From Bacteroidetes bacterium 43-93 (GTDB taxonomy: Bacteria; Bacteroidota; Bacteroidia; Chitinophagales; Chitinophagaceae): a stretch of 64,000 bases of DNA. Below, in pieces: positions 1 through 64,000 of this stretch. The DNA is taken from NCBI GenBank assembly GCA_001897855.1, contig MKUO01000017.1, positions 62,001-126,000 on the forward strand. The letters run 5' to 3'. A program made the translations under genes and the position numbers. How positions within the stretch are numbered: the first letter of the stretch is position 1; each line of letters opens with the position of its first letter. Under the pieces are notes generated by a model. That model saw nothing but the letters and a program-made list of their open reading frames with translations, did no database searches and was not told where the DNA came from.

Positions 1-930
1 GCACGGTGGGGCATGGGCTCTTACCTCGCACATCGTGACAGCGTACCTGTTTTGCGTTACAGGCTGGGGCAAGATATCAATGTACAGGGAATAAACTATG
101 GTGAGTCGATAGATATAAATGGCGTACGGATCAGCCTGCATCCTGCTGGACATATATGGGGTTCGGCTCAAATACGACTGGAATATAAAGGGGAGATATG
201 GGTAGTGAGCGGTGATTATAAATTACAGCAGGATGGCATATCAAAACCTTTTGAGCCCATCCAATGTCATAGCTTTATTACAGAAAGCACCTTCGGATTG
301 CCGACATATAATTTCCCCGATCCGCTGACCGTACATGACGATATCAATAGCTGGTGGCGGCAAAACAAAGAGGACGGAAAGAATACCATCATCATAGCCT
401 ATGCCCTTGGCAAAGCTCAAAGAATACTGAAACACCTGGACACTTCCATTGGCAATATTTTCACGCATGGCGCTGTAGACAACATCAATAAGTTATATGA
501 ACAAACTATTGGCCCATTACCACCCGCGAGGCGTATAGATGCTACAATAGATAAAAAAGAAATAGAAGGCAGCGTTATCATTGCTCCACCATCGGCAATG
601 AGCACACCGTGGCTACGCAAATTGAATCCATATAAGCTGGGTATATGCAGCGGATGGATGCAGTTGCGTGGTGCACGCAGAAGAAGAGGAGCGGACAGAG
701 GATTTATATTATCGGACCATTGCGACTGGGAACAACTTAATACGGCAATAAAAGAAACGGGCGCATCTAATATATATGTAACGCATGGTTACAAATCCAT
801 CTATGCAAAATGGGTGCAGGATGAATTTGGAGTAAACGCTACGGAAGTGGAAACATTATATACCGGTGAGCAAGTAGATGATGCTACTGATAACCCGGAA
901 AAAGGAGATGTAAGCAATGAAGGACTTTAG
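1..930 (+). CDS. Ligase-associated MBL-fold DNA exonuclease (5' end outside window)
   Basis: This is a metallo-beta-lactamase/beta-CASP nuclease of the ligase-associated type, thought to process DNA ends for the ligase encoded next to it. The frame is open from base 1: the codons before the first ATG (base 13) read ARWG, which in this family directly follows the HxHxDH metal motif. The true start is therefore upstream and ATG 13 is internal. Visible motifs are HPAGHIWGSAQ, SGDYK, TESTFGLP and a late SDHCDW histidine. 309 residues are visible. It overlaps the ligase gene by 14 bases, so the two are probably translationally coupled. The family is clear; the exact substrate is inferred from the family name. 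Confidence 0.93.
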   Translation, partial: ARWGMGSYLAHRDSVPVLRYRLGQDINVQGINYGESIDINGVRISLHPAGHIWGSAQIRLEYKGEIWVVSGDYKLQQDGISKPFEPIQCHSFITESTFGLPTYNFPDPLTVHDDINSWWRQNKEDGKNTIIIAYALGKAQRILKHLDTSIGNIFTHGAVDNINKLYEQTIGPLPPARRIDATIDKKEIEGSVIIAPPSAMSTPWLRKLNPYKLGICSGWMQLRGARRRRGADRGFILSDHCDWEQLNTAIKETGASNIYVTHGYKSIYAKWVQDEFGVNATEVETLYTGEQVDDATDNPEKGDVSNEGL

Positions 931-2518
931 CCGCCTGTTTACCGAAATAGATCAAACAACATCTACCAACGACAAAATAGATGCGCTTGCCCGCTATTTT
1001 GAAATTGCCGCGCCTGAAGATGCCACCTGGTGCGTGGCACTGTTAACAGGCAAAAGACCTAAGCGTACGATACGATCCGGAGAACTTCGCGACTGGTGTT
1101 CTCAACTGATAAATATACCTGTGTGGCTGATGGAAGAATCTTACCATGTGGTAGGCGATCTTGCTGAAACGATCACTCTACTGTTACCTGAACCAGAGGA
1201 GACCACCGAATACCGCCTTAGCAATATCATCACCGACCTGATGGCCTTACAGGACAAAGCAGAAGATGTACGGCACGCATTTATCGTAAACATGTGGATG
1301 CAGTTGGACAAGCAGGAGCTATTCATCTTCAACAAACTGATTACCGGCAACTTCAGAATGGGCGTGTCCGATAAAATTGTAATGAAAGCACTGGCCAAGG
1401 CTTTTGCTATTGACGAGAACATAGTAGCACACAGGCTGTCGGGCAACTGGGACCCATTAACAACAAGACTGGATCAATTATTGGGTGCAGCAGACACAAC
1501 GGACGATATCTCACGCCCCTACCCTTTTTATCTTGCTTATCCTTTAGAAACAGAACTACAGGAACTTGGTGCGGTAGAAGACTGGTATATAGAACGAAAA
1601 TACGACGGTATCCGCGGCCAGATCATTATACGTGACAGTCAGCTATTTGTATGGAGTCGCGGCGAAGACCTGATGACAGAAAAATTTCCCGAGTTTCACG
1701 CACTGGTGAATATGCTGCCCAATGGTACAGTGATAGATGGCGAGATCATCCCCCTTAAAGATGAACAGCTGCTCCCCTTTCACCTGATGCAAACGCGTAT
1801 AGGAAGAAAGAACCTTACTAAAAAAGCACTGCAGGACGCGCCGCTGGTCATGATATGCTATGACCTTGTGGAATATAAAGGAGAGGACATCAGGGAAAAA
1901 CCATTAACAGAGCGACGTCTATTGCTGACGGAGATGCTCAGCCAGTTACAGGAAAAATTTCCGACCGTCCCGCTGCAAATATCTCCTTTGGTTATTTGTG
2001 AAAACTGGGAAGAGGCAGCCGCTGAACGGCTCAATGCACGAGACCATGGCTGCGAGGGCCTGATGCTAAAAAGAAAGGACAGCGTTTATAAGACCGGCCG
2101 CAAAAGAGGTGACTGGTGGAAATGGAAAGTAGATCCATTATCTATAGACGGAGTGTTAATATATGCCCAACGCGGGCATGGCAGACGCGCTAATTTATAT
2201 ACAGACTTTACCTTTGCAGTGTGGAACGGGGATGAACTGGTGCCTTTTGCCAAAGCATATTCCGGCCTCACAGATAAAGAACTGGTGGAAGTCGACAACT
2301 GGATAAAGAAAAATACGCTCGATAAATTTGGCCCTGTGCGCAGCGTTACTCCCGAGCTGGTGTTTGAGATAGGCTTTGAAGGCATTAACCCATCACCACG
2401 ACACAAATCAGGAATTGCATTGCGTTTTCCTCGTATCTTAAGGTGGCGAAAAGATAAAAGCGCAGACCAGGCTAATACAAGGCAGGACCTGCAGGATATG
2501 TTAAAAGCACAGCACTGA
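917..2518 (+). CDS. ATP-dependent DNA ligase
   Basis: A 533-residue ATP-dependent DNA ligase that seals nicks through an enzyme-AMP intermediate. The N-terminal ligase domain (about 1-190) precedes the adenylation domain, where motif I KYDGIRG carries the nucleotidyl lysine K228. Further motifs are VIDGEIIP (III), GCEGLMLKR (IV) and WWKWKVDP (V). An OB-fold domain fills the C-terminus. It lies between a nuclease and a helicase gene and overlaps both, the standard ligase-associated repair operon of many bacteria. Replication normally uses the NAD-dependent LigA, so this enzyme is more likely a repair ligase (inference). No LigD-type polymerase or Ku is seen nearby. Confidence 0.96.
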   Translation: MKDFSRLFTEIDQTTSTNDKIDALARYFEIAAPEDATWCVALLTGKRPKRTIRSGELRDWCSQLINIPVWLMEESYHVVGDLAETITLLLPEPEETTEYRLSNIITDLMALQDKAEDVRHAFIVNMWMQLDKQELFIFNKLITGNFRMGVSDKIVMKALAKAFAIDENIVAHRLSGNWDPLTTRLDQLLGAADTTDDISRPYPFYLAYPLETELQELGAVEDWYIERKYDGIRGQIIIRDSQLFVWSRGEDLMTEKFPEFHALVNMLPNGTVIDGEIIPLKDEQLLPFHLMQTRIGRKNLTKKALQDAPLVMICYDLVEYKGEDIREKPLTERRLLLTEMLSQLQEKFPTVPLQISPLVICENWEEAAAERLNARDHGCEGLMLKRKDSVYKTGRKRGDWWKWKVDPLSIDGVLIYAQRGHGRRANLYTDFTFAVWNGDELVPFAKAYSGLTDKELVEVDNWIKKNTLDKFGPVRSVTPELVFEIGFEGINPSPRHKSGIALRFPRILRWRKDKSADQANTRQDLQDMLKAQH

Positions 2519-4944
2519 GTAAAGAACATTACATAGCGAACGAATGGTTTTCCCGTAATGACTGGACCCCACACGATTTTCAGAAACAATGCTGGGATGC
2601 CATCACAAGCGGCTATTCAGGTATGCTGAATGCCCCTACGGGCTTTGGTAAAACCTACGCCTTATGGTTTGGAATACTGGAAAGCTATTTTGCCAAACAA
2701 AAACGCAAAAAGGGGCTGCACTGTCTTTGGATCACACCACTGCGCGCATTATCTAAAGAAATACACTATGCCACCCAACGTGTAAGCGACGAACTGGGAA
2801 TAGATTATACCATTGGGCTGCGCACAGGCGACACCTCTGCCAAAGAACGGGCGCAACAAAAGAAATCAAGCCCGGAAGCGTTGATCACTACGCCGGAGAG
2901 CATACATATACTACTTGCGCAAAAGGGTTATGCTGATTTCTTCAAAACCCTGGAGTTTGTGGTTATCGATGAGTGGCATGAATTGCTGGGCAGTAAGCGG
3001 CAAGTGTTGGTAGAGTTAGCGCTGGCACATCTGAAAGCATTGAACCCTAAACTGAAAGTGTGGGGTATATCTGCTACCATAGGCAATCTTGAAGAAGCGA
3101 AAGAAATATTACTCGGTACCGACCCGGGAAAAAATAAACTCATCAAGACCAAGCTTGATAAGAAGATAGAAGTACATACCATACTGCCTGACGTAATAGA
3201 AGAATACCCATGGTCTGGGCACATGGGCATAAAACTGCTGGATAAGGTATTGCCGATTATACATAATAGCCGATCATGCCTGATATTTACGAATACAAGA
3301 TCGCAGTGCGAGATTTGGTACCAGCGTTTGCTGGACCGCGACCCTGACCTTGCAGGGATCATAGCCTTACACCATGGGTCATTAGGCGAAGAAATAAGGC
3401 TATGGGTAGAAGATGCGCTGCATGAAGGCATACTAAAAGTAGTGGTGTGCACCAGCAGCCTGGATCTTGGTGTAGACTTCCGCCCTGTAGATACGGTTAT
3501 ACAAATAGGATCTCCCAGAGGGGTTGCGAGGTTTATGCAGCGAGCCGGCCGCAGTGGTCACCAGCCCGGCGCAACCAGCACCATACACTTCCTGCCTACG
3601 CATTCGCTGGAGATCATCGAAGGGAGCGCTTTGCGCCATGCTATCAGGCATCAGCATATAGAACAGCGCATACCTTATATCCGCTCGTTTGATGTATTGA
3701 TTCAATTTTTAGTAACGCTTGCAGTGTCTGACGGGTTTACACCCGATGATATTTATAAAGAGATCATCACTACCTACTCTTTTGCATCTGTAACGCGCGA
3801 GGAATTTGAATGGTGCCTTTCCTTCATAACCGTGGGTGGTACTACACTCGATAACTACGATGAGTTTCATAAGGTAGTTATTATTGACGGCGTATATAGA
3901 GTTACGAGCAAGAAAGTGGCTATGCGGCACAGGCTGAGCATCGGCGCAATTGTTAGTGATAGCATGATGAATATTAAGTTCCTTGGCGGCGCAAGGTTGG
4001 GCACTGTGGAAGAAGGATTTATATCAAGGCTAAACGTTGGTGATGTATTCTGGTTTGCCGGGCGCAACCTGGAAGTTGTACGCATCAGCGGTATGGATGT
4101 ATTTGTAAAAAAGAGCAATAGCAATAAAGCGCAGTTCCCGTCGTGGCAGGGCGGACGTATGTCCTTATCTAACGAGCTCACCACCACTATACGCCTGAAA
4201 CTGGACGAAGCCTATAAGCCAGGAAAGAAAGATCCGGAACTGGAAAAAATGATGCCTTTGTTTGAAGAGCAGGAACAACGATCACACATCCCCCACCTGA
4301 GCGAATTACTCATAGAAAAAGCACAAACAAGAGAAGGCTACCATGTATTTATGTACCCGTTTGAAGGGCGCAATGTACACGAGGGGTTAGGCGCTATCCT
4401 CGCTTATCGCATAGCACAGATAAAACCACTTAGCTTTTCTATAGCAGTAAATGACTACGGACTTGAACTGCTCAGCGACCAGGAAATACCCATAGAAGAA
4501 GCATTGGAAAATAACCTTTTCTCTACCGAGAATCTCTCCGATGATATCTTCCGCAGTGTGAATATCACGGAAATGGCCAAGCGAAAGTTTAGGGATATTG
4601 CCAGTATTGCAGGCCTGGTGTTTAACGGCTATCCCGGCAAACAATTGAAAACGAGGCATGTTCAAGCTTCGTCGCAACTATTCTTTTCGGTATTCTCCGA
4701 TTTTGACCAGGACAACCTATTGCTGCGACAAGCGTTTGATGAGGTTATGACCTTCCAGATGGAGCAGATACGTATGCGTGAAGGGCTGGAACGTATACAA
4801 AAATTAAAAGTAGTGATCACAGAACTGGAAAGGTTAAGTCCGTTTTCTTTCCCGATATTTGCAGAACACCTGCAACGAAACAAACTGAGCAACGAGCAGT
4901 TTGAAGATAAGGTGAACAAATTGATAAGCAGGTTGAAGAAATAG
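2515..4944 (+). CDS. Ligase-associated DEXH-box DNA helicase (Lhr-like), probable CTG start
   Basis: An Lhr-type superfamily 2 helicase of about 809 residues. Seen with this start: Q-motif-like WTPHDFQKQCW (about 17-27), Walker A TGFGKT (42-47), DEWH box (D152), SATIGN, and motif VI QRAGRSGH (near 342). The first ATG in frame is at 2623, which leaves only four residues before the Walker A motif and removes the Q-motif region. The open frame runs upstream to a stop at 2473, and the only start-like codon that keeps the whole N-terminus is CTG 2515, which overlaps the ligase TGA as CTGA. The start is inferred; the family is certain. It probably unwinds or remodels DNA for the neighbouring nuclease and ligase. 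Confidence 0.93.
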   Translation: MSKEHYIANEWFSRNDWTPHDFQKQCWDAITSGYSGMLNAPTGFGKTYALWFGILESYFAKQKRKKGLHCLWITPLRALSKEIHYATQRVSDELGIDYTIGLRTGDTSAKERAQQKKSSPEALITTPESIHILLAQKGYADFFKTLEFVVIDEWHELLGSKRQVLVELALAHLKALNPKLKVWGISATIGNLEEAKEILLGTDPGKNKLIKTKLDKKIEVHTILPDVIEEYPWSGHMGIKLLDKVLPIIHNSRSCLIFTNTRSQCEIWYQRLLDRDPDLAGIIALHHGSLGEEIRLWVEDALHEGILKVVVCTSSLDLGVDFRPVDTVIQIGSPRGVARFMQRAGRSGHQPGATSTIHFLPTHSLEIIEGSALRHAIRHQHIEQRIPYIRSFDVLIQFLVTLAVSDGFTPDDIYKEIITTYSFASVTREEFEWCLSFITVGGTTLDNYDEFHKVVIIDGVYRVTSKKVAMRHRLSIGAIVSDSMMNIKFLGGARLGTVEEGFISRLNVGDVFWFAGRNLEVVRISGMDVFVKKSNSNKAQFPSWQGGRMSLSNELTTTIRLKLDEAYKPGKKDPELEKMMPLFEEQEQRSHIPHLSELLIEKAQTREGYHVFMYPFEGRNVHEGLGAILAYRIAQIKPLSFSIAVNDYGLELLSDQEIPIEEALENNLFSTENLSDDIFRSVNITEMAKRKFRDIASIAGLVFNGYPGKQLKTRHVQASSQLFFSVFSDFDQDNLLLRQAFDEVMTFQMEQIRMREGLERIQKLKVVITELERLSPFSFPIFAEHLQRNKLSNEQFEDKVNKLISRLKK

Positions 4945-5577
4945 ATGCAGATAAGGCTTCGCAATTCAGACTTCACATTATTACCGGAAAAAGCGATCTA
5001 CAAAGAAGATGAAGGATTGCTGATACTCGCTGATGTGCACCTTGGTAAGGGATCGCATTTCAGAAAAGCGGGCCTGCCCATACCTGTCAACGCGCAAAAA
5101 AACGATTATGAGAACCTGCGCAAGCTATTTATCAAAGTAGCGCCTAAGAAAGTGTATTTTCTTGGCGACCTGTTTCACAGTTCCATTAACAACGACTGGG
5201 TATATTTTGCGCAGCTGATCAATGAATTCCCCCACATAGCCTTTACACTCATTAAAGGCAATCACGATATCATCCATACAGAACTGTTCCGCGAATTGGA
5301 TATTACGGTGATAGATGACTGTATAGAAACCCAAGACTTTATCTACTCCCATGAACCATTAGAGCCGGGCGACAAGATCAATTTTGTTGGGCATATTCAC
5401 CCAGGCATTTGCCTGTCGGGACAAGGGCGGCAAAGTGTTACCATACCCTGCTTTCACCTGGAACGTAATGTAATGGTACTGCCAGCCTTCGGTGTACTAA
5501 CCGGGCTATACAGAATGCCAGTGAACAATAGTAACAGGGTGTTTGCTGTATTGCCTACCAGCATCAGGGAGCTATAA
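4945..5577 (+). CDS. pdeM: Ligase-associated metallophosphoesterase PdeM
   Basis: A 210-residue calcineurin-like phosphoesterase, last gene of the ligase-associated operon; its ATG directly follows the helicase stop codon. The dinuclear metal motifs are visible in order: DVHLGKGSHFRK (about 29-40), GDLFHS, KGNHD and GHIHPG. Members of this family are described as DNA-damage-response endonucleases or phosphodiesterases associated with the ligase. No signal peptide is present, so it acts in the cytoplasm. With the nuclease, ligase and helicase it completes the canonical four-gene set, which suggests a shared end-processing and sealing pathway. Confidence 0.93.
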   Translation: MQIRLRNSDFTLLPEKAIYKEDEGLLILADVHLGKGSHFRKAGLPIPVNAQKNDYENLRKLFIKVAPKKVYFLGDLFHSSINNDWVYFAQLINEFPHIAFTLIKGNHDIIHTELFRELDITVIDDCIETQDFIYSHEPLEPGDKINFVGHIHPGICLSGQGRQSVTIPCFHLERNVMVLPAFGVLTGLYRMPVNNSNRVFAVLPTSIREL

Positions 5578-5649
5578 CAGTTTCTCCACATACCCACATT
5601 ACGTTGCCGTATATAAAATATCCTGCTTTCTATATAAGTGGTATTTACC

Positions 5650-5657
5650 TATTTTTG
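5650..5657 (+). promoter_or_regulatory. Candidate -7 box for the NADP-IDH gene
   Basis: TATTTTTG fits the Bacteroidota -7 consensus TANNTTTG. It lies 46 bases before ATG 5704, which supports that ATG over an in-frame GTG at 5638 that would lie upstream of the transcript. A TTTC 19 bases further upstream is only a weak -33 match. Confidence 0.55.
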
Positions 5658-5703
5658 CCCACCTGCTGTTACATTTATAACAATAAACACGCATATAAAT
5701 AAC

Positions 5704-6933
5704 ATGAGCAAAATAAAAGTAGCCAATCCCGTAGTGGAACTTGATGGTGATGAAATGACACGCATCATCTGGAAATTCATCAAAGACAAACTGATCACTC
5801 CGTATGTGGAAGTGGACATTAAATATTATGACCTGGGCATAGAGCATCGCGATGCTACTAACGACCAGGTAACTGTTGACGCGGCTAATGCGATCAAAGA
5901 ATATGGCGTAGGTATCAAATGTGCTACCATCACACCTGATGAGGCAAGGGTAAAGGAATTCAGCCTGAAACAAATGTGGAAGAGCCCGAACGGTACTATC
6001 CGTAACATACTGGATGGCACTGTATTCCGCGAGCCTATCGTTATCAATAATATTCCCCGCCTGGTTACTAACTGGGATGCTCCTATCATCGTTGGCCGTC
6101 ACGCTTTTGGCGACCAATATCGTGCAACCGATTTCGTAGTAAAGGGCAAAGGAAAACTAACCATCAAATTTGAAGGTGAAAATGGCGAAACCATCGAGCA
6201 TGAAGTATACAACTTTAAAGGCGATGGTGTAGCTATGGCTATGTACAATACAGATGAGTCTATCAAAGGCTTTGCACGCTCTTGCTTCAACATGGCGCTG
6301 CAAAAGAAATGGCCGCTGTACCTTTCTACAAAAAACACCATCCTGAAAAAATATGATGGCCGCTTCAAAGATATTTTTGAAGATATCTATCAAAACGAAT
6401 TCAAAGCAGCGTTTGACCAGGCTGGCATCACTTATGAGCACCGCCTGATAGATGACATGGTTGCCAGCGCGCTGAAGTGGAACGGTAACTTTGTATGGGC
6501 TTGTAAAAACTATGATGGTGATGTACAAAGCGATACAGTAGCACAAGGTTTCGGTTCACTTGGCTTAATGACCTCTGTACTGGTTACCCCTGATGGTAAA
6601 ACAATGGAGGCAGAAGCTGCGCACGGTACGGTAACACGTCACTACCGCGATCATCAGCAAGGCAAACCAACATCTACCAACCCGATAGCCTCCATCTTTG
6701 CATGGACCAGAGGCCTGGCTTTCCGCGGTAAACTGGATAACAACCAGGAATTAGTTGATTTCTGTAACGCACTGGAAGCAGTATGTATAGAAACTGTAGA
6801 AAGTGGTAAAATGACCAAAGACCTGGCAGTATGTATCCACGGCAATAAAGTAAGCCATGGCGAACATTACCTGTACACGGAAGAATTCCTGGATGCACTG
6901 GACCAAAACCTGAAAAAGAAGCTGGGCAAATAG
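5704..6933 (+). CDS. icd: NADP-dependent isocitrate dehydrogenase, eukaryotic (IDH1/2-like) type
   Basis: A 409-residue isocitrate dehydrogenase converting isocitrate to 2-oxoglutarate with NADP in the TCA cycle. The sequence follows the homodimeric eukaryotic/cytosolic type, not E. coli Icd: [13 protein letters not shown] near the N-terminus, [30 protein letters not shown], then [14 protein letters not shown], which holds the substrate-binding arginines. ATG 5704 is chosen because the protein family begins there and a promoter box lies just upstream. A strong terminator follows, so it is monocistronic. A second, unrelated-type isocitrate dehydrogenase lies at 31624. Confidence 0.96.
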
Positions 6934-6958
6934 ATCACATATAAATTATAACTCTTAC

Positions 6959-6988
6959 AAAACCGGCTCATTATAGCCGGTTTTTATA
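6959..6988 (+). terminator. Rho-independent terminator after NADP-IDH
   Basis: A 10-bp perfect stem, AAAACCGGCT (6959-6968) with AGCCGGTTTT (6975-6984), a 6-base loop and a following T-rich stretch, 26 bases after the IDH stop codon. Confidence 0.9.
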
Positions 6989-7056
6989 TTTAAAAAAGCC
7001 CGAAAATGCTAAAACATTTAGGTTTTTATTATCTAAAAAAATCAACTTAAAATAAG

Positions 7057-7064
7057 TATTTTCG
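7057..7064 (+). promoter_or_regulatory. Candidate -7 box upstream of the SDR gene
   Basis: TATTTTCG followed by CGC matches the TANNTTCG variant also seen before ftsY and the second icd. It would give an AT-rich leader of about 105 bases before ATG 7174. No convincing -33 element is visible. Confidence 0.4.
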
Positions 7065-7173
7065 CGCTTCAATATAGGTTAACACATCATTAAATAATTC
7101 ATATTCGAGATTGTGGCTACTACAATTATCGATCAAGGTTTTTTTGTAATAATATTTTGAGGTCGTTTTTTTT

Positions 7174-8334
7174 ATGAATATTTTTTTAACCGGTGCTACT
7201 GGTCTTGTAGGTGGTGAATTACTCGTTACGCTTTCGCAGCGTAAAGAAGTTAATAAGATATACTGTCTTATCCGCTCTAAATCTGAAGCGGAAGCTACTC
7301 AAAGGTTAGAGAAAGTGTTTGCCCTACACAATGATCGTTTTGACCGTGAAAAGATCGTGCCGGTACTGGGCAACCTGTTTGATGATAACCTTACCAATTC
7401 CCTGATTGAGAATACCACCATATCAGATACGGATGTGATCATCCACTCTGCTGCCAATACGTCCTTCTCACGTGTAAATGATGACCTTGTTGAAAAAGCG
7501 AATATCGGCGGCCTCACCAAGATACTCTTATGGGCAAAGCAATTGCCTCATTTGCAAACCTTCGTGTATATAGGCACGGCTACTATTTGTGGCAAAGACG
7601 TAAAAGACCGTGTTGTAAAAGAAGATGAATCTCCGAACCTGAATGCAACGCACCTGGTAAAGTACACTTATACCAAGATGCGCGGTGAGATCATCATCCG
7701 CGAGCATTTACCTGAAGATAAAATACTGATCACACGCCCGTCTATCATCATGGGTGATAGCAGGCCTATCATACCGCGTTCGCCGGTAATATTGTGGGCG
7801 ATGGCTACCATTAACCATCTGCGCCTGATACCTGTAAATGAACATGCCCAACTGGATATGATACCTGTGAACTATGCAGCAGAGGCGATTGTGAACCTGC
7901 TGTTTGCTAACAGGAAATACCATGTGTATCACATTTCGGCAGGTGAAGCCGGATCTACTACCGCGCTGAAACTTTCCAAAACGTTGGAATCTTACTTTGA
8001 TGATATGCCGCCGTTTAACTTCATCAGCAAATCGCTGCTGAACCAGGTGAAGCATTGGACAAAGGGGAAATTACAACCTGAAAGTGAATTATATACGTAC
8101 AGACAATACCTTGATTATTGGAAGGAAACATTTGAAGACAAGAGTAAGCTGAGGTTGTTGTTCACCGGCCTTGACCCTTACCTGGAGTTTATGGAGCTGG
8201 GACACGTGTTTGATAACAGCCGCCTGCTGGAAGATACCGGCATGGCCAATAGCGAACCGGCAGATGTGTACATGAACAATTCAATGAACTTTGTAGAGAA
8301 AATAGACATACTGGAAGGCGCTATCGATCCATAG
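7174..8334 (+). CDS. SDR-family oxidoreductase, thioester-reductase/fatty acyl-CoA reductase-like
   Basis: A 386-residue extended short-chain dehydrogenase. The N-terminal Rossmann motif TGATGLVGG binds NAD(P); IHSAANTSFS and the catalytic YTYTKMRGE (Tyr-x3-Lys) follow. The pattern of the first 250 residues (IYCLIRSKSEAEATQRL, then TRPSIIMGD) resembles the NAD-binding_4 domain of thioester reductases and fatty acyl-CoA reductases, which reduce a thioester-bound acyl group to an aldehyde or alcohol. No carrier or adenylation domain is fused. The C-terminal 130 residues are less recognisable. It is flanked by its own promoter candidate and terminator. The substrate is unknown. Confidence 0.8.
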   Translation: MNIFLTGATGLVGGELLVTLSQRKEVNKIYCLIRSKSEAEATQRLEKVFALHNDRFDREKIVPVLGNLFDDNLTNSLIENTTISDTDVIIHSAANTSFSRVNDDLVEKANIGGLTKILLWAKQLPHLQTFVYIGTATICGKDVKDRVVKEDESPNLNATHLVKYTYTKMRGEIIIREHLPEDKILITRPSIIMGDSRPIIPRSPVILWAMATINHLRLIPVNEHAQLDMIPVNYAAEAIVNLLFANRKYHVYHISAGEAGSTTALKLSKTLESYFDDMPPFNFISKSLLNQVKHWTKGKLQPESELYTYRQYLDYWKETFEDKSKLRLLFTGLDPYLEFMELGHVFDNSRLLEDTGMANSEPADVYMNNSMNFVEKIDILEGAIDP

Positions 8335-8356
8335 TGGAACGCTTAGTAAAAATATT

Positions 8357-8390
8357 AAAGGATCAGGCCCCGGCATTGATCCTTTTCTTT
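8357..8390 (+). terminator. Rho-independent terminator after the SDR gene
   Basis: AAAGGATCA (8357-8365) pairs with TGATCCTTT (8377-8385) around an 11-base GC-rich loop, followed by TTTTCTTTT-like sequence, 22 bases after the stop codon. Confidence 0.8.
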
Positions 8391-8436
8391 TATAGACCAA
8401 TTAGTTCACTTATAAGATAAACTACCTATAAAACAG

Positions 8437-8444
8437 TAACTTCG
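8437..8444 (+). promoter_or_regulatory. Candidate -7 box for ftsY
   Basis: TAACTTCG, identical to the box upstream of icd at 31588, lies 41 bases before the ftsY ATG. No clear -33 element. Confidence 0.5.
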
Positions 8445-8485
8445 CTGCGCAAGTAAGTTTACCTTTTTACACATTACATAGACTC

Positions 8486-9463
8486 ATGGGGTTATTCGAT
8501 AAACTCTTTAAACGCAATAAAGAACAACAGGAGCAGAAAGAGGCGCTGGATGAAGGCCTGAAAAAAACCAAAGAAGGTTTTTTCTCGCGCATCACCAAAG
8601 CCATTTCAGGTAAAGATAAAGTTGACGAAGAAGTACTCGATCAGCTGGAAGAAGCGCTGATAACTGCCGATGTAGGCCTGGATACTACTGTTGCCATCAT
8701 CAAACGTATTGAGGAAAGAGTTGCCAGGGATAAATTCGTAGGCACATCTGAGCTAAACAATATACTGCAGGAAGAGATCATGGGTATGCTGACGCAGGCC
8801 CCTGACAGTAAGTTTGAAACCTTTGACCTGCCTGCCGATAAGAAACCATATGTACTGCTTGTAGTAGGCGTGAATGGCGTTGGTAAGACCACCACTATAG
8901 GCAAGCTGGCCTATAACTTTAAGAAGAATGGCAAGAAAGTAGTACTGGGTGCTGCAGATACCTTCCGTGCTGCGGCGGTTGACCAACTGACCATCTGGAG
9001 TGAGCGCGTAGGTGTGGACATAGTAAAGAAAGAAATGGGCAGTGATCCAGGCTCTGTAGCATTTGACGCGGTTCAAAGTGCTATGGCTAAGGATGCCGAT
9101 ATTGTGATCATAGACACAGCGGGCCGCCTGCACAATAAAGCCTACCTGATGGATGAGCTGAGCAAGATACGCAGGGTAATATCCAAGAAAATGCCGGATG
9201 CACCGCATGAGGTATTATTGGTATTGGATGGCAGTACAGGGCAAAATGCCATAGAACAAGCCAAACAGTTTACGGCAGCTACAGATGTGACCTCACTAGC
9301 TATTACCAAACTGGATGGTACTGCAAAAGGTGGTGTGGTACTGGCGATAGCTAACCAGTTTAAGATACCGGTAAAGTATATAGGCGTAGGCGAAAAAATG
9401 GAAGACCTGCAGATCTTTAACAAACGTGAGTTTGTAGATAGCCTGTTCAGCCTGGAAGGATAA
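8486..9463 (+). CDS. ftsY: Signal recognition particle receptor FtsY
   Basis: A 325-residue SRP GTPase that docks ribosome-SRP complexes at the inner membrane. A short charged, Lys/Glu-rich N-terminus (1-40) replaces the long acidic A-domain of E. coli FtsY. The N domain is followed by the G domain with [10 protein letters not shown] (from about residue 128), [30 protein letters not shown] and the closing [11 protein letters not shown]. Start ATG 8486 is preceded by a TAACTTCG box. The length is typical of Bacteroidota FtsY. Confidence 0.98.
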
Positions 9464-9540
9464 TTCCTGTACTCGGGTTCTTATTTCATAATTTCTATTG
9501 CAATCTGCAACAGGAAATTTATGCTTATCTTTTGGCTTCA

Positions 9541-9897
9541 ATGAAGGCATTTACTGTCATTTCTATATTGTTATTGTCCGTTGCTGTGTCTGCTGCCTTG
9601 CATTATAGCAAGTATGCACATGCGGAAGATGAGATAGACATGGTAAACAGCAGCTTAAAAGGCGCAAGGCCATTCATCAGACCAAATTCAAGATTGCAGT
9701 TTTCGGGAGAAGAGGAACGGATGGAACTCTTTGCTTGGGCGAGATACCTGCTGGCACCAGCTGTACTAGAAGAACAAACCGGGGACGATACTACCTTATC
9801 TATCAAATACCTTAACACTGCAAACGACGATACCACAGGACATGTAATATGGGAAACAAGCGATAAGCTGTATCGCTATAAACTGATAGTGCGATAA
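9541..9897 (+). CDS. Small exported or membrane-anchored protein of unknown function
   Basis: A 118-residue protein with an N-terminal hydrophobic segment (about 4-22, ending near AAL) typical of a signal peptide or anchor, then a soluble region with acidic stretches. I do not recognise a family. ATG 9541 is chosen over an in-frame TTG at 9532 because a near-consensus -7 box (TATCTTTTG, 9526-9534) covers the TTG. The gene ends two bases before the next ATG (9900), so it is probably co-transcribed with the GT-C-like membrane protein and may work with it (inference). Confidence 0.7.
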   Translation: MKAFTVISILLLSVAVSAALHYSKYAHAEDEIDMVNSSLKGARPFIRPNSRLQFSGEEERMELFAWARYLLAPAVLEEQTGDDTTLSIKYLNTANDDTTGHVIWETSDKLYRYKLIVR

Positions 9898-9899
9898 TC

Positions 9900-11138
9900 A
9901 TGCAAAAAAGCAGCATTTACATATTATGCTTTGCTGGCGGTATTGGCATCATCAGCGTATTGTATTTCTTCTCGCTGATATTGCATATCCCTTATGTTGC
10001 CTGCACGCTCTTCAGCCTGACCGCTTTGACTTTCTTTTGCAGATGGGCAAATAAACTAAACACGGAAGAACCACCGGCCAATAGTTTTTTATCGCTGCTA
10101 ATACTATTAACGGGAGTGATCATCATTACTAACGAAACCTATTACCAGGCAACAAAGTATGGCGCATGGGATGCATGGGCCATCTGGGACCTGCATGCAC
10201 ATTACCTTACAGACGCTGATAACTGGAAAAACATGTTCCTCAACAAAGAACATGCACATCCCGACTATCCTTTGGCATTGCCGGGAGTACTCGCATTTTT
10301 ATATAAGCCCTTCCCGAGAGAAATTCATTATCTCATTTCTTTTATACTGCACTACTCTATTATGCTCTGCATACCTGTTCTATTGCTGTTGCAGACCTAT
10401 AGAAGGAGTATCCTGCTGGCAAGTATGGCTTTCTTCTACTTGCTTACACGGGATATTTATTTGATACAGGGCACCTATTACCTTGCAGATACATTACTGG
10501 CGCTTTTCTTTATGTCTGCATTTATAGCTATGGATGGAGGTGAAGAGGACAATAGATTTATCATATTAACCGGAGCGATGCTCGGTTGCTGTGCATGGAC
10601 CAAGAATGAAGGCATCGTGCTGGGTATTGTATTCATGCTATTCTATTGGAGAACGCTATTCGCAAAAAAGAATCTTAAATATACAGTCATCGGCTTATCG
10701 CCTTTTTTATTGGTGTTACTGATCTTTAAAGGGGTTTATGCCCCGGGAAATGATCTCGTTACATCTCAGCATGGAGATACGCTAAGAAAGCTATTGGATG
10801 CTGCACGATACAAAACCGTGTGGCTGGCATTCAGGGAATCTGTAAGTAATTACTATTACCTGCCCGCTTGTGGTGTTGCATTAACCGTATTAATTTCCAT
10901 TGTGCGTCGAAAAGCATTGCCCAAAGCTATATCGGTAATACTCGTTTGCTGCCTTATATACCTGCTTGTGTACATTGTAACTCCGCTCGACCTGGAATGG
11001 CATCTCAAAACCTCCATAGACCGCGTGCTCTATCAATTAATACCTGCAACGCTATATGTATTGGTGATGTATTTAACCGGTGGTTCTCTTATACGCCTTC
11101 GAGGAGGATTTTCTTCAATTCGGCCATTCCCTCGGTAG
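9900..11138 (+). CDS. Multi-pass membrane protein, GT-C glycosyltransferase-like
   Basis: A 412-residue integral membrane protein with roughly nine to ten hydrophobic segments. After the second or third segment lies a soluble loop with GAWDAWAIWDLHA and HPDYPLALPG. This arrangement resembles the first periplasmic loop of GT-C (PMT/ArnT-like, family 39) glycosyltransferases, which use lipid-linked sugars. The DE/DD motif of classical family members is not obvious, so the enzymatic role is a guess from topology. Its last 50 bases overlap the convergent sirtuin gene. It shares a likely operon with the small exported protein just upstream. Confidence 0.7.
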   Translation: MQKSSIYILCFAGGIGIISVLYFFSLILHIPYVACTLFSLTALTFFCRWANKLNTEEPPANSFLSLLILLTGVIIITNETYYQATKYGAWDAWAIWDLHAHYLTDADNWKNMFLNKEHAHPDYPLALPGVLAFLYKPFPREIHYLISFILHYSIMLCIPVLLLLQTYRRSILLASMAFFYLLTRDIYLIQGTYYLADTLLALFFMSAFIAMDGGEEDNRFIILTGAMLGCCAWTKNEGIVLGIVFMLFYWRTLFAKKNLKYTVIGLSPFLLVLLIFKGVYAPGNDLVTSQHGDTLRKLLDAARYKTVWLAFRESVSNYYYLPACGVALTVLISIVRRKALPKAISVILVCCLIYLLVYIVTPLDLEWHLKTSIDRVLYQLIPATLYVLVMYLTGGSLIRLRGGFSSIRPFPR

Positions 11139-11781
11139 CGTTTTTTTCTATGGCTATTATGTTGCTGTAACGGCTAACCGATGGTATTTTCCTATCGACT
11201 ATATATTTGGGGACGTGGTGCTCTACATAGTCAACCAATCCTGCTGCCGGGTAAACTACGAGCGAAGTGCCGACCAGTATGAATATATCTGCTGACTGCA
11301 TCACAGGTATAGCGTGTTCTATCATAGGCACTACTTCTTCGAACCAGACGATGGCTGGCCTTAGCTGTACGCCATGCTTATCTACATCGCCCAATTTCAT
11401 ATCCTCTTTAATAGGGTAAGTAGTATATTCATCCTGTTCGCTACGCATTTTAAATATCTCGCCATGCAAGTGCATCACATTGGCAGAGCCTGCGCGTTCA
11501 TGTAAATCATCTATATTCTGGGTAATTATGTAGACATCATATTTGTCCTGCAATGCAGCAAGTGCATAATGCGCTTCATTAGGCTCTGCTTCGAGCACAT
11601 TGCGGCGGCGCATATTATAGAAATCAAGCACTAATTGAGGATTGCGCCTCCAGGCACGCGGTGTAGCTACTTCTTCGATATCATAACCTTCCCATAACCC
11701 ATCGCTATCCCGAAAAGTCTTTAAGCCACTTTCGGCACTAATTCCGGCCCCTGTTAATACTACGATCCTTTGCCTGTCCAT
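11089..11781 (-). CDS. Sir2-family NAD-dependent protein deacylase without zinc cysteines
   Basis: A 230-residue sirtuin that removes acyl groups from lysines using NAD. Seen: GAGISAESGLKTFR near residue 10, TQNIDDLHERAG, the catalytic histidine in HLHGE, and GTSLVVYPAAGL. The region after HLHGE, where most sirtuins carry two CxxC zinc pairs, has no cysteine at all here. Zinc-less sirtuins of this shape are common in Bacteroidota, so this is probably a functional subclass. The 3' end overlaps the convergent membrane protein gene by 50 bases. A -7 box sits five bases before the ATG. Confidence 0.92.
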   Translation of the reverse strand: MDRQRIVVLTGAGISAESGLKTFRDSDGLWEGYDIEEVATPRAWRRNPQLVLDFYNMRRRNVLEAEPNEAHYALAALQDKYDVYIITQNIDDLHERAGSANVMHLHGEIFKMRSEQDEYTTYPIKEDMKLGDVDKHGVQLRPAIVWFEEVVPMIEHAIPVMQSADIFILVGTSLVVYPAAGLVDYVEHHVPKYIVDRKIPSVSRYSNIIAIEKNATEGMAELKKILLEGV

Positions 11782-11786
11782 AAAGG

Positions 11787-11794
11787 CAAAAATA
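11787..11794 (-). promoter_or_regulatory. Candidate -7 box for the sirtuin gene, near-leaderless
   Basis: On the minus strand TATTTTTG ends five bases before ATG 11781. With the usual -7 to +1 spacing, transcription would begin within about two bases of the start codon. Confidence 0.6.
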
Positions 11795-11814
11795 CTGACC
11801 GAAAACTAAACCGG

Positions 11815-11964
11815 CTATGAAAAATAAAGGAAATAAACAGGTATGCTCAACAACAGAACAGAACCGGTAACAGCGAATAGTTTCTGCATCTTCTTCCTTC
11901 TACGTATACCGTGGTGTTTTTCGAGCTTAACCTGCCTTTCAGATTTTTTACTCTTTTGTTTCAT
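11815..11964 (-). CDS. Small basic single-pass membrane protein (49 aa)
   Basis: An open frame from ATG 11964 to TAG 11815. The first 29 residues are very basic (MKQKSKKSERQVKLEKHHG, then IRRRKK); residues about 30-48 form one hydrophobic segment (LFAVTGSVLLLSIPVYFLYF) that ends the protein. A basic head followed by a terminal membrane helix is a coherent tail-anchored design and is unlikely by chance. It lies between threonine dehydrogenase and the sirtuin on the same strand. I know no family for it. The function is unknown and expression is unproven. Confidence 0.5.
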   Translation of the reverse strand: MKQKSKKSERQVKLEKHHGIRRRKKMQKLFAVTGSVLLLSIPVYFLYFS

Positions 11965-12038
11965 GCTATAAAATTGCAACCCGATAAATGGCTTTACAAG
12001 ATTTTTTGCGGTTTTAACCAGCGATTAACACCTGTATA

Positions 12039-13001
12039 CTACACTGTTTGCAGTTGCGCTTTCAGATGCAGCAGCATATCTGCAGTCATCTTTTCCAGGT
12101 CGAACTCATGCTTCCAGCCCCAGTCGGCCCTTGCTGCGCTGTCGTCTATGCTTTGCGGCCAGCCATCAGCTATCTGCTGGCGGAAATCAGGCGCATAATC
12201 GATCTGGAAACCAGGGATGTGTTTCCTGATAGCCTCAGCTATTTCTTTAGGAGAGAAGCTCATGGCGCTGAGATTATATGCCATGCGCGATTTTATCTTT
12301 TCTTCCGGCGCTTCCATCAATTCTATAGTAGCACGGATCGCATCATCCATATACATCATAGGCAGGTAAGTACCTTCTGACAGGAATGATGTGTATTTGC
12401 CATGTTTCAGTGCTTCGTGATATATCTCTACAGCATAGTCCGTTGTGCCGCCACCCGGTTCAGACTTCCAACTGATAAGGCCGGGATAACGCAGGCTGCG
12501 AACATCAAGCCCCCAGCGCTGATTATAATACTGGCACCACAGCTCGCCGGCATATTTGCTTATGCCATATACAGTACGTGGTTCAATGATGGTTTTTTGA
12601 GGGGTATCCTGCTTAGGAGTAGTAGTACCAAATACGGCAATAGAACTAGGCCAGTACACTTTGGTCAGCTTTTCCTGCACGGCTATATCCAATACCTGGA
12701 GCAGGCTTTGCATGTTGATGTCCCATGCGCGTTTAGGATCTTTTTCGCCCGTGGCAGATAGTAATGCGGCCAACAAGTATACCTGCGTGATATTTTCTTT
12801 CTTAATTAAAGCAAGTGTAGCGGTAGCGTCCATAGCATTCAGTGTATAGTATGGACCCGTACCTTCTAACAATGGGTGTTGTGCTTCCCTGATATCACTG
12901 GCAATAACATTATCCGCGCCGTACAATTTGCGCAATGCCAATGTCAGTTCCACACCAATTTGCCCGCAGGCGCCCATTATCAGTACTTTTTCTTTTTTCA
13001 T
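12039..13001 (-). CDS. L-threonine 3-dehydrogenase, SDR (GalE-like) type
   Basis: A 320-residue extended SDR. The N-terminal GACGQIGVEL binds NAD; SSIAVFG and YGISKYAGE give the Ser/Thr and Tyr-x3-Lys catalytic residues; RYPGLISW and PGGGTTDYAVEIY are characteristic of short-chain threonine dehydrogenases. It oxidises L-threonine to 2-amino-3-oxobutyrate, which is then cleaved to glycine and acetyl-CoA. No 2-amino-3-ketobutyrate ligase gene is adjacent. It lies 45 bases downstream of carA on the same strand and could share its transcript. Confidence 0.9.
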   Translation of the reverse strand: MKKEKVLIMGACGQIGVELTLALRKLYGADNVIASDIREAQHPLLEGTGPYYTLNAMDATATLALIKKENITQVYLLAALLSATGEKDPKRAWDINMQSLLQVLDIAVQEKLTKVYWPSSIAVFGTTTPKQDTPQKTIIEPRTVYGISKYAGELWCQYYNQRWGLDVRSLRYPGLISWKSEPGGGTTDYAVEIYHEALKHGKYTSFLSEGTYLPMMYMDDAIRATIELMEAPEEKIKSRMAYNLSAMSFSPKEIAEAIRKHIPGFQIDYAPDFRQQIADGWPQSIDDSAARADWGWKHEFDLEKMTADMLLHLKAQLQTV

Positions 13002-13046
13002 TTCTTGCTTTAATAGTGGCTTTGTGTCTTTAAATAAACGAGTTGG

Positions 13047-14165
13047 TTAAGATAGGTTATTCTTCTCCTTTATCATAGCGATAAAGTCATCAAAAAGATA
13101 ACGGGAATCAAACGGGCCCGGAGTGCTTTCAGGGTGGTATTGAACAGAGAATGCAGGGCTGTTCTTCATACGGATACCTTCTATGGAACCGTCGTTCAGG
13201 TTCACGTGAGTGATTTCTATTTTGTCAGAGCTCCTCGCAGCTTCGGGCTCTACACCAAAACCGTGGTTTTGGGTGGTGATCTCGCTTTTACCTGTGATAA
13301 GATTTTTTACCGGGTGATTGAGACCACGGTGGCCGTGGTGCATTTTAAACGTAGGAATATCATTAGCCCTTGCCAACAACTGGTGACCAAGGCAAATACC
13401 AAACATGGGCTTTTTATCTTCCACAATATCCCTGACTATCGTTACGGCGTAATCCATGGAAGCGGGGTCGCCGGGACCATTGCTTACAAATACGCCATGT
13501 GGGTTGAATTGCTTTATTTCTTCGTAGCTGGTCTTTGCGGGGAATACCTTCAGGTATGCGCCTCTATCTGTCATACACTGCAGGATGTTACGCTTTACTC
13601 CATAATCCAGCACCGCGATACGCATAGAAGATTCCGGGTTACCATAAGTGTATGGTTCTTTTGTGCTGATCTCGGAAGAAAGTTCCAGGCCATCCATGTT
13701 GGGTACTTTTGACAATTCTTTCTTCAATTCTTCAGGATCGCTTATTTCTGTACTAATGATGCAGTTCATTGCTCCTTTGGTACGAATATGCTGCACCAAT
13801 GAGCGAGTATCCACATCATAGATGGCTACAATATTATTTTGCTGCAGGTAATGCTCCAGGCTATCGTCTGCCGTCATGCGGCTGTAGCGATGAGAGATAT
13901 TCTTGCAGATCAGCGCTTTGATGGTAACGCGATCGCTTTCTGTATCCTCATTTTTAACGCCATAGTTACCGATATAGACTGTGTTCATGATGAGCACCTG
14001 TCCTGTGTACGAAGGATCGGTAAACACCTCCTGGTAGCCCGTCATACCGGTGTTGAAGCATATCTCCCCACCACTGGTTCCTTTGGCACCAAAGGCCTTA
14101 CCCTTGAAAAATGTACCGTCCTCTAAAAGTAAATAAGCAGTATCAGCTAAAGATTGCGCAGGCAT
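13047..14165 (-). CDS. carA: Carbamoyl-phosphate synthase small subunit
   Basis: A 372-residue glutamine-hydrolysing subunit that passes ammonia to CarB for arginine and pyrimidine synthesis. The N-terminal CPSase_sm_chain domain (LLEDGTFFKGKAFG, CFNTGMTGYQEV) is followed by a class I amidotransferase domain with the nucleophile elbow GICLGHQLLA and the catalytic His-Glu in YHPESTPGP. No carB is in the window. ATG 14165 is supported by the family N-terminus and by a TACTTTTG box 17 bases upstream. Confidence 0.97.
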   Translation of the reverse strand: MPAQSLADTAYLLLEDGTFFKGKAFGAKGTSGGEICFNTGMTGYQEVFTDPSYTGQVLIMNTVYIGNYGVKNEDTESDRVTIKALICKNISHRYSRMTADDSLEHYLQQNNIVAIYDVDTRSLVQHIRTKGAMNCIISTEISDPEELKKELSKVPNMDGLELSSEISTKEPYTYGNPESSMRIAVLDYGVKRNILQCMTDRGAYLKVFPAKTSYEEIKQFNPHGVFVSNGPGDPASMDYAVTIVRDIVEDKKPMFGICLGHQLLARANDIPTFKMHHGHRGLNHPVKNLITGKSEITTQNHGFGVEPEAARSSDKIEITHVNLNDGSIEGIRMKNSPAFSVQYHPESTPGPFDSRYLFDDFIAMIKEKNNLS

Positions 14166-14182
14166 AGAAAAAACAAATTGCG

Positions 14183-14190
14183 CAAAAGTA
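14183..14190 (-). promoter_or_regulatory. Candidate -7 box for carA
   Basis: Minus-strand TACTTTTG followed by CGC, identical to the box before kynU. The predicted leader is about 14 bases. Confidence 0.6.
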
Positions 14191-14257
14191 AGAAATCAGG
14201 AGCATTTTTCGAGGAAAAAATACCAATGATTTTTAAATGGGGATAAAATGTAAATAG

Positions 14258-14923
14258 CTACTCGTAGAACACAGCGATATCTTTGAGCCCCTTGCGGATG
14301 AGCTTGGGTACATAACATTCTTCGCCGGGGTATCCTACAGCTATCACCAGGAAAGGCTCTTCATTTGCCGGGCGGCCCAGCATAGCCTTTATTGTTTGTG
14401 GTGATGATATGCCATGTGTCATCGCCACAAGCCCCGCATTGTGTATAGCTGTAAGCAACATACCAGACGCAATACCTAAGCTTTCGGTAACATGAAATAT
14501 TTCTTGTGGAAGCCCCTTTTGTTTACTTACAACAATGAGCCATGGAGCGGTTTCGAGAAAAGACTTATCTGCAATTGGCTGCAAAGGATACATCTCCTTA
14601 AGCCAAACTTCGGCACCGGGATCCTGATGAATTTCTTTTTCTGCTTTTTCAGCTTCGAGCCTGATACCTAATTTAATATCGTTATTGCTGACAGCACAAA
14701 ATGTCCAGGGCTGTTTATGGCCACCAGAAGGCGCTGTAGATGCCGTTAATACCAGGTTTTCTATCACCTCCCTTGGGACATACTTATCTGAAAAACCGGT
14801 TACAGAACGACGTTTTTCCATAAAACGCAGGAAATCTGCGCTTTTTTTGATGACCTGCGGCGTATCGTAGGTATCTTTTTTATATAGCTGGAAAATATAC
14901 CCGTTAATATTCTTTTCCTTCAT
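14258..14923 (-). CDS. Nitroreductase-family flavoprotein, iodotyrosine-deiodinase-like
   Basis: A 221-residue FMN-dependent nitroreductase-fold protein. The N-terminal RRSV (38-41) and APSGGHKQPWTF are FMN-binding motifs. The order of APSGGHKQPWTF, ETAPWLIVVSKQ and ESLGIASGMLLTAIHNAGLV matches the iodotyrosine deiodinase/BluB-related branch rather than NfsB. Bacterial deiodinase homologues are known, including from Bacteroidota. The substrate cannot be told from sequence: it may reduce haloaromatics, quinones or nitroaromatics. The gene stands alone, with an 8-bp dyad (GATACTTT at 14935 and its complement at 14959) just upstream. Confidence 0.85.
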   Translation of the reverse strand: MKEKNINGYIFQLYKKDTYDTPQVIKKSADFLRFMEKRRSVTGFSDKYVPREVIENLVLTASTAPSGGHKQPWTFCAVSNNDIKLGIRLEAEKAEKEIHQDPGAEVWLKEMYPLQPIADKSFLETAPWLIVVSKQKGLPQEIFHVTESLGIASGMLLTAIHNAGLVAMTHGISSPQTIKAMLGRPANEEPFLVIAVGYPGEECYVPKLIRKGLKDIAVFYE

Positions 14924-15044
14924 TTGTTATCCCTGATACTTTCGGGCAGTAAAATACTAAAGTATCCGCATTTTTCACAGCACACATCATCAGCCGGTTA
15001 AATATTTAGCATTTTAAATTAGATTTTAATTAGGCATAGTTTTT

Positions 15045-15053
15045 TAACCTTTG
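15045..15053 (+). promoter_or_regulatory. Candidate -7 box for the Omp85-like gene
   Basis: TAACCTTTG is a -7 box with one extra spacer base, followed by CAC. It predicts transcription from about 15058, compatible with either TTG start candidate (15079 or 15097). Confidence 0.4.
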
Positions 15054-15096
15054 CACAATATTGGAGTCCTAAAGAGACTTGTTTTATTTTTATTGC

Positions 15097-16296
15097 TTGA
15101 CAAAAAGTCGATTATATAGCACCCTGGTTCTTTTATTAGCCTCCTTTGCATTAAGGGCGCAAGACAGCAGGCAAGCAGCTAAGAACATTGATATTGTTGA
15201 TGTAGGACGTGGTATCTTCTACCATAAACCTCCCCGGGAATTTTCTGATACTTCTAAAAAGAAAGGCGAGACCGAAATATCCGTATTACCAGCATTTGGA
15301 TATACCTTGCAGACGGGATTTGCCGTAGTGCTTTCGGGAAATGCAACGTTCAAAACCAGTGATGATTCCATAACCAAAACCTCCGTAGTGTTATCTAACA
15401 TTACCTATTCTCAATACCAGCAGATCATATTTCCTTTTCAGAGTTATATCTGGACCAAAAACAATAAGTATAACCTCAACTCAGATTGGCGGTTTATGAA
15501 ATATCCGCAGTACACTTACGGACTGGGCGGCAATTCGGATATAGACGGTGGTTACAGGATAGATTACGCCAACATACACCTTTATGAAACTGTGCTGAGG
15601 AAAATCTCCCCGGCTGTATATGCAGGACTGGGATACAATTTTGACTACTACTGGGATGTACATGAGGTAGACCCGCCATCAAACACAGCTACCGACTTTC
15701 AAACATACGGGTTGTCGAAGACCGTGATCGCATCCGGCATAACAGCAAACCTGCTATTCGATAACCGTGACAACCCTGTTAACGCACAAAAAGGCAGCTT
15801 TGCCAGGCTTAGCTACAGACCAAACTTCACATTCCTTGGCAGTGATGCTAACTGGTCGTCTATGACTATAGATCTGCGGCACTATATTCAGCTGCCGGGC
15901 CATAGCCATAATGTGCTTGCCATCTGGAACTATGATTGGTTTACCGTTGATGGCACGCCACCCTACCTGATGCTCCCAAGCACGGGATGGGACCCTAACA
16001 GCAACACAGGACGTGGATATATACAAGGCCGCTACCGGGGACGCAATATGCTATACCTGGAAACAGAGTACCGCTTTGGCATTACCAACAATGGACTATT
16101 AGGTGGCGTAGTATATGGCAATGCACAATCCGTTAGCGAACCCACAAACAATAAATTTATGTATATATCGCCGGGCGCAGGCGTTGGTATCCGCATCAAA
16201 CTAAATAAGTTCTCTAATACCAATATTGCCGTTGATTATGCCATAGGCAAGGAAGGATCCCGCGGCTTTTGGGTTAACCTTGGAGAGGTATTTTAA
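15097..16296 (+). CDS. Omp85/BamA-type outer-membrane beta-barrel protein, TTG start
   Basis: A roughly 399-residue outer-membrane protein matching the C-terminal barrel of the bacterial surface antigen (Omp85) superfamily: alternating beta-strand patterns, NLLFDNRDNPVNAQKGSF, GRGYIQGRYRGRN and a C-terminal phenylalanine. No POTRA domains precede the barrel. There is no ATG at the 5' end. TTG 15097 gives a normal signal peptide (TKSRLYSTLVLLLASFALRAQ-like); an in-frame TTG at 15079 would add six hydrophobic residues before the charged region and is less likely. It may be a stand-alone translocation or exported-ligand barrel. The last four bases overlap the convergent DUF2147 gene. Confidence 0.8.
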   Translation: MTKSRLYSTLVLLLASFALRAQDSRQAAKNIDIVDVGRGIFYHKPPREFSDTSKKKGETEISVLPAFGYTLQTGFAVVLSGNATFKTSDDSITKTSVVLSNITYSQYQQIIFPFQSYIWTKNNKYNLNSDWRFMKYPQYTYGLGGNSDIDGGYRIDYANIHLYETVLRKISPAVYAGLGYNFDYYWDVHEVDPPSNTATDFQTYGLSKTVIASGITANLLFDNRDNPVNAQKGSFARLSYRPNFTFLGSDANWSSMTIDLRHYIQLPGHSHNVLAIWNYDWFTVDGTPPYLMLPSTGWDPNSNTGRGYIQGRYRGRNMLYLETEYRFGITNNGLLGGVVYGNAQSVSEPTNNKFMYISPGAGVGIRIKLNKFSNTNIAVDYAIGKEGSRGFWVNLGEVF

Positions 16297-16733
16297 TCAG
16301 CAAGTGTCCATGTAGATGTACGGCCTATAAGAGAGACACCTACATAACCGCGCAGATCAAGCGTATTACCCTTGTATGTGATCTTGCAGGAATAGGTTTT
16401 ACCGTTTTTAGGATCGTAAATTTTGCCATCGCTATATTCTTTATCGCCATCCTTTTCCAGGCCTCTCAATATTACCAATCCAATAATCGGCACATTGCGC
16501 TTTTTCTCATCAGGATTATTATCATCAGTTTTAGGCTTGCCATTCTTAAGAGGTTCTTTCAGCCAAATGATCTTACCATAGAATTTGCCATCGCGGGCTT
16601 TATACACCTGTATCTTCGAAGTCTTTTCCTGGTTGTACCATGTTTTTTCTATCTGATCCTGCGCCTTTGCAATATGGGTGGCAACGATCAATATTATGCT
16701 TAAGAAAGCAGTTCTTACAGTTGTGTTAAACAT
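16293..16733 (-). CDS. DUF2147 exported protein
   Basis: A 146-residue protein with an N-terminal signal peptide (about 1-24, ending AKAQ) and a DUF2147 domain: KTWYNQEKTSKIQVYK, DGKFYGKIIWL, LRGLEKDG, GKIYDPKNGKTYSCKI, and the closing LRGYVGVSLIGRTSTW. DUF2147 proteins are small secreted or periplasmic beta-rich proteins common in Bacteroidota and Proteobacteria, with no settled function; some lie with lipid or storage genes. A 15-bp inverted repeat ends two bases before the ATG. Confidence 0.92.
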   Translation of the reverse strand: MFNTTVRTAFLSIILIVATHIAKAQDQIEKTWYNQEKTSKIQVYKARDGKFYGKIIWLKEPLKNGKPKTDDNNPDEKKRNVPIIGLVILRGLEKDGDKEYSDGKIYDPKNGKTYSCKITYKGNTLDLRGYVGVSLIGRTSTWTLAD

Positions 16734-16735
16734 AA

Positions 16736-16777
16736 CAGGTTGATTATTTAATTCTAATTTACTAAATAATCAGCCTG
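16736..16777 (-). repeat. 15-bp inverted repeat at the DUF2147 start
   Basis: CAGGTTGATTATTTA (16736-16750) is mirrored at 16763-16777 with 14 of 15 bases paired, the odd pair being G-U capable in RNA. The loop is 12 bases. It ends two bases from ATG 16733, so it could be a 5' UTR hairpin that hides the start region, or an operator. It is not followed by a T-run in the minus direction, which argues against a normal terminator. Confidence 0.6.
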
Positions 16778-16802
16778 CCGCCACTATAGAAAATGTTATT
16801 AT

Positions 16803-17531
16803 TTAATCTTCTGCTTCGAGGGAACCTACGCCATTGATATCGGAAGACACCACAGGCTTGCCTTTATACTTTACAGAGCCTGCACCACTTATGTGCACAT
16901 CCAACTTTTCGCTGGCAGACAAGTTGATATCACCTGCACCGGAAACAACAGTCTTAGCCTGGCGGCATTGCAGATCATAGGCATCTACATCACCGGCGCC
17001 GGTTACTTTGTAGCTGGCATAATTTACCGTTCCGCTGTCAATGACAAGGCTGCCTGCGCCTGAAAGTGTAGTTATTAAAGTATTGGTATGAACACTTTGT
17101 ATTTTCACATCTCCTGCCCCACTTACTTTTAAAATGAATTCGTTCCCGGTAATATCACCATCCAGGTTTGCATCCGCAGCTCCTGATATGGTTAACGAAT
17201 TCAGGGATGGTACGGTGATGGTTGCTGTAACATCTTTATCAATATCAAAATCAAGAAAACCGTCTTTATCAACTATCAGTGTATTGTTTTTTACCTCTGA
17301 TTTTATCTTGTGCAAGACATTGCCATAACCATTCAATTGCAGGGAAGGTGACGCATTCGGATCTATTTTTATAGTGGCCGTTAACGGTGCAGAAAGCTGA
17401 ATTGCTGAGAAGCTGCCTACAGAACGGCTCTCCGTTTTAGTAGCACCTTCGCCTTTTACCTTTACATGTCGGCAAGACGATGCGAAGAAGGTTAGGGAAA
17501 TTATGCCGGCAAGCACTAGTATCTTATTCAT
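16803..17531 (-). CDS. Head-GIN domain (DUF2807) lipoprotein
   Basis: A 242-residue predicted lipoprotein: hydrophobic signal followed by lipobox FFASSC (Cys 20). The rest is a putative auto-transporter adhesin head-GIN domain, a right-handed beta-helix-like repeat with recurring GAGDV, SGAGSL and GAGDI motifs. Known members are abundant in Bacteroidota, sit in the cell envelope and have no agreed function. A TAGCTTTG promoter box lies 29 bases upstream of the ATG. Confidence 0.9.
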   Translation of the reverse strand: MNKILVLAGIISLTFFASSCRHVKVKGEGATKTESRSVGSFSAIQLSAPLTATIKIDPNASPSLQLNGYGNVLHKIKSEVKNNTLIVDKDGFLDFDIDKDVTATITVPSLNSLTISGAADANLDGDITGNEFILKVSGAGDVKIQSVHTNTLITTLSGAGSLVIDSGTVNYASYKVTGAGDVDAYDLQCRQAKTVVSGAGDINLSASEKLDVHISGAGSVKYKGKPVVSSDINGVGSLEAED

Positions 17532-17560
17532 AAAAAGCGATTATAGATTTAGATATGATG

Positions 17561-17568
17561 CAAAGCTA
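17561..17568 (-). promoter_or_regulatory. Candidate -7 box for the GIN lipoprotein gene
   Basis: Minus-strand TAGCTTTG followed by CAT; the predicted leader is about 26 bases before ATG 17531. Confidence 0.55.
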
Positions 17569-17611
17569 CACAGCACACCCGATGGCAGAAAAACGTATTC
17601 GGCTAAATACG

Positions 17612-17631
17612 AGCGTTTATCGGTAAACGCT
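17612..17631 (-). terminator. Hairpin downstream of the oxidase operon
   Basis: AGCGTTTA (17612-17619) and TAAACGCT (17624-17631) form a perfect 8-bp stem with a 4-base loop, 26 bases past the last gene of the oxidase operon. The T-rich tail on the minus strand is poor, so it may end or stabilise the message rather than be a strong terminator. Confidence 0.4.
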
Positions 17632-17657
17632 TTGAAAACAACGGTAAAGAAAAAATG

Positions 17658-17879
17658 CTAGGATGCAGTTCTTGTTTTATTGCCGCGCCACCATATAAAG
17701 CCTACCGTGCCCATAATACCCAATGGCAACAATGCAAGATACAGAATGCCACCGTTGAGGCCCCTTGCACTCTTCTCATCTAGGCTGTTAGCCGTTTTAG
17801 TACACATAGCACAACCTTGTGCATACACTTCTTGTGTAGTAGCAAATGCCAATAATCCAACAAACACCAGCTTCTTCAT
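17658..17879 (-). CDS. Small CxxC membrane protein at the end of the oxidase operon
   Basis: A 73-residue protein: signal peptide (1-20, ending YAQ), then the motif GCAMCTKTAN with a CxxC pair facing the periplasm, and a C-terminal membrane helix (about 44-64). I recognise the pattern from Bacteroidota oxidase loci but no function is assigned. Its position as last gene after SCO and DUF420 suggests a role in copper handling, disulphide chemistry or heme-copper oxidase assembly (inference). Confidence 0.75.
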   Translation of the reverse strand: MKKLVFVGLLAFATTQEVYAQGCAMCTKTANSLDEKSARGLNGGILYLALLPLGIMGTVGFIWWRGNKTRTAS

Positions 17880-17906
17880 ACTATAAAGTTAACTCTATTT
17901 AAACCA

Positions 17907-18458
17907 TTAAGCGTAATACGGAGCTATCAAAATATAAACCAATACCCCTGTAACGCTTACATACAGCCATAAAGGCCATGTATATCTTGCCAATTTCTTA
18001 TGCTTATCGTACTCGCCGGTAAGGGAGCGATATGCGGTAAACAAAATAAACGGCAGTATTACCGCAGCCAGGAAGATGTGTGTGGCAAGTAGCGTAAAGT
18101 AGAAGTAACGGATAGCCCCAACACCGCCAAATTTAGTATCGCCTGCAAGCAAATGGTGGGCTATATAAGACACCAGGAATAATATAGATAATACCATTGC
18201 TGTCAACATCAGCCTTTTATGCAGCAAAAATTTTCTTTTTCGTACTGCAGCAAGTGCTAATACCAACAATACAGAAACGGTGGAATTGATCACCGCATTG
18301 AATGTAGCAAAGATGTGCTTATTGAAACCCAGATCAACATCCTTTAATTGAAATTTAGGATATCCAAGGGATACTACAATTGCAAATACTACAAATGAAA
18401 AAGTAAGTATCAGCAGCCTTGCCTGTTTATCATTCTTTTTAAGTGCAGGAGTAAGCAT
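17907..18458 (-). CDS. DUF420 membrane protein
   Basis: A 183-residue membrane protein with five hydrophobic segments, matching DUF420 (YozB/CtaM-like). Histidines in RKRKFLLHKRLML, YIAHHLLAG and LLATHIFLA lie at membrane borders where they could bind heme or copper. In Firmicutes a DUF420 protein (CtaM) is needed to build active heme-copper oxidase, and here the gene sits between SCO and the oxidase subunits, so an assembly role is likely. It begins one base after the SCO stop codon. Confidence 0.88.
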   Translation of the reverse strand: MLTPALKKNDKQARLLILTFSFVVFAIVVSLGYPKFQLKDVDLGFNKHIFATFNAVINSTVSVLLVLALAAVRKRKFLLHKRLMLTAMVLSILFLVSYIAHHLLAGDTKFGGVGAIRYFYFTLLATHIFLAAVILPFILFTAYRSLTGEYDKHKKLARYTWPLWLYVSVTGVLVYILIAPYYA

Positions 18459-18459
18459 C

Positions 18460-19191
18460 TTAATGGTGTTTTCTTTTCTTTTCTACTGTTAGTAAAACAA
18501 TATCGTCTGCGCAACGTTTAATATCTGCCGTATCCAATCCGTCATAGTATCCGCGAATATTACGATCGAGATCGAGCAGCACCAGCTTCTGGCTATGGAT
18601 AAAATCATCAGCACCACCATTGGCAGGCTGCATAGAAACATGCAGTTCGTTCCGGGCAAAATTATAGATTTCCCCTCTATCCCCTGTAAAAAAAGACCAG
18701 TTATCGTGGTTCACATGAAACCTGTCAGAATACTGACGAAGTACCGGTACGGAATCGTGTACGGGATCTATGCTGATAGACACTATCTGTATGGCTGTAT
18801 CGAGGGATGCCTCCTTTTTAGGATCGCGGCGGAAGGCCTTCTGCAGCATAGTAAGGTTGCCGGTAAGATTAGGACAAACGGTAGTGCAATTGGCAAAGAA
18901 GAAATTAACGATCAGTATCCTATTCTTTAAATCCTTGTTCAGCGATACCTGTTTACCAAATTCGTTGGTAAGTGTTATGTCTGCCGCACGATGATAAATC
19001 GTGTCATATTTGTTATTCCCGTCATCACTTTTCACCACCCTATCAGGTATATAATAGCCCGGTAGTTTAATGATCTTCCTGGAGACAGACATCTGCACCT
19101 TTATCTCGTAATAGATGAAAAAAGCGAACGGTAGCAATAATGCTACCGTTAAGCCTAGTATAAAAGTTTTATTCGATTTTTTTTGTGCCAT
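18460..19191 (-). CDS. SCO1/SenC-family copper chaperone for cytochrome oxidase
   Basis: A 243-residue membrane-anchored thioredoxin-fold protein. One N-terminal membrane helix (about 9-28) is followed by a periplasmic domain with the copper-binding CTTVC motif in NFFFANCTTVCPNLT and the third ligand in DDFIHSQKLVLLD. SCO proteins deliver copper to the CuA site of oxidase subunit II. The gene lies in the middle of the oxidase operon, between subunit IV and DUF420. Confidence 0.95.
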   Translation of the reverse strand: MAQKKSNKTFILGLTVALLLPFAFFIYYEIKVQMSVSRKIIKLPGYYIPDRVVKSDDGNNKYDTIYHRAADITLTNEFGKQVSLNKDLKNRILIVNFFFANCTTVCPNLTGNLTMLQKAFRRDPKKEASLDTAIQIVSISIDPVHDSVPVLRQYSDRFHVNHDNWSFFTGDRGEIYNFARNELHVSMQPANGGADDFIHSQKLVLLDLDRNIRGYYDGLDTADIKRCADDIVLLTVEKKRKHH

Positions 19192-19206
19192 TGATATTTA
19201 CTTAGA

Positions 19207-19626
19207 TTACCTGGTAACCGCTGTGCTATTCATGTGCAACCAGAAACCACCATCTGCAAGGAAAGCAATAACAAACCAAATGAACAGGGTGAGCGGTATC
19301 AATACCATTATCAGGAAAGACCTGATCTCGTCGCCCAGGTGCATAAACACCGAAACGATAAAGCTGGCTTTGAAAAGTGTAAGTATCAGGAAGAAGGCAT
19401 TGGTAAGGCCCCTTGGCATACCCCACTGATAACCATACATACCCAGCAATACTTCTACTACAGTAACGATCAGCAATATCCAGAATACCCTCCAGATACG
19501 GCCAACTTGCTTTTTACTTTCAGGAGAGGCGATGTCTGTATGGTGTTGCATAACACCTGAATACAATTTTGACTGGTCGCCTTCGTATAAATGCTGAATG
19601 CTATTAGTATTATGATGAGCTGACAT
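19207..19626 (-). CDS. Cytochrome c oxidase subunit IV
   Basis: A 139-residue protein with three membrane segments in the last 90 residues (starting FWILLIVTVVEVLLGMYGY) and a soluble N-terminus. It matches the prokaryotic cytochrome c oxidase subunit IV family that accompanies split caa3-type oxidases; the helix including LFKASFIVSVFMHL is typical. It follows two subunit III genes and precedes SCO. Subunits I and II are not in this window. Confidence 0.9.
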   Translation of the reverse strand: MSAHHNTNSIQHLYEGDQSKLYSGVMQHHTDIASPESKKQVGRIWRVFWILLIVTVVEVLLGMYGYQWGMPRGLTNAFFLILTLFKASFIVSVFMHLGDEIRSFLIMVLIPLTLFIWFVIAFLADGGFWLHMNSTAVTR

Positions 19627-19668
19627 TTCTTTAAATGAGTTATTGTGATTAATAGATTTCTTTCAGGA

Positions 19669-20409
19669 TTAAAGCAGGTAGAAACAAGTGAATACGAATA
19701 CCCAAACCAGATCTACAAAGTGCCAGTAGAGGCCTATTTTTTCCACCATTTCGTAGTGTCCCCTCTGGTCGTAAGTACCATTTACGGTATTGATCAATAC
19801 CATAATAAGGAACACAACACCGCTGGCAACGTGGCCACCGTGGAAGCCTGTGATCGTAAAGAAATAATTATAGAAGTCGTGCGTAGCCTGCATACCATGT
19901 GCCGGTAATGCTGCGGCTACTGCCGGTTCCTTCATGTTAAAGAAGTGCTCGATATGAGAAATAGGTGTAGCAGCATCTGTAAAAGATCCCCACCAGGCAC
20001 CCTGGCTATGTAAGTGTGTCCATTCCCAGGCCTGGCAGCTAAGGAAGCAGATACCACCTACGATGGTCCACAGCAACCATTTGATAACACCATTGCGATC
20101 GCCATAGTGGCCGGCGTGTACCGCAAGCACCATTGTTACAGAGCTCATGATGAGTATGAAGGTCATCAAGCTCACGAACAGCAAAGGCAGGTTTGCCTCG
20201 CCCGCGAATGGGAAAGCGTGGAATACGTGGTTGGCATCAGGCCATACAGCGCTGAAAAAACGGGTGGTGCCGTAAGAAATAAGGAAAGCACCGAATGTGA
20301 AAGCATCCGATAACAGGAAGAACCACATCATCATCTTACCATAACTCACGTTGAACGGTGACCGTCCACCTCCCCATAATTTTACATCTGCTGTAGTAGC
20401 TTGTGACAT
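19669..20409 (-). CDS. Cytochrome c oxidase subunit III (first copy)
   Basis: A 246-residue heme-copper oxidase subunit III with about six membrane helices. Seen: MMMWFFLLSDAFTFG near residue 26, LSCQAWEWTHL, GFHGGHVASGVVFL and the closing EKIGLYWHFVDLVWVFVFTCFYL. Subunit III has no cofactors and supports proton uptake and stability of subunit I. It is longer than the second subunit III gene just upstream (20476), carrying an extra loop between helices 3 and 4. Confidence 0.95.
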   Translation of the reverse strand: MSQATTADVKLWGGGRSPFNVSYGKMMMWFFLLSDAFTFGAFLISYGTTRFFSAVWPDANHVFHAFPFAGEANLPLLFVSLMTFILIMSSVTMVLAVHAGHYGDRNGVIKWLLWTIVGGICFLSCQAWEWTHLHSQGAWWGSFTDAATPISHIEHFFNMKEPAVAAALPAHGMQATHDFYNYFFTITGFHGGHVASGVVFLIMVLINTVNGTYDQRGHYEMVEKIGLYWHFVDLVWVFVFTCFYLL

Positions 20410-20475
20410 AGAAGATTTGTTGCTATTTAAGTTTAATTGTTAGTTGTGAATTTGGGTGCAAATTTCGAAACAATT

Positions 20476-21051
20476 TTATTGATTTACCAGAAAGAACACA
20501 AATAAATAAATCCACAATACATCTACGAAATGCCAGTAGCTGGCAACGATTTCGAGACCTGTAGTATTGTAAACCTTTACTCGCTTCCTAAAGGCACGGA
20601 AAAATACTATTAAAAGTGCAATTATCCCACCCAATATGTGCAATAAGTGCAAACCTGCTATTATGAATATAAAAGAATCGGCCGGGTTACCATCTATACG
20701 GATGTTATTTGCGTATAACTGCACAAAGCCTTCATATTGCAGTATGCCGAACAGGACACCTAATAATAATGTAGTGGTGATAAATGCCCGGTAGGCAGTC
20801 ATCCTGCGTTCCTTAAATGCTTTGAGCCCAAATATTATGGTAATGCTGCTGGCAAAAATAGCTACGGTAGATACCCAGAAGATGGGAGGAAGTTTAAAAT
20901 AATGCCAGTTGCCTTGCGCTTCTCTTACCATATAAGCGCTGGTAAGACCTGCAAACATCATCGCTATACTACCCATAGCTATCCACAAAGCGAATTTATG
21001 GGGATGTATCTTCCTTCTTTCTTTCACTGGACTCACAATTCCTTCTTGCAT
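20476..21051 (-). CDS. Cytochrome c oxidase subunit III (second copy, short form)
   Basis: A 191-residue subunit III-like protein with five membrane helices. The C-terminal signature is GLHLLHILGGIIALLIV followed by ASYWHFVDVLWIYLFVFF. It lies between cyoE and the longer subunit III gene; such a pair is common in Bacteroidota oxidase operons, where the two proteins may combine as non-identical subunits. Spacing to cyoE is 12 bases, showing co-transcription. Confidence 0.93.
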   Translation of the reverse strand: MQEGIVSPVKERRKIHPHKFALWIAMGSIAMMFAGLTSAYMVREAQGNWHYFKLPPIFWVSTVAIFASSITIIFGLKAFKERRMTAYRAFITTTLLLGVLFGILQYEGFVQLYANNIRIDGNPADSFIFIIAGLHLLHILGGIIALLIVFFRAFRKRVKVYNTTGLEIVASYWHFVDVLWIYLFVFFLVNQ

Positions 21052-21063
21052 AACTAATTAATA

Positions 21064-21963
21064 TTATAGCTTATCAAACAACAAAGACAACAGCACAACG
21101 GGCAAATATATAAATGAAGAGAACATTACCCTCTTAGCCGATGGGTAGTCGTTCTTCAGATAAAATGCAAAAGAGGCAACAAAATACATAAAGCCGCAAG
21201 CCATGCTTACCCACATGCCAATGTTACCGCTGACACCTATCATCCGGGGCATTACTGCTGCCGGTATCAATACTATGCTATAAAACATGCATTGCAACGC
21301 CGTAAACTTAGACGTACGCTCTTGCGATGGCAACATGCTAATGCCTGCCTTTTTATACTCATCGTATCCTACCCACGCAATAGCCCAGTAGTGCGGGAAT
21401 TGCCAGAAGAATTGCAGGGTGAACAATATCCATCCACCGGCGCTGAGTCCATTAGTAGCAGCGGCCCAACCTAAAAGTGGCGGCATTGCTCCCGGGATAG
21501 CACCTATCAATACTGCAATAGGATGTACACGCTTCATAGGCGTGTAGGCAAATGCATATAATAAAAGAGAGATAAGACTGAGAATGCCGGTGAGGGCGTT
21601 AAAATAAAGTCCGAGCAGTAAAACACCTGAGAGACCCGCCGCTATGGCAATGATCCAGGCTTCAGTGAGCCCCATACGCTGGTCTGGCAACGGCCGGATC
21701 ATGGTTCGCTTCATCATGGCATCGCCTTCGCGTTCCAAAATCTGGTTAATGGTATTAGCGCCACCGGTAACAAGGGTGCCACCTATGAAAAGTAATAAGA
21801 CCTTATCCCACTCAAACACTATACCCGGTGCAAGTAAATAGCCTATAACACTGGAGAAAACTACCATGAAGCTGAGATTGGGCTTCAGGAGTTGGCTATA
21901 ATCCTTGATCTTAGCAACAAGAAACATGCTTTCCTTTGCCTTGATGGGTTGTTCCCTCAACAT
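21064..21963 (-). CDS. cyoE: Protoheme IX farnesyltransferase (heme O synthase)
   Basis: A 299-residue UbiA-family prenyltransferase that adds a farnesyl group to heme B, giving heme O for heme-copper oxidases. The first Asp-rich-like motif appears as NTINQILEREGDAMMKRT (N..D...D form typical of CyoE/CtaB) with RPLP just after; the second region is WVGYDEYKKAGISML. Eight to nine membrane helices. It is the first gene of the oxidase operon, with a TACATTTG promoter box 34 bases upstream. Confidence 0.96.
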   Translation of the reverse strand: MLREQPIKAKESMFLVAKIKDYSQLLKPNLSFMVVFSSVIGYLLAPGIVFEWDKVLLLFIGGTLVTGGANTINQILEREGDAMMKRTMIRPLPDQRMGLTEAWIIAIAAGLSGVLLLGLYFNALTGILSLISLLLYAFAYTPMKRVHPIAVLIGAIPGAMPPLLGWAAATNGLSAGGWILFTLQFFWQFPHYWAIAWVGYDEYKKAGISMLPSQERTSKFTALQCMFYSIVLIPAAVMPRMIGVSGNIGMWVSMACGFMYFVASFAFYLKNDYPSAKRVMFSSFIYLPVVLLSLLFDKL

Positions 21964-21996
21964 TACTTAACAGAAGATTAATGTAAAATTCAGGTG

Positions 21997-22004
21997 CAAA
22001 TGTA
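21997..22004 (-). promoter_or_regulatory. Candidate -7 box for the oxidase operon
   Basis: Minus-strand TACATTTG followed by CAC; transcription would start near 21993 and give a leader of about 30 bases before cyoE. Confidence 0.55.
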
Positions 22005-22054
22005 GGCATTGAAAAGCAAGGATGCTAATTCTGCCTGCAAAAAATTCGGAAGAT

Positions 22055-22855
22055 TTACCAGCTGCCGCTAGCACCGCCGCCACCAAAACTGCCACCGCCG
22101 AAACTACCGCCGCCGCCACCGGAACCTCCGCCCCAGCTTCCTCCGCCGAAGCCGCCACCCCAGCCTCCTCCAAAGCCTCCATAGCCGCCCCAGCGGCGAT
22201 AACCGCGGCCGCTCATGTAATTACCGCCACCACCGCCACCGATCTTGCTTAATATCCAAAGGACTATATATACAATTAAGATAAGAATGATAACGATAGG
22301 AGCAGATGGATGTTTCCTCTTCCCCTGGTTATCACTTTCATCAGGCTGGTATTCGCCCTTAGTTGCAGCGATGATAGCATCTGCAGCTTTATTAAAACCT
22401 TCGTAATAGTTGCCTTGTTTAAAGCTGGGCACCATTTCGTTACGGATGATACGTCCGCACTGAGCATCCGTCAAGGCGCCTTCGAGCCCATAACCTGTAG
22501 AAATATTCAATTTATGATCGTCTAACGAAGCTAAAATCACCACACCGTTATCCTTACCCTTTCGGCCTACGCCCCAGCGATTCCCTAATTCTATTGCATA
22601 TTGCGCCACTTCATAGGAGCCAATGCTTTTAACCGTAACTACGGTTATTTGTGTAGACGTTTGCTGATCGAATTGCTGAAGCTTGGCTTCCAGTTGTGCA
22701 TCCTCGGACGCCGACAACATACCAGCAAGGTCATTTACATAACGGATCGGTTCCGGCTTTGGCGGAAAGTCCTTGTCATCCCCTGCACGAACAGTGAAGA
22801 AAGTAAGAGAGACAAGCAAAAAAGAAGCAATATATCTGAAAAGCCGGGGCATCAT
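22055..22855 (-). CDS. TPM-domain membrane protein with Gly-rich tail
   Basis: A 266-residue protein of the YgcG type. A signal peptide (about 1-24) is followed by a TPM domain (YVNDLAGMLSASEDAQLEAKL, then TSTQITVVTVKSIG, GVGRKGKDNGVVIL, GYGLEGALTD), a membrane helix (about 190-205) and a long Gly/Ser/Trp-rich tail ending GGGGASGSW. The tail is low complexity, as is usual for the family. TPM proteins are linked to membrane or photosystem maintenance; the bacterial function is unclear. It overlaps the next TPM gene by four bases (ATGA), in a LemA operon. Confidence 0.9.
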   Translation of the reverse strand: MMPRLFRYIASFLLVSLTFFTVRAGDDKDFPPKPEPIRYVNDLAGMLSASEDAQLEAKLQQFDQQTSTQITVVTVKSIGSYEVAQYAIELGNRWGVGRKGKDNGVVILASLDDHKLNISTGYGLEGALTDAQCGRIIRNEMVPSFKQGNYYEGFNKAADAIIAATKGEYQPDESDNQGKRKHPSAPIVIILILIVYIVLWILSKIGGGGGGNYMSGRGYRRWGGYGGFGGGWGGGFGGGSWGGGSGGGGGSFGGGSFGGGGASGSW

Positions 22856-23310
22856 TTTCCAAAAACTATTTCGTCGGGTAATTCATTTTTTGTGATCGTC
22901 GGGTCATAGGGAAAATGTGTCGCCATGGCATCTCCAAGCTTATCAACACAACTAACGAGCCCATCAGCGATCTTACCATTTTTCAGGTATTCTTTCAGCG
23001 ATTCTGCAGCTTTTTCCCAAAAAAGAGGACCACCCGCCCTTTTATATATTTCCTCATCTCCTACCAATGCAAATTGTTTATCCACCGTAGCCAGGTACAC
23101 CAGCACCGCATTCCGACGTTCGGTAGCAGCCATATTCAGGTTATGGAATACTTCCCACGCACGGTCGATAGCATCAACATAACTGCAATGTGTTTCTACA
23201 AACACACGCAATTCACCGGTTGTGCGACTTTCAGCATTTTGGATAGAAGCCACTACCCGTTCCTGGTCTGCAGGATCGAGCAGAGGCTTCTTTTTAGAAA
23301 AAGGAAACAT
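22852..23310 (-). CDS. TPM-domain protein, soluble form
   Basis: A 152-residue protein with a TPM_phosphatase-like domain: ESRTTGELRVFVETHC near residue 30, ATERRNAVLVYLATVDKQFALVGDEEI in the middle, and a conserved late helix. No signal peptide or tail is present, unlike its neighbour. Such one-domain partners regularly follow LemA in Bacteroidota. It begins 11 bases after the LemA stop codon and overlaps the Gly-rich TPM gene by four bases. Confidence 0.88.
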   Translation of the reverse strand: MFPFSKKKPLLDPADQERVVASIQNAESRTTGELRVFVETHCSYVDAIDRAWEVFHNLNMAATERRNAVLVYLATVDKQFALVGDEEIYKRAGGPLFWEKAAESLKEYLKNGKIADGLVSCVDKLGDAMATHFPYDPTITKNELPDEIVFGK

Positions 23311-23321
23311 TATATCGGTTT

Positions 23322-23912
23322 CTAGAATTGTACAGTTGGTGCTTTCTGTGCAGAAGCATCTGCCTCAAACATACCTTTAATATGGTAGCCCATCATACCC
23401 GCGAAAATATTGTTAGGGAATATTCTCAGTTTGGTATTATAATCCTGTACAGCATCGTTATAATTTTTCCTGGCAACAGTGATACGATTTTCTGTACCCT
23501 CCAGCTGAACCTGCAGATCCCTGAAAGCTTCTGTAGCCCTCAATTCCGGATATGCTTCTGATACTACCATTAACCTGCCTAATGCCTGGCTCAGTTCGCC
23601 TTGGGCCTGTTGGAATTCTTTCAGCTTTTCAGGGGTTAGGTTATCAGGATTTACCTGTATAGAAGTGGCTTTTGCCCTTGCGTTGATCACATCAGTAAGC
23701 GTTTTTTGCTCGAAGTTGGCTGCACCTTTAACCGTATTCACAAGGTTAGGCACCAGGTCAGAACGACGCTGATATTGGTTTTGAACTTCCCCCCATTTGC
23801 TCTTGGCATTTTCATCCAGAGTTACGAGGGATCTTTGAACATTACAGGTCATGCAACCGCCGATAAGCAAAATGCCCAGCAATATCACAAGTAGAAGCGA
23901 ACCTTTTTTCAT
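23322..23912 (-). CDS. lemA: LemA-family lipoprotein
   Basis: A 196-residue LemA protein. The start ATG 23912 gives a clean lipoprotein signal (KKGSLLLVILLGILLIGGC); an in-frame ATG at 23942 lies upstream of the predicted transcription start and would destroy the signal peptide. The LemA core is visible as NQYQRRSDLVPNLVNTVKGAANFEQKTL, FQQAQGELSQALGRL and AVQDYNTKLRIFPNNIFAGM. LemA forms a helical bundle at the membrane with unknown role, commonly with TPM proteins, as here. Confidence 0.95.
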   Translation of the reverse strand: MKKGSLLLVILLGILLIGGCMTCNVQRSLVTLDENAKSKWGEVQNQYQRRSDLVPNLVNTVKGAANFEQKTLTDVINARAKATSIQVNPDNLTPEKLKEFQQAQGELSQALGRLMVVSEAYPELRATEAFRDLQVQLEGTENRITVARKNYNDAVQDYNTKLRIFPNNIFAGMMGYHIKGMFEADASAQKAPTVQF

Positions 23913-23930
23913 GCTATTTTGAATTTTAAC

Positions 23931-23938
23931 CAAAAATA
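23931..23938 (-). promoter_or_regulatory. Candidate -7 box for the lemA operon
   Basis: Minus-strand TATTTTTG. It lies between the two possible lemA ATGs and favours the inner one at 23912 (leader about 15 bases). Confidence 0.55.
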
Positions 23939-23952
23939 GCATTTACTAATAA

Positions 23953-23985
23953 CAAAAAGACACGGCCATTAGGCCAGTGTCTTTT
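23953..23985 (-). terminator. Rho-independent terminator for the gene at 24027
   Basis: AAAAGACAC (23955-23963) pairs with GTGTCTTTT (23977-23985), with an inner GGCC/GGCC pair. Read on the minus strand it ends in a T-run, 42 bases past the stop codon of the upstream beta-barrel gene. Confidence 0.85.
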
Positions 23986-24026
23986 ATAAATCGGTAAAGT
24001 TCAATTATATGTAGGTGAATGTAGCC

Positions 24027-24530
24027 CTAGAAATAAAATCGTGCGGCCAGCCCGAACATATTATGGTCAAAAAAGTCAGGTTCTGCAAGGAAGTTTACAG
24101 CAGGTTTGATATCTGCGCTCAACCCCAGGGGAATGTGCTTAAACTTATACTCAACACCACCAATGCCATCTATGCCGAAAATACCACGTTTATCATCCAT
24201 ATAACGACCTTCGTCACTTACATAACGGTAACCGCGATCCCATACGCCTGTATGCAAACCTGCACCGAAAAATATCCGCCAGGAAGGATCAGGCAATACA
24301 ATATGAAACTCTAACAAGCCTACTGCGTTAAAGCTTTGACCCTCCAGGGCAAGGATACCACCTGCATTCAGCTGCCCTTCGAATGCCAGGTAACGGTTGA
24401 AGAAACTTTTTACAGTAAAGCCGCCGCCATCAGGTGTAGCCCTTAATCCTATACCTGTCTGGGCGCTCACCTGTGTTGTTAACAGCGCACACATTAAAAC
24501 GCTTGCTAATAATAAACTCAGCTTTTTCAT
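24027..24530 (-). CDS. Small outer-membrane beta-barrel protein
   Basis: A 167-residue protein with a signal peptide (about 1-22, ending VSA) and alternating beta-strand patterns with many Gly and aromatic residues (IGLRATPDGGGFTVKSFF, FFGAGLHTGVWDRGY), ending in FYF as expected for an eight-stranded outer-membrane barrel. ATG 24530 is chosen because it begins the signal peptide; an in-frame ATG at 24599 adds 23 residues with no signal character. The function is unknown. It has its own terminator. Confidence 0.82.
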   Translation of the reverse strand: MKKLSLLLASVLMCALLTTQVSAQTGIGLRATPDGGGFTVKSFFNRYLAFEGQLNAGGILALEGQSFNAVGLLEFHIVLPDPSWRIFFGAGLHTGVWDRGYRYVSDEGRYMDDKRGIFGIDGIGGVEYKFKHIPLGLSADIKPAVNFLAEPDFFDHNMFGLAARFYF

Positions 24531-24615
24531 ATCAAAATACATTTGTTCGATTGACAACCAATAAATTCCGTGCCAGCTAATCGTAAAATTGGTACTCATT
24601 ATGATTGACCTTCAT

Positions 24616-24623
24616 TACTTTTG
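24616..24623 (+). promoter_or_regulatory. Candidate -7 box for kynU
   Basis: TACTTTTG followed by CGC; the predicted leader is about 14 bases before ATG 24641. Confidence 0.6.
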
Positions 24624-24640
24624 CGCCATAAACAGAGATC

Positions 24641-25906
24641 ATGCCAACTTCTTACGAAGCAAGTTTATCATACGCACAAAGCCAGGATGAGATAGATATA
24701 TTATTTCCATTCAGAGAACGTTTTCATTTTCCGAAGCATGAGGGCAAGGACGTAGCCTATTTCTGTGGTAACTCGTTAGGTCTGCAACCCAAAAGTGTAG
24801 GCTACCTGATGCAACAGGAACTGGACGACTGGGCTAAATTTGGCGTAGAAGGGCACTTTGAAGCAAGGAACCCATGGTTTTCCTACCATCACCTCTTCAG
24901 CGAAAGGCTTGCGAAGATAGTAGGCGCAAAAAAAGAGGAAGTGGTTGCCACCAATACGCTAACGGTAAACCTGCACCTGCTGATGCTGTCATTTTACCGT
25001 CCACAAGGCAAACGGTACAAGATACTAATGGAAGCAGGCGCTTTCCCATCTGACCAATATGCTGTAGAAACGCAGGTACGCATGTATGGCTACGAGCCCG
25101 AAGATGCCATAATAGAGATAAGCCCTAAGGAAGGCGCATATATTATAGAAGAGGAAGATATCATCAAAAAAATAGAAGAAGCAGGGGAATCGCTGGCATT
25201 GGTAATGATCGGTGGTGTAAATTACTATACCGGCCAATTCTTTGACCTGAAAAGGATCACTGAGGCGGCACACAAAGCAGGCGCGTATGCGGGCTTCGAC
25301 CTGGCACATGCTGTGGGTAATATCCCATTACAGCTACACGACTGGACGGTGGACTTTGCCTGCTGGTGCTCTTATAAATATATGAACTCTGGCCCCGGCG
25401 GCATTGGCGGACTGTATGTGCATGAACATCATTACAGCAACCCGAAGATATTTCGCCTTGGCGGCTGGTGGGGCAATGATGAGAAGACCCGCTTTAAAAT
25501 GGAGAAAGGCTTCATTCCTCAAAACAATGCAGGCAGCTGGCAAATGAGTAACGCCCCGGTATTTAATATGGTGTCGCACAATGCTGCCCTGGATATATTT
25601 GACAAAGCAGGCATGGCAGCGCTTCACGAAAAAAGCGAACGCATGACCGGCTATATGGAATGGCTGCTAAAACAAGTGAAGCACCTGCCATTTACAATTA
25701 TTACCCCCACAGAACCTAAACGCAGAGGTTGCCAGTTATCTATGCTGTTTGGCGACCGCGGGCGTGAAGTATTTGATAAACTGACAGATGCCGGTGTAGT
25801 CGCAGACTGGAGGGAGCCTAATGTGATACGCATAGCACCTGTACCCCTGTACAATACTTTTGAGGATTGCTACAGGCTTTACGAAGTTTTGATGAGTATA
25901 GAATAA
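24641..25906 (+). CDS. kynU: Kynureninase
   Basis: A 421-residue PLP enzyme of fold type I that cleaves kynurenine to anthranilate and alanine, or 3-hydroxykynurenine to 3-hydroxyanthranilate, in tryptophan degradation or NAD synthesis. Seen: YFCGNSLGLQPKSV near residue 40, EAGAFPSDQYAVE, GFDLAHAVGNIPL with the PLP-ring aspartate, and the PLP lysine in CSYKYMNSGPGG. No other kynurenine-pathway gene is adjacent. ribF follows 16 bases downstream and probably shares the transcript. Confidence 0.97.
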   Translation: MPTSYEASLSYAQSQDEIDILFPFRERFHFPKHEGKDVAYFCGNSLGLQPKSVGYLMQQELDDWAKFGVEGHFEARNPWFSYHHLFSERLAKIVGAKKEEVVATNTLTVNLHLLMLSFYRPQGKRYKILMEAGAFPSDQYAVETQVRMYGYEPEDAIIEISPKEGAYIIEEEDIIKKIEEAGESLALVMIGGVNYYTGQFFDLKRITEAAHKAGAYAGFDLAHAVGNIPLQLHDWTVDFACWCSYKYMNSGPGGIGGLYVHEHHYSNPKIFRLGGWWGNDEKTRFKMEKGFIPQNNAGSWQMSNAPVFNMVSHNAALDIFDKAGMAALHEKSERMTGYMEWLLKQVKHLPFTIITPTEPKRRGCQLSMLFGDRGREVFDKLTDAGVVADWREPNVIRIAPVPLYNTFEDCYRLYEVLMSIE

Positions 25907-25922
25907 GATACGATATTGCAGG

Positions 25923-26855
25923 ATGGCCATATTTTACGACATTAATAATCTGCCCGCATTTAAGAACCCTGTTATCACCATAGGTACTTTTGACGGGGTA
26001 CACCTGGGCCATCATGTAATACTGCAGCAGGTAGTAGCACATGCTAAAGAAGTGAAAGGAGAAAGCGTATTACTCACTTTTGAACCACACCCGAGGAAAT
26101 TGTTGTTTCCTGACCAGCCGCTGAAACTGATAACACCGTTGCAGCAAAAACTGGAGCTCATAACAAGTGCCGGCATAGACCATGTGATCGTAGTGCCTTT
26201 TACAAGAGATTTTGCTAACCTGTCTGCGGAAGAATATATACTGGATTTCCTGGTAAAGAAGTTTTGCCCCAATAGCATTATTATAGGATATGACCATCAG
26301 TTTGGGCACGACCGCAGAGGAAATATAAAACTGCTGGAAGCACATGCAGACGATTGTAATTATCGTGTGTACGAAATATCTGCCCAGCTGATAGACGAAG
26401 CAGCGGTAAGCTCTACTAAGATACGCCACGCTTTGCAGGATGGGCATGTGAAGGAGGCTGCACATATGCTGGGCCGCCCTTACAGCATAAAAGGCAAAGT
26501 GGTGAAAGGCGCTCAACTAGGAAGAACAATTGGCTACCCTACTGCCAATATTCAGCCATCAGATCCCGAACAATTAGTACCTGCCAATGGCGTGTACGCG
26601 ATACGCGCTGAATACGATGGAAAGAATTATGACGGCATGCTCAATATTGGTGTACGGCCAACTGTTAGCAAAGAGCTGACATTACATATTGAAGCTAACC
26701 TGTTTGACTTTGCAGGTGATCTTTACGATCATGACCTGGAAATATACTTTATTGACCGGCTTCGAAATGAAGAGAAATTCCCTTCTATTGATGCGCTGAA
26801 AGAACAGCTGGGCAAGGACAAGGTTGCAGCACAAAAAGTATTGACCTACATTTAA
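25923..26855 (+). CDS. ribF: Bifunctional riboflavin kinase/FAD synthetase
   Basis: A 310-residue RibF that phosphorylates riboflavin to FMN and adenylates FMN to FAD. N-terminal nucleotidyltransferase module: GTFDGVHLGHH (about 22-32), FEPHPRKLLFP and IGYDHQFGHDRRGN. C-terminal kinase module: KGAQLGRTIGYPTANI and GVYAIRAEYDG, then NIGVRPT. It follows kynU closely. The last four bases overlap the convergent holA gene. Confidence 0.97.
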   Translation: MAIFYDINNLPAFKNPVITIGTFDGVHLGHHVILQQVVAHAKEVKGESVLLTFEPHPRKLLFPDQPLKLITPLQQKLELITSAGIDHVIVVPFTRDFANLSAEEYILDFLVKKFCPNSIIIGYDHQFGHDRRGNIKLLEAHADDCNYRVYEISAQLIDEAAVSSTKIRHALQDGHVKEAAHMLGRPYSIKGKVVKGAQLGRTIGYPTANIQPSDPEQLVPANGVYAIRAEYDGKNYDGMLNIGVRPTVSKELTLHIEANLFDFAGDLYDHDLEIYFIDRLRNEEKFPSIDALKEQLGKDKVAAQKVLTYI

Positions 26856-27856
26856 ATACTCTCTAACCTTCCTACTAATTCCTTGAGCAATTCTGTATCT
26901 CCGGCAGTATTATCTATGCCAACTGTCTTAGTGCTGTAATTGCCTAATATCATTAAGCTTTCCTCCACTTTGGGCAATGGCCATCGTGCTGCCGTGCTCA
27001 TTATTTCCCTTACGCGGGATGGATATGTACCTAAGGCCGCTGCCTGTTCTTTTTCGGGCTTGCCATGCAGGAAATGCGCCTGGTATATCCTGTTGAAATG
27101 ATTGTAGAAAGACCCTATGATCAGCACCATGGGTGCAGACTTAGGATTGGCAACAAAATAGCTGAGCATTCTGTAGAGCTTATCCTTATCCCCATTAGTA
27201 AGCGCCTCGGGAAACTCGAATACATTGTATTCGCGACTGATGCCAATATATTTTTGGATGAGATCAGCAGTAAGCCTTGGTTCGTCCGGTACATTGATAC
27301 GAACCTTCTCAATCTCGTTTACGATCTTTTGCAGATCATTACCGAGGTAGGTGGCCAGTATCTGCGATTCGCGCTCCCCTATCTCGAACTTTATCTCATG
27401 GCCATAGCCTTGTATCCAACCTGGCACATGATCGTCCTTTATTTTATCAGACGTGAAATGGAAGCCTTTTTCCTTGGCATACTTCACTACTTTACTGCGG
27501 CCATCCGCTTTTTTGAAGCGATGTTCAATCAGTAATACCGTAGTTGGTGAGGGATTTTCAAGATAGCCGGCGAGCTCATTAAAACCACGCATCTGCGCAG
27601 CATCTTTTAATATCACTACCTGGCGTTCTGCAAACATGGGAAAGCGGCGACAGCTATTTACCACATCTGCCCATTCTACATCCTTACCATACAACACCAT
27701 GAGGTTGAAGTCACGCTCATGCGGCGGCAATATCTGCTCCTCAAAATAGTTAGTAATGATATCCAGGTAAAATGCTTCCTCCCCATCTATCAGGTATACA
27801 GGTGCGTACTGCTTTGCCTGCAATGCCTGCATCATCTTTTTATATTCCGCCGTCAT
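26852..27856 (-). CDS. holA: DNA polymerase III subunit delta
   Basis: A 334-residue clamp-loader delta subunit. It has the usual PVYLIDGEEAFYLDIITNYF opening, the DAAQMRGFNELAGYLENPSPTTVLL central region and a C-terminal collar domain. Delta opens the beta clamp during loading. The sequence is divergent, as is common for HolA, but the domain order and the opening are diagnostic. It starts five bases after the exonuclease gene upstream, so the two are co-transcribed. Confidence 0.92.
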   Translation of the reverse strand: MTAEYKKMMQALQAKQYAPVYLIDGEEAFYLDIITNYFEEQILPPHERDFNLMVLYGKDVEWADVVNSCRRFPMFAERQVVILKDAAQMRGFNELAGYLENPSPTTVLLIEHRFKKADGRSKVVKYAKEKGFHFTSDKIKDDHVPGWIQGYGHEIKFEIGERESQILATYLGNDLQKIVNEIEKVRINVPDEPRLTADLIQKYIGISREYNVFEFPEALTNGDKDKLYRMLSYFVANPKSAPMVLIIGSFYNHFNRIYQAHFLHGKPEKEQAAALGTYPSRVREIMSTAARWPLPKVEESLMILGNYSTKTVGIDNTAGDTELLKELVGRLESI

Positions 27857-27861
27857 AAGAA

Positions 27862-28587
27862 TTAGTCGTTCACGTAAACCGGTTGCAAATCTATGTCATG
27901 TATTCCTTTTAACCGCAGGAATACACGCGCTGTAGTCAACACATCGAAGGTGCAATATTTGGCAATGCGTGCCAGATCTTTTTCCTGCCAGTACACCTTC
28001 CCCACCATGCTGCCATCCATGTCGTCTTTCGGCGAAGGTATGCCTAATATCTCAGCCAGTAAGTTGAGCGAAGTATAATGCTTGTGATCCCCAAATTTCC
28101 ACAATTCCAGGGTATCGATATGGTTTACCTCCCAGGGCTTTTTGCCACTCAGCTGCAGCATGTTTGGCAGTTCGATACCATTAACTACCATCCTCCGGCA
28201 GATGAACGGTATGTCGAACTCCTTGATATTATGACCACAAAAAATGATGTCTGTGTAGTAATATCCAAATTTTACGATCAGCTCTTTAAAATCATTTAAC
28301 AAAACTTTTTCATCGTCGTTTGCCAACGATTTGAGTCTTAAATTCCACACATCGCCATCTTTTCTCATGCTGCCGACCACGATGCACACTATCTTTCCAA
28401 ATTCAGAAAAAACCCCTGCATTTTCCGTGAAAAGCATGGAATCTTCAGAATTTTCCTCTATCTTTTTCCTAAGAAAAACAGCTTTGCGTGACCACTCTTT
28501 CTGCAAACCTTCTGTTAAAGTATTATAATCATCCGTCAGTGGCACGGTTTCGATGTCGAGGAAAAGAATATGTTTAAGATGTTCCAT
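27862..28587 (-). CDS. Predicted 3'-5' exonuclease, PolB exonuclease-like (DnaQ-fold)
   Basis: A 241-residue RNase H-fold exonuclease related to the proofreading domain of B-family polymerases. The ExoI motif DIETVPL is at the N-terminus (D11, E13), ExoII is seen as CGHNIKEFDIPFICRRM, and ExoIII as AKYCTFDVLTTARVFLR with the last aspartate. No polymerase domain is attached. Its tight pairing with holA suggests a link to replication or repair (inference). Confidence 0.88.
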   Translation of the reverse strand: MEHLKHILFLDIETVPLTDDYNTLTEGLQKEWSRKAVFLRKKIEENSEDSMLFTENAGVFSEFGKIVCIVVGSMRKDGDVWNLRLKSLANDDEKVLLNDFKELIVKFGYYYTDIIFCGHNIKEFDIPFICRRMVVNGIELPNMLQLSGKKPWEVNHIDTLELWKFGDHKHYTSLNLLAEILGIPSPKDDMDGSMVGKVYWQEKDLARIAKYCTFDVLTTARVFLRLKGIHDIDLQPVYVND

Positions 28588-28665
28588 CAGGGAATTGAAT
28601 ATTGATAATTTGCTTTTATTTGCTTTCTAATCCTAAATTAAAAAACTAACCAATACTACATAAAT

Positions 28666-29628
28666 ATGAGCCAGGAATCAAACACTTCTGCTTCAGGAAC
28701 GCCGCTGCAACCTATGCAGCCGCAGCAGCCAAAAAAGAACAACACGTGGATATACATCGGTATCATCGCTGTGTTACTGGGTACTAACATTTACCTGTTT
28801 ACCAGCCGCAGCAAAATGTCGTCAGACCTTGCTACATCACAAAGCAATTTTAACACTGCAGACTCCTCCCGCAGAGCTGTGGAAGGAGACTACACCGCAG
28901 CGCTTGCACGCCTGGATGACCTGGTGTCTAAAAACACCCAAATGGATAGCGTCATTGCCAACCAGAACGGCGAGATCGCTAACCTGAGAAGGCAGATCGA
29001 TGCCATTGTGAAGAATAAAAATGCAACAGCGGCAGACCTTGGCAAGGCTAAGCGCCTGATAGCCCAGCTGAACAGTAAAGTAACGAGCTACGAAGAACGC
29101 ATTGCCCAGTTGGAAAAGGAAAATACAGACCTAACCAATACTAATGCGGTAGTTACACACGAACGCGATTCTGCGGTAACTCAAAACATAGGCCTGCAGC
29201 AAAAAGCAAGGCTGGGCGCTGTACTCCATGCATCTAACATACGCATGACGCCCATAGACCTGCGCAGGGGTGGTAAAAAAGAAAAAGAAACCACCAAAGC
29301 CGGCAAAGTGGATGAGATGCGCATTAAATTCGACATTGACGAAAACAGGGTTGCCGAGAGCGGTAAAAAAGACATCTACCTGCGTATAACAGGGCCCAAC
29401 GGCAACATACTGAGCAATGCAGCTTATGGATCCGGTGTAACCGAAACAGCAGACGGCAATTCGCTCAACTATACCTTGCTGAAACAAGTAGACCTGGTAA
29501 CTGATCAACCGGTGAAGGACGTAACCGTAGACTGGCACCAGGACAGCGAGTTCCAAAAAGGATCGTATAACATAGAGCTGTATAACGAAGGTTATAAAAT
29601 AGGCGGAGGTACCGTTACATTGAGGTAA
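28666..29628 (+). CDS. Membrane-anchored coiled-coil protein of unknown function
   Basis: A 320-residue protein: Pro/Gln-rich cytoplasmic start (1-25), one membrane helix (about 27-45), a long coiled coil (about 50-180; LDDLVSKNTQMDSVIANQNG and later heptads), then a beta-rich C-terminal domain with VDEMRIKFDIDENRVAESGKK and KGSYNIELYNEGYKIGGG. I recall similar unnamed proteins in Bacteroidota but know no function. The design suggests an envelope-spanning or scaffolding protein. A strong terminator follows. Confidence 0.8.
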   Translation: MSQESNTSASGTPLQPMQPQQPKKNNTWIYIGIIAVLLGTNIYLFTSRSKMSSDLATSQSNFNTADSSRRAVEGDYTAALARLDDLVSKNTQMDSVIANQNGEIANLRRQIDAIVKNKNATAADLGKAKRLIAQLNSKVTSYEERIAQLEKENTDLTNTNAVVTHERDSAVTQNIGLQQKARLGAVLHASNIRMTPIDLRRGGKKEKETTKAGKVDEMRIKFDIDENRVAESGKKDIYLRITGPNGNILSNAAYGSGVTETADGNSLNYTLLKQVDLVTDQPVKDVTVDWHQDSEFQKGSYNIELYNEGYKIGGGTVTLR

Positions 29629-29657
29629 TTTTTAGCCACCAAAACATTGATAATAAA

Positions 29658-29708
29658 GGGATGCTGCGTTAGTTGGTAACAATTATATAACGTAGCATTC
29701 CTTTTTTG
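29658..29708 (+). terminator. Rho-independent terminator after the coiled-coil gene
   Basis: A 14-bp stem (29658-29671 with 29688-29701, two G-U pairs) followed by six T's. It separates the coiled-coil gene from the two-component pair. Confidence 0.9.
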
Positions 29709-29724
29709 TTCACATAAGCTGATT

Positions 29725-29732
29725 TAATATTG
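29725..29732 (+). promoter_or_regulatory. Candidate -7 box for the two-component operon
   Basis: TAATATTG (one mismatch to TANNTTTG) with TTG at 29706-29708, 16 bases upstream. It overlaps the in-frame GTG 29732, favouring ATG 29753 as the regulator start. Confidence 0.4.
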
Positions 29733-29752
29733 TGCCGGATTTAGAAGAACAT

Positions 29753-30439
29753 ATGGAAGTGCTACCAGGCAAAATACTGATCGTTGATGATGAACCGGAT
29801 ATAGTTGAGTTTATTAGCTATAATCTTAAGGGGAAAGGCTATCTCATCTCTACAGCCCGCGACGGTGTGGAAGCTATAAGGAAGGCGAAAGACTTCAGGC
29901 CAGACCTGATATTGCTGGACATTATGATGCCGAACAAAGATGGTATACAAACCATCAAGGAACTACGCCAGATGCCGGAGTTTGAAGATACAGCCATCAT
30001 CTTTCTCACAGCGCTCAGTGATGAAAAATCAGAAATTGAAGGGTTGAAAATTGGTGCGGACGATTACATTGCCAAGCCCATAAAGCCGGAACTGCTCACT
30101 ACCCGTATACGTACCGCGCTCCGCAGGCTGCGCAAAGATGATGAACAGGATCAGAAGCTTACTTTTGGTGACCTGGAGATCAACAAGAGCAAGTTTACCG
30201 TTAGCTACAAAGGCCAGGAGATCATCCTTGCCAAAAAAGAATTCGAACTGCTTTCCCTTCTTGCTTCAAAACCGGGCCGTGTATTTCTCCGCAACGAGAT
30301 ACTGCAACGTGTATGGGGAACAGAAGTAATTGTAGGTGACCGTACCATCGATGTGCACATCAGGAAGATACGCCAGAAGATAGGTATAGACCTGATCACA
30401 ACCGTTAAGGGTATAGGTTATAAGTTTGAAATGGCGTAG
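29753..30439 (+). CDS. OmpR/PhoB-family response regulator
   Basis: A 228-residue response regulator. Receiver domain: acidic pair VDDEPD (12-13), phosphoacceptor D56 in LLDIMMP, switch Thr in FLTAL and lysine in YIAKPIKP. The C-terminal winged helix ends with RTIDVHIRKIRQKIG and TVKGIGYKFE. The start is ATG 29753 rather than GTG 29732 because the -7 box covers the GTG. It is followed eight bases later by its histidine kinase. The pair looks like PhoBR, but no phosphate genes are near, so the signal is unknown. Confidence 0.95.
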   Translation: MEVLPGKILIVDDEPDIVEFISYNLKGKGYLISTARDGVEAIRKAKDFRPDLILLDIMMPNKDGIQTIKELRQMPEFEDTAIIFLTALSDEKSEIEGLKIGADDYIAKPIKPELLTTRIRTALRRLRKDDEQDQKLTFGDLEINKSKFTVSYKGQEIILAKKEFELLSLLASKPGRVFLRNEILQRVWGTEVIVGDRTIDVHIRKIRQKIGIDLITTVKGIGYKFEMA

Positions 30440-30447
30440 ATTGTACC

Positions 30448-31530
30448 ATGCCTACGGTACTCAACACTAAGTCTACGGTACTCAATACTAAAAACCTTTC
30501 CCCAAGGCTTTTATCCTTCATTACAGCGCTGATCATTTCGGTCATTAACGCGCTTATGAGCCTGGTGTTGCAACCGGAATGGTATATCCCCCTCATCGTT
30601 TTTGCCATTACTTTCGTAGTCATTTACTGGATATACTATTATACCCTCCAGCGTTTCATCTATCGTAAGATAAAGCTCATCTACAAACTGATATTCCAGA
30701 CAAAGGCTACCAAAAAAGAAGAGTTTTTCTACAACAATATCCTCCCCCAAAAATCGCTCGATGAAGTAAGCGAAGAAGTTGGCCGCTGGGCACTGCAACG
30801 CCGCGACGAGATCAACATGCTGCGCGCCAATGAAAAATTCAGGAAGGAATTCCTGGCCAATCTATCGCATGAATTAAGGACACCGGTATTTACCATACAA
30901 GGATATGTTGATACCCTGCTCAACGGCGCATTGGAAGACCCCGCAGTGAACAGGAAGTTCCTTACCAATGCCACCAAAAGCATCGATAGGCTAACAAGGT
31001 TGCTGGACGACCTGGACGAGATATCAAAACTGGAATCGGGCAAAATGCCGATCATCCAGGAATCATTCGTGATACAAGACCTCGTAAAGGATGTGTTTGA
31101 AGAGCTTTCCCTGCAGGCAAAGGCTAGGAACATAGAAATGCATATTAAAAAAGGGACGGAACGTCCCCTCACCGTATATGCAGATAAGCCCAAGATAAAA
31201 CAAGTGCTGGTAAACCTGGTGCAGAATGCCCTGAAATACGGTAGCGAAAACGGCAATGTTACAGCCGGCTTTTACGAAGTAGATGACAAGCATGTATATA
31301 TAGAAATTTCGGACGACGGACCGGGCATTGCAGAAGAGCATCTGCCGCGCATTTTTGAACGTTTTTACCGTGCTGATCGCAGCCGCAGCCGGGAGATTGG
31401 CGGCACCGGACTGGGGCTTGCCATTGTAAAACATATTATAGAAGCCCATAATCAGACAGTAACGGCGCGTAGTACGCAGGGTGTTGGCTCTTCATTTGGC
31501 TTCACTTTAGAAAAAGGCCGGGGCGAATAA
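30448..31530 (+). CDS. PhoR-like sensor histidine kinase
   Basis: A 360-residue kinase. Two membrane helices (about 22-42 and 47-65) with almost no periplasmic loop, then a linker, HisKA with H141 in NLSHELRTP, and an HATPase domain with VQNALKYG, DDGPGI, FERFYR and GGTGLGLAI. The lack of a sensor loop or PAS domain suggests sensing within the membrane or through a partner. The first 16 residues come from a 21-base tandem duplication (TVLNTK twice). It pairs with the response regulator just upstream. Confidence 0.95.
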   Translation: MPTVLNTKSTVLNTKNLSPRLLSFITALIISVINALMSLVLQPEWYIPLIVFAITFVVIYWIYYYTLQRFIYRKIKLIYKLIFQTKATKKEEFFYNNILPQKSLDEVSEEVGRWALQRRDEINMLRANEKFRKEFLANLSHELRTPVFTIQGYVDTLLNGALEDPAVNRKFLTNATKSIDRLTRLLDDLDEISKLESGKMPIIQESFVIQDLVKDVFEELSLQAKARNIEMHIKKGTERPLTVYADKPKIKQVLVNLVQNALKYGSENGNVTAGFYEVDDKHVYIEISDDGPGIAEEHLPRIFERFYRADRSRSREIGGTGLGLAIVKHIIEAHNQTVTARSTQGVGSSFGFTLEKGRGE

Positions 31531-31587
31531 GCCACCGCCCTCCTCATTTTACAGTTGTTTTTAGCATATTGTAAAGCTGTTTTGTGC

Positions 31588-31595
31588 TAACTTCG
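31588..31595 (+). promoter_or_regulatory. Candidate -7 box for the icd operon
   Basis: TAACTTCG followed by CGC, with a TTG 16 bases upstream (31569-31571). The leader before ATG 31624 is about 25 bases. The sequence is identical to the ftsY box. Confidence 0.6.
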
Positions 31596-31623
31596 CGCGC
31601 GTACTAAAAAAACAGCCAGGACA

Positions 31624-32895
31624 ATGTCTTCTCAGAAAATAACCATGGGTGCGAACGGTAAAGTTAATGTACCCGACAATCCAATCATTCCATTTATAGA
31701 AGGTGACGGTATAGGGCCCGATGTGTGGAGCGCCAGTAAAAAAGTACTGGATGCAGCCGTAGAAAAATGCTATGGCGGCAAGCGCAAAATTGAATGGAAG
31801 GAAATGCTTGCAGGTGAAAAAGCCTTTAAGCAAACCGGAGAATGGTTACCCAAAGAGACGCTGGATATAGCCAAAGAATACCTTGTATCTATAAAAGGCC
31901 CATTGACCACACCGGTAGGTGGCGGCATCCGTTCGCTAAACGTAGCACTGCGCCAGGAACTGGATCTGTATGTATGCCTTCGCCCGGTACAATGGTTCCA
32001 TGGTGTGCCTTCGCCGGTAGTACATCCTGAGAATGTAGACATGGTGATCTTTCGAGAAAATACAGAAGATATATACGCGGGCATCGAATTCAACTACGAT
32101 ACCCCCGAAGCAAAAAAATTACTGGCATTCCTTACCGATGAACTGGGTGCGGGTAAAAAAATACGTTTCCCCGAAACCACTTCATTAGGTATCAAACCCG
32201 TTTCCAAAGAAGGTTCTGAACGCCTTGTTCGCGCCGCTATAGCTTATGCACTGGAGCACAAACGTCCTTCTGTTACCCTTGTGCACAAAGGCAATATCAT
32301 GAAGTTTACCGAAGGTGGCTTCAAAACATGGGGTTATGCTGTGGCAGAAAAAGAGTTTACTGATAAGGTGTACACATGGGATCAATGGGAAAAGACCAAG
32401 AAAGAAAAGGGTGAGGAAATTGCCAATGAAGAAATGAAGCATGCTGTTGCAGATGGAAAGCTCATTGTTAAAGATGTAATTGCTGACAACTTCCTCCAAC
32501 AAATATTGCTGGCACCAAAAGACTATTCTGTGGTTGCCACGCTAAACCTGAATGGTGACTATATTTCCGATGCGCTGGCTGCTGCTGTAGGTGGCATTGG
32601 TATAGCGCCGGGCGCCAATATTAACTACCTGACCGGCCATGCTGTATTTGAAGCTACACACGGTACTGCTCCGCGCTTTGCCAATACAGATACCATGAAC
32701 CCATCGAGCCTGCTGCTGAGCGGTGTAATGATGCTGGAATACATGGGCTGGAAAGAAGCTGCTGATTGCATATTGAACGCGCTTAGTGTTACCATCAAAC
32801 GCAAACGGGTTACGATAGACTTCTATAACCTGATGCATGATGCCACTTTATTAAAGACCAGCGAATTTGCATTAGAGCTGATCAAAAATCTCTAA
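31624..32895 (+). CDS. icd: Isocitrate dehydrogenase, E. coli Icd type
   Basis: A 423-residue isocitrate dehydrogenase of the prokaryotic type I family. Seen: [31 protein letters not shown] (contains the Ser matching E. coli S113), [12 protein letters not shown], and [17 protein letters not shown]. Cofactor positions compared with E. coli K344, Y345, Y391 and R395 read Arg, Phe, Ile and Asn here, so NADP versus NAD use is uncertain. It is the second isocitrate dehydrogenase in the window and belongs to a different family from the one at 5704. Its stop codon overlaps the deoC start (TAATG). Confidence 0.96.
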
Positions 32896-33557
32896 TGAAC
32901 GATATTGCCGGTTATATTGACCATACCATATTAAAGCCAACGACAAAGCCGGACGATATCGTTCGGCTTTGTGCAGAAGCTAAAGAGTATGGCTTTGCTG
33001 CCGTATGCGTACCACCCTATTATGCAGCTACCGCCAATACGACATTAAAAGGAAGCGGTGTGCATATAGCAACAGTGATAGGATTCCCATTCGGATATAG
33101 TACCACTGCCGCCAAGCTGGCCGAAATAAGTGCGGCAATAAATGCAGGTGCCAGGGAGTTAGATATTGTACACAATATTGCGGCATTAAAATCGGGCGAT
33201 TGGCAGTACTTACAGCATGAGATAACGGCTTGTACCAAGTTAGTTCATAGCCACGGCTGCATCATCAAAGTGATCATAGAATCGGGAGTATTGACAGATG
33301 AAGAGATCATAAAATGTTGTGAGGTATATAGTGCTGCGGGTGTTGACTTTATGAAGACGTCCACGGGCTATGCAGAAACCAGCGCTACCACGCATGCTGT
33401 TGAATTAATGCGTAAGCATCTTCCCGCAGAGGTTGCGATCAAGGCTTCAGGTGGTATTCGTACCTTTGCATTTGCAGAGGAGTTGATTCGCGCAGGGGCA
33501 ACCCGCATTGGCACCTCCTCCGGCATTGCTATAGTAAAAGAAAGTAAAGAACCGTAG
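32895..33557 (+). CDS. deoC: Deoxyribose-phosphate aldolase
   Basis: A 220-residue DeoC that splits deoxyribose 5-phosphate into glyceraldehyde 3-phosphate and acetaldehyde. Seen: IDHTILKPTT at the start, AVCVPPYY, the Schiff-base strand IIKVIIESGVLTDEEI, KTSTGY, and AIKASGGIRT with the second active lysine. It shares one base with the icd stop codon, so it is translationally coupled to it. The metabolic link to icd is not obvious. Confidence 0.97.
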   Translation: MNDIAGYIDHTILKPTTKPDDIVRLCAEAKEYGFAAVCVPPYYAATANTTLKGSGVHIATVIGFPFGYSTTAAKLAEISAAINAGARELDIVHNIAALKSGDWQYLQHEITACTKLVHSHGCIIKVIIESGVLTDEEIIKCCEVYSAAGVDFMKTSTGYAETSATTHAVELMRKHLPAEVAIKASGGIRTFAFAEELIRAGATRIGTSSGIAIVKESKEP

Positions 33558-33570
33558 ATTAGCATAAGAG

Positions 33571-34017
33571 ATGAAACAGTTTGCCTGTTATATATTATTT
33601 ATCTTATCCGCATTTGCCCTTCCGGCAAGAGCCCAGATACATGTAAATGAAAATGCAGGTTCAGCTACTGCCAATACCACGGGTGTAATAATGCATTCAG
33701 ATCCGCGGCTTGCTATCCTGCTGAAGAAATACAGAAATGTACAATTAGGTGTTATACGGTCAGGCAGAGGCTACCGTGTGCAGATATATAATGGTAATGA
33801 CCGAGTAAAAGCTAACCAGATACGTGTTGACTTTATGCGGCGATATCCTAATGTAAGAACCTACCTCACTTATGTGCAACCACAGTTCCGCGTTAAAGTG
33901 GGCGATTTTGCATCGCGCGGAGAAGCTTATAAGTTTTATGTTGAGGTCAGTAATATCTACGACCCTTGTATGATAGTACCCGACATTGTTGTTATCAATA
34001 CACTGAAAGATGATTAA
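33571..34017 (+). CDS. SPOR-domain exported protein
   Basis: A 148-residue protein with a signal peptide (about 1-21, ending ARAQ) and a SPOR-type domain: GYRVQIYNGNDRVKANQIR, then FMRRYPNVRTYLTYVQPQFRVKVGDF. SPOR domains bind denuded peptidoglycan glycans at sites of cell division. No membrane anchor other than the signal is seen, so the mature protein is periplasmic. It overlaps the next gene by eight bases. Confidence 0.9.
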   Translation: MKQFACYILFILSAFALPARAQIHVNENAGSATANTTGVIMHSDPRLAILLKKYRNVQLGVIRSGRGYRVQIYNGNDRVKANQIRVDFMRRYPNVRTYLTYVQPQFRVKVGDFASRGEAYKFYVEVSNIYDPCMIVPDIVVINTLKDD

Positions 34018-35194
34018 CCGCATACGCGAAAAAGCAGAACAGCATTTTCCTGAAGTACAGGCAATACGCCACCATATACATACCTACCCCGAGCTTTCTT
34101 TTGAAGAACATAACACCGCTGCATTCATATCGCGCCAGCTTACCAGTTGGGGTATAGAACACCAGACAGGCATAGCAGGTACGGGTATTGTGGCACTGAT
34201 AAAAGGTAAGAATCCGGATAGCAAATGCATAGCACTGCGGGCTGATATGGACGCGCTGCCAATACAGGAAGCAAATGATACCAGCTACCGCTCACAAAAC
34301 GATGGCGTGATGCATGCATGCGGGCATGATGTACATACCAGTTGCTTACTCGGCACAGCAAAAGTGCTAAATGAGTTGAAAGATGAATTTGAAGGCACTC
34401 TGAAGCTGATATTTCAACCGGGTGAAGAAAAACATCCCGGTGGTGCCAGCCTGATGATAGAAGCGGGCGTATTGGAAAACCCTAAACCACAGGCTATATA
34501 TGCATTACATGTGTACCCACACCTGCCATCAGGAACAGCAGGCTTTCGTGCAGGGCAATATATGGCCAGTGCAGATGAGATATATGTAACCATTGAAGGA
34601 AAAGGCGGACATGCTGCCCTGCCCCATCAAACTATTGACCCGATTGCTATTGCTGCGCAAGTGATCACCGGCCTGCAGCAAGTAGTATCACGCAAAAGCA
34701 ACCCGCTGATGCCAAGCGTATTGACATTTGGTATGATCAAAGGAGGCTTTGCTACCAATGTAGTACCCGATAAAGTAGAAATGATGGGTACACTACGCAC
34801 CATGGATGAAAAATGGCGCGCTGAAGCCCGTAAGTGGATAAAGGACATCATAGAACAAACCTGTAATGCCTACGGCGCCAAGGCGATAGTAGATATGCCA
34901 CCGGGGTATCCTTCTCTATACAATGATCCTGCAACATCAGACCAGGCAGAAGATTGGGCTAAAGAATACCTGGGTAAAGAAAAAGTACATACGCTGGATA
35001 TGCGCATGGCCGGTGAAGACTTCAGCTTTTATACACATCATATGCCGGGCTGCTTTTTTAGGATAGGTACCAATAAAAACAACGAGCAGTTTACCGCACC
35101 GGTACATAATGCTAAATTTGACATAGACGAAGAAGCGATGAAAACGGGCGTAGGATTATTTAGCTGGATAGCATACAACGCTCTGAAAAAATAA
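34010..35194 (+). CDS. M20-family amidohydrolase (N-acyl amino acid hydrolase type)
   Basis: A 394-residue metallopeptidase-fold hydrolase of the M20D branch that removes N-acyl or indole-linked groups from amino acids. Metal and catalytic motifs: ALRADMDALPIQE, HACGHDVHTS, QPGEEKHPGGA and late AGEDFSFY. A dimerisation domain lies about residues 185-300 (IEGKGGHAALPHQTIDPI). It has no signal peptide. It overlaps the SPOR gene and is followed by an NTF2-like gene after four bases. Confidence 0.94.
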   Translation: MINRIREKAEQHFPEVQAIRHHIHTYPELSFEEHNTAAFISRQLTSWGIEHQTGIAGTGIVALIKGKNPDSKCIALRADMDALPIQEANDTSYRSQNDGVMHACGHDVHTSCLLGTAKVLNELKDEFEGTLKLIFQPGEEKHPGGASLMIEAGVLENPKPQAIYALHVYPHLPSGTAGFRAGQYMASADEIYVTIEGKGGHAALPHQTIDPIAIAAQVITGLQQVVSRKSNPLMPSVLTFGMIKGGFATNVVPDKVEMMGTLRTMDEKWRAEARKWIKDIIEQTCNAYGAKAIVDMPPGYPSLYNDPATSDQAEDWAKEYLGKEKVHTLDMRMAGEDFSFYTHHMPGCFFRIGTNKNNEQFTAPVHNAKFDIDEEAMKTGVGLFSWIAYNALKK

Positions 35195-35198
35195 TACT

Positions 35199-35624
35199 AT
35201 GGAAAAGTTTCACCTTACAGAACTCGCCAACAAATTATTTATGTACACAGATGCGCAACGCTGGCAGGATCTGCTGGACGAAGTATTTGTGGAAGAGCTC
35301 TGGTTTGACATGTCTTCTGCCGGCGGCGGTGAACTAAGGAAACTAAAAGCTGTCGAGCTGTGCGATATGTGGGCTGAAGGATTTAAAGGTTTGGATGAAG
35401 TACATCACCAGGCAGGGCACTACCTGATAGATGTAAGGAAAGAGGAAGCTTCCATCTTTGCCTACGCGGTAGCATATCATTATAAGAACAGCGCAGCAAA
35501 CGGAAAGACAAGAGTATTTGTTGGCAGCTATGATCTCAATGCCATCAATACATCAAAAGGCTGGAGGTTGAACCAGTTTAAATACAACCTAAAGTTCATC
35601 GACGGGAATACTAACCTCGAATAA
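35199..35624 (+). CDS. NTF2/SnoaL-like protein
   Basis: A 141-residue single-domain protein of the SnoaL/NTF2-like fold: an N-terminal helical part (ELANKLFMYTDAQRWQDLLD), then a curved sheet ending GWRLNQFKYNLKFIDGN. Such proteins include small isomerases, hydrolases and ligand-binding scaffolds, so the function cannot be assigned. It is the last gene of the icd-deoC-SPOR-M20 transcript and ends six bases from the convergent ketosynthase gene. Confidence 0.82.
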   Translation: MEKFHLTELANKLFMYTDAQRWQDLLDEVFVEELWFDMSSAGGGELRKLKAVELCDMWAEGFKGLDEVHHQAGHYLIDVRKEEASIFAYAVAYHYKNSAANGKTRVFVGSYDLNAINTSKGWRLNQFKYNLKFIDGNTNLE

Positions 35625-35630
35625 TAATCG

Positions 35631-36779
35631 CTACACCCTTGCCCAGATGGCGGTCGCGTTGCTACCACCAAAACCTGAGGCCGTCTTTAATACATAATTG
35701 ATCTCTGCCGGCGTTGCAGACGTGGTAATATTTAAAGAAACCGGTACTCCATGTTCTTCATAACCTATAGTCGGTATCAACTCCCGGTGTTGAATACTTT
35801 CAATAACCAATACACTTTCTAACACCCCGGCAGCGCCCAGCGTGTGCCCTGTATATCCTTTAGTACTATGAACCGGGGTCGTTGCAAATCCACATAGATC
35901 AAAAGCACGCGCTTCCATTTCATCATTGTACTTTGTAGCAGTACCGTGTGCTGATATCATATTGATTTTACCTGCATCAAGCTTTGCTTCGTTCAATGCA
36001 GCTTTGATAGCGAGGCCTAATTCTTCGCCTGTACGTGAGGGACCTGAAATATGGTTGGCATCGTTAGAAGAACTACCTGCGATGATCTTTGCCAATGGCA
36101 TATGCAGATCTTCTGTTGATAATATTACTGTAGCAGCAGCCTCACCAAGATTAATGCCTGACCTGGCTGCATCAAAAGGACGGCATGCCTGCTTATCTAT
36201 TGCATGGAATGACTGGAAGCCGCTCAGCACAAATCTTGTAAAACGATCGCAGCCGATAACGATGGCATTTTTGTACCGCCCCGATTGCAGCAAGCGCATG
36301 GCATAAACGGATGCTAAAACACCGGATACACAGGCATGAGAGATCACCTGCGGTTTCACGCTATTAAACCCTAAAGCATTTGATATAACCTCCGCACTAT
36401 ACGACAACAATACACGCTCGTCATCAATACGATCAAGTAATTCTACATTCCCTTTTGTTGTAGATAATATTACTATAGTTTCACTGGGCTGAAGCGTTTC
36501 ATCCAGCTGTTCTAATGCCTGCTTTGCAGAAAAAACTGCAAGTTGCTCGAACGGCGTAAGCGATTCGCTGCCTTTAGTACGTTCCTGTATATATTGCCAT
36601 TGTGCAACATCCAGCTTAGAAGCCCAGAACGGATGCTTACTGAATGCCTCATCGCTATACTCTCTAACACCACGGTTACCGGACATGATCGCCTGCCAAT
36701 GCGAACGGGTATCTAAACCCAATGCGCTGGTAATATTAGTAGCTATTGCATGTACCGGTTTCCTCACTTGTTCAGCCAT
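35631..36779 (-). CDS. Beta-ketoacyl-ACP synthase (FabF-like)
   Basis: A 382-residue condensing enzyme. The Cys-His-His triad is present: SHACVSG (C150), SAHGTATKYND and TKGYTGHTLGAAG. It should extend acyl chains on the carrier protein of the same operon. Start ATG 36779 is chosen as the family N-terminus; a longer in-frame start at 36818 is unlikely because it would overlap the thioesterase much further. It overlaps that gene by 16 bases. It is the last gene of the acyl-chain operon. The closest relatives I recall lie in aryl-polyene/flexirubin-type clusters. Confidence 0.92.
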   Translation of the reverse strand: MAEQVRKPVHAIATNITSALGLDTRSHWQAIMSGNRGVREYSDEAFSKHPFWASKLDVAQWQYIQERTKGSESLTPFEQLAVFSAKQALEQLDETLQPSETIVILSTTKGNVELLDRIDDERVLLSYSAEVISNALGFNSVKPQVISHACVSGVLASVYAMRLLQSGRYKNAIVIGCDRFTRFVLSGFQSFHAIDKQACRPFDAARSGINLGEAAATVILSTEDLHMPLAKIIAGSSSNDANHISGPSRTGEELGLAIKAALNEAKLDAGKINMISAHGTATKYNDEMEARAFDLCGFATTPVHSTKGYTGHTLGAAGVLESVLVIESIQHRELIPTIGYEEHGVPVSLNITTSATPAEINYVLKTASGFGGSNATAIWARV

Positions 36780-37189
36780 TTTTCTTTCCAATCGAGCATG
36801 AATTGCGGATAGTTCCACATTAATTCCAGGCTTTCTTTATCCATAAATACCTGTGTAGAAGTGCCTATTGCTACTTTTTCATCAGTATCCAGGTCATATA
36901 TAGCATAGTGGAAAATAAGCTTTGCAGCCTGGCAATCTTCATAGGTTGTCTGCAACCTTATCTTGTGCCCATATCGCAGTATACGCTTGTAATCGCAACT
37001 GATCTTAACAATAGGAACAACTATATTACTTCTATAAAAATCAAGATATCGAAGGCCATAAGCCTCCCCGAAAGCCTCACGGCCATCTTCAAAATACCTA
37101 ATAAAATGTCCATGCCACACGATACCAAGGGGATCTGCTTCGCTAAACTTCACTACCAGTTCGGTGGTATGGGTCAGAGTTTTATTCAA
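36764..37189 (-). CDS. Hotdog acyl-thioesterase (4HBT/FadM-like), TTG start
   Basis: A 141-residue hotdog-fold thioesterase: VVKFSEADPLGIVWHGHFIRYFEDGREAFG, shown in part, has the D-x-x-G-I-V-W-H signature and the catalytic Asp of the 4HBT family. There is no ATG. TTG 37189 gives the expected start (NKTLTHTTEL) with AGGAA eight bases upstream; an upstream TTG at 37216 overlaps the previous stop. It probably releases or edits acyl chains in the operon. Confidence 0.88.
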   Translation of the reverse strand: MNKTLTHTTELVVKFSEADPLGIVWHGHFIRYFEDGREAFGEAYGLRYLDFYRSNIVVPIVKISCDYKRILRYGHKIRLQTTYEDCQAAKLIFHYAIYDLDTDEKVAIGTSTQVFMDKESLELMWNYPQFMLDWKEKWLNK

Positions 37190-37203
37190 AATGCTTGTTC
37201 CTA

Positions 37204-37836
37204 TTAATTCTTCCAATCATTCCAGTCGTCCTTCACATCTTTCAACACATTATAGAACGTTTTAGCCCAATAATTGCGAAAGCCGAATCCGCCTGCCTTA
37301 CCTTCCATCTGCTTTGTAAGCAAGACAGTTTTTGATTTCATATCTACAAAGGTAACCCACATAGACGCATGTTCCCTGCCTTTACTCATACCCTCCACAA
37401 AGAAGATCATACCAATACCAGTCTTCCCTTTGAAATCATATTTTTTAACAAGCGCAGACACCTTTTGTTCACTTAAAGTCTGGTACAGGCTACCATCATT
37501 CTCAAAGAAATTACCCTTCAGACTATTGTTAGCCTTTTCGGTTACATCAATTGCATAATCTACTTCTGTACGCCCCACAGCATCTGCCACTTTATATTTG
37601 TCTTTTTCCTTGATGAAAAGCTCATTCCAGGCCGGGAAAAATTTATCCCGGAGTTGACTATTGGTAATCTCTCCTGCATCTTTCCATTGCGTGGCCTCTC
37701 CGATGAATTTCATTTGCGAAAAATCTAGGCCTAGCCAGGTTACAGGCTGGTCGGCATCAAACAGGTTTGGTTTCTTCTGAGCGAACGAAGCAGTTGCCAT
37801 CAACAGGCAGCATATAAAGAACAATAACTTTTTCAT
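37204..37836 (-). CDS. Exported protein of unknown function in the acyl operon
   Basis: A 210-residue protein with a clear signal peptide (KKLLFFICCLLMATASFAQ), start ATG 37836. The mature part has WLGLDFSQMKFIG, KTGIGMIFFVEGMSKGRE and GGFGFRNYWAKTFYNVLK. I recall homologues as unnamed Bacteroidota proteins, and no family function is known to me. It lies between dehydratase and thioesterase genes with gaps of 10 and 14 bases, so it should be made together with acyl-chain enzymes although it is exported. It might bind or carry the lipid product across the periplasm (speculative). Confidence 0.78.
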   Translation of the reverse strand: MKKLLFFICCLLMATASFAQKKPNLFDADQPVTWLGLDFSQMKFIGEATQWKDAGEITNSQLRDKFFPAWNELFIKEKDKYKVADAVGRTEVDYAIDVTEKANNSLKGNFFENDGSLYQTLSEQKVSALVKKYDFKGKTGIGMIFFVEGMSKGREHASMWVTFVDMKSKTVLLTKQMEGKAGGFGFRNYWAKTFYNVLKDVKDDWNDWKN

Positions 37837-37846
37837 ATGTGTGATT

Positions 37847-38263
37847 TTATGATTCCTGTAAGAATATCTTAAGTTCACAATTGGCTATTTCCTTATTGTT
37901 AAGATATACCCTGCCCTGTACAATGTGTACGTTCAATACCTGGTTCAGAAAATTCACTTCCGTTTTGATGGTATCGCCCACCTTTGGTAATTCTATTATG
38001 TTCAAATTCTTTAAAGCACCAATAAAGCCAACCGGTGCAGTTTTACCCGCAAGCTGCGCATAATATCCGGTACCTGCAGCCGCAGTTTGCGCCATATTCT
38101 CTACCAGCCCCGGTTCAGTAAAATAACCTTCCTTCACAAAAAGATGGCCGTTCCTGATATTAAGTGTGGTAACAGATAATTTTTCGTCGGCAGATACAAT
38201 ATCATCTATCATCACGAACGGAGCCCGCTGAGGAATAAAATTTGTTATATCTACAGTTTTCAT
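37847..38263 (-). CDS. Hotdog-fold 3-hydroxyacyl-ACP dehydratase-like protein
   Basis: A 138-residue single-hotdog protein of the FabA/FabZ-related class: IPQRAPFVMIDDIVSAD at the start, GYFTEPGLVENMAQTAAAGTGYY on the central helix, then GFIGALKNLNI. The canonical FabZ His is replaced by other residues around PQRAPFVMID and the Glu in LVEN is present, as in aryl-polyene dehydratases. ATG 38263 overlaps the acyltransferase TGA (ATGA). Confidence 0.85.
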   Translation of the reverse strand: MKTVDITNFIPQRAPFVMIDDIVSADEKLSVTTLNIRNGHLFVKEGYFTEPGLVENMAQTAAAGTGYYAQLAGKTAPVGFIGALKNLNIIELPKVGDTIKTEVNFLNQVLNVHIVQGRVYLNNKEIANCELKIFLQES

Positions 38264-39147
38264 TTTTTCCAAAAGTCAAAATAATTAAACCACTGTTCCG
38301 GGTATTGTTTGAGCATTTTTTCAAGGAGAGCCACATAATCATCCAGCATTCGTTCCATCCCAGTCGTACCTCTGCCTTCATATACCTTGCCCGGATATGC
38401 GTAAAAATGGTAATGAAAATTAGTCTCTTTGAAGGCAAAAACAAAGCAAACAGGCGCTTTTAATTTGGATGCCAGTATAAAGGGGCCTGCGGGGAAGAGT
38501 GCGTTCTCTCCGAGGAACTCATGTTCCATTGTCCTATTGCCGGGTCTGAACCTATCTGCATGCAGGCAGATCAACTCATTCCTGTTGAGGGCTGCAGACA
38601 TCTCATAGATATGCGATTGGTCTTCGCGGATGTAAATAATATTAAAAGAGCGTTTGCTGTCAAATTGCTCCATATATGCCTTCATCTGCTCACCTTCCCC
38701 ATCGTACATTACGATATTAATAGGCGCCTCTACGCGTTTCAATAAATGCCCAGCCACTTCCCAATTACCAAGGTGCGCACTTACCAACACGCCACCTTTA
38801 CCATCTTTTACCAATTGCTCGATATGCTCTACACCCTCGTGTGCAAAAGTGAGTGGTGTTTGCATACCAGCCAATACTGCAATCTTATCTATCAGGGTTT
38901 GTCCGAAGATGATAATATTACGTTTGATATAGCGGTTGGTTGTGCGCTTATCAAAACCCATGCGCTGCCTGTATAGATATTGCAACGGTGCTGTTGCCGA
39001 CTTTACAAACAGCCTGTAATAAAGAGTAACAAAATGTAATAAAGCATAAGCCGGTCTCAACCCACCGGCTTTTAATAATGCTACAAATATCCTGTAACCT
39101 AATGGTGTACCTTTAGAGCGTCCCTGCCAGGTAGCTGTATCAGGCAT
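38260..39147 (-). CDS. Lysophospholipid/lipid A-type acyltransferase
   Basis: A 295-residue LpxL/HtrB-like acyltransferase. It has the HX4E catalytic motif HLGNWE (H125, E130) and later ICLHADRFRPGNRTM; the N-terminal region is hydrophobic and basic, as in inner-membrane acyltransferases. It should transfer an acyl chain from an ACP thioester to a lipid or other acceptor. It overlaps the ACP gene by eight bases, suggesting that it uses that ACP's product. Confidence 0.9.
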   Translation of the reverse strand: MPDTATWQGRSKGTPLGYRIFVALLKAGGLRPAYALLHFVTLYYRLFVKSATAPLQYLYRQRMGFDKRTTNRYIKRNIIIFGQTLIDKIAVLAGMQTPLTFAHEGVEHIEQLVKDGKGGVLVSAHLGNWEVAGHLLKRVEAPINIVMYDGEGEQMKAYMEQFDSKRSFNIIYIREDQSHIYEMSAALNRNELICLHADRFRPGNRTMEHEFLGENALFPAGPFILASKLKAPVCFVFAFKETNFHYHFYAYPGKVYEGRGTTGMERMLDDYVALLEKMLKQYPEQWFNYFDFWKK

Positions 39148-39394
39148 TTTTTATTTGCAATCGGTTGGAAACGTAATTGTAGAAATCCTGGATGGTTACC
39201 ATTTGCTGAAAATCTTCGGGCTTTACTTTGAAGCCGAAGTTTTGTTCTATCACCACTACGAGGTCTATATAGTCGAGACTATCCAGATCAAGGGTTTCTT
39301 TAAGATCAGCATCAGGTTTAATAGCAGATGCATCTACTTCAAAGTCTTCGACCATGAAATTATTGATACGATCTATTATCTCTTGTTGTTCCAT
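39140..39394 (-). CDS. Acyl carrier protein
   Basis: An 84-residue ACP with the phosphopantetheine serine S39 in DLDSLDYIDL. It is acidic and has the four-helix spacing of the family. The sequence EQNFGFKVKPEDF after the serine differs from housekeeping AcpP (typically KFDIEIPDEEA), so this is a dedicated secondary carrier. It is the first gene of the six-gene acyl operon. No clear promoter box was found in the short upstream region. Confidence 0.95.
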   Translation of the reverse strand: MEQQEIIDRINNFMVEDFEVDASAIKPDADLKETLDLDSLDYIDLVVVIEQNFGFKVKPEDFQQMVTIQDFYNYVSNRLQIKNA

Positions 39395-39434
39395 TTTGAT
39401 GTCAAAAACGCCGGGGTAAACGTTTTGTGTTTTA

Positions 39435-39479
39435 GTATAAAAAATGCAGTGCCCTAAGCACCCTGCTTAAAGCACTGCA
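39435..39479 (-). terminator. Terminator for the gene at 39525
   Basis: TGCAGTGC (39445-39452) pairs with GCACTGCA (39472-39479), with an inner TAAGCA/TGCTTA pair. On the minus strand it is followed by six T's. It isolates the acyl operon from the gene upstream. Confidence 0.88.
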
Positions 39480-39524
39480 AATTTAATAAAACCCTTGGGA
39501 TTAATACATTAACAAAATACAATT

Positions 39525-39791
39525 CTAAAAATGTACGTCGAGGATACTGTTTAGCGGAATATTGGTACCGCCTTTTATCTGTACAAACCTGTCCGTGACC
39601 GACCACACCGTGGTGCTGATACTGCGCGCACCTTCTGTTGTTTCAAATGTAATATGCGTTTTGCTCTTAAATTCATTACCCAGGCGGGTAGCATACTGGA
39701 GCTCTCGTAACCAGCGGACGGTATTGTCAACAAATGCGGGTACGATCTTGTACAAAGGAACATCTTCCTTTGCAATTAGGGTTGCCATCAT
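39525..39791 (-). CDS. Hypothetical protein (88 aa)
   Basis: An 88-residue protein with no signal peptide. It has an amphipathic first half (PAFVDNTVRWLRELQYATRL) and a beta-rich second half ending IQIKGGT-like. I do not recognise a family. It lies alone between a terminator and the TonB receptor gene, on the same strand as both neighbours. Confidence 0.6.
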   Translation of the reverse strand: MMATLIAKEDVPLYKIVPAFVDNTVRWLRELQYATRLGNEFKSKTHITFETTEGARSISTTVWSVTDRFVQIKGGTNIPLNSILDVHF

Positions 39792-39864
39792 ATCACTTAA
39801 ATCTTTATACTAAATATACGACGTTTAATAATAAAAAACACATATAGATAAGCTAAAAATTAAA

Positions 39865-42306
39865 CTATTTGAAACGCAGTGGTACCGACGCCATAATACT
39901 GAAGTTACGGCCCATGTTATAGATGCCCGTACGCCCGGTAGCATAGTTGATGTCTGCATATTTCAGACGGTTCAGGTGGTCCTGGTAGGCTACATCGGTG
40001 ATATTTTGGGCAGAAATCGACAAGGTACATACCGTTCTCTGGGCTTTGTTTACCAGGTCGAACCCAAGCCCTGCGTTAAACAGGGTATAACCCGGGGTTG
40101 CTGTTTCCGTGCCGTAGGCACTGAAAATGTCGTTTTGAGCGAATGCGATATTTGTGCCCAATTTTATATAACCATTCCTGATCCATTTACCCAACGATCG
40201 TTTTTCGGCTCTAAGTTCTATCTGCCAGCGGGCAGGCGGCATAGATGGCAGGTTTCTTGTGCTGTCCGTACCATTGAATATCACACCGCGAACATAAGAG
40301 AACGTATTAGCAAGATGCAGCCAATCGAGCGGGTGAGGATGCAGATCTATATACAATTCCCCGCCATAAAGCCCGGCATTGCTCTGTGCATAGGCATAAG
40401 CACCAAAGCCCTGGTCATTGTGCTCTGCAGGAATGGAATCCGAGCCATCAACGCCCAGCAGTTTTTCCAGGTAAATGTAGTTATTGATATAATTATAGAA
40501 TATGGAGGCATTCAACTCTATATGGTTGGCGTTCCATGCCATTCCCAGGTCTCCCTGTACGCTATTCTCTGCTTTAAGGCCTGGTGTTCCATATTCATAA
40601 CGTATAGTACCCTCATGCACGCCATTGGCAGCGAGCTCAGCAGCGTTTGGTGAACGGAAACCCGTAGCTACATTAAACTTGAACGTCACCTGCTTTGATG
40701 CAGCATAACTGGTACCAAGACTACCTACGAGGTTCGAAAAATTGCGGGTAAAAGGTGTGAATTGCTCAAAACCTCCCGGCAATAGTTGTTCTGCCTTTTT
40801 ATCGGTAGAATCGAGATAAAGAGACTTCACAGTAAGCGTACGATAGTTGTAGCGCAAACCACCGGATACCGCCCATTGCTTCCATTCTTTCTTAGCTATA
40901 GTATAGATACCTGCATCAAACAGGTTATAGTCAGGTATCAGGAATTCTATGCCTTTATTAGCATTGTTCTGCGCCATACCATTGACACCAGTGGTTACCT
41001 GCCAGCCGTTCCATACCGGGTAAAAGTATTTTACATCGTAAGTATAGGTGCGGAGCTGGAAATGCAGACCGGGTTCATCCGGGTTCAAAACATCACCAAA
41101 TTCCTTGCGCGAATTCTGCTGATAACCCAGGATTACACCTACCCTGCTTCCATTGTTCAGGTAAAAGTTATTGTTCAGGACCAGCTTGTGGTGGTCGATA
41201 CGTTGCGATGGCAATACCCGTGCATAAGATTTACCATCTTCGTCGGTCACCAGTTGTTCCTCTGCAACACCGCCATTATTTACGGTCTTGATAAATTTAC
41301 CGGTGGCACTATCCCGCTCTCCTTCGGCAAGGCCCAGTGTTTGTCCGAAGGAAGTGTAGGAGAGACGCGAGTAACCCCATTTTTTATTAATACCGATAGT
41401 AGCGCCATAGTTCAGATTGTGGAAACGGGTATCGAATACATAACCGTCATTAGCATTATGGTAATCGTGTGATTGCTTACCTGTTGCATAGGCATTCCAG
41501 CTAATACCATTAATATAACCGCCAAGATCGCCATGTAAAGCTCCCAGCCCGCTATTGGTCTGATAATTGGCAATAACGTTACCCTGGATTTTGCCTTGTG
41601 GCAAAGGTTCATCAGAAACGATATTAATAACACCTGCCAATGCATCTGAGCCGTAAGCAAGGGATGCGGGGCCCTTCAACACTTCTATGCGTGATACATT
41701 GTAATCATCTATCTCTATACCATGCTCATCACCCCATTGCTGGCCTTCCTGGCGAACACCATCGTTTAGGGTAATAACGCGGTTATAACCCAATCCGCGT
41801 ATCACCGGTTTTGATATAGCAGGGCCGGTACTCACCTGGCTTATGCCCGGTAGTTTGGCAATGGCATCTACCACATTGGTAAAGGCATTTTGCCTTAGTT
41901 CCTGCATCCGCACCATTTGGATCGGAGTAACACTTCTCCGAACTTCAGTAGCCATACTGGTCCCCGTTACCACCACTTCATTTTTTTCAATGATGCTTTC
42001 TTTAAGCATAAAGTTTTGCTCTATGTCATTACTGATATCTATAGTAATGGTAACGGTTTCGAAGCCGAGCATCTTTACTTGCACTAAGAAACGCCCTTTC
42101 GGCAGGGAGGATAAACTATAGTCACCTTTTTCATCGGTAACGGTGCCAAGCTTCAGATCCGGAATAGCCACAGTGGCGCCAATAAGGGGATTTTTATTTT
42201 CGTCTGTAACAGTCCCTTTTAAAATATTTTGTGGAGCTGCGAATAGCAGCGATGGCAGCATAAATAGTAGTACTGCAATAAATAATGATCTATAATAACG
42301 ATCCAT
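39865..42306 (-). CDS. TonB-dependent receptor, probable metal or metallophore uptake
   Basis: An 813-residue outer-membrane receptor. Signal peptide (about 1-23), carboxypeptidase-D regulatory-like domain (NILKGTVTDENKNPLIGATV), plug domain (GYNRVITLNDGVRQEGQQWG and later VLKGPASLAYGSDALAGVIN), and a 22-strand barrel with terminal aromatic strands. No SusD partner is present, so it is not a glycan system. The His-rich exported protein and envelope pair just upstream suggest metal uptake, perhaps zinc or copper (inference). No promoter box was seen before it; it is likely co-transcribed with the His-rich gene through an attenuator-like palindrome. Confidence 0.92.
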   Translation of the reverse strand: MDRYYRSLFIAVLLFMLPSLLFAAPQNILKGTVTDENKNPLIGATVAIPDLKLGTVTDEKGDYSLSSLPKGRFLVQVKMLGFETVTITIDISNDIEQNFMLKESIIEKNEVVVTGTSMATEVRRSVTPIQMVRMQELRQNAFTNVVDAIAKLPGISQVSTGPAISKPVIRGLGYNRVITLNDGVRQEGQQWGDEHGIEIDDYNVSRIEVLKGPASLAYGSDALAGVINIVSDEPLPQGKIQGNVIANYQTNSGLGALHGDLGGYINGISWNAYATGKQSHDYHNANDGYVFDTRFHNLNYGATIGINKKWGYSRLSYTSFGQTLGLAEGERDSATGKFIKTVNNGGVAEEQLVTDEDGKSYARVLPSQRIDHHKLVLNNNFYLNNGSRVGVILGYQQNSRKEFGDVLNPDEPGLHFQLRTYTYDVKYFYPVWNGWQVTTGVNGMAQNNANKGIEFLIPDYNLFDAGIYTIAKKEWKQWAVSGGLRYNYRTLTVKSLYLDSTDKKAEQLLPGGFEQFTPFTRNFSNLVGSLGTSYAASKQVTFKFNVATGFRSPNAAELAANGVHEGTIRYEYGTPGLKAENSVQGDLGMAWNANHIELNASIFYNYINNYIYLEKLLGVDGSDSIPAEHNDQGFGAYAYAQSNAGLYGGELYIDLHPHPLDWLHLANTFSYVRGVIFNGTDSTRNLPSMPPARWQIELRAEKRSLGKWIRNGYIKLGTNIAFAQNDIFSAYGTETATPGYTLFNAGLGFDLVNKAQRTVCTLSISAQNITDVAYQDHLNRLKYADINYATGRTGIYNMGRNFSIMASVPLRFK

Positions 42307-42336
42307 GGATCTTTAAGTATTATTCATGAAGAAAAC

Positions 42337-42351
42337 CTGCGCATTGCGCAG
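42337..42351 (-). repeat. Palindrome between the His-rich and TonB receptor genes
   Basis: CTGCGCATTGCGCAG is a perfect 7-1-7 palindrome. As minus-strand RNA it folds as a 5-bp CTGCG/CGCAG stem followed by GTTTTCTT, a weak terminator or attenuator shape. It may also be an operator. It sits 24 bases downstream of the His-rich gene's stop. Confidence 0.55.
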
Positions 42352-42374
42352 CAATAAAATCAACGATAGAATAA

Positions 42375-42707
42375 TCAGATCGCAGGAGGGCCGCGGAGAT
42401 CTGCGGTATATATAGCAGCCACCGCAGGGCTTGTCACATAAACAGCATTATACTGCGGATAAGATACGGGGTCGTGATAAGTAAATACTGGTTGTGCATC
42501 GTCTTTGATGAACAGAGGCAATGCATAACTAAGAAAAGTACAGTGGTGGTGTATGGGATCAAATACCAACCCATCCTTCTCATGTGCCGAGTGGACCGTA
42601 TCTGTGTGGTGGGTAAAAAGGTGTATAAATTCCTTAGGCGTACTGCCGAAGAACAATACTACTGCCAGCCACAACGAAAGGATGATATGTGATATCCGCT
42701 TCAGCAC
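42375..42707 (-). CDS. His-rich exported protein (110 aa), GTG start
   Basis: A 110-residue protein with an N-terminal hydrophobic signal segment (about 5-22) and a His-rich middle: HLFTHHTDTVHSAHEK and DPIHHHCTF. That is nine histidines and one cysteine in about 30 residues, which suggests metal binding. The start is GTG 42707; a TATATTTG box ends seven bases upstream. It is placed to be co-transcribed with the TonB receptor. I recall small His-rich exported partners of metal TonB receptors in Bacteroidota but no named family. Confidence 0.75.
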   Translation of the reverse strand: MLKRISHIILSLWLAVVLFFGSTPKEFIHLFTHHTDTVHSAHEKDGLVFDPIHHHCTFLSYALPLFIKDDAQPVFTYHDPVSYPQYNAVYVTSPAVAAIYTADLRGPPAI

Positions 42708-42714
42708 AATACTG

Positions 42715-42722
42715 CAAATATA
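42715..42722 (-). promoter_or_regulatory. Candidate -7 box for the His-rich/TonB transcript
   Basis: Minus-strand TATATTTG followed by CAG; it gives a leader of only about four bases before GTG 42707. Confidence 0.55.
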
Positions 42723-42728
42723 TAATTA

Positions 42729-43580
42729 TTACTGCTGCATTGCCGCTTTCTCCTTCATGCGGCGTTTATAGCTATACTTACGGAAGTTGACATCAAACCC
42801 AAATGTACCGATGATCTCACCGAACCAGAAGTGATGATGTATCCTTCCACCATCAGCAACGGTAAGTACATTCAGGTAATTGGCAAACCCGCCCTTACCG
42901 GTGGCCTCGAAGAAGAAGTTACGGAAAGGATATATTCTCAGTCCGCCTTCTATACCTGCTATGTAACCCGCTACATGAAACTTATTATCCAGGTGCTGAC
43001 CCATAAGGAATATGTCCGACTTAGGAACTACAATGCCTGCACCGGCCTTCCAGATTACGGAGGCACGCATAAAATCGCGTTTCTTGTCGTGCAGCAGCTC
43101 TTGCTGGCCTACATAATTAATATGATAGAAATTAGCGCCATTGGTATGTTCCATGTGTACGAAATAAGGATATAGGATAGTATCCTGCCTGTCAAATGTT
43201 TCGCCCCCTATTTGCCCTTTGATATGTACTTTCTGATAATCGGTGACTACATACTTAGCATGGTCGAAGTTGATCTCTATTGCATGGGTATGCTTTTTGT
43301 TTAAGTAGAATCCTATGCGATAAACATTCTGCGGTATGGTGATATCTATAGGATTGGTACGGAAGCCGGAGAAATCGGGTTGGTCGTGCGCCTTTGCTCC
43401 GTAAATGGTGAAGTTGTAATCATTACCATTCACAAAATGCAGATCGCTTTTAGAATAGATATCCCTGTTGTACCCCCATTGAAAATACATACCTGTAAAA
43501 ACAACATTTCGGATCTTCAGCTTAGCTTGTGCGTCGGTGATCATCAAACAAGCCATCAATAGCAGTAAAAAGGAGCGCAT
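42729..43580 (-). CDS. Outer-membrane protein of unknown family, paralogue A
   Basis: A 283-residue protein with signal peptide (1-19) and a beta-rich body: YFQWGYNRDIYSKSDLHFV near the start, HTHAIEINFDHAKYVVTDY in the middle and IHHHFWFGE followed by barrel-like strands. By eye well over half of its residues match the neighbour at 43607, so the two arose by tandem duplication. Conserved segments include SDLHFVNG, LNKKHTHAIEINFDH and GKGGFA-YLNVLTVADGG. I know no family name. The downstream TonB receptor and His-rich gene suggest an envelope metal or nutrient role (inference). Confidence 0.75.
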   Translation of the reverse strand: MRSFLLLLMACLMITDAQAKLKIRNVVFTGMYFQWGYNRDIYSKSDLHFVNGNDYNFTIYGAKAHDQPDFSGFRTNPIDITIPQNVYRIGFYLNKKHTHAIEINFDHAKYVVTDYQKVHIKGQIGGETFDRQDTILYPYFVHMEHTNGANFYHINYVGQQELLHDKKRDFMRASVIWKAGAGIVVPKSDIFLMGQHLDNKFHVAGYIAGIEGGLRIYPFRNFFFEATGKGGFANYLNVLTVADGGRIHHHFWFGEIIGTFGFDVNFRKYSYKRRMKEKAAMQQ

Positions 43581-43606
43581 AGAATTTGTTTAGGGATAAT
43601 GAGTAA

Positions 43607-44455
43607 TTATTCTTCCTTGCCTTTATTCTTGTTGGGTAATTTATAACGGTACTTACCAAAGTTAATATCATAACCAATAGTAAATACGCCTTCTGCATAA
43701 CCAAAGTTGTGATGAATACAGCCACCGTCAGCAACCGTAAGCACATTCAGGTAATCGGCAAAGCCACCTTTGCCGGTTAATTCCAGGAACAGGTTTCTTG
43801 CAGGATAGAACCGAACACCTGCCTCTCCGCTCACTACAAAGCCTGCTACATGGAATACATTATCGAGGTGCTTACCAAACAGGAATATATCGGACTTAGG
43901 CACTACAACACCTGCACCAGCTTTCCATACAGCAGTAAGCCTCGGGCTGTATCTTTTCTTGCTTTTCACTATTTCATACTGCCCTACATAGTTTAGGTGA
44001 AAGAAGTTGGCACCGTTGGTATGCTCCACATGCAGATATTGCGGATTAAGGAGCGTATCCTTCCAGTTGATCGATTGTCCGCCTATTTGCCCGGTGATAT
44101 TATACGGCTGATAATCGGTAACAATATACTTGGTATGATCGAAATTGATCTCTATAGCGTGTGTATGCTTCTTGTTAAGATAAAACCCAATGCGATAATT
44201 ATACTGCGGGATGGAGATATCCAACGGGTTCGTACGCCATCCTGAAAAGTCGGGCTGATCGTTGGACTTTACTTTATGAACCGTGAAATTGTATTGATCG
44301 CCGTTTACAAAGTGCAGGTCGCTTTTGGTATACCCAACACGGTTATACCCCCACTGCAGGTACATACCTGTAAGGATGTGTTTCTTGAACAACTGAGCCT
44401 GAACGGGGAGAGCTGCAAGGGCTGAACCCAAAAGGGTCAACAATATTTTGCGCAT
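43607..44455 (-). CDS. Outer-membrane protein of unknown family, paralogue B
   Basis: A 282-residue paralogue of the gene at 42729 with the same layout: signal peptide (about 1-20), YLQWGYNRVGYTKSDLHFV, HTHAIEINFDHTKYIVTDY, VWKAGAGVVVPKSDIFLFG, and GCIHHNFGYAEG. Paralogue A has IHHHF where this copy has IHHNF; the N- and C-termini diverge most. It is the first gene of the pair, with a TAATTTTG box 22 bases upstream; paralogue A follows after 26 bases. Confidence 0.75.
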   Translation of the reverse strand: MRKILLTLLGSALAALPVQAQLFKKHILTGMYLQWGYNRVGYTKSDLHFVNGDQYNFTVHKVKSNDQPDFSGWRTNPLDISIPQYNYRIGFYLNKKHTHAIEINFDHTKYIVTDYQPYNITGQIGGQSINWKDTLLNPQYLHVEHTNGANFFHLNYVGQYEIVKSKKRYSPRLTAVWKAGAGVVVPKSDIFLFGKHLDNVFHVAGFVVSGEAGVRFYPARNLFLELTGKGGFADYLNVLTVADGGCIHHNFGYAEGVFTIGYDINFGKYRYKLPNKNKGKEE

Positions 44456-44477
44456 GAAGAAATATTCTTAGACGCCG

Positions 44478-44485
44478 CAAAATTA
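44478..44485 (-). promoter_or_regulatory. Candidate -7 box for the paired OMP genes
   Basis: Minus-strand TAATTTTG followed by CGG, 22 bases before ATG 44455; the predicted leader is about 19 bases. Confidence 0.6.
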
Positions 44486-44511
44486 GGGGATTCCTGATAT
44501 AAAAAGCTGGT

Positions 44512-45687
44512 TTACAATCTTTCTATGATACCGGCAATACCTTGCCCTCCGCCTACGCAGGCAGTAACCATACCGTATTTCTTACCCAGGCGCTCCAGGT
44601 CGTGCAGTATCTGAACGGTAAGTTTAGCACCGGTACAGCCTAATGGGTGCCCCAGGGAAATGGCGCCGCCGTTGATATTCACCTTTTCTTCATCAAGGCC
44701 CAGTTCACGTATCACAGCGAGCGACTGGGAGGCGAATGCTTCATTTAATTCTACCAGGTCTATATCGCCAACAGACATATTTACCTGTTTCAACGCTTTT
44801 GGCACAGCAGCAACAGGGCCTATACCCATAATGCGGGGATCTACACCGGCACTGGCACACGCTATCAAACGGCCCCACGGTTTCAGTCCCAGTTGGTTCA
44901 TCAGCTTTTCGCTCATTACGATCACAAAAGCAGCACCGTCAGATGTCTGCGAGCTATTGCCTGCGGTAACGGAGCCTCCTGCTGCAAACACCGCGGGAAG
45001 CTTAGCTAATACCTCCATAGAAGTATCCGCACGAGGCCCTTCGTCGGTATCAAAAACTACTTCGCGTTCCGCACGTTTGCTTTTAGCATCGAGGTACACC
45101 TCTTTTATGGTAACCGGCAATATGCCTTTTTTGAAATATCCTTTTTCAATCGCATTCAAAGCACGCTGATGAGAACGCAGGGAAAAAGCATCCTGGTCTT
45201 CACGCGATACTTTAAAATCCTTTGCTACCTGCTCAGCAGTAAGGCCCATGCTCAGGTAGTAATCGCCATTATCTTTTACCAACTCGTAGTTCGGCATGGT
45301 GCGCCATCCGGCAGTAGGTACCAGGCTCATGCTCTCTGTACCACCTGCTACAATACAATCAGCAAGGCCCATACGTATTTTGGCAGTTGCAGTTGCAATA
45401 GCGTCGAGGCCCGATGCGCAATAGCGGTTGAGTGTAACACCTGCTACACCCTCGCCTAACGCACGGTTGGCAATGATACGGCCCACCTGCAGCCCCTGCT
45501 CTGCTTCGGGCACGGCATTCCCTACGATCACATCATCTATCAGCTTCACATCCAACTGCGGCACACTGGCCACCACTCCCCTGATCACATCTACGGCAAG
45601 ATCGTCAGGACGATAAAAACGTAATGCGCCTCTTTTTGCCTTTCCTACTGCTGAACGGTAACCTGCTATGATATATGCTTCCTGCAT
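44512..45687 (-). CDS. fadA: Acetyl-CoA acyltransferase (thiolase)
   Basis: A 391-residue thiolase. Seen: GYRSAVGKAKRGAL at the start, acylated Cys C90 in NRYCASGL, then NEAFASQSLAV, GGAISLGHPLGCTGAK and CVGGGQGIAGII with the second active cysteine. The length and RYCASGL motif fit degradative 3-ketoacyl-CoA thiolase. No FadB is adjacent in this window; it may follow upstream in the same metabolic set elsewhere. The next gene on the right is divergent. Confidence 0.95.
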   Translation of the reverse strand: MQEAYIIAGYRSAVGKAKRGALRFYRPDDLAVDVIRGVVASVPQLDVKLIDDVIVGNAVPEAEQGLQVGRIIANRALGEGVAGVTLNRYCASGLDAIATATAKIRMGLADCIVAGGTESMSLVPTAGWRTMPNYELVKDNGDYYLSMGLTAEQVAKDFKVSREDQDAFSLRSHQRALNAIEKGYFKKGILPVTIKEVYLDAKSKRAEREVVFDTDEGPRADTSMEVLAKLPAVFAAGGSVTAGNSSQTSDGAAFVIVMSEKLMNQLGLKPWGRLIACASAGVDPRIMGIGPVAAVPKALKQVNMSVGDIDLVELNEAFASQSLAVIRELGLDEEKVNINGGAISLGHPLGCTGAKLTVQILHDLERLGKKYGMVTACVGGGQGIAGIIERL

Positions 45688-45820
45688 GAGTATGATTTAA
45701 ACGACCAACTAAAGTTAATCAATCCGCATTAAAAATAACCGTCAACAAATTGTGAAATAGCATAAATAGCCGTTATGGCGGCATTAGTTTTATGATATCA
45801 ATAGAACACGGTATCATTTG

Positions 45821-45828
45821 TAAATTTG
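45821..45828 (+). promoter_or_regulatory. Candidate -7 box, leaderless, for the CoA-binding protein
   Basis: TAAATTTG ends four bases before ATG 45833, so the mRNA would begin at or next to the start codon. Confidence 0.65.
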
Positions 45829-45832
45829 CGAT

Positions 45833-46195
45833 ATGAGTAAGAAGACAGTAATATTAGGCGCATCAGAAAACCCATCCCGATATAGCTACCTGGCTTTAAA
45901 CCGCCTGAGAAGCAAAGGACATCCCGTAATTGCCATTGGGAACCGGGCAGGACAAGTTGGCGATACGCCTATTATTACCGAACACCCAGAAATGGATGAT
46001 GTTGATACGGTTACCCTTTACCTGAACCCTACCAATCAGAAACCATATTACGATTATATCCTTTCTTTAAAACCAAAGCGTGTAATCTTTAACCCCGGCA
46101 CAGAAAACCCGGAGCTGGAACGCATGGTAGAGGGACAAGGTGGCGATGCAATGGAAGCATGTACACTTGTGTTGCTGAGTACGGGACAGTACTAA
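45833..46195 (+). CDS. CoA-binding domain protein (YccU-like)
   Basis: A 120-residue single Rossmann-like CoA-binding domain: VILGASENPSRYSYLALNRL at the N-terminus and PKRVIFNPGTENPELE. Proteins of this size bind CoA in crystal structures but have no settled reaction. The start is fixed by the family N-terminus, which makes the four-base distance to the -7 box notable. It stands alone, divergent from thiolase; a functional link to CoA metabolism is plausible but unproven. Confidence 0.9.
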   Translation: MSKKTVILGASENPSRYSYLALNRLRSKGHPVIAIGNRAGQVGDTPIITEHPEMDDVDTVTLYLNPTNQKPYYDYILSLKPKRVIFNPGTENPELERMVEGQGGDAMEACTLVLLSTGQY

Positions 46196-46277
46196 TACAC
46201 ACCCCTACACATTAAATATTTACTTTTTTGTGGAAATTCTCTGACGGGTGCATCTTACCTTAGTAGAACTATTTACT

Positions 46278-46982
46278 ATGAGTAAGCCGATACAGATATC
46301 CATCCCCCATCCTTGCCACGAGGATTGGAACAAGATGACACCAATCGAGCGGGGCAGGTTCTGTAACAACTGTCAAAAGGCGGTTATAGACTTCAGAGCT
46401 TACAGCGATACACAGTTATACAATTATTTGCAGCAACACAAAGGAGTCTCTATATGCGGCAGGGTATATTCCTCGCAACTTAATAGGAGCATTCACATTC
46501 CACATCAGCCGCATAGCCGACTGTACTTATACTTTCTGGGACTTAGCCTGATACTAGTATTCTCCTCAATACCAAACAATCAAATCTTTGCGCAAAAGCC
46601 CGTTTCTGTTCTGACAAAAAAACTGGATCAACAGACCCAAAACAAAGAATCTAAATCCCACCTTGTTGTTACGATAAAAGATGAAACCTTTCGACCTGTA
46701 CCTAATGCTATATACACGGTTACCCGATATAAACAAATAACTACTTCCGGACGAACAGATAGTACCGGGATGTTCGAAATTACGGACCCTTCTCCGGGAG
46801 TTTATTTAGTTAACATTCAAGCCTGGGGGCTCGAGTTTTCAAGAAGCTTACATTACACTGCAGCATATAACAATCATTTTGATATCATACTTGATGATTT
46901 GTTTGGGGAAGATTTAGGTAGGATCGTAATAATGCCCGATGCAAGCACAACAAACACCTTTATCACAAAGCCTCAAAAATAA
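46278..46982 (+). CDS. Cys4-TM-carboxypeptidase-like protein, paralogue 1
   Basis: A 234-residue protein of a family I do not know by name. N-terminal domain (1-75): IQISIPHPCHEDWNKMTP, GRFCNNCQKAV and ICGRVY, with C13, C29, C32 and C60 in a zinc-ribbon-like spacing. One membrane helix (about 84-101, ending near FAQ) follows. The outer part (about 125-215) is a carboxypeptidase-regulatory/SdrD-like beta-sandwich (TSGRTDSTGMFEITDPSPG). ATG 46278 begins the conserved IQISIP region; an in-frame GTG at 46248 is less likely. It shares the Cys domain with the next two genes and the late motif with the fourth (48652). Confidence 0.8.
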   Translation: MSKPIQISIPHPCHEDWNKMTPIERGRFCNNCQKAVIDFRAYSDTQLYNYLQQHKGVSICGRVYSSQLNRSIHIPHQPHSRLYLYFLGLSLILVFSSIPNNQIFAQKPVSVLTKKLDQQTQNKESKSHLVVTIKDETFRPVPNAIYTVTRYKQITTSGRTDSTGMFEITDPSPGVYLVNIQAWGLEFSRSLHYTAAYNNHFDIILDDLFGEDLGRIVIMPDASTTNTFITKPQK

Positions 46983-46990
46983 CTATTCCT

Positions 46991-47809
46991 ATGCTCAAGA
47001 ACCCATCGATACAGATATCCATCCCCAATCCCTGCCACGAGGATTGGAATAAGATGACACCGGTGGAACAAGGCAGGTTTTGCAGCCATTGCCAAAAGGT
47101 AGTGACCGATTTTACCAACTACACCGATGCACAGCTATATAGCTTCTTCAGCAAGCGGACAGAAGAGATATGCGGTAGATTTTACAATCATCAACTCAAC
47201 AGGAAAATACACATACCCCCACAGCCGCATAGCAGGCTGTACCGATACTTTATTGGATTGGGGCTTACACTGCTATTTACACATATCCCTGAAACACACT
47301 CACGGGCGCAAACTCCTTATACCTACTCCAACCCATACGATACTGACAATACTACAGATGATAGCACAGATAATAAAGCTTTTATTAAGGGAAAGGTAAT
47401 TGACGAGCACAAGGAACCAATGATTGGCGCTGTGGTACAGGCTAGTATTGACAACAAACCTGTTGGTGGATGTATTACTGACGAGCGGGGCAATTATTCT
47501 ATACCTGTCATAACCAGTACACCTGTACGTTGCAAGGTTGTGTTTAAATACTCATCTTACGTCCCCAAGACGGTAGAAGATATCCTTGTTAGCCCCGGAC
47601 AAACCGTGACAGTAAATGCACGAATGAAACTAGACACCACCGGCTTAAATGACGTTGCGGTATTTAGCGGAGGTAAAGTTCCACTTCTGCCGGACACTAC
47701 AAGACTCAACATTCCCCGTGATGACACAGCCCACGTGCCATTAATAGACCCTTTTGAACCCAATAAGACAATTATCGACAGCAAGGAAATAGAACATAGA
47801 ACGCATTAA
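46991..47809 (+). CDS. Cys4-TM-carboxypeptidase-like protein, paralogue 2
   Basis: A 272-residue paralogue of the preceding gene, eight bases after it. Cys at 15, 31, 34 and 61 (C-x15-C-x2-C-x26-C) lie in PCHEDWNKMTP, GRFCSHCQKVVTDFTNYTDA and EICGRFYNHQLN. A membrane helix (YRYFIGLGLTLLF) and a short linker (SRAQ) follow. The outer domain reads GKVIDEHKEPMIGAVV then TDERGNYSIPV, a carboxypeptidase-regulatory-like (TonB-receptor N-domain) sandwich. The C-terminal tail LIDPFEPNK and KEIEH is shared with paralogue 3. Confidence 0.82.
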   Translation: MLKNPSIQISIPNPCHEDWNKMTPVEQGRFCSHCQKVVTDFTNYTDAQLYSFFSKRTEEICGRFYNHQLNRKIHIPPQPHSRLYRYFIGLGLTLLFTHIPETHSRAQTPYTYSNPYDTDNTTDDSTDNKAFIKGKVIDEHKEPMIGAVVQASIDNKPVGGCITDERGNYSIPVITSTPVRCKVVFKYSSYVPKTVEDILVSPGQTVTVNARMKLDTTGLNDVAVFSGGKVPLLPDTTRLNIPRDDTAHVPLIDPFEPNKTIIDSKEIEHRTH

Positions 47810-47821
47810 GTGCAGAACGCA

Positions 47822-48640
47822 ATGAAGATATCTAAAGCCATACAAATATCCATTCCCAATCCCTGTCATGAGGACTGGAACAAGATGACACCGGCAGAGC
47901 AAGGCAGGTTTTGCAGCCAGTGCCAAAAAGTAGTAACTGATTTTACCAACTATACCGATGCACAGCTCTACCAATTCTTTAGCGACCGTAACAAGCAAGT
48001 TTGTGGCAGGTTTTATAATCACCAACTTAACACGTCCATATCAATACCACCACAACCACATAGCAGGCTGTATAGATACTTTATTGGTTTGGGGCTTACT
48101 TTAATATTTACGCAATTGCCAGAGACAGGGTTAAGGGCACAAACACCGTATGCACAAGTAGCCCTCCAAAGTGATAAAAAAAACAAGGACGAAAATGATA
48201 CTGCCATAATTATTAATGGAAAAGTAATTGACGAACTGAAAGAACCAATGTTTGGAGCAATTGTAGCCGCGTATTGCAATGGTACAATGGTGGCAGGTGC
48301 TGTAACCGATTACGATGGCAATTATAAGTTATACATCTATAACAGCTCACCGAAAAAATATGATGTTGTGCTAAAGCATACAGGTTATAAATCTAAAAAT
48401 GTGCAAGATTTGAGTTTAAGCCCAGGTACTGCAATTGTTATTGATGTCCAGATGCAAACAGATACTTTTATAAACAAAAATGTCATCATTACCACCGGCC
48501 TACCAATAATAATAATGCCCGTAGAACCTAAAAGTTCTATTATCATGCGTGATAGCAAAAATCAGCCACCACTGGTCGATCCTTTTGAGCCTAACAAGAA
48601 AGCAATAACTGATAAAGAGATAGAACACAACGCACATTAA
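47822..48640 (+). CDS. Cys4-TM-carboxypeptidase-like protein, paralogue 3
   Basis: A 272-residue paralogue, closest to paralogue 2. The Cys pattern is the same (C15, C31, C34, C61): PCHEDWNKMTP, GRFCSQCQKVVTDF and VCGRFYNHQLN. Membrane helix, GKVIDELKEPMFGAIV and TDYDGNYKLYIY follow, and the tail LVDPFEPNKK with DKEIEH. ATG 47822 is chosen; GTG 47810 would add four residues. The conserved tail suggests a contact site or sorting signal outside the membrane. Confidence 0.82.
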   Translation: MKISKAIQISIPNPCHEDWNKMTPAEQGRFCSQCQKVVTDFTNYTDAQLYQFFSDRNKQVCGRFYNHQLNTSISIPPQPHSRLYRYFIGLGLTLIFTQLPETGLRAQTPYAQVALQSDKKNKDENDTAIIINGKVIDELKEPMFGAIVAAYCNGTMVAGAVTDYDGNYKLYIYNSSPKKYDVVLKHTGYKSKNVQDLSLSPGTAIVIDVQMQTDTFINKNVIITTGLPIIIMPVEPKSSIIMRDSKNQPPLVDPFEPNKKAITDKEIEHNAH

Positions 48641-48651
48641 TTGGCCAAGTC

Positions 48652-49128
48652 ATGAAGAAATCAAAACCGACTGAGTTGATGTTTACTTTTTTTCTACTTA
48701 ACCTGGCATTATTATTCTTCGTAAGTAGTACCATACCTGCTTTTGCCCGAAAAAAGAACAACAAAAGCACGCGCATTGTTAGTATATCTATAGCCTTCGG
48801 AGACAATACTCCTGCATCTGACCTGAAGCTTATAATAACAAAGGATAATAAACTTTTTGCCTCCGGCAGAACCAACGGAAATGGAATATTTAACTTGCAT
48901 GACCCGTCAAGTGGCACTTACCTGATTGAGCAAAAAGACCCTGATTTTGTTGGTTACTTTGATCCATTCTTTAGGTTGGTGGTAACCGACACAACGAAAA
49001 ACGCAATATTCTACCTACAGCCGTTATTTGAATTACCGGCGCATTTGGTGAAACCAAATTGTATAGACAGCGATTTGATATTTAAAAAAAGAAAGATCCC
49101 GGCTTATCCAATAGCAGAAAAACACTAA
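48652..49128 (+). CDS. Signal-anchored carboxypeptidase-like protein without Cys domain (paralogue 4)
   Basis: A 158-residue protein, 11 bases after paralogue 3. A hydrophobic N-terminus (about 9-33) acts as signal or anchor, with no Cys4 domain. The body has FASGRTNGNGIFNLHDPSSG, which matches paralogue 1's SGRTDSTGMFEITDPSPG, so it is a shortened relative of that outer domain. The final four bases overlap the convergent anmK gene. Function unknown; the four genes probably form one transcript. Confidence 0.72.
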   Translation: MKKSKPTELMFTFFLLNLALLFFVSSTIPAFARKKNNKSTRIVSISIAFGDNTPASDLKLIITKDNKLFASGRTNGNGIFNLHDPSSGTYLIEQKDPDFVGYFDPFFRLVVTDTTKNAIFYLQPLFELPAHLVKPNCIDSDLIFKKRKIPAYPIAEKH

Positions 49129-50216
49129 TAGCTATGCCCCATCCAGAGTGCGCCGCCAATACTATCGCGGGATGCGCCTGTGGTGTTAGCCTCTACATTG
49201 GTTTCTTCGCGCCAGCGTAGTGTACCTATTAATGCCATTACCAATGCTTCCTTGAATTTAATGGTTGTTTCATCAGGCAACTGCACCACTACATTGTAAG
49301 GTTCTAATGCCGTCTGTATCTTATGTACCAGGTAAGTATTAAATGCTCCTCCACCTGTGATAAGCATCGTAGCTGTTTCTTTACCTGCCGGGTATTGCTT
49401 CACAGCTGCAGCTACCTGGTCTGCAATATGCTGCGCATAGGTATGCAACATATCATTCACGCTATGCGGACTTTCCAGCAGCGACGGAAATGCAAGTTGC
49501 ATAGCAGCTTCGTTGCTCAAAGATTTGGGTGCCTGTTGCTGATAGTATGATTGCCCGTTCAGGTCTGATAATACATCGAGCAATATATTTCCCTGTGATG
49601 CCAGCTCACCATTTTCATCCATTTCTTTATCTGCCTTAGCAGCCAATGCATTCAGCGCCTGGTTGGCAGGGCATACATCAAACGCTATCATATTGCCATT
49701 ATGCGGTACGGTGATGTTGGCAATGCCGCCAATATTCAGTTTATAATCGTATTGGCTAAAAAGTAGCTTGTCGCCAATAGGTACTATAGGCGCTCCCTGC
49801 CCGCCCAGCGCCACATCTACAGAGCGTAGATCTGTGATGACGGGCAAAGAAGTAACGGCAGCTATGGTAGCACCATCTCCTATTTGGGTAGATGTATGGT
49901 TTGCAGGATCGTGAAACACAGTATGCCCGTGCGATGCTATAAAATGCACTTTATGATCCAGGCTGTGGGTGGTGATAAATTCATTGATGGCTTCCCCAAT
50001 GTACCTTCCATAAGCAGTATTCAGCTTCAGGTATTCAGGCACGGATACCTGCGATGCGTGCTTCAGTTGCTGATGCCAGTCTGCAGGGTAAGGTATACAA
50101 GCTGCATTCAGTATTTGGTAAGTCCAGTTGCCCCTTATCTCATCCAGTTGTACAAAAGCTATATCCAGTCCATCCAGCGAACTGCCGGACATAATACCGA
50201 TCACGTTATAAACCAT
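49125..50216 (-). CDS. anmK: Anhydro-N-acetylmuramic acid kinase
   Basis: A 363-residue kinase that phosphorylates and opens 1,6-anhydro-MurNAc during peptidoglycan recycling. Seen: GIMSGSSLDGLDIAFV at the start, SHGHTVFHDP, TSTQIGDGATIA, DLRSVDVALGGQGAPIVP, NIGGIANIT, and ITGGGAFNTYLV. It ends in a four-base convergent overlap with the last paralogue gene. A TACTTTTG box ends four bases before ATG 50216, predicting a leaderless mRNA; the start is fixed by the family N-terminus. Confidence 0.96.
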   Translation of the reverse strand: MVYNVIGIMSGSSLDGLDIAFVQLDEIRGNWTYQILNAACIPYPADWHQQLKHASQVSVPEYLKLNTAYGRYIGEAINEFITTHSLDHKVHFIASHGHTVFHDPANHTSTQIGDGATIAAVTSLPVITDLRSVDVALGGQGAPIVPIGDKLLFSQYDYKLNIGGIANITVPHNGNMIAFDVCPANQALNALAAKADKEMDENGELASQGNILLDVLSDLNGQSYYQQQAPKSLSNEAAMQLAFPSLLESPHSVNDMLHTYAQHIADQVAAAVKQYPAGKETATMLITGGGAFNTYLVHKIQTALEPYNVVVQLPDETTIKFKEALVMALIGTLRWREETNVEANTTGASRDSIGGALWMGHSY

Positions 50217-50220
50217 GCGG

Positions 50221-50228
50221 CAAAAGTA
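50221..50228 (-). promoter_or_regulatory. Candidate -7 box, leaderless, for anmK
   Basis: Minus-strand TACTTTTG ends four bases before the ATG, the same spacing as at 45821 and 53581. Confidence 0.65.
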
Positions 50229-50250
50229 GCACTTTTGAGTTGTGAGTGGA

Positions 50251-50335
50251 GAGTCGTAAGTTATGAGTGTTAAGAGTAATTAATTATACCTAACCAACCC
50301 GACTCAAGACTTACGACTCATGCCTCAAGACTTAT
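50251..50335. repeat. Small inverted and direct repeats between anmK and the PaiB-like gene
   Basis: GAGTCGTAAG (50251-50260) is mirrored exactly as CTTACGACTC (50310-50319), and CTCAAGACTTA occurs at 50303 and 50325. The 85-base block is built from degenerate words such as GAGTTATGAGT and ACTCAAGACTTA, as often found between Bacteroidota genes. No gene is seen in it. Confidence 0.55.
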
Positions 50336-50350
50336 AACTATATTTAACAC

Positions 50351-50974
50351 ATGTACAAAATGCCTCATTTTACAGAGCAGGATCATGCAGCAGTGGTTGC
50401 ATTCATGCACGCACATCCTTTTGTTACCCTTGTTGCAACTGCTAATGATATACCGGTCGCTACACAGATACCGGTACTGATAAACGAAGCAGATGGACGC
50501 ATTGTATTGCGCGGACATATCATGCGAAAGACAGACCATCACCTTGCCATAGAGCAAAACCCGAATGCATTGATACTATTTACAGGGCCACATTGCTATG
50601 TAAGCGCCAGCTGGTACACAGAACGCGGTCATGGCAGCACATGGAACTACATGACCGTGCATGCAAAGGGGCAGGTAAGATTAATGGATGATACTTTTAC
50701 ATTACAACTACTTACCGATCTCACCCATAAATACGAAGACACACAAGCTAACCCTGAGTTGCTGGAACACATGAGTATGGAACATTATGTGCAGCCATTG
50801 TTAAAGGCAATTGTCGGCTTTGAGATGGAAGTAACATCACTCTACCCCATCTTTAAACTTAGCCAAAACAGGGACGCAGAAAGCCATGCCAATATTATCA
50901 CCCAACTACGTGATCGTGGAGATTGTGGCAGCATAGAAATAGCGAAGGAAATGGAGAAACGAAAGGTTAGATAA
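50351..50974 (+). CDS. PaiB-family FMN-binding protein
   Basis: A 207-residue split-barrel flavin-binding protein of the PaiB family: MYKMPHFTEQDHAAVVAFMH, RGHIMRKTDHH, FTGPHCYVSASWY and TWNYMTVHAKG with the conserved Trp-Asn. PaiB in Bacillus is linked with PaiA to control of sporulation and protease genes; bacterial homologues may simply be pyridoxamine-oxidase-like flavoproteins. No PaiA acetyltransferase is adjacent. It ends just before the composite repeat element. Confidence 0.9.
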   Translation: MYKMPHFTEQDHAAVVAFMHAHPFVTLVATANDIPVATQIPVLINEADGRIVLRGHIMRKTDHHLAIEQNPNALILFTGPHCYVSASWYTERGHGSTWNYMTVHAKGQVRLMDDTFTLQLLTDLTHKYEDTQANPELLEHMSMEHYVQPLLKAIVGFEMEVTSLYPIFKLSQNRDAESHANIITQLRDRGDCGSIEIAKEMEKRKVR

Positions 50975-51132
50975 TTGTTTTGCCCACGGTTGCCCACGCT
51001 GCCCATACCGTGGGCGTGGGCAAGACCACTGATATCTCAATACAAAAAAGTGTTCGCAATGTTCGGGATGTTCGACATGTTCGTACTTGTTCGCGAACGA
51101 ACAGAACAATAAGACTATGGGAAAACCTATAG

Positions 51133-51199
51133 TCATGCTGAACTTGATTCAGCATCTACTATTACCCGTTAGGGTAAATACGTTACAATACTTAATTCA
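51133..51199 (+). repeat. Core direct repeat copy 1 (67 bp)
   Basis: It begins TCATGCTGAACTTGATTCAG, which contains the stem CTGAA/TTCAG. The second copy at 51301-51367 differs at only about six positions by eye. The TCATGCTGAAC..TTCAGCAT word is a common interspersed repeat in several bacterial groups. Confidence 0.75.
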
Positions 51200-51250
51200 A
51201 CCCACATCCATGTTAATAGTGTATTATATGCATTGTTTAATACTTGACTG

Positions 51251-51287
51251 CGTCAATCGTAGATTGCGGGTCAGGCCCGCAATGACG
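51251..51287 (+). repeat. Core hairpin between the direct repeats
   Basis: ATTGCGGG (51263-51270) pairs with CCCGCAAT (51276-51283) around a 5-base loop, flanked by CGTCA (51251) and TGACG (51283). It is the classic REP-like GGGTCAGGCCC fold. Confidence 0.7.
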
Positions 51288-51300
51288 AGAAAACTTATTG

Positions 51301-51367
51301 TCATGCTGAACTTGATTCAGTATCTACGATTACCAGTTACGGTAAATACGTTATAATACTTAATTCA
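51301..51367 (+). repeat. Core direct repeat copy 2 (67 bp)
   Basis: Second copy of the 67-base unit, 168 bases downstream of copy 1. The first 20 bases are identical to copy 1; later differences include T for C and G for T around the middle. Both end in CTTAATTCA. Confidence 0.75.
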
Positions 51368-51536
51368 TTTACTTATGTAATTCTTAATAAGTACGGTCAA
51401 TATGCAGGTGTGAGTTCATATTCGAGTTCTGTTCGTTCGCGAACAAGTACGAACATGTCGAACATGCGAACAGGGTCCTGCCCATTTTGCCCACGCCCAC
51501 GGTATGGGCAACGTGGGCACATGGGCAAGCGTGGGC

Positions 51537-51566
51537 AAAAAATAAAGGCTGCCCAAACGGACAGCC
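51537..51566 (-). terminator. Terminator for sucD
   Basis: GGCTGCCC (51547-51554) pairs with GGACAGCC (51559-51566); on minus-strand RNA the odd position is a G-U pair. The T-rich tract TTTATTTTTTG follows on the minus strand, next to the repeat element's arm. Confidence 0.8.
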
Positions 51567-51595
51567 CTGTTGTGTGTTTTTGTAATCAGTTATAA

Positions 51596-52483
51596 TTAAG
51601 CAGTAGCTAATTTCTTGCTCATTGCTTCTGCCATTGTTTTACCAATATCTGCAGGGCTAGCTACTACGCTAATGCCGCATTCGCCCATGATCTTCATTTT
51701 TGCAGCTGCAGTATCATCAGCACCGCCAATGATAGCACCTGCGTGGCCCATACGGCGTCCCGGAGGTGCAGTTTGTCCTGCGATGAAACCTACAACCGGT
51801 TTACGCATGTTGTTCTTCAGCCAGTTAGCAGCTTCTGCTTCCATGTTACCACCGATCTCACCGATCATGATGATACCATCAGTTTCAGGGTCGTTCATCA
51901 GCAATTCTACCGCTTCTTTGGTAGTAGTACCGATGATCGGGTCGCCACCGATACCGATAGCTGTAGAGATACCCAATCCTGCTTTTACCACCTGATCTGC
52001 AGCCTCATAAGTAAGCGTACCTGATTTTGATACGATACCAATGCGGCCCGGCTTGAAGATAAAGCCCGGCATGATACCTACCTTAGCCTCACCGGCAGTG
52101 ATGACACCAGGGCAGTTAGGGCCTATCAGGCGGCAATCCTTACCACGTAAGAAGTCGCGAGCCTTGACCATATCCTGCACAGGAATACCTTCTGTGATGC
52201 AGATGATCACTTTAACGCCTGCGTCCGCAGCTTCCATAATAGCATCTGCAGCAAATGCTGGTGGTACGAAGATGATAGACACGTCAGCACCTGTTTTATC
52301 AACCGCATCCTTTACAGTGTTGAATACAGGACGATCGAGGTGCGTAGAACCACCTTTACCCGGTGTGATACCGCCAACTACGTTGGTACCGTATTCTATC
52401 ATCTGTGTAGCGTGGAAAGTTCCTTCAGTACCGGTAAAACCCTGTACTATGATCTTAGAATTCTTATTAACTAAAACAGCCAT
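51596..52483 (-). CDS. sucD: Succinyl-CoA ligase subunit alpha
   Basis: A 295-residue alpha subunit of succinyl-CoA synthetase. Seen: [53 protein letters not shown], and GHAGAIIGG with the phosphorylated active-site histidine. With the beta subunit (absent here) it makes ATP or GTP from succinyl-CoA in the TCA cycle. It has its own promoter box and terminator, so sucC is not co-transcribed in this organism's arrangement. Confidence 0.97.
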
Positions 52484-52513
52484 CAGCTATAATATTTTAT
52501 TTGAAAAGACGGG

Positions 52514-52521
52514 CAAAAATA
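52514..52521 (-). promoter_or_regulatory. Candidate -7 box for sucD
   Basis: Minus-strand TATTTTTG followed by CCC; the predicted leader is about 27 bases before ATG 52483. Confidence 0.55.
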
Positions 52522-52693
52522 AACTTTAATTGCTAAAAAGGGTAATTAAGTTGCTAAGGTTACCTGCTGTGGCCATCACATATATGAAATTATCATGACA
52601 ATATTTTTTATGGTAGTTACCAACCTTTTGTTTCAACACCCAGTCTATTAATGCATAACAAGAGAAATTATCGCTTATAGATATAGAAAGTAC

Positions 52694-52760
52694 TAAAGTT
52701 TGTAATGGGTAATCAATTCTAGATTTCGAAGTCCGGTGTCCACCGGGCTTCTTTATTTAT
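52694..52760 (+). ncRNA. Candidate small RNA: orphan promoter box plus terminator
   Basis: In the 313-base gap between sucD and the MlaF-like gene, both on the minus strand, the plus strand carries TAAAGTTTG (52694-52702, one extra spacer base) and, about 27 bases on, a 10-bp stem AAGTCCGGTG/CACCGGGCTT (52729-52750, one G-U pair) with a 2-base loop followed by CTTTATTTATT. A transcript of about 50 bases would result. No plus-strand gene lies upstream that would need this terminator. The rest of the gap shows nothing recognisable. Confidence 0.35.
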
Positions 52761-52796
52761 TGACACTTCAAACATCAAATAACAATAATATATCTA

Positions 52797-53576
52797 TTAT
52801 TTAGCCTTTCCTTCTGCCTCCATACGGCTCATTTCCTTAGCCTTGGCCAGGAACTCAGATGCGAAAATGAAAGAGTTGAGCTTCTCATCTTCACTAAAGA
52901 TGATGTCTTTACTGCTACCCTGCCATTGCTTATTGCCCTGGTACATATACACGATATTATCCCCGCTTTCCATTACGGTATTCATATCGTGTGTATTCAC
53001 TATGGTGGTAATATTATATTCCGTAGTGATCTCCTTAATCAGTTTATCAATTACCAGCGATGTTTGCGGATCGAGGCCGGAGTTAGGTTCATCGCAAAAC
53101 AGGTATTTGGGGTTCAGCACTATAGCTCTTGCCAATGCCACACGTTTTTTCATACCCCCACTCAGTTCCGCAGGAAATTTCTTGTTTACCCCCTCCAGGT
53201 TTACACGCGCCAGTACCTCATCCACCCGCTTACGTTTCTCCTCCGAGGTGTTTTTGGTGAACATATCAAGCGGAAAGCGGATGTTATGGGCTACATCCAT
53301 ACTATCAAACAAAGCACTACCCTGGAAGAGCATACCTATCTGCATACGCAGCTCTTTTAGCTCTTTGTCGTCCATCTTACCTAATTCCTTGCCTTCATAA
53401 AGTACAGTACCCGAATCTGGCTTTATCAGCCCTATCATGCATTTCATAAGAACAGTTTTGCCGCTGCCACTGGACCCGATGATCAAGTTGGTCTTACCCG
53501 TCTGCATTACCGCCGAAACGTCCTGTAGCACTACTTTATCGCCAAAACTCTTTTTAATGTTCTTCACCTCGATCAT
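52797..53576 (-). CDS. ABC transporter ATPase, MlaF-like
   Basis: A 259-residue ATPase: Walker A GSSGSGKTVLM, Q-loop MLFQGSALFDSM, signature LSGGMKKRVALARA, Walker B YLFCDEPNSGLDPQTS and the H-loop NTHDMNTV. The FQGSALFDSM segment and PNSGLDP fit MlaF/TTG2A ATPases, which power phospholipid or lipid transport between membranes. The permease and MCE-domain partners usually follow or precede it, but none is next to it here, so it is an orphan in this window. A leaderless promoter box precedes it. Confidence 0.92.
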   Translation of the reverse strand: MIEVKNIKKSFGDKVVLQDVSAVMQTGKTNLIIGSSGSGKTVLMKCMIGLIKPDSGTVLYEGKELGKMDDKELKELRMQIGMLFQGSALFDSMDVAHNIRFPLDMFTKNTSEEKRKRVDEVLARVNLEGVNKKFPAELSGGMKKRVALARAIVLNPKYLFCDEPNSGLDPQTSLVIDKLIKEITTEYNITTIVNTHDMNTVMESGDNIVYMYQGNKQWQGSSKDIIFSEDEKLNSFIFASEFLAKAKEMSRMEAEGKAK

Positions 53577-53580
53577 ATGC

Positions 53581-53588
53581 CAAATGTA
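53581..53588 (-). promoter_or_regulatory. Candidate -7 box, leaderless, for the MlaF-like gene
   Basis: Minus-strand TACATTTG ends four bases before ATG 53576. The ABC N-terminus leaves no later start. Confidence 0.65.
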
Positions 53589-53623
53589 GTAAAAAGCCTA
53601 TAACGCATTTACAAATCCTACTG

Positions 53624-53657
53624 AGTAAAAAATAAACGCTGCATTTTTTCGCAGCGT
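53624..53657 (-). terminator. Terminator for the DUF2383 gene
   Basis: ACGCTGC (53636-53642) with GCAGCGT (53651-53657) and an 8-base loop; on the minus strand TTTATTTTTTAC follows. It lies 14 bases past the stop codon. Confidence 0.88.
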
Positions 53658-53670
53658 CTGTTATACCTTT

Positions 53671-54138
53671 CTACTTCAGCGCCTCATGGGCATCCCTGTA
53701 TTTCTTTATCAGGTCGTGCGATAGCTTCAGCGATCTCTGCTGGTCTTCTATGAGCGTGGCGGCTTCAGCGGTCAATTCTTCCCTACGGCTAAGACTTTCT
53801 TCATAAACACGCTGTGCGGCATCTTCGCCATATTCACAGTTTTCCAGTATGGCACGCCTGTCTGCTCCGGTAAAGGTAGCCTTCAGATCCATCCATACAC
53901 GGTATATTTTACCTGCAAGTGTATTATCCTTAGGAACAGTACCGCCATAACGTGTAACCAGATCAGCTAGTTCGCTTCTATACTTTTCGCTCTCTCCAAT
54001 CATATTGTTGAAGGTGGCCTTCAGGTCGATGTCCAGGTCTTTTGTTTCATTGATGGCACGCTGATAACCTGCTATACGATCGTTGTTGATGCGTATCAGG
54101 TCATTCAGGATATTTACTGACAATTCATTGGGTTCCAT
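53671..54138 (-). CDS. DUF2383 (PA2169-type) four-helix protein
   Basis: A 155-residue ferritin-like helical protein: LSVNILNDLIRINNDRIAGYQRAI at the start, FNNMIGESEKYRSELADLV and GTVPKDNTLAGKIYRVWMDL. The repeated Glu/Asp/His-poor helices with E and Y positions fit the PA2169/DUF2383 family, a stress-associated group without known enzymatic activity. The promoter does not carry the TANNTTTG box, so another sigma factor may drive it (weak inference). It has its own terminator. Confidence 0.88.
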   Translation of the reverse strand: MEPNELSVNILNDLIRINNDRIAGYQRAINETKDLDIDLKATFNNMIGESEKYRSELADLVTRYGGTVPKDNTLAGKIYRVWMDLKATFTGADRRAILENCEYGEDAAQRVYEESLSRREELTAEAATLIEDQQRSLKLSHDLIKKYRDAHEALK

Positions 54139-54199
54139 AACAGTTAGTTTTACTAATAGATGTAATAAAACTATGCCTGCAACTGTTAAGGGAGTTTTA

Positions 54200-54688
54200 T
54201 CAATTCGTTTCTATGATCTTGCGATAAGTAGGATCTGGATGCACCTTGAAACCGTTCTTAATATATACAGGCTCACCCTCTTTGGTAGCATGTAGTTCGA
54301 AGGAATTGAGCCCTATTTCTTTACCCGTCGTTACCAAATGATTGAGTATAGTACTGCAAATACCCATTTTACGATAGGCAGGTAGCGTGTACATACTCAT
54401 GATGTACCCCACTCTTCCGCTTGGGTTTTTAAAGTTTCCCGGGTGTTGCCTCACTGTTAATCCACCGGCAGCTACTACGGTTTCTCCATCCTTTGCCAGC
54501 CAGCATATGTACAGTTGCGATGGTAATGCATCACGCAAAAAAGCTTCTGTATTTATACGGAACGCAGCGATCGCTTCATCAGATTCTCTGCCAAAGAGAT
54601 CGGTCAGAAAAGCTATCCGCATATCAATAACATCCTTGATATCTTCAATACCGGCTCGTATATATTCTATGTTCGGTAAGAGTTGCAT
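54200..54688 (-). CDS. GNAT-family N-acetyltransferase
   Basis: A 162-residue acetyltransferase: AGGLTVRQHPGNFKNPSGRVGYIMSMYTLPAYRKMGICSTIL, cited in part, has the acetyl-CoA loop Y-R-K-M-G-I-C-S (R/Q-x-x-G-x-x form), and a C-terminal ATKEGEPVYIKNGFK. The substrate is unknown. It starts seven bases after the methyltransferase stop codon and shares its promoter box. Confidence 0.9.
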   Translation of the reverse strand: MQLLPNIEYIRAGIEDIKDVIDMRIAFLTDLFGRESDEAIAAFRINTEAFLRDALPSQLYICWLAKDGETVVAAGGLTVRQHPGNFKNPSGRVGYIMSMYTLPAYRKMGICSTILNHLVTTGKEIGLNSFELHATKEGEPVYIKNGFKVHPDPTYRKIIETN

Positions 54689-54695
54689 CAGGTTA

Positions 54696-55550
54696 TCATA
54701 TTGCCTTCAAACGCCAGGTAGCCTGCATCTTTGGTAAGGGCCTGCTTTCGTAATCGGGAGGTAAAAGAGGCATAATATGTTTTACGGCGCTCATTTGCGT
54801 ATAGTCTATCACTGCTTCTTTATCCAGCTCAAAACCTTGCTCTCTAAAAAATACTTCCGCCTGCTCATAGCTTTCAAACTTATTTTCTTCAATATTATGC
54901 GCTGCAAAAAACTGCTCTTCCCTTGCAGATGAGGTAACTGCTCTACGCTGTTCATCCAGCCCTTTCACATATACATCTGCCGTTATCCAGTACCCTCCGT
55001 GCTCTTTCAGCAACTTATGAACATTCGCGCACAATTTTTTCTTCTCTTCGGTATCCAGGTACATCATCAGCCCCTCGTTTACCACCGTTACCGGGCCTTC
55101 TGCAAACCTGCTTGTCACTTCTTCAAATTCTTTTTTATCCACTGCATTCATGGGCAAGGTTTCCAATATTCCTTTTTGTGCCGCAGGGTCGGGTAACATA
55201 TCTGCAATGAAAGCGGCTTTTGTTTCGATGACACCGGGCAGGTCTGTATCTATGTAATGTACGGGATGATGCAACACCATATCCAGGCCTCTAAAGGAAA
55301 AGCCAGAGGATATCTCCAATACACTTTTGGTATCAATATCCTGCATCAGCATATCTATACTTTTATAACGCCCCTCAAAATGCAATACCCTTACCCAGTA
55401 GCCTAATGCATTGCTGTTATCTTCAATACCGGCAGTACCTTCTTTAGGTAACATGGCAGCAGCCTCTTCAGCAAACGGAATATCAGTATGTGCTTTCATG
55501 ATGAGCAAAGACCTTGCGGAAGGACTAATGCTGTCGTAGTTCTTATTCAT
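54696..55550 (-). CDS. Class I SAM-dependent methyltransferase, LCM-like
   Basis: A 284-residue methyltransferase of the leucine carboxyl methyltransferase-like group: SISPSARSLLIMKAHTDIPF near the start, VLEISSGFSFRG as SAM motif I, DTDLPGVI, then VTVVNEGLMMYLD as motif IV and a C-terminal half with ITADVY. LCM-type bacterial enzymes methylate small molecules or polyketide-like products. ATG 55550 is chosen over the upstream TTG 55568, which lies inside the promoter box. Confidence 0.88.
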   Translation of the reverse strand: MNKNYDSISPSARSLLIMKAHTDIPFAEEAAAMLPKEGTAGIEDNSNALGYWVRVLHFEGRYKSIDMLMQDIDTKSVLEISSGFSFRGLDMVLHHPVHYIDTDLPGVIETKAAFIADMLPDPAAQKGILETLPMNAVDKKEFEEVTSRFAEGPVTVVNEGLMMYLDTEEKKKLCANVHKLLKEHGGYWITADVYVKGLDEQRRAVTSSAREEQFFAAHNIEENKFESYEQAEVFFREQGFELDKEAVIDYTQMSAVKHIMPLLPPDYESRPLPKMQATWRLKAI

Positions 55551-55565
55551 AGCATAATGTTGCAG

Positions 55566-55573
55566 CAAATTTA
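55566..55573 (-). promoter_or_regulatory. Candidate -7 box for the methyltransferase-GNAT pair
   Basis: Minus-strand TAAATTTG overlaps the TTG 55568 that could otherwise look like a start; the leader to ATG 55550 is about 12 bases. Confidence 0.6.
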
Positions 55574-55596
55574 TGGTTATAATGCTATCAAACTAA

Positions 55597-56211
55597 TTAT
55601 TCATGCAGACCTATGATACCTTTTATCAGGCTTTTCCACTGAACATCTGAAAACCCCAGCCTCGCGGTGGTGGCTACAACTGTATTACGTACCTGGTCTA
55701 TCAATACATCTGCTTCCTTATTGGCCACTTCATTGCGGCCGGCATACTTTATGGAGATCACATTGCCAACACGTTTCAGTATAAATGTACTGGTAGCCTT
55801 GTCGCTAAAAAAATGCATAATGGTTGCACCTGCTTTATCCGGTGCCGCCGACGGGCGTACCCTTATCGCCGCATATTCCTCATCATCATTTAATTTCCCG
55901 GAGATGACATGCTCTATTTGCACCCAATCGTTACCTCCTGATGCAGTGGGGCCCGGCCCCGGAACATCTATCTTAACATACTGGCCTGCAGTAGCTTTTA
56001 TATGCAATTCCTTGCCGTAGTTGTCAGTGATCTTAAAAATGGCACTGGATGCTCCACCTATCTTATGCCAGTTATTAACGTCCATCAGGCGGTCTTTGCA
56101 TCTTTGAAAGTACCGTGCTGCTTCCTCTGCAGACGGGCAGGTATATTCATATTCAAAATCCTTCTGGCCGCCCTCCGCCTGGGCAGGTATTAATGCTTCC
56201 GGGTTTCTCAT
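55597..56211 (-). CDS. Conserved-looking hypothetical protein (204 aa)
   Basis: A 204-residue protein with no signal peptide or membrane helix. Alternating strands such as HIKATAGQYVKIDVPGPGPT, WVQIEHVISGKL and EYAAIRVRPSAAPDKAG, then FILKRVGNVISIKYAGRNE, suggest an SRPBCC- or lipocalin-like fold, but I do not recognise it. It is monocistronic between the methyltransferase pair and the plus-strand LprI gene. Confidence 0.65.
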   Translation of the reverse strand: MRNPEALIPAQAEGGQKDFEYEYTCPSAEEAARYFQRCKDRLMDVNNWHKIGGASSAIFKITDNYGKELHIKATAGQYVKIDVPGPGPTASGGNDWVQIEHVISGKLNDDEEYAAIRVRPSAAPDKAGATIMHFFSDKATSTFILKRVGNVISIKYAGRNEVANKEADVLIDQVRNTVVATTARLGFSDVQWKSLIKGIIGLHE

Positions 56212-56292
56212 GCTGATAAAAACTATAAGATTATGCCATTAAGGTCTGCCAATTAATTCTGCTTATGTATCTTACAATCCGCTTAATTTTTT

Positions 56293-56763
56293 ATGAAAAC
56301 TATACTCACGCTGCTTTTAACGTTATGTTCCACGTTATCTTATAGTCAAACCCAATACGAAATGAATATGGAAGCATATCATTCATTTCAACAGGCTGAC
56401 AGCGAACTAAATTCCGTCTATAAAAAGATCTTGCGAATATATAGTCGCGACACCATATTCATAAGCAATCTAAAAAAGTCGCAGAGAATATGGATACAGT
56501 TTAGAGATGCAGAGATGGAAGTAAAGTATCCTAACTATGGATATGATTTCCCATATGGCACTGTACATCCTATGTGCTGGAGCTATTATAAAGAACAACT
56601 AACCAGGATTAGGATAGATTTCTTAAAAGACTGGATCAAAGGTGATGACGACGGCGATGTTTGCAGAGGTTCTATGCTAACCCCTTATGAAATTAAACAC
56701 CCGGATGAGGCTTTCGAGTACTTGGAATATGTTCACCCAAAAGAAAAAAAGAGCAGCAAGTAA
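56293..56763 (+). CDS. LprI/DUF1311-family exported protein
   Basis: A 156-residue exported protein. Signal peptide (1-18, ending SYSQ), then a DUF1311 domain: FQQADSELNSVYKKIL, LKKSQRIWIQFRDAE and CWSYYKEQLTRIRIDFLKDW, with Cys 97 and 120 that may pair. Family members include the lysozyme inhibitor LprI of Mycobacterium tuberculosis, so a lysozyme-inhibitor role is possible. Its stop codon lies in the loop of the bidirectional terminator that follows. Confidence 0.88.
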   Translation: MKTILTLLLTLCSTLSYSQTQYEMNMEAYHSFQQADSELNSVYKKILRIYSRDTIFISNLKKSQRIWIQFRDAEMEVKYPNYGYDFPYGTVHPMCWSYYKEQLTRIRIDFLKDWIKGDDDGDVCRGSMLTPYEIKHPDEAFEYLEYVHPKEKKSSK

Positions 56764-56784
56764 TATTGCTGCTCTTTTGCTTTT
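56744..56784. terminator. Bidirectional terminator with embedded stop codon
   Basis: GAGCAGCAA (56751-56759) and TTGCTGCTC (56766-56774) form a perfect 9-bp stem. A-run 56744-56750 and TTTTGCTTTT after 56774 provide T-tracts on both strands. The stop TAA of the LprI gene (56761-56763) is in the loop; it also ends the minus gene at 56807. Confidence 0.9.
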
Positions 56785-56806
56785 GACTTTTTACTTTTGA
56801 ATTATC

Positions 56807-57781
56807 TTACCATCCCAGCAGGTACGCAAATATCAACGGCGCCACAATTGTAGCATCGCTTTCCACAATGTACTTTGGTGTATTGATATCGAGCTTACCC
56901 CAGGTAATTTTTTCGTTAGGTACGGCACCACTGTAAGAGCCATAAGATGTAGTGCTATCGCTTATCTGGCAGAAATAACTCCAGAAAGGTACATCATGCC
57001 ATTCCAGGTCCTGGTACATCATTGGCACTACGCATATCGGGAAGTCGCCCGCTATACCACCACCTATCTGGAAGAAACCTACACCTTTACCGGCTGAATT
57101 GTTACGATACCAATCGGCCAGCCATACCATGTATTCTATACCACTCTTCATGGTGCTTGCTTTCAGTTCCCCCTTAATGCAGTAAGAAGCGAAGATGTTA
57201 CCCATCGTACTATCTTCCCAGCCCGGCACTACTATTGGCAGGTTTTTCTCTGCCGCGGCGATCATCCAGCTATGTTTAGGATCGATCTCATAATCAGGCT
57301 TCATTACTTCGCTTAGCAACAGTTTGTACATATACTCATGCGGGAAATAACGCTCACCTTTATCCTCTGCATCTTTCCATATTTTATGAATATGGCGTTG
57401 TATGCGGCGGAATGCTTCTTCTTCAGGAATACAAGTATCTGTAACGCGGTTAAAGCCACCTTCCAGCAGTTCCCATTCGTCCTGCGGGCTCAGATCGCGA
57501 TAGTTAGGTACGCGTTTGTAGTGTGTATGTGCTACCAGGTTCATGATGTCTTCTTCCAGGTTGGCACCGGTACAGCTAATGATCGCAATTTTATCCTGGC
57601 GGATCATCTCTGCCAGTGAAATGCCCAATTCGGCAGTACTCATAGCACCTGCAAGTGATACCAGCATTTTACCCCCTTCCAGCAAATGGGTTTCATAACC
57701 TTTTGCTGCATCTACCAGCGCCGCAGCGTTGAAGTGGCGGTAATGATGTTGTATAAACTGTGATATTGGCCCTTTGTTCAT
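56807..57781 (-). CDS. Deoxyhypusine synthase-like aminobutyltransferase
   Basis: A 324-residue enzyme of the deoxyhypusine synthase family. Seen: GKMLVSLAGAMSTAELG, SCTGANLEEDIMNLVAHTHYK, the NAD/spermidine region FFQIGGGIAGDFPICVVPMM, and the active lysine in KITWGKLD (K296, matching human K329). Bacteria lack eIF5A, so the natural acceptor is unclear; some bacterial relatives make homospermidine from putrescine or spermidine. It lies downstream of citrate synthase, separated by a weak hairpin. The conserved lysine argues that it is active. Confidence 0.93.
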   Translation of the reverse strand: MNKGPISQFIQHHYRHFNAAALVDAAKGYETHLLEGGKMLVSLAGAMSTAELGISLAEMIRQDKIAIISCTGANLEEDIMNLVAHTHYKRVPNYRDLSPQDEWELLEGGFNRVTDTCIPEEEAFRRIQRHIHKIWKDAEDKGERYFPHEYMYKLLLSEVMKPDYEIDPKHSWMIAAAEKNLPIVVPGWEDSTMGNIFASYCIKGELKASTMKSGIEYMVWLADWYRNNSAGKGVGFFQIGGGIAGDFPICVVPMMYQDLEWHDVPFWSYFCQISDSTTSYGSYSGAVPNEKITWGKLDINTPKYIVESDATIVAPLIFAYLLGW

Positions 57782-57825
57782 GTTTTTATTTTTGAGACTC
57801 TATTTAGAAACCTGATTTTAAAATG

Positions 57826-57856
57826 AAAGAGCAAACAGTATTGCTGAATGCTCTTT
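57826..57856 (-). terminator. Weak hairpin after citrate synthase
   Basis: AAAGAGCA (57826-57833) pairs with TGCTCTTT (57849-57856), with a 15-base loop and a broken T-rich tail (CATTTTAAAATC) on the minus strand. It lies 38 bases past the citrate synthase stop. Confidence 0.45.
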
Positions 57857-57893
57857 GTATAATATTAATTTTGGCCGACAGCCTGCTTCCTAA

Positions 57894-59213
57894 TTAAGCA
57901 ACTGTCTGGTTTTTAGCGATGAATTTCTGAATCCATTCTGTGGTCATAGACTTAGGACGCTCAATTGGGAATCCTAATGCCCTGTCCCAGCAGAGGCTTG
58001 CCAGTACACCCAGTGCACGGCTTACACCAAACAGTACGGTATAGAAATCTTCTTCTACCAGGCCGTAGTGTTTCAGCAATGCGCCTGAGTGCGCATCTAC
58101 GTTAGGCCAAGGATTTTTGATCTTACCGGTGCTTTCCAGTATAGCAGGCGCTACTTCATACACATTCCATACTGTTTTTACAGTAGGGTCGTCAGGACAA
58201 TGCGTTTTCGCAAATTCCATCTGTGCAGTGAAGCGGGGGTCTGTCTTACGCAATACAGCGTGGCCATAACCCGGCACTACTTTACCTGCTGCCAGTGTAT
58301 CTTTTATGTATTGTGCAATTTGTTCTTTTGTTGGTTCCAGTGTACCCAGGTTTTCCTGCAGTTCTTCTATCCAGCGGATCACTTCCTGGTTGGCCAGTCC
58401 GTGCAGCGGACCTGCGAGGCCGGTCATACCTGCTGTGAAGGCAAGGTAAGGATCGCTCAGTGCAGAACCTACCAGGTGCGTTGCGTGTGCAGATACATTA
58501 CCACCTTCGTGGTCTGCATGGATGGTCAGATAGAGACGTATCAGCGCCCAGAAGCCTTTATCTTCAAAGCCCAGCATGTGCGCAAAGTTTGCACCCCAGT
58601 CCAGCATACCATCCGGCTGAATATGTTCGCCATTCTTGTATTTACGACGATAAATATAAGCAGCAATGCGTGGCAGGCGGGCGATGAGGGTCATCGTGTC
58701 TTCGTACACATAATCCCAATGCTCTTTTTTGCTGATACCCTCAGTATATGCTTTTGCAAATTTTGATTCTGTCTGCAATGCCAGTACTGCAACGCAGAAC
58801 TGTGTCATTGGGTGTGTAGATACCGGCAGCGCTTCGATGGTATCAAACACATGGTTTGGTACGTGCGAGCGGCGTGCCCATGTAGCAGAGATATGTTCAG
58901 CATCTTCCTGTGAAGGGACTGTGCCGGTAAGCATCAGGTAGAAAAGGCCTTCAGGCAGTGGTTCTGTACCACCCGGTGCTTTGGGCAGTTTCTCCCTCAG
59001 TTCCGGTATCGAGTAACCGCGGAAACGGATACCTTCATTACTGTCTAACAGGGAGGTTTCGGTGATCAGGCCCGGTATACCGCGCATACCCTGGTATGCT
59101 TGTGCAATAGTTACCTTGTCCAATACCATTTCGCCATGTTCAGCGATCAGGTTTTTGATCTCTTTTTGTTGCTCTTCGGCAACTGCCTTAAACTTATCTT
59201 TTACGTAGCCCAT
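57894..59213 (-). CDS. gltA: Citrate synthase, eukaryotic/mitochondrial type
   Basis: A 439-residue citrate synthase that condenses acetyl-CoA and oxaloacetate. The N-terminal half (GMRGIPGLITETSLLDSNEG, RFRGYSIPELREKLP) and the active-site parts (the His in LTIHADHEGGNVSAH, VPGYGHAVLRKTDPRF and the catalytic aspartate in NVDAHSGALL) match mitochondrial rather than E. coli GltA. Together with the IDH at 5704 this gives two TCA enzymes of eukaryotic-like lineage. No clear TANNTTTG box was found upstream, only TACCTTTA. Confidence 0.96.
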   Translation of the reverse strand: MGYVKDKFKAVAEEQQKEIKNLIAEHGEMVLDKVTIAQAYQGMRGIPGLITETSLLDSNEGIRFRGYSIPELREKLPKAPGGTEPLPEGLFYLMLTGTVPSQEDAEHISATWARRSHVPNHVFDTIEALPVSTHPMTQFCVAVLALQTESKFAKAYTEGISKKEHWDYVYEDTMTLIARLPRIAAYIYRRKYKNGEHIQPDGMLDWGANFAHMLGFEDKGFWALIRLYLTIHADHEGGNVSAHATHLVGSALSDPYLAFTAGMTGLAGPLHGLANQEVIRWIEELQENLGTLEPTKEQIAQYIKDTLAAGKVVPGYGHAVLRKTDPRFTAQMEFAKTHCPDDPTVKTVWNVYEVAPAILESTGKIKNPWPNVDAHSGALLKHYGLVEEDFYTVLFGVSRALGVLASLCWDRALGFPIERPKSMTTEWIQKFIAKNQTVA

Positions 59214-59350
59214 GATAATTACAGTGCATTAAGTGGTGAACACCCAATTTTTTTACGGGCATAAAGGTAAGAAATGTGCAACTTATACCGTGTGAAAATA
59301 TTATTAGCTTCTAAGGCAGGCAGGGCTTACTTATTAATAAAATAGATAAT

Positions 59351-60019
59351 CTATTTATTGCTGTTACCAATCAATTGTTTTCTAATCCCCTGCAGCAGAT
59401 CATAGTGTTCAGCCAGCCAGTAACGTGCTTCATTGATGCAATGCAATTCTATATCATCAAGTGTAGCATCGGACCAATCATAGCTAAATGGCTCTCCTCT
59501 ATCCAGCTCCTCCCAGGCAGACTGTATGTACATAAGGTCTCCAATCGACTCATAACCATGCATTTTCTTTAGTCTGAAGAGGCCACTTTTTACATTAAAA
59601 CCATTAGCAATTTGCTTCACATAAAAGCAGTTATAACAAAGTTCTGCGTCATCATAAGTCAATATCGGATAACCTAATTCTTTTAGTGCATCTTCAAAAT
59701 AAGGCTGCAAATAATAATAGGATCTGGGCTTCGATATTCCTGCAACTATTGTAAGGTTAGGCGTATCATAGCCTAGAAGCATCATTTCATAGGCCCAGGT
59801 TGACACTTCTTCTAAAGCAAATCCGTACTTCGCTCCCAGCACCTTCCATGTTAGCGGGCTAAAGCCAATATCTTCCCATTCTGCAGGGTCATAAGGAACC
59901 GGCTCAATTTCTTGCTTGTAAGAATACGACGGAATAAACTCTGGCCTCGGAGTAAATTGTTCAACAGGCTTATCACCGCCAAACAGTTTTCGCAGGTAAT
60001 TCTTCAGGGCATTTATCAT
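59351..60019 (-). CDS. Hypothetical protein (222 aa)
   Basis: A 222-residue soluble protein rich in acidic and aromatic residues. An N-terminal stretch has ALKNYLRKLFGG, and a Trp/Tyr-rich middle reads YDPAEWEDIGFSPLTWKVLGAKYG and YYYLQPYFEDALKELGYP. Four cysteines are visible but not as a metal pattern. I know no family. It begins 27 bases after the MocR stop codon and probably shares its transcript. A 17-base palindrome (59340-59356) covers its stop codon. Confidence 0.65.
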   Translation of the reverse strand: MINALKNYLRKLFGGDKPVEQFTPRPEFIPSYSYKQEIEPVPYDPAEWEDIGFSPLTWKVLGAKYGFALEEVSTWAYEMMLLGYDTPNLTIVAGISKPRSYYYLQPYFEDALKELGYPILTYDDAELCYNCFYVKQIANGFNVKSGLFRLKKMHGYESIGDLMYIQSAWEELDRGEPFSYDWSDATLDDIELHCINEARYWLAEHYDLLQGIRKQLIGNSNK

Positions 60020-60045
60020 AGTAGCGGGTAATTAAGGCAACGAAA

Positions 60046-61485
60046 TTACATCATCTCCTTTACCAGCCCACCCAGCTTCTTAAGTGCCCTATCTACCTGC
60101 GGCGTCCATTGCATACCATAGCTGAGGCGCATACAATTACGATACCTGTCTTGCAGGGTAAACATACTACCAGGTGCTATGCTTATCTTATGCAGCATTG
60201 CCTCCTGGTATAGGTGATAAGCATCTATCTTTTTATCCATCTCCATCCAAAGTATAAAACCACCTTTAGGATTGCTCATCTTCACACCTTCAGGGAAATA
60301 CTCCCCTATAGCACGAATAAACTGCAGGCTATTGGAATGCAGCGTCTGGCGCATCTTACGCAAATGGTGTTCGTACCTGCCGGTGGATAGGAAATTAGCA
60401 ATAGCTGCTTGTTGCGTGGTAGCGGAGGTGATGCTGTGATACAGCTTCAGGCGTTTTATCTTCTCTAAATATTTGCCGGGCGCTACCCAGCCCACTCTAT
60501 ACCCGGGCGCCAATGTTTTAGATATAGAACTACACCAGAGCACATTACCTTCTTCATCAAAGCTCTTGCAGGGTTTAGGCCTTTGCTTACCAAAAAACAC
60601 ATCACCATACAAATCATCCTCAATTAACGGTATCCCGTGTTTTGACAACAACTTCACCATTGCTTCTTTTTGCTCATCAGGCATACAGTAGCCAAGTGGG
60701 TTACTAAAGTTGCTAACGAAGAATACCGCTTTAATATTATGCTTCTGTAATGCCTTCTTCACATCATCCGGATCCACACCTGTTTCAGGATCTGTCGGTA
60801 GTTCTATCACCTTTAGCCCTATGCTCTGCGCAAACCGCAGCATACCAAAATATACGGGGCTTTCTACGGCTATAGTGTCTCCCGGCTTTGTAATAGCCAT
60901 CAGGCAATAAGATATCGCATTCATACAACCTGCCGTTGTAACCAGGTCATCAGCGGTAAGGTCACCATTCCATTGTCTTGTCCAGCGTGCTACCTGTGTA
61001 CGTAATACAGTATTCCCCTGCACATGTTCATAGGCTGTGCCACCGCCGGGCAGGTCTTTCATGGCTTGCACCATCGACTTGTTCAGCTTGGCAAGTGGCA
61101 GTATCTCGGGGGCAGGCACACTCAATGAAAAACGTACAATACCCGGCATCACAAAATCGTCATACACTTCTGATATAATGGCTTCCACATTTTTGTTCTT
61201 TGCCGTTAGCGGTGGATTACTTTTTTCCAATCTATCGGGGAAACGCGATGGATTGAACCGCACATAATAACCGCTTTGCGGCCGGGATTCTATCAAGCCT
61301 TTTCCTTCCAAATGATAGTATGCCTGCAAAGTGGTGCTGATGCTTACACCATGCTGCTTACTTAGTACTCTAACAGAGGGAAGTTTATCGCCGATGGTCA
61401 GCACATTGTCCATTATTTGCTGCTCAATATTTCCGGCAACATGCAGGTACATATGTTCTTCTCGTCCTTTTACGTTCTTTTTCAT
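60046..61485 (-). CDS. MocR/GntR-family PLP-dependent transcription regulator
   Basis: A 479-residue fusion of a GntR winged helix (about 1-75; LPSVRVLSKQHGVSISTTLQAYYHLEGKGLIESRP) and a class I aminotransferase domain (about 115-475) with the PLP lysine in SSISKTLAPGYRVGW and GDTIAVESPVYFG. MocR proteins sense amino acids or PLP and usually control a nearby transporter or aminotransferase. Here the divergent EamA exporter and branched-chain aminotransferase are the natural targets. Two ACTGTT direct repeats precede the gene. Confidence 0.94.
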   Translation of the reverse strand: MKKNVKGREEHMYLHVAGNIEQQIMDNVLTIGDKLPSVRVLSKQHGVSISTTLQAYYHLEGKGLIESRPQSGYYVRFNPSRFPDRLEKSNPPLTAKNKNVEAIISEVYDDFVMPGIVRFSLSVPAPEILPLAKLNKSMVQAMKDLPGGGTAYEHVQGNTVLRTQVARWTRQWNGDLTADDLVTTAGCMNAISYCLMAITKPGDTIAVESPVYFGMLRFAQSIGLKVIELPTDPETGVDPDDVKKALQKHNIKAVFFVSNFSNPLGYCMPDEQKEAMVKLLSKHGIPLIEDDLYGDVFFGKQRPKPCKSFDEEGNVLWCSSISKTLAPGYRVGWVAPGKYLEKIKRLKLYHSITSATTQQAAIANFLSTGRYEHHLRKMRQTLHSNSLQFIRAIGEYFPEGVKMSNPKGGFILWMEMDKKIDAYHLYQEAMLHKISIAPGSMFTLQDRYRNCMRLSYGMQWTPQVDRALKKLGGLVKEMM

Positions 61486-61501
61486 GAAAGCATTTGTTAA
61501 A

Positions 61502-61521
61502 ACTGTTCTGCAACAACTGTT
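61502..61521 (+). promoter_or_regulatory. Candidate MocR operator: direct repeats
   Basis: ACTGTT occurs at 61502-61507 and 61516-61521, 14 bases apart, inside a TTAAAACTGTT..AACAACTGTTA block between the MocR start and its -7 box. Direct repeats in the intergenic gap are the usual binding form of MocR regulators. Binding is unproven. Confidence 0.4.
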
Positions 61522-61526
61522 ATGGT

Positions 61527-61534
61527 CGAAATTA
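61527..61534 (-). promoter_or_regulatory. Candidate -7 box for the MocR gene
   Basis: Minus-strand TAATTTCG followed by ACC; the leader to ATG 61485 is about 38 bases and contains the direct repeats. Confidence 0.45.
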
Positions 61535-61604
61535 CAAAAATTGTATCTGTTTTGTTCCGGTGAATCTCCTGAATTTTGTTACATCCATTAGGTACTAAGT
61601 TTTT

Positions 61605-62549
61605 ATGAGAGGCAATACAAAGGCATATTTAGCACTGGTTTTTATTTGCATAGTCTGGGGCACTACGTATTTATCATTACGTGTTGCGGTGCAGCACTAC
61701 CCTTCTATATTATTTGCTGCCATCAGGCAAACTGTTTCGGCTGTTATCATTATGCTCATCGGCTACCTGGTGAACCGTAAAACAGATTTATCTATTGCCA
61801 ACCTGAAACACCAGGCCATTGTTGGCTTCTGCCTGATAACAGTTGGTAACGGATTGGTGTCATGGGGCGAGCGTGTGATACCCAGTGGTGTGGCTGCGCT
61901 TATCTGCTCTATGATGCCTATGTGTGCGGTCATCATCAACCTCGCATCTTCAAAACGGGAAAAGGTAAATCCACAGATCATCATAGGTATGTTGATCGGC
62001 TTCTGCGGTGTAGGCCTTATATTTAAAGACAATCTTGCAGATCTTGGCAATAGTGCTTACCTAACGGGCATCCTTAGCATATTTGCCGCCACCAGTACCT
62101 GGGCTTTTGGCAGTGTGTATAACAAGAAAGGTAAATCGACCATTAACCCAATCTTCAACGCTGGCCTGCAACTGGCATTTGGTGGCACATTCCTTTACAT
62201 TTTAAGTCCGTTCATCGACGATTACAGTTCTATGGACTTCTTTAATCCCGATGTGATCTGGCCAATGCTGTACCTGGTTACATTCGGATCTGTAATGGCC
62301 TATACCGCATATATGTACACACTGAAAGAACTACCGGTAGGCATTGTATCGCTGTATGCTTATGTAAACCCTTTGGTAGCAGTAGTATTAGGATACCTGG
62401 TATTGAATGAACAATTGACATGGCTGACAGCAGCGGCTTTTATAACTATAGCCCTTGGCGTATATATAGTAAATGCGGGCTACCGCAAACAACATAAGAC
62501 AACACAACGGGAACTGGCTGCATTGCAAACAGTACCTGAGGCAGAATAA
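61605..62549 (+). CDS. EamA/DMT-family transporter
   Basis: A 314-residue membrane protein with ten helices and two EamA domains (about 7-140 and 150-295): VWGTTYLSLRVAVQHYP near the start, SWGERVIPSGVAALI, and ELPVGIVSLYAYVNPLVAVVLG late. DMT exporters of this group carry amino acids or metabolites. It is divergent from MocR and 17 bases upstream of ilvE, so it may export or handle branched-chain amino acids (inference). Confidence 0.94.
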   Translation: MRGNTKAYLALVFICIVWGTTYLSLRVAVQHYPSILFAAIRQTVSAVIIMLIGYLVNRKTDLSIANLKHQAIVGFCLITVGNGLVSWGERVIPSGVAALICSMMPMCAVIINLASSKREKVNPQIIIGMLIGFCGVGLIFKDNLADLGNSAYLTGILSIFAATSTWAFGSVYNKKGKSTINPIFNAGLQLAFGGTFLYILSPFIDDYSSMDFFNPDVIWPMLYLVTFGSVMAYTAYMYTLKELPVGIVSLYAYVNPLVAVVLGYLVLNEQLTWLTAAAFITIALGVYIVNAGYRKQHKTTQRELAALQTVPEAE

Positions 62550-62566
62550 CCATAAAATTTAAATTC

Positions 62567-63616
62567 ATGGAGTACTCAATCTCTATTTCCGTACAAACGG
62601 AAAGGCAAGTAAAGGACACAAAATCTATTCCATTTGGCATGCAGCCAACAGAACACATGTTCATAGCGGCGTACAGGGACGGACAATGGCAGGATAGCCG
62701 CATTATGCCGTTTACCAACCTGTCAATGAGCCCTTTGGCCCTGTGCCTGCATTACGGACAGACTGTGTTTGAAGGTATGAAGGCATTTATGATGGAAGAT
62801 GGCAGTGTCAATATCTTCCGCCCCGATAAACACTACGACCGTTTTACAAAATCGCTGGATAGGATGTGTATGCCCCAGGTCCCTAAAGATCTGTTTATGG
62901 AAGCATTGCATCAGCTGGTCCAGCTGGATGCAAGCTGGGTACCTGCAGAAAGTGATGGGTCTTTGTATATACGCCCCTTCATGATAGCTACAGAAGACCG
63001 GATAGGCGTAAAAATATCGGATGAATATTTGTTCATGATTGTTTGCACACCGGCATACCAATACTATTCTAAACCATTGAAAGTAAAGGTGGAAGATAAA
63101 TACGTCCGCGCCGCGGAAGGTGGCACCGGCTTCGCCAAATGTGGTGGTAACTATGGCGCATCCTTCTACCCTACCAAACTGGCTAAGGAGCAAGGCTATG
63201 ACCAGGTATTATGGACAGACAGTAAGAACCATGAATTCATCGAGGAATCAGGCACGATGAATGTTATGTTTGTAATAGACGGCACATTACTTACACCGCC
63301 ATTATCCGGCACGATACTCGATGGCATTACGCGCGATTCGTTACTGGCCATTGCACAAGAAAAAGGTATTAAAACAGAAGTGCGCCCCATAAGGCACAAA
63401 GAAATCATTGATGCATTGGCAGCGGGCAAGCGTGTGGAAGCCTTTGGCGCCGGCACTGCTGCCGTAATAGCGCCAATAGAAGTGATAGCGGTTGGCGGTA
63501 AAGAATATACTTGTTATCTTGGAGAAGATGCGCTTATGTATCAGTTAGCTAACGATCTGCTGGCTATACGCAAGGGGCACCGGCCTGATAATCATAACTG
63601 GAATTATATCGTTTAG
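62567..63616 (+). CDS. ilvE: Branched-chain amino acid aminotransferase
   Basis: A 349-residue fold-type IV aminotransferase of class II (about 350 residues). Seen: FGMQPTEHMFIAAYRDGQWQ, LHYGQTVFEGMKAF, AKCGGNYGASFYPTKLA with the PLP-binding lysine, EESGTMNVMFV and GTAAVIAPIE. It interconverts Leu, Ile and Val with their 2-oxo acids. It probably shares a transcript with the EamA gene and is followed two bases later by a GNAT gene. Confidence 0.96.
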   Translation: MEYSISISVQTERQVKDTKSIPFGMQPTEHMFIAAYRDGQWQDSRIMPFTNLSMSPLALCLHYGQTVFEGMKAFMMEDGSVNIFRPDKHYDRFTKSLDRMCMPQVPKDLFMEALHQLVQLDASWVPAESDGSLYIRPFMIATEDRIGVKISDEYLFMIVCTPAYQYYSKPLKVKVEDKYVRAAEGGTGFAKCGGNYGASFYPTKLAKEQGYDQVLWTDSKNHEFIEESGTMNVMFVIDGTLLTPPLSGTILDGITRDSLLAIAQEKGIKTEVRPIRHKEIIDALAAGKRVEAFGAGTAAVIAPIEVIAVGGKEYTCYLGEDALMYQLANDLLAIRKGHRPDNHNWNYIV

Positions 63617-63618
63617 CA

Positions 63619-64000
63619 ATGCACCCCATAAACATACACTACAAAGACTACCTGCTAACAACAGATAAATCAAAAATGCAGCCGGAAGCTATACATCATT
63701 GGCTGGCTACGGAATCTTACTGGTCTAAGAATATCCCTTACGACCTTGTAAAGAAGGCATTTGACAATTCATTTTGTGTAGGTGTATTAAAAGATGGAAA
63801 ACAGGTCGGCTATGCAAGGCTTATAACGGACTACACAACATTCGCCTACCTGGCAGATGTGTATGTAGAAGAAGAGCACAGGGGCAATGGCCTGAGCAAG
63901 CAGATGATGCAGATACTTATGGACCTGGACTGGACAAAACAACTCAGGCGCCTGATGCTGGCAACACTCGATGCGCATAGGCTGTATGAGCAGTTTGGCT
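63619..64000 (+). CDS. GNAT-family acetyltransferase (cut by the window end)
   Basis: The first 127 residues of an acetyltransferase open to the last base. Seen: AIHHWLATESYWSKNIPYDLV near the start, then the sheet FAYLADVYVEEEHRGNGLSK with the acetyl-CoA loop R-G-N-G-L-S, and RRLMLATLDAHRLYEQFG at the end. ATG 63619 lies two bases after the ilvE stop. The substrate is unknown. Confidence 0.9.
   Translation, partial: MHPINIHYKDYLLTTDKSKMQPEAIHHWLATESYWSKNIPYDLVKKAFDNSFCVGVLKDGKQVGYARLITDYTTFAYLADVYVEEEHRGNGLSKQMMQILMDLDWTKQLRRLMLATLDAHRLYEQFG

Follow-up and report, generated by a model that had tools for sequence, protein, structure and literature searches.

Three adjacent genes of the window, the 64,000-nucleotide stretch of Bacteroidetes bacterium 43-93 DNA that we analyzed, share an N-terminal domain with four conserved cysteines (the Cys4 domain), which stands ahead of a segment that looks like a cleavable signal peptide. 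In two of the three genes, the part that follows looks like a TonB-dependent receptor cut down to its front end, without the pore. We favor, with moderate confidence, a model in which the Cys4 domain is cytosolic, probably binds zinc, and times or directs the export of fragments of the TonB interface. The conservation of the domain, its N-terminal position, the signal-like segment, the loss of the domain as a module, and the homology of the cargo come from sequence comparison, and we infer the cleavage, the metal, the partner, and the effects on export and on TonB.

The locus has four open reading frames on the plus strand, at positions 46278 to 46982, 46991 to 47809, 47822 to 48640, and 48652 to 49128 (genes 1 to 4), with a gene for a CoA-binding protein upstream of gene 1 (45833 to 46195, plus strand). 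On the minus strand, positions 42729 to 44455 of the window hold two adjoining similar genes of 283 and 282 amino acids, which by eye look like outer membrane beta-barrel paralogues. The products of genes 1 to 3 are 234 to 272 amino acids long and share one order of parts: a Cys4 domain of about 68 residues, a basic or histidine-rich linker, a short hydrophobic core, a junction of the form A/Q (the slash marks the putative cleavage site), and an outer part. From the translations and a profile match, we place the Cys4 domain at 46278 to 46502 in gene 1 (Cys 13, 29, 32, and 60) and at 46991 to 47206 in gene 2 (Cys 15, 31, 34, and 61); in gene 3, it lies at 47822 to 48037 (Cys 15, 31, 34, and 61), as placed by the profile match and AF2 models. 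The cysteine spacing read from the sequence is C-x15-C-x2-C-x27-C in gene 1 and C-x15-C-x2-C-x26-C in genes 2 and 3. The profile, which was built from 60 domains with genes 1 to 3 among them, scores these three genes at E values of 1e-31 to 1e-34, so the Cys4 domain is no chance pattern, and the preliminary description of a common domain in three tandem genes was borne out. Across 150 domain sequences, a set whose counts are to be read with the retrieval of its first 80 loci by CHEDWNKM-type patterns in mind, the four cysteines (C15, C31, C34, and C61) are the only invariant columns. The domain is probably cytosolic and zinc bound.

When genes 1 to 3 and their relatives were searched against Pfam, NCBIfam, and the PDB, no family passed for the Cys4 domain, in keeping with the earlier view that the architecture has no family model, and among open-licence papers we found none describing the domain or the architecture in its title or abstract. 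A profile search across Bacteroidota, which the preliminary description had proposed as a check, found the domain in 43 of 296 sampled genomes. It is present in at least 39 of the 73 sampled genomes of its class. Nine of 14 other genomes of the genus had a match, with in-frame stops in some copies, and a profile search of the genome itself found no further copies. The four cysteines are kept in 70 of the 73 members of the profile-found set; the 3 exceptions are one short protein that is degenerate, one truncated where its locus ends, and one frame-shifted copy. A 107-residue protein of a Calothrix plasmid (AP018211.1; L153:4947-5270) has a related Cys4 domain, lacks a hydrophobic segment, and carries an additional DGTM..C motif that also occurs in L143 and L185. 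This suggests a wider Cys4 family reaching beyond Bacteroidota. One 566-residue frame (L031:4301-5998) has two N-terminal domains and is apparently two tandem genes fused via stop loss.

The preliminary description had given the outer parts a carboxypeptidase-regulatory-like beta-sandwich. This assignment held for genes 2 and 3, where the CarboxypepD_reg match passes the Pfam cut-off. In gene 1, the match is subthreshold, the exported part (46593 to 46982, stop codon included) scoring 27.8 bits against a cut-off of 32.3, and the match in gene 4 was not significant (E value of 0.27). The domain of genes 2 and 3 is not a generic sandwich, since homology identifies their cargo as a TonB-dependent receptor front end that lacks the barrel. 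The N-terminal extension (NTE) domain of SusC-type receptors (PF13715/PF13620) exceeds the Pfam cut-offs in gene 2 (47384 to 47662) and gene 3 (48212 to 48487) and not in gene 1. A receptor encoded in the same genome (L208:7120-10905), a 1,262-residue frame with NTE, Plug, and barrel by Pfam, matches residues 132 to 245 of gene 2 with 49% identity over 114 amino acids (E value of 1e-27) and gene 3 with 37% identity over 101 amino acids. The gene 1 cargo matched receptors of its own genome weakly, with best E values of 0.002 (L202) and 0.010 (L197). A fragment of a SusC homologue of solved structure matched residues 129 to 208 of gene 3 (E value of 3e-4). Among 180 Cys4 domain frames, 12 matched the L208 receptor at E values up to 1e-5 (two of the 12 are one gene counted twice). 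Directly after this receptor comes a 1,328-residue protein (L208:10943-14929) with no Pfam match up to an E value of 1e-4.

The homology reaches the start of the receptor plug. For three relatives (L163, L164, and L165), the alignment runs as far as receptor residue 151 (..SEDIEKMA), and each protein has one further residue; with the receptor Plug match at residues 140 to 227, these proteins take in roughly the first 12 residues of the plug. Another relative, L095, matches the plug part of the receptor instead (E value of 3e-6). Genes 2 and 3 do share the LxDPFEPNK/KEIEH tail noted before, and in the multiple alignment it lies opposite the plug start. In gene 2 (tail NKTIIDSKEIEHRTH, 47762 to 47806, plus strand), it stands opposite the first residues of the receptor Plug match (VIQSEDIEKMA), and the pairwise match stops before the tail; the gene 3 tail (NKKAITDKEIEHNAH, 48593 to 48637, plus strand) is likewise plug-start-like by alignment. 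An expression for such tails, written after the tails were seen, fits the ends of 4 of 150 proteins (0.37 expected) and of 5 of 19 relatives that do not belong to the discovery set (0.05 expected from shuffling). The NTE domain of gene 2 ends in a Ton-box-like LNDVAV, aligned with LNEVAV of the receptor, and gene 3 is degenerate there. The strict Ton-box-like motif is absent from the window genes. A looser one, chosen post hoc, occurred in 50 of 150 proteins versus 5.2 after shuffling and in 4 of 261 neighbors versus 10.5; in independent close relatives, it occurred in 2 of 18 versus 0.47 after shuffling (maximum, 3) and was not clearly enriched.

The cargo of the relatives, assigned by Pfam (n = 150), included CarbopepD_reg_2 in 78, TonB_C in 28, Por_Secre_tail in 26, and Plug in 2. 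By the same means, genes 1 to 3 have no Plug or barrel match, and TonB_C (PF03544) is absent from the window proteins; elsewhere in the same genome, TonB C-terminal domains gave 8 matches. None of the 150 members exceeds 426 amino acids except one double fusion, so no member has room for a barrel. In Bt1763 (SusC), as reported in PMC7782687, the Ton box VDEVVV comes after a PF13715 domain; the function of this domain is given there as unknown, and when it was deleted, growth on levan was undetectable at 24 h.

The segment between the Cys4 domain and the cargo, together with its linker, spans 46503 to 46592 in gene 1 (end ..NNQIFA/Q), 47207 to 47308 in gene 2 (end ..THSRA/Q, aligned opposite ..TAVFA/Q of the receptor), and 48038 to 48139 in gene 3 (end ..TGLRA/Q). 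At position -3, gene 3 has Leu and gene 1 has Ile, and under a stricter A-x-A rule, gene 3 falls in the class "other." Following the hydrophobic core, 89 of 150 proteins have [ASG]Q and 65 have AQ, the numbers expected from these proteins being 12.9 and 4.1. A lipobox is present in 49 versus 0.4 expected, the lipobox counts being weighted to Flavobacterium. Por_Secre_tail is a type IX tail, and proteins secreted by the type IX route cannot stay in the inner membrane. By regular expression, 5 of 150 proteins combine a type IX tail with a lipobox, two marks that fit poorly with each other, and the TIGR04183/PF18962 sorting domain is absent from the window proteins by Pfam and NCBIfam. The Cys4 domain occupies a place where a signal peptide would usually carry just a few charged residues. 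From the marks after the core, the segment looks like a cleavable signal peptide.

The preliminary description saw here a stable transmembrane helix joining a sensor to an outer domain. The proteins would then be bitopic inner membrane proteins with an uncleaved signal anchor, in which a cytosolic Cys4 metal or redox sensor is coupled to a periplasmic domain. TonB itself is membrane anchored in this manner. An N-in orientation fits the median net charge of +2 ahead of the core, and 18 of 150 proteins show neither [ASG]Q nor a lipobox, including close relatives of gene 1 (L001:4812) and of the window family (L002 and L004). L143 and L185, which belong to a distant subfamily, also have a hydrophobic segment without an evident cleavage site. 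The type IX tails on 26 of 150 proteins, the lipobox cysteines, and the alignment of the gene 2 segment with a receptor signal peptide all speak against an anchor, as do paralogues that keep an alignable signal and cargo with no cytosolic domain, and we regard it as unlikely.

These paralogues emerged from the 148 loci, in which 27 neighboring open reading frames resemble a Cys4 domain protein. Eleven of the 27 (ten genes, one of them in two overlapping loci) have a signal and cargo that can be aligned and no Cys domain. The others comprise 3 Cys4 domain genes missed by the gene picker, 1 gene with most of the domain deleted, 2 fragments, 5 with an NTE-like stretch in common, and 5 similar only in the C-terminal stretch that contains the sorting tail. 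The clearest domain-free case, P0008, aligns from its residue 2 with residues 78 to 272 of its neighbor, with the lipid cysteine in register. At L042:5450-5998, most of the Cys4 domain is gone, and the signal and a TonB_C-like cargo are still in frame. Because the domain-free neighbors and the L042 gene keep signal and cargo, the Cys4 domain behaves as an optional module ahead of an otherwise normal export signal. Within the window, gene 4 (48652 to 49128) was correctly described as lacking the Cys domain: by eye, its signal peptide is an ordinary one (..PAFA/R), and its outer part is related to the gene 1 outer part (33% identity over 63 amino acids; E value of 6e-8).

The tandem copies diverge unevenly along their length. 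In 40 adjacent tandem pairs, median identity was 72% for the N-terminal domain and 30% for the cargo, and the domain was the more similar part in all 40 pairs, which agrees with the earlier idea of exchangeable outer domains. The claim that near-identical DNA marks the copies as recent failed: genes 2 and 3 share 75% nucleotide identity in the Cys domain, where synonymous sites are near saturation (pS of 0.72). Because 72% of synonymous sites differ in the domain, the two copies are old. Amino acid changes were fewer in the Cys domain (dN of 0.16) than in the cargo (0.60), and on these comparisons, the similarity of the two domains is old and held by protein-level selection. Between gene 3 and its apparent orthologue L001:6001-6816, synonymous divergence was 1.7 in the domain and 0.5 in the cargo, computed over few sites; the higher value in the domain may reflect domain exchange between paralogues.

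A domain conserved so far above its cargo in 40 of 40 tandem pairs might instead act after export. Freed with the remnant of the signal peptide upon cleavage, it would report completed export to the cytosol, and the related domain that stands alone in the Calothrix plasmid protein, without a membrane segment, would suit such a reporter. Set against this are the gene neighborhoods, where we saw no regulatory partner. No conserved neighbor naming a partner for the Cys4 genes emerged from 124 neighbor proteins scanned, sigma-70 regions occurred in only 4 of them, and no sigma gene was recognized beside genes 1 to 4. We judge the reporter role improbable. A CoA-binding family was matched by 4 of the 124. 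Five Cys4 domain genes lie beside genes for proteins of 630 to 670 residues that have a carboxypeptidase-regulatory-like stretch in common (L020:7066-8991, L045, L025, L013, and L121); the large neighbor in L020 is a VWA/YfbK-type protein, a type found in 4 of the 124 neighbors.

It is very improbable that the genes are decaying tandem duplicates of receptor fragments with little function, a reading that draws on their patchy presence (20 of 59 relatives, the genome itself included) and on in-frame stops in copies of G298, G305, and G309 and that conflicts with a dN of 0.16 at near-saturated synonymous sites and with four cysteines invariant in 150 sequences.

In the favored model, the preprotein would consist of a folded cytosolic Cys4 domain (about 68 residues, probably with one zinc ion), a cleavable Sec signal peptide, and the exported cargo. 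The signal would be of the signal peptidase I type in the window genes and a lipoprotein signal in the Flavobacterium-type relatives. In genes 2 and 3, the cargo, a periplasmic receptor front end by homology, is made up of the NTE domain, a strand resembling a Ton box (clear in gene 2 and degenerate in gene 3), and a plug-start-like tail. As the signal peptide enters the translocon, the Cys4 domain would remain cytosolic and bind a conserved cytosolic or inner membrane partner, thereby setting the time or place of export, as proposed for the extended signal peptide region (ESPR) of autotransporters. Signal peptidase would then release the cargo to act at the interface of TonB and receptor, for example, by occupying TonB or a partner of the NTE domain, and it may compete at the TonB interface. 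A bolder version, which we put forward only tentatively and think rather doubtful, is that a folded metal-binding cytosolic domain ahead of the signal, present across many genera of a single bacterial class, gates by its metal or redox state the release into the envelope of TonB C-terminal domains and of receptor fronts without barrels; as natural competitors, these would tune TonB-dependent uptake or block it. Control of export by the Cys4 domain, if real, would mean that a folded metal site acts on Sec-dependent secretion, which would be unusual. With pieces of the TonB-receptor interface as cargo, the family could offer a handle on the regulation of TonB-dependent uptake in Bacteroidota and on the role of the NTE domain.

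Of the arrangements described so far, the one we know to come closest is the ESPR (PF13018) of type 5 secretion proteins, a 25-residue extension that PMC8151025 presents as proposed to slow export, with mixed evidence. An ESPR stands before a canonical cleavable signal peptide and is dispensable for targeting; here, paralogues without the Cys4 domain keep signal and cargo in sequence comparison. In contrast to the 25-residue ESPR, the Cys4 domain is predicted to fold, spans about 68 residues, has four invariant cysteines, and occurs in Bacteroidota ahead of TonB-interface cargo. PF13018 matched none of the window proteins and is not among the first 25 of 36 and the first 25 of 27 families listed for the relatives in two scans; given this and the different size, we do not count the Cys4 domain as an ESPR.

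Zinc-binding anti-sigma (ZAS) factors and FecR-type anti-sigma factors have a cytosolic N-terminal domain, one hydrophobic segment, and a periplasmic part, and ZAS proteins bind zinc through an H-x3-C-x2-C motif. Genes 1 to 3 share this three-part topology but differ in cysteine spacing and in having no regular adjoining sigma gene. We rejected ZAS membership, since only the four cysteines are invariant, so that H-x3-C-x2-C is not conserved, no such Pfam match appeared up to an E value of 1, and no sigma gene was recognized beside the window genes. The likeness to TonB (PF03544) lies in the relatives, 28 of 150 of which carry TonB_C and one of which, from Aureibacter, is annotated "energy transducer TonB"; unlike TonB, the Flavobacterium-type relatives have a lipobox in place of a membrane anchor, and the window genes have no TonB_C. 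To SusC-type receptors, genes 2 and 3 are related through cargo homologous to the NTE domain and the linker that follows it. They differ from these receptors in having neither barrel nor plug past its first residues and in carrying the Cys4 domain ahead of the signal peptide.
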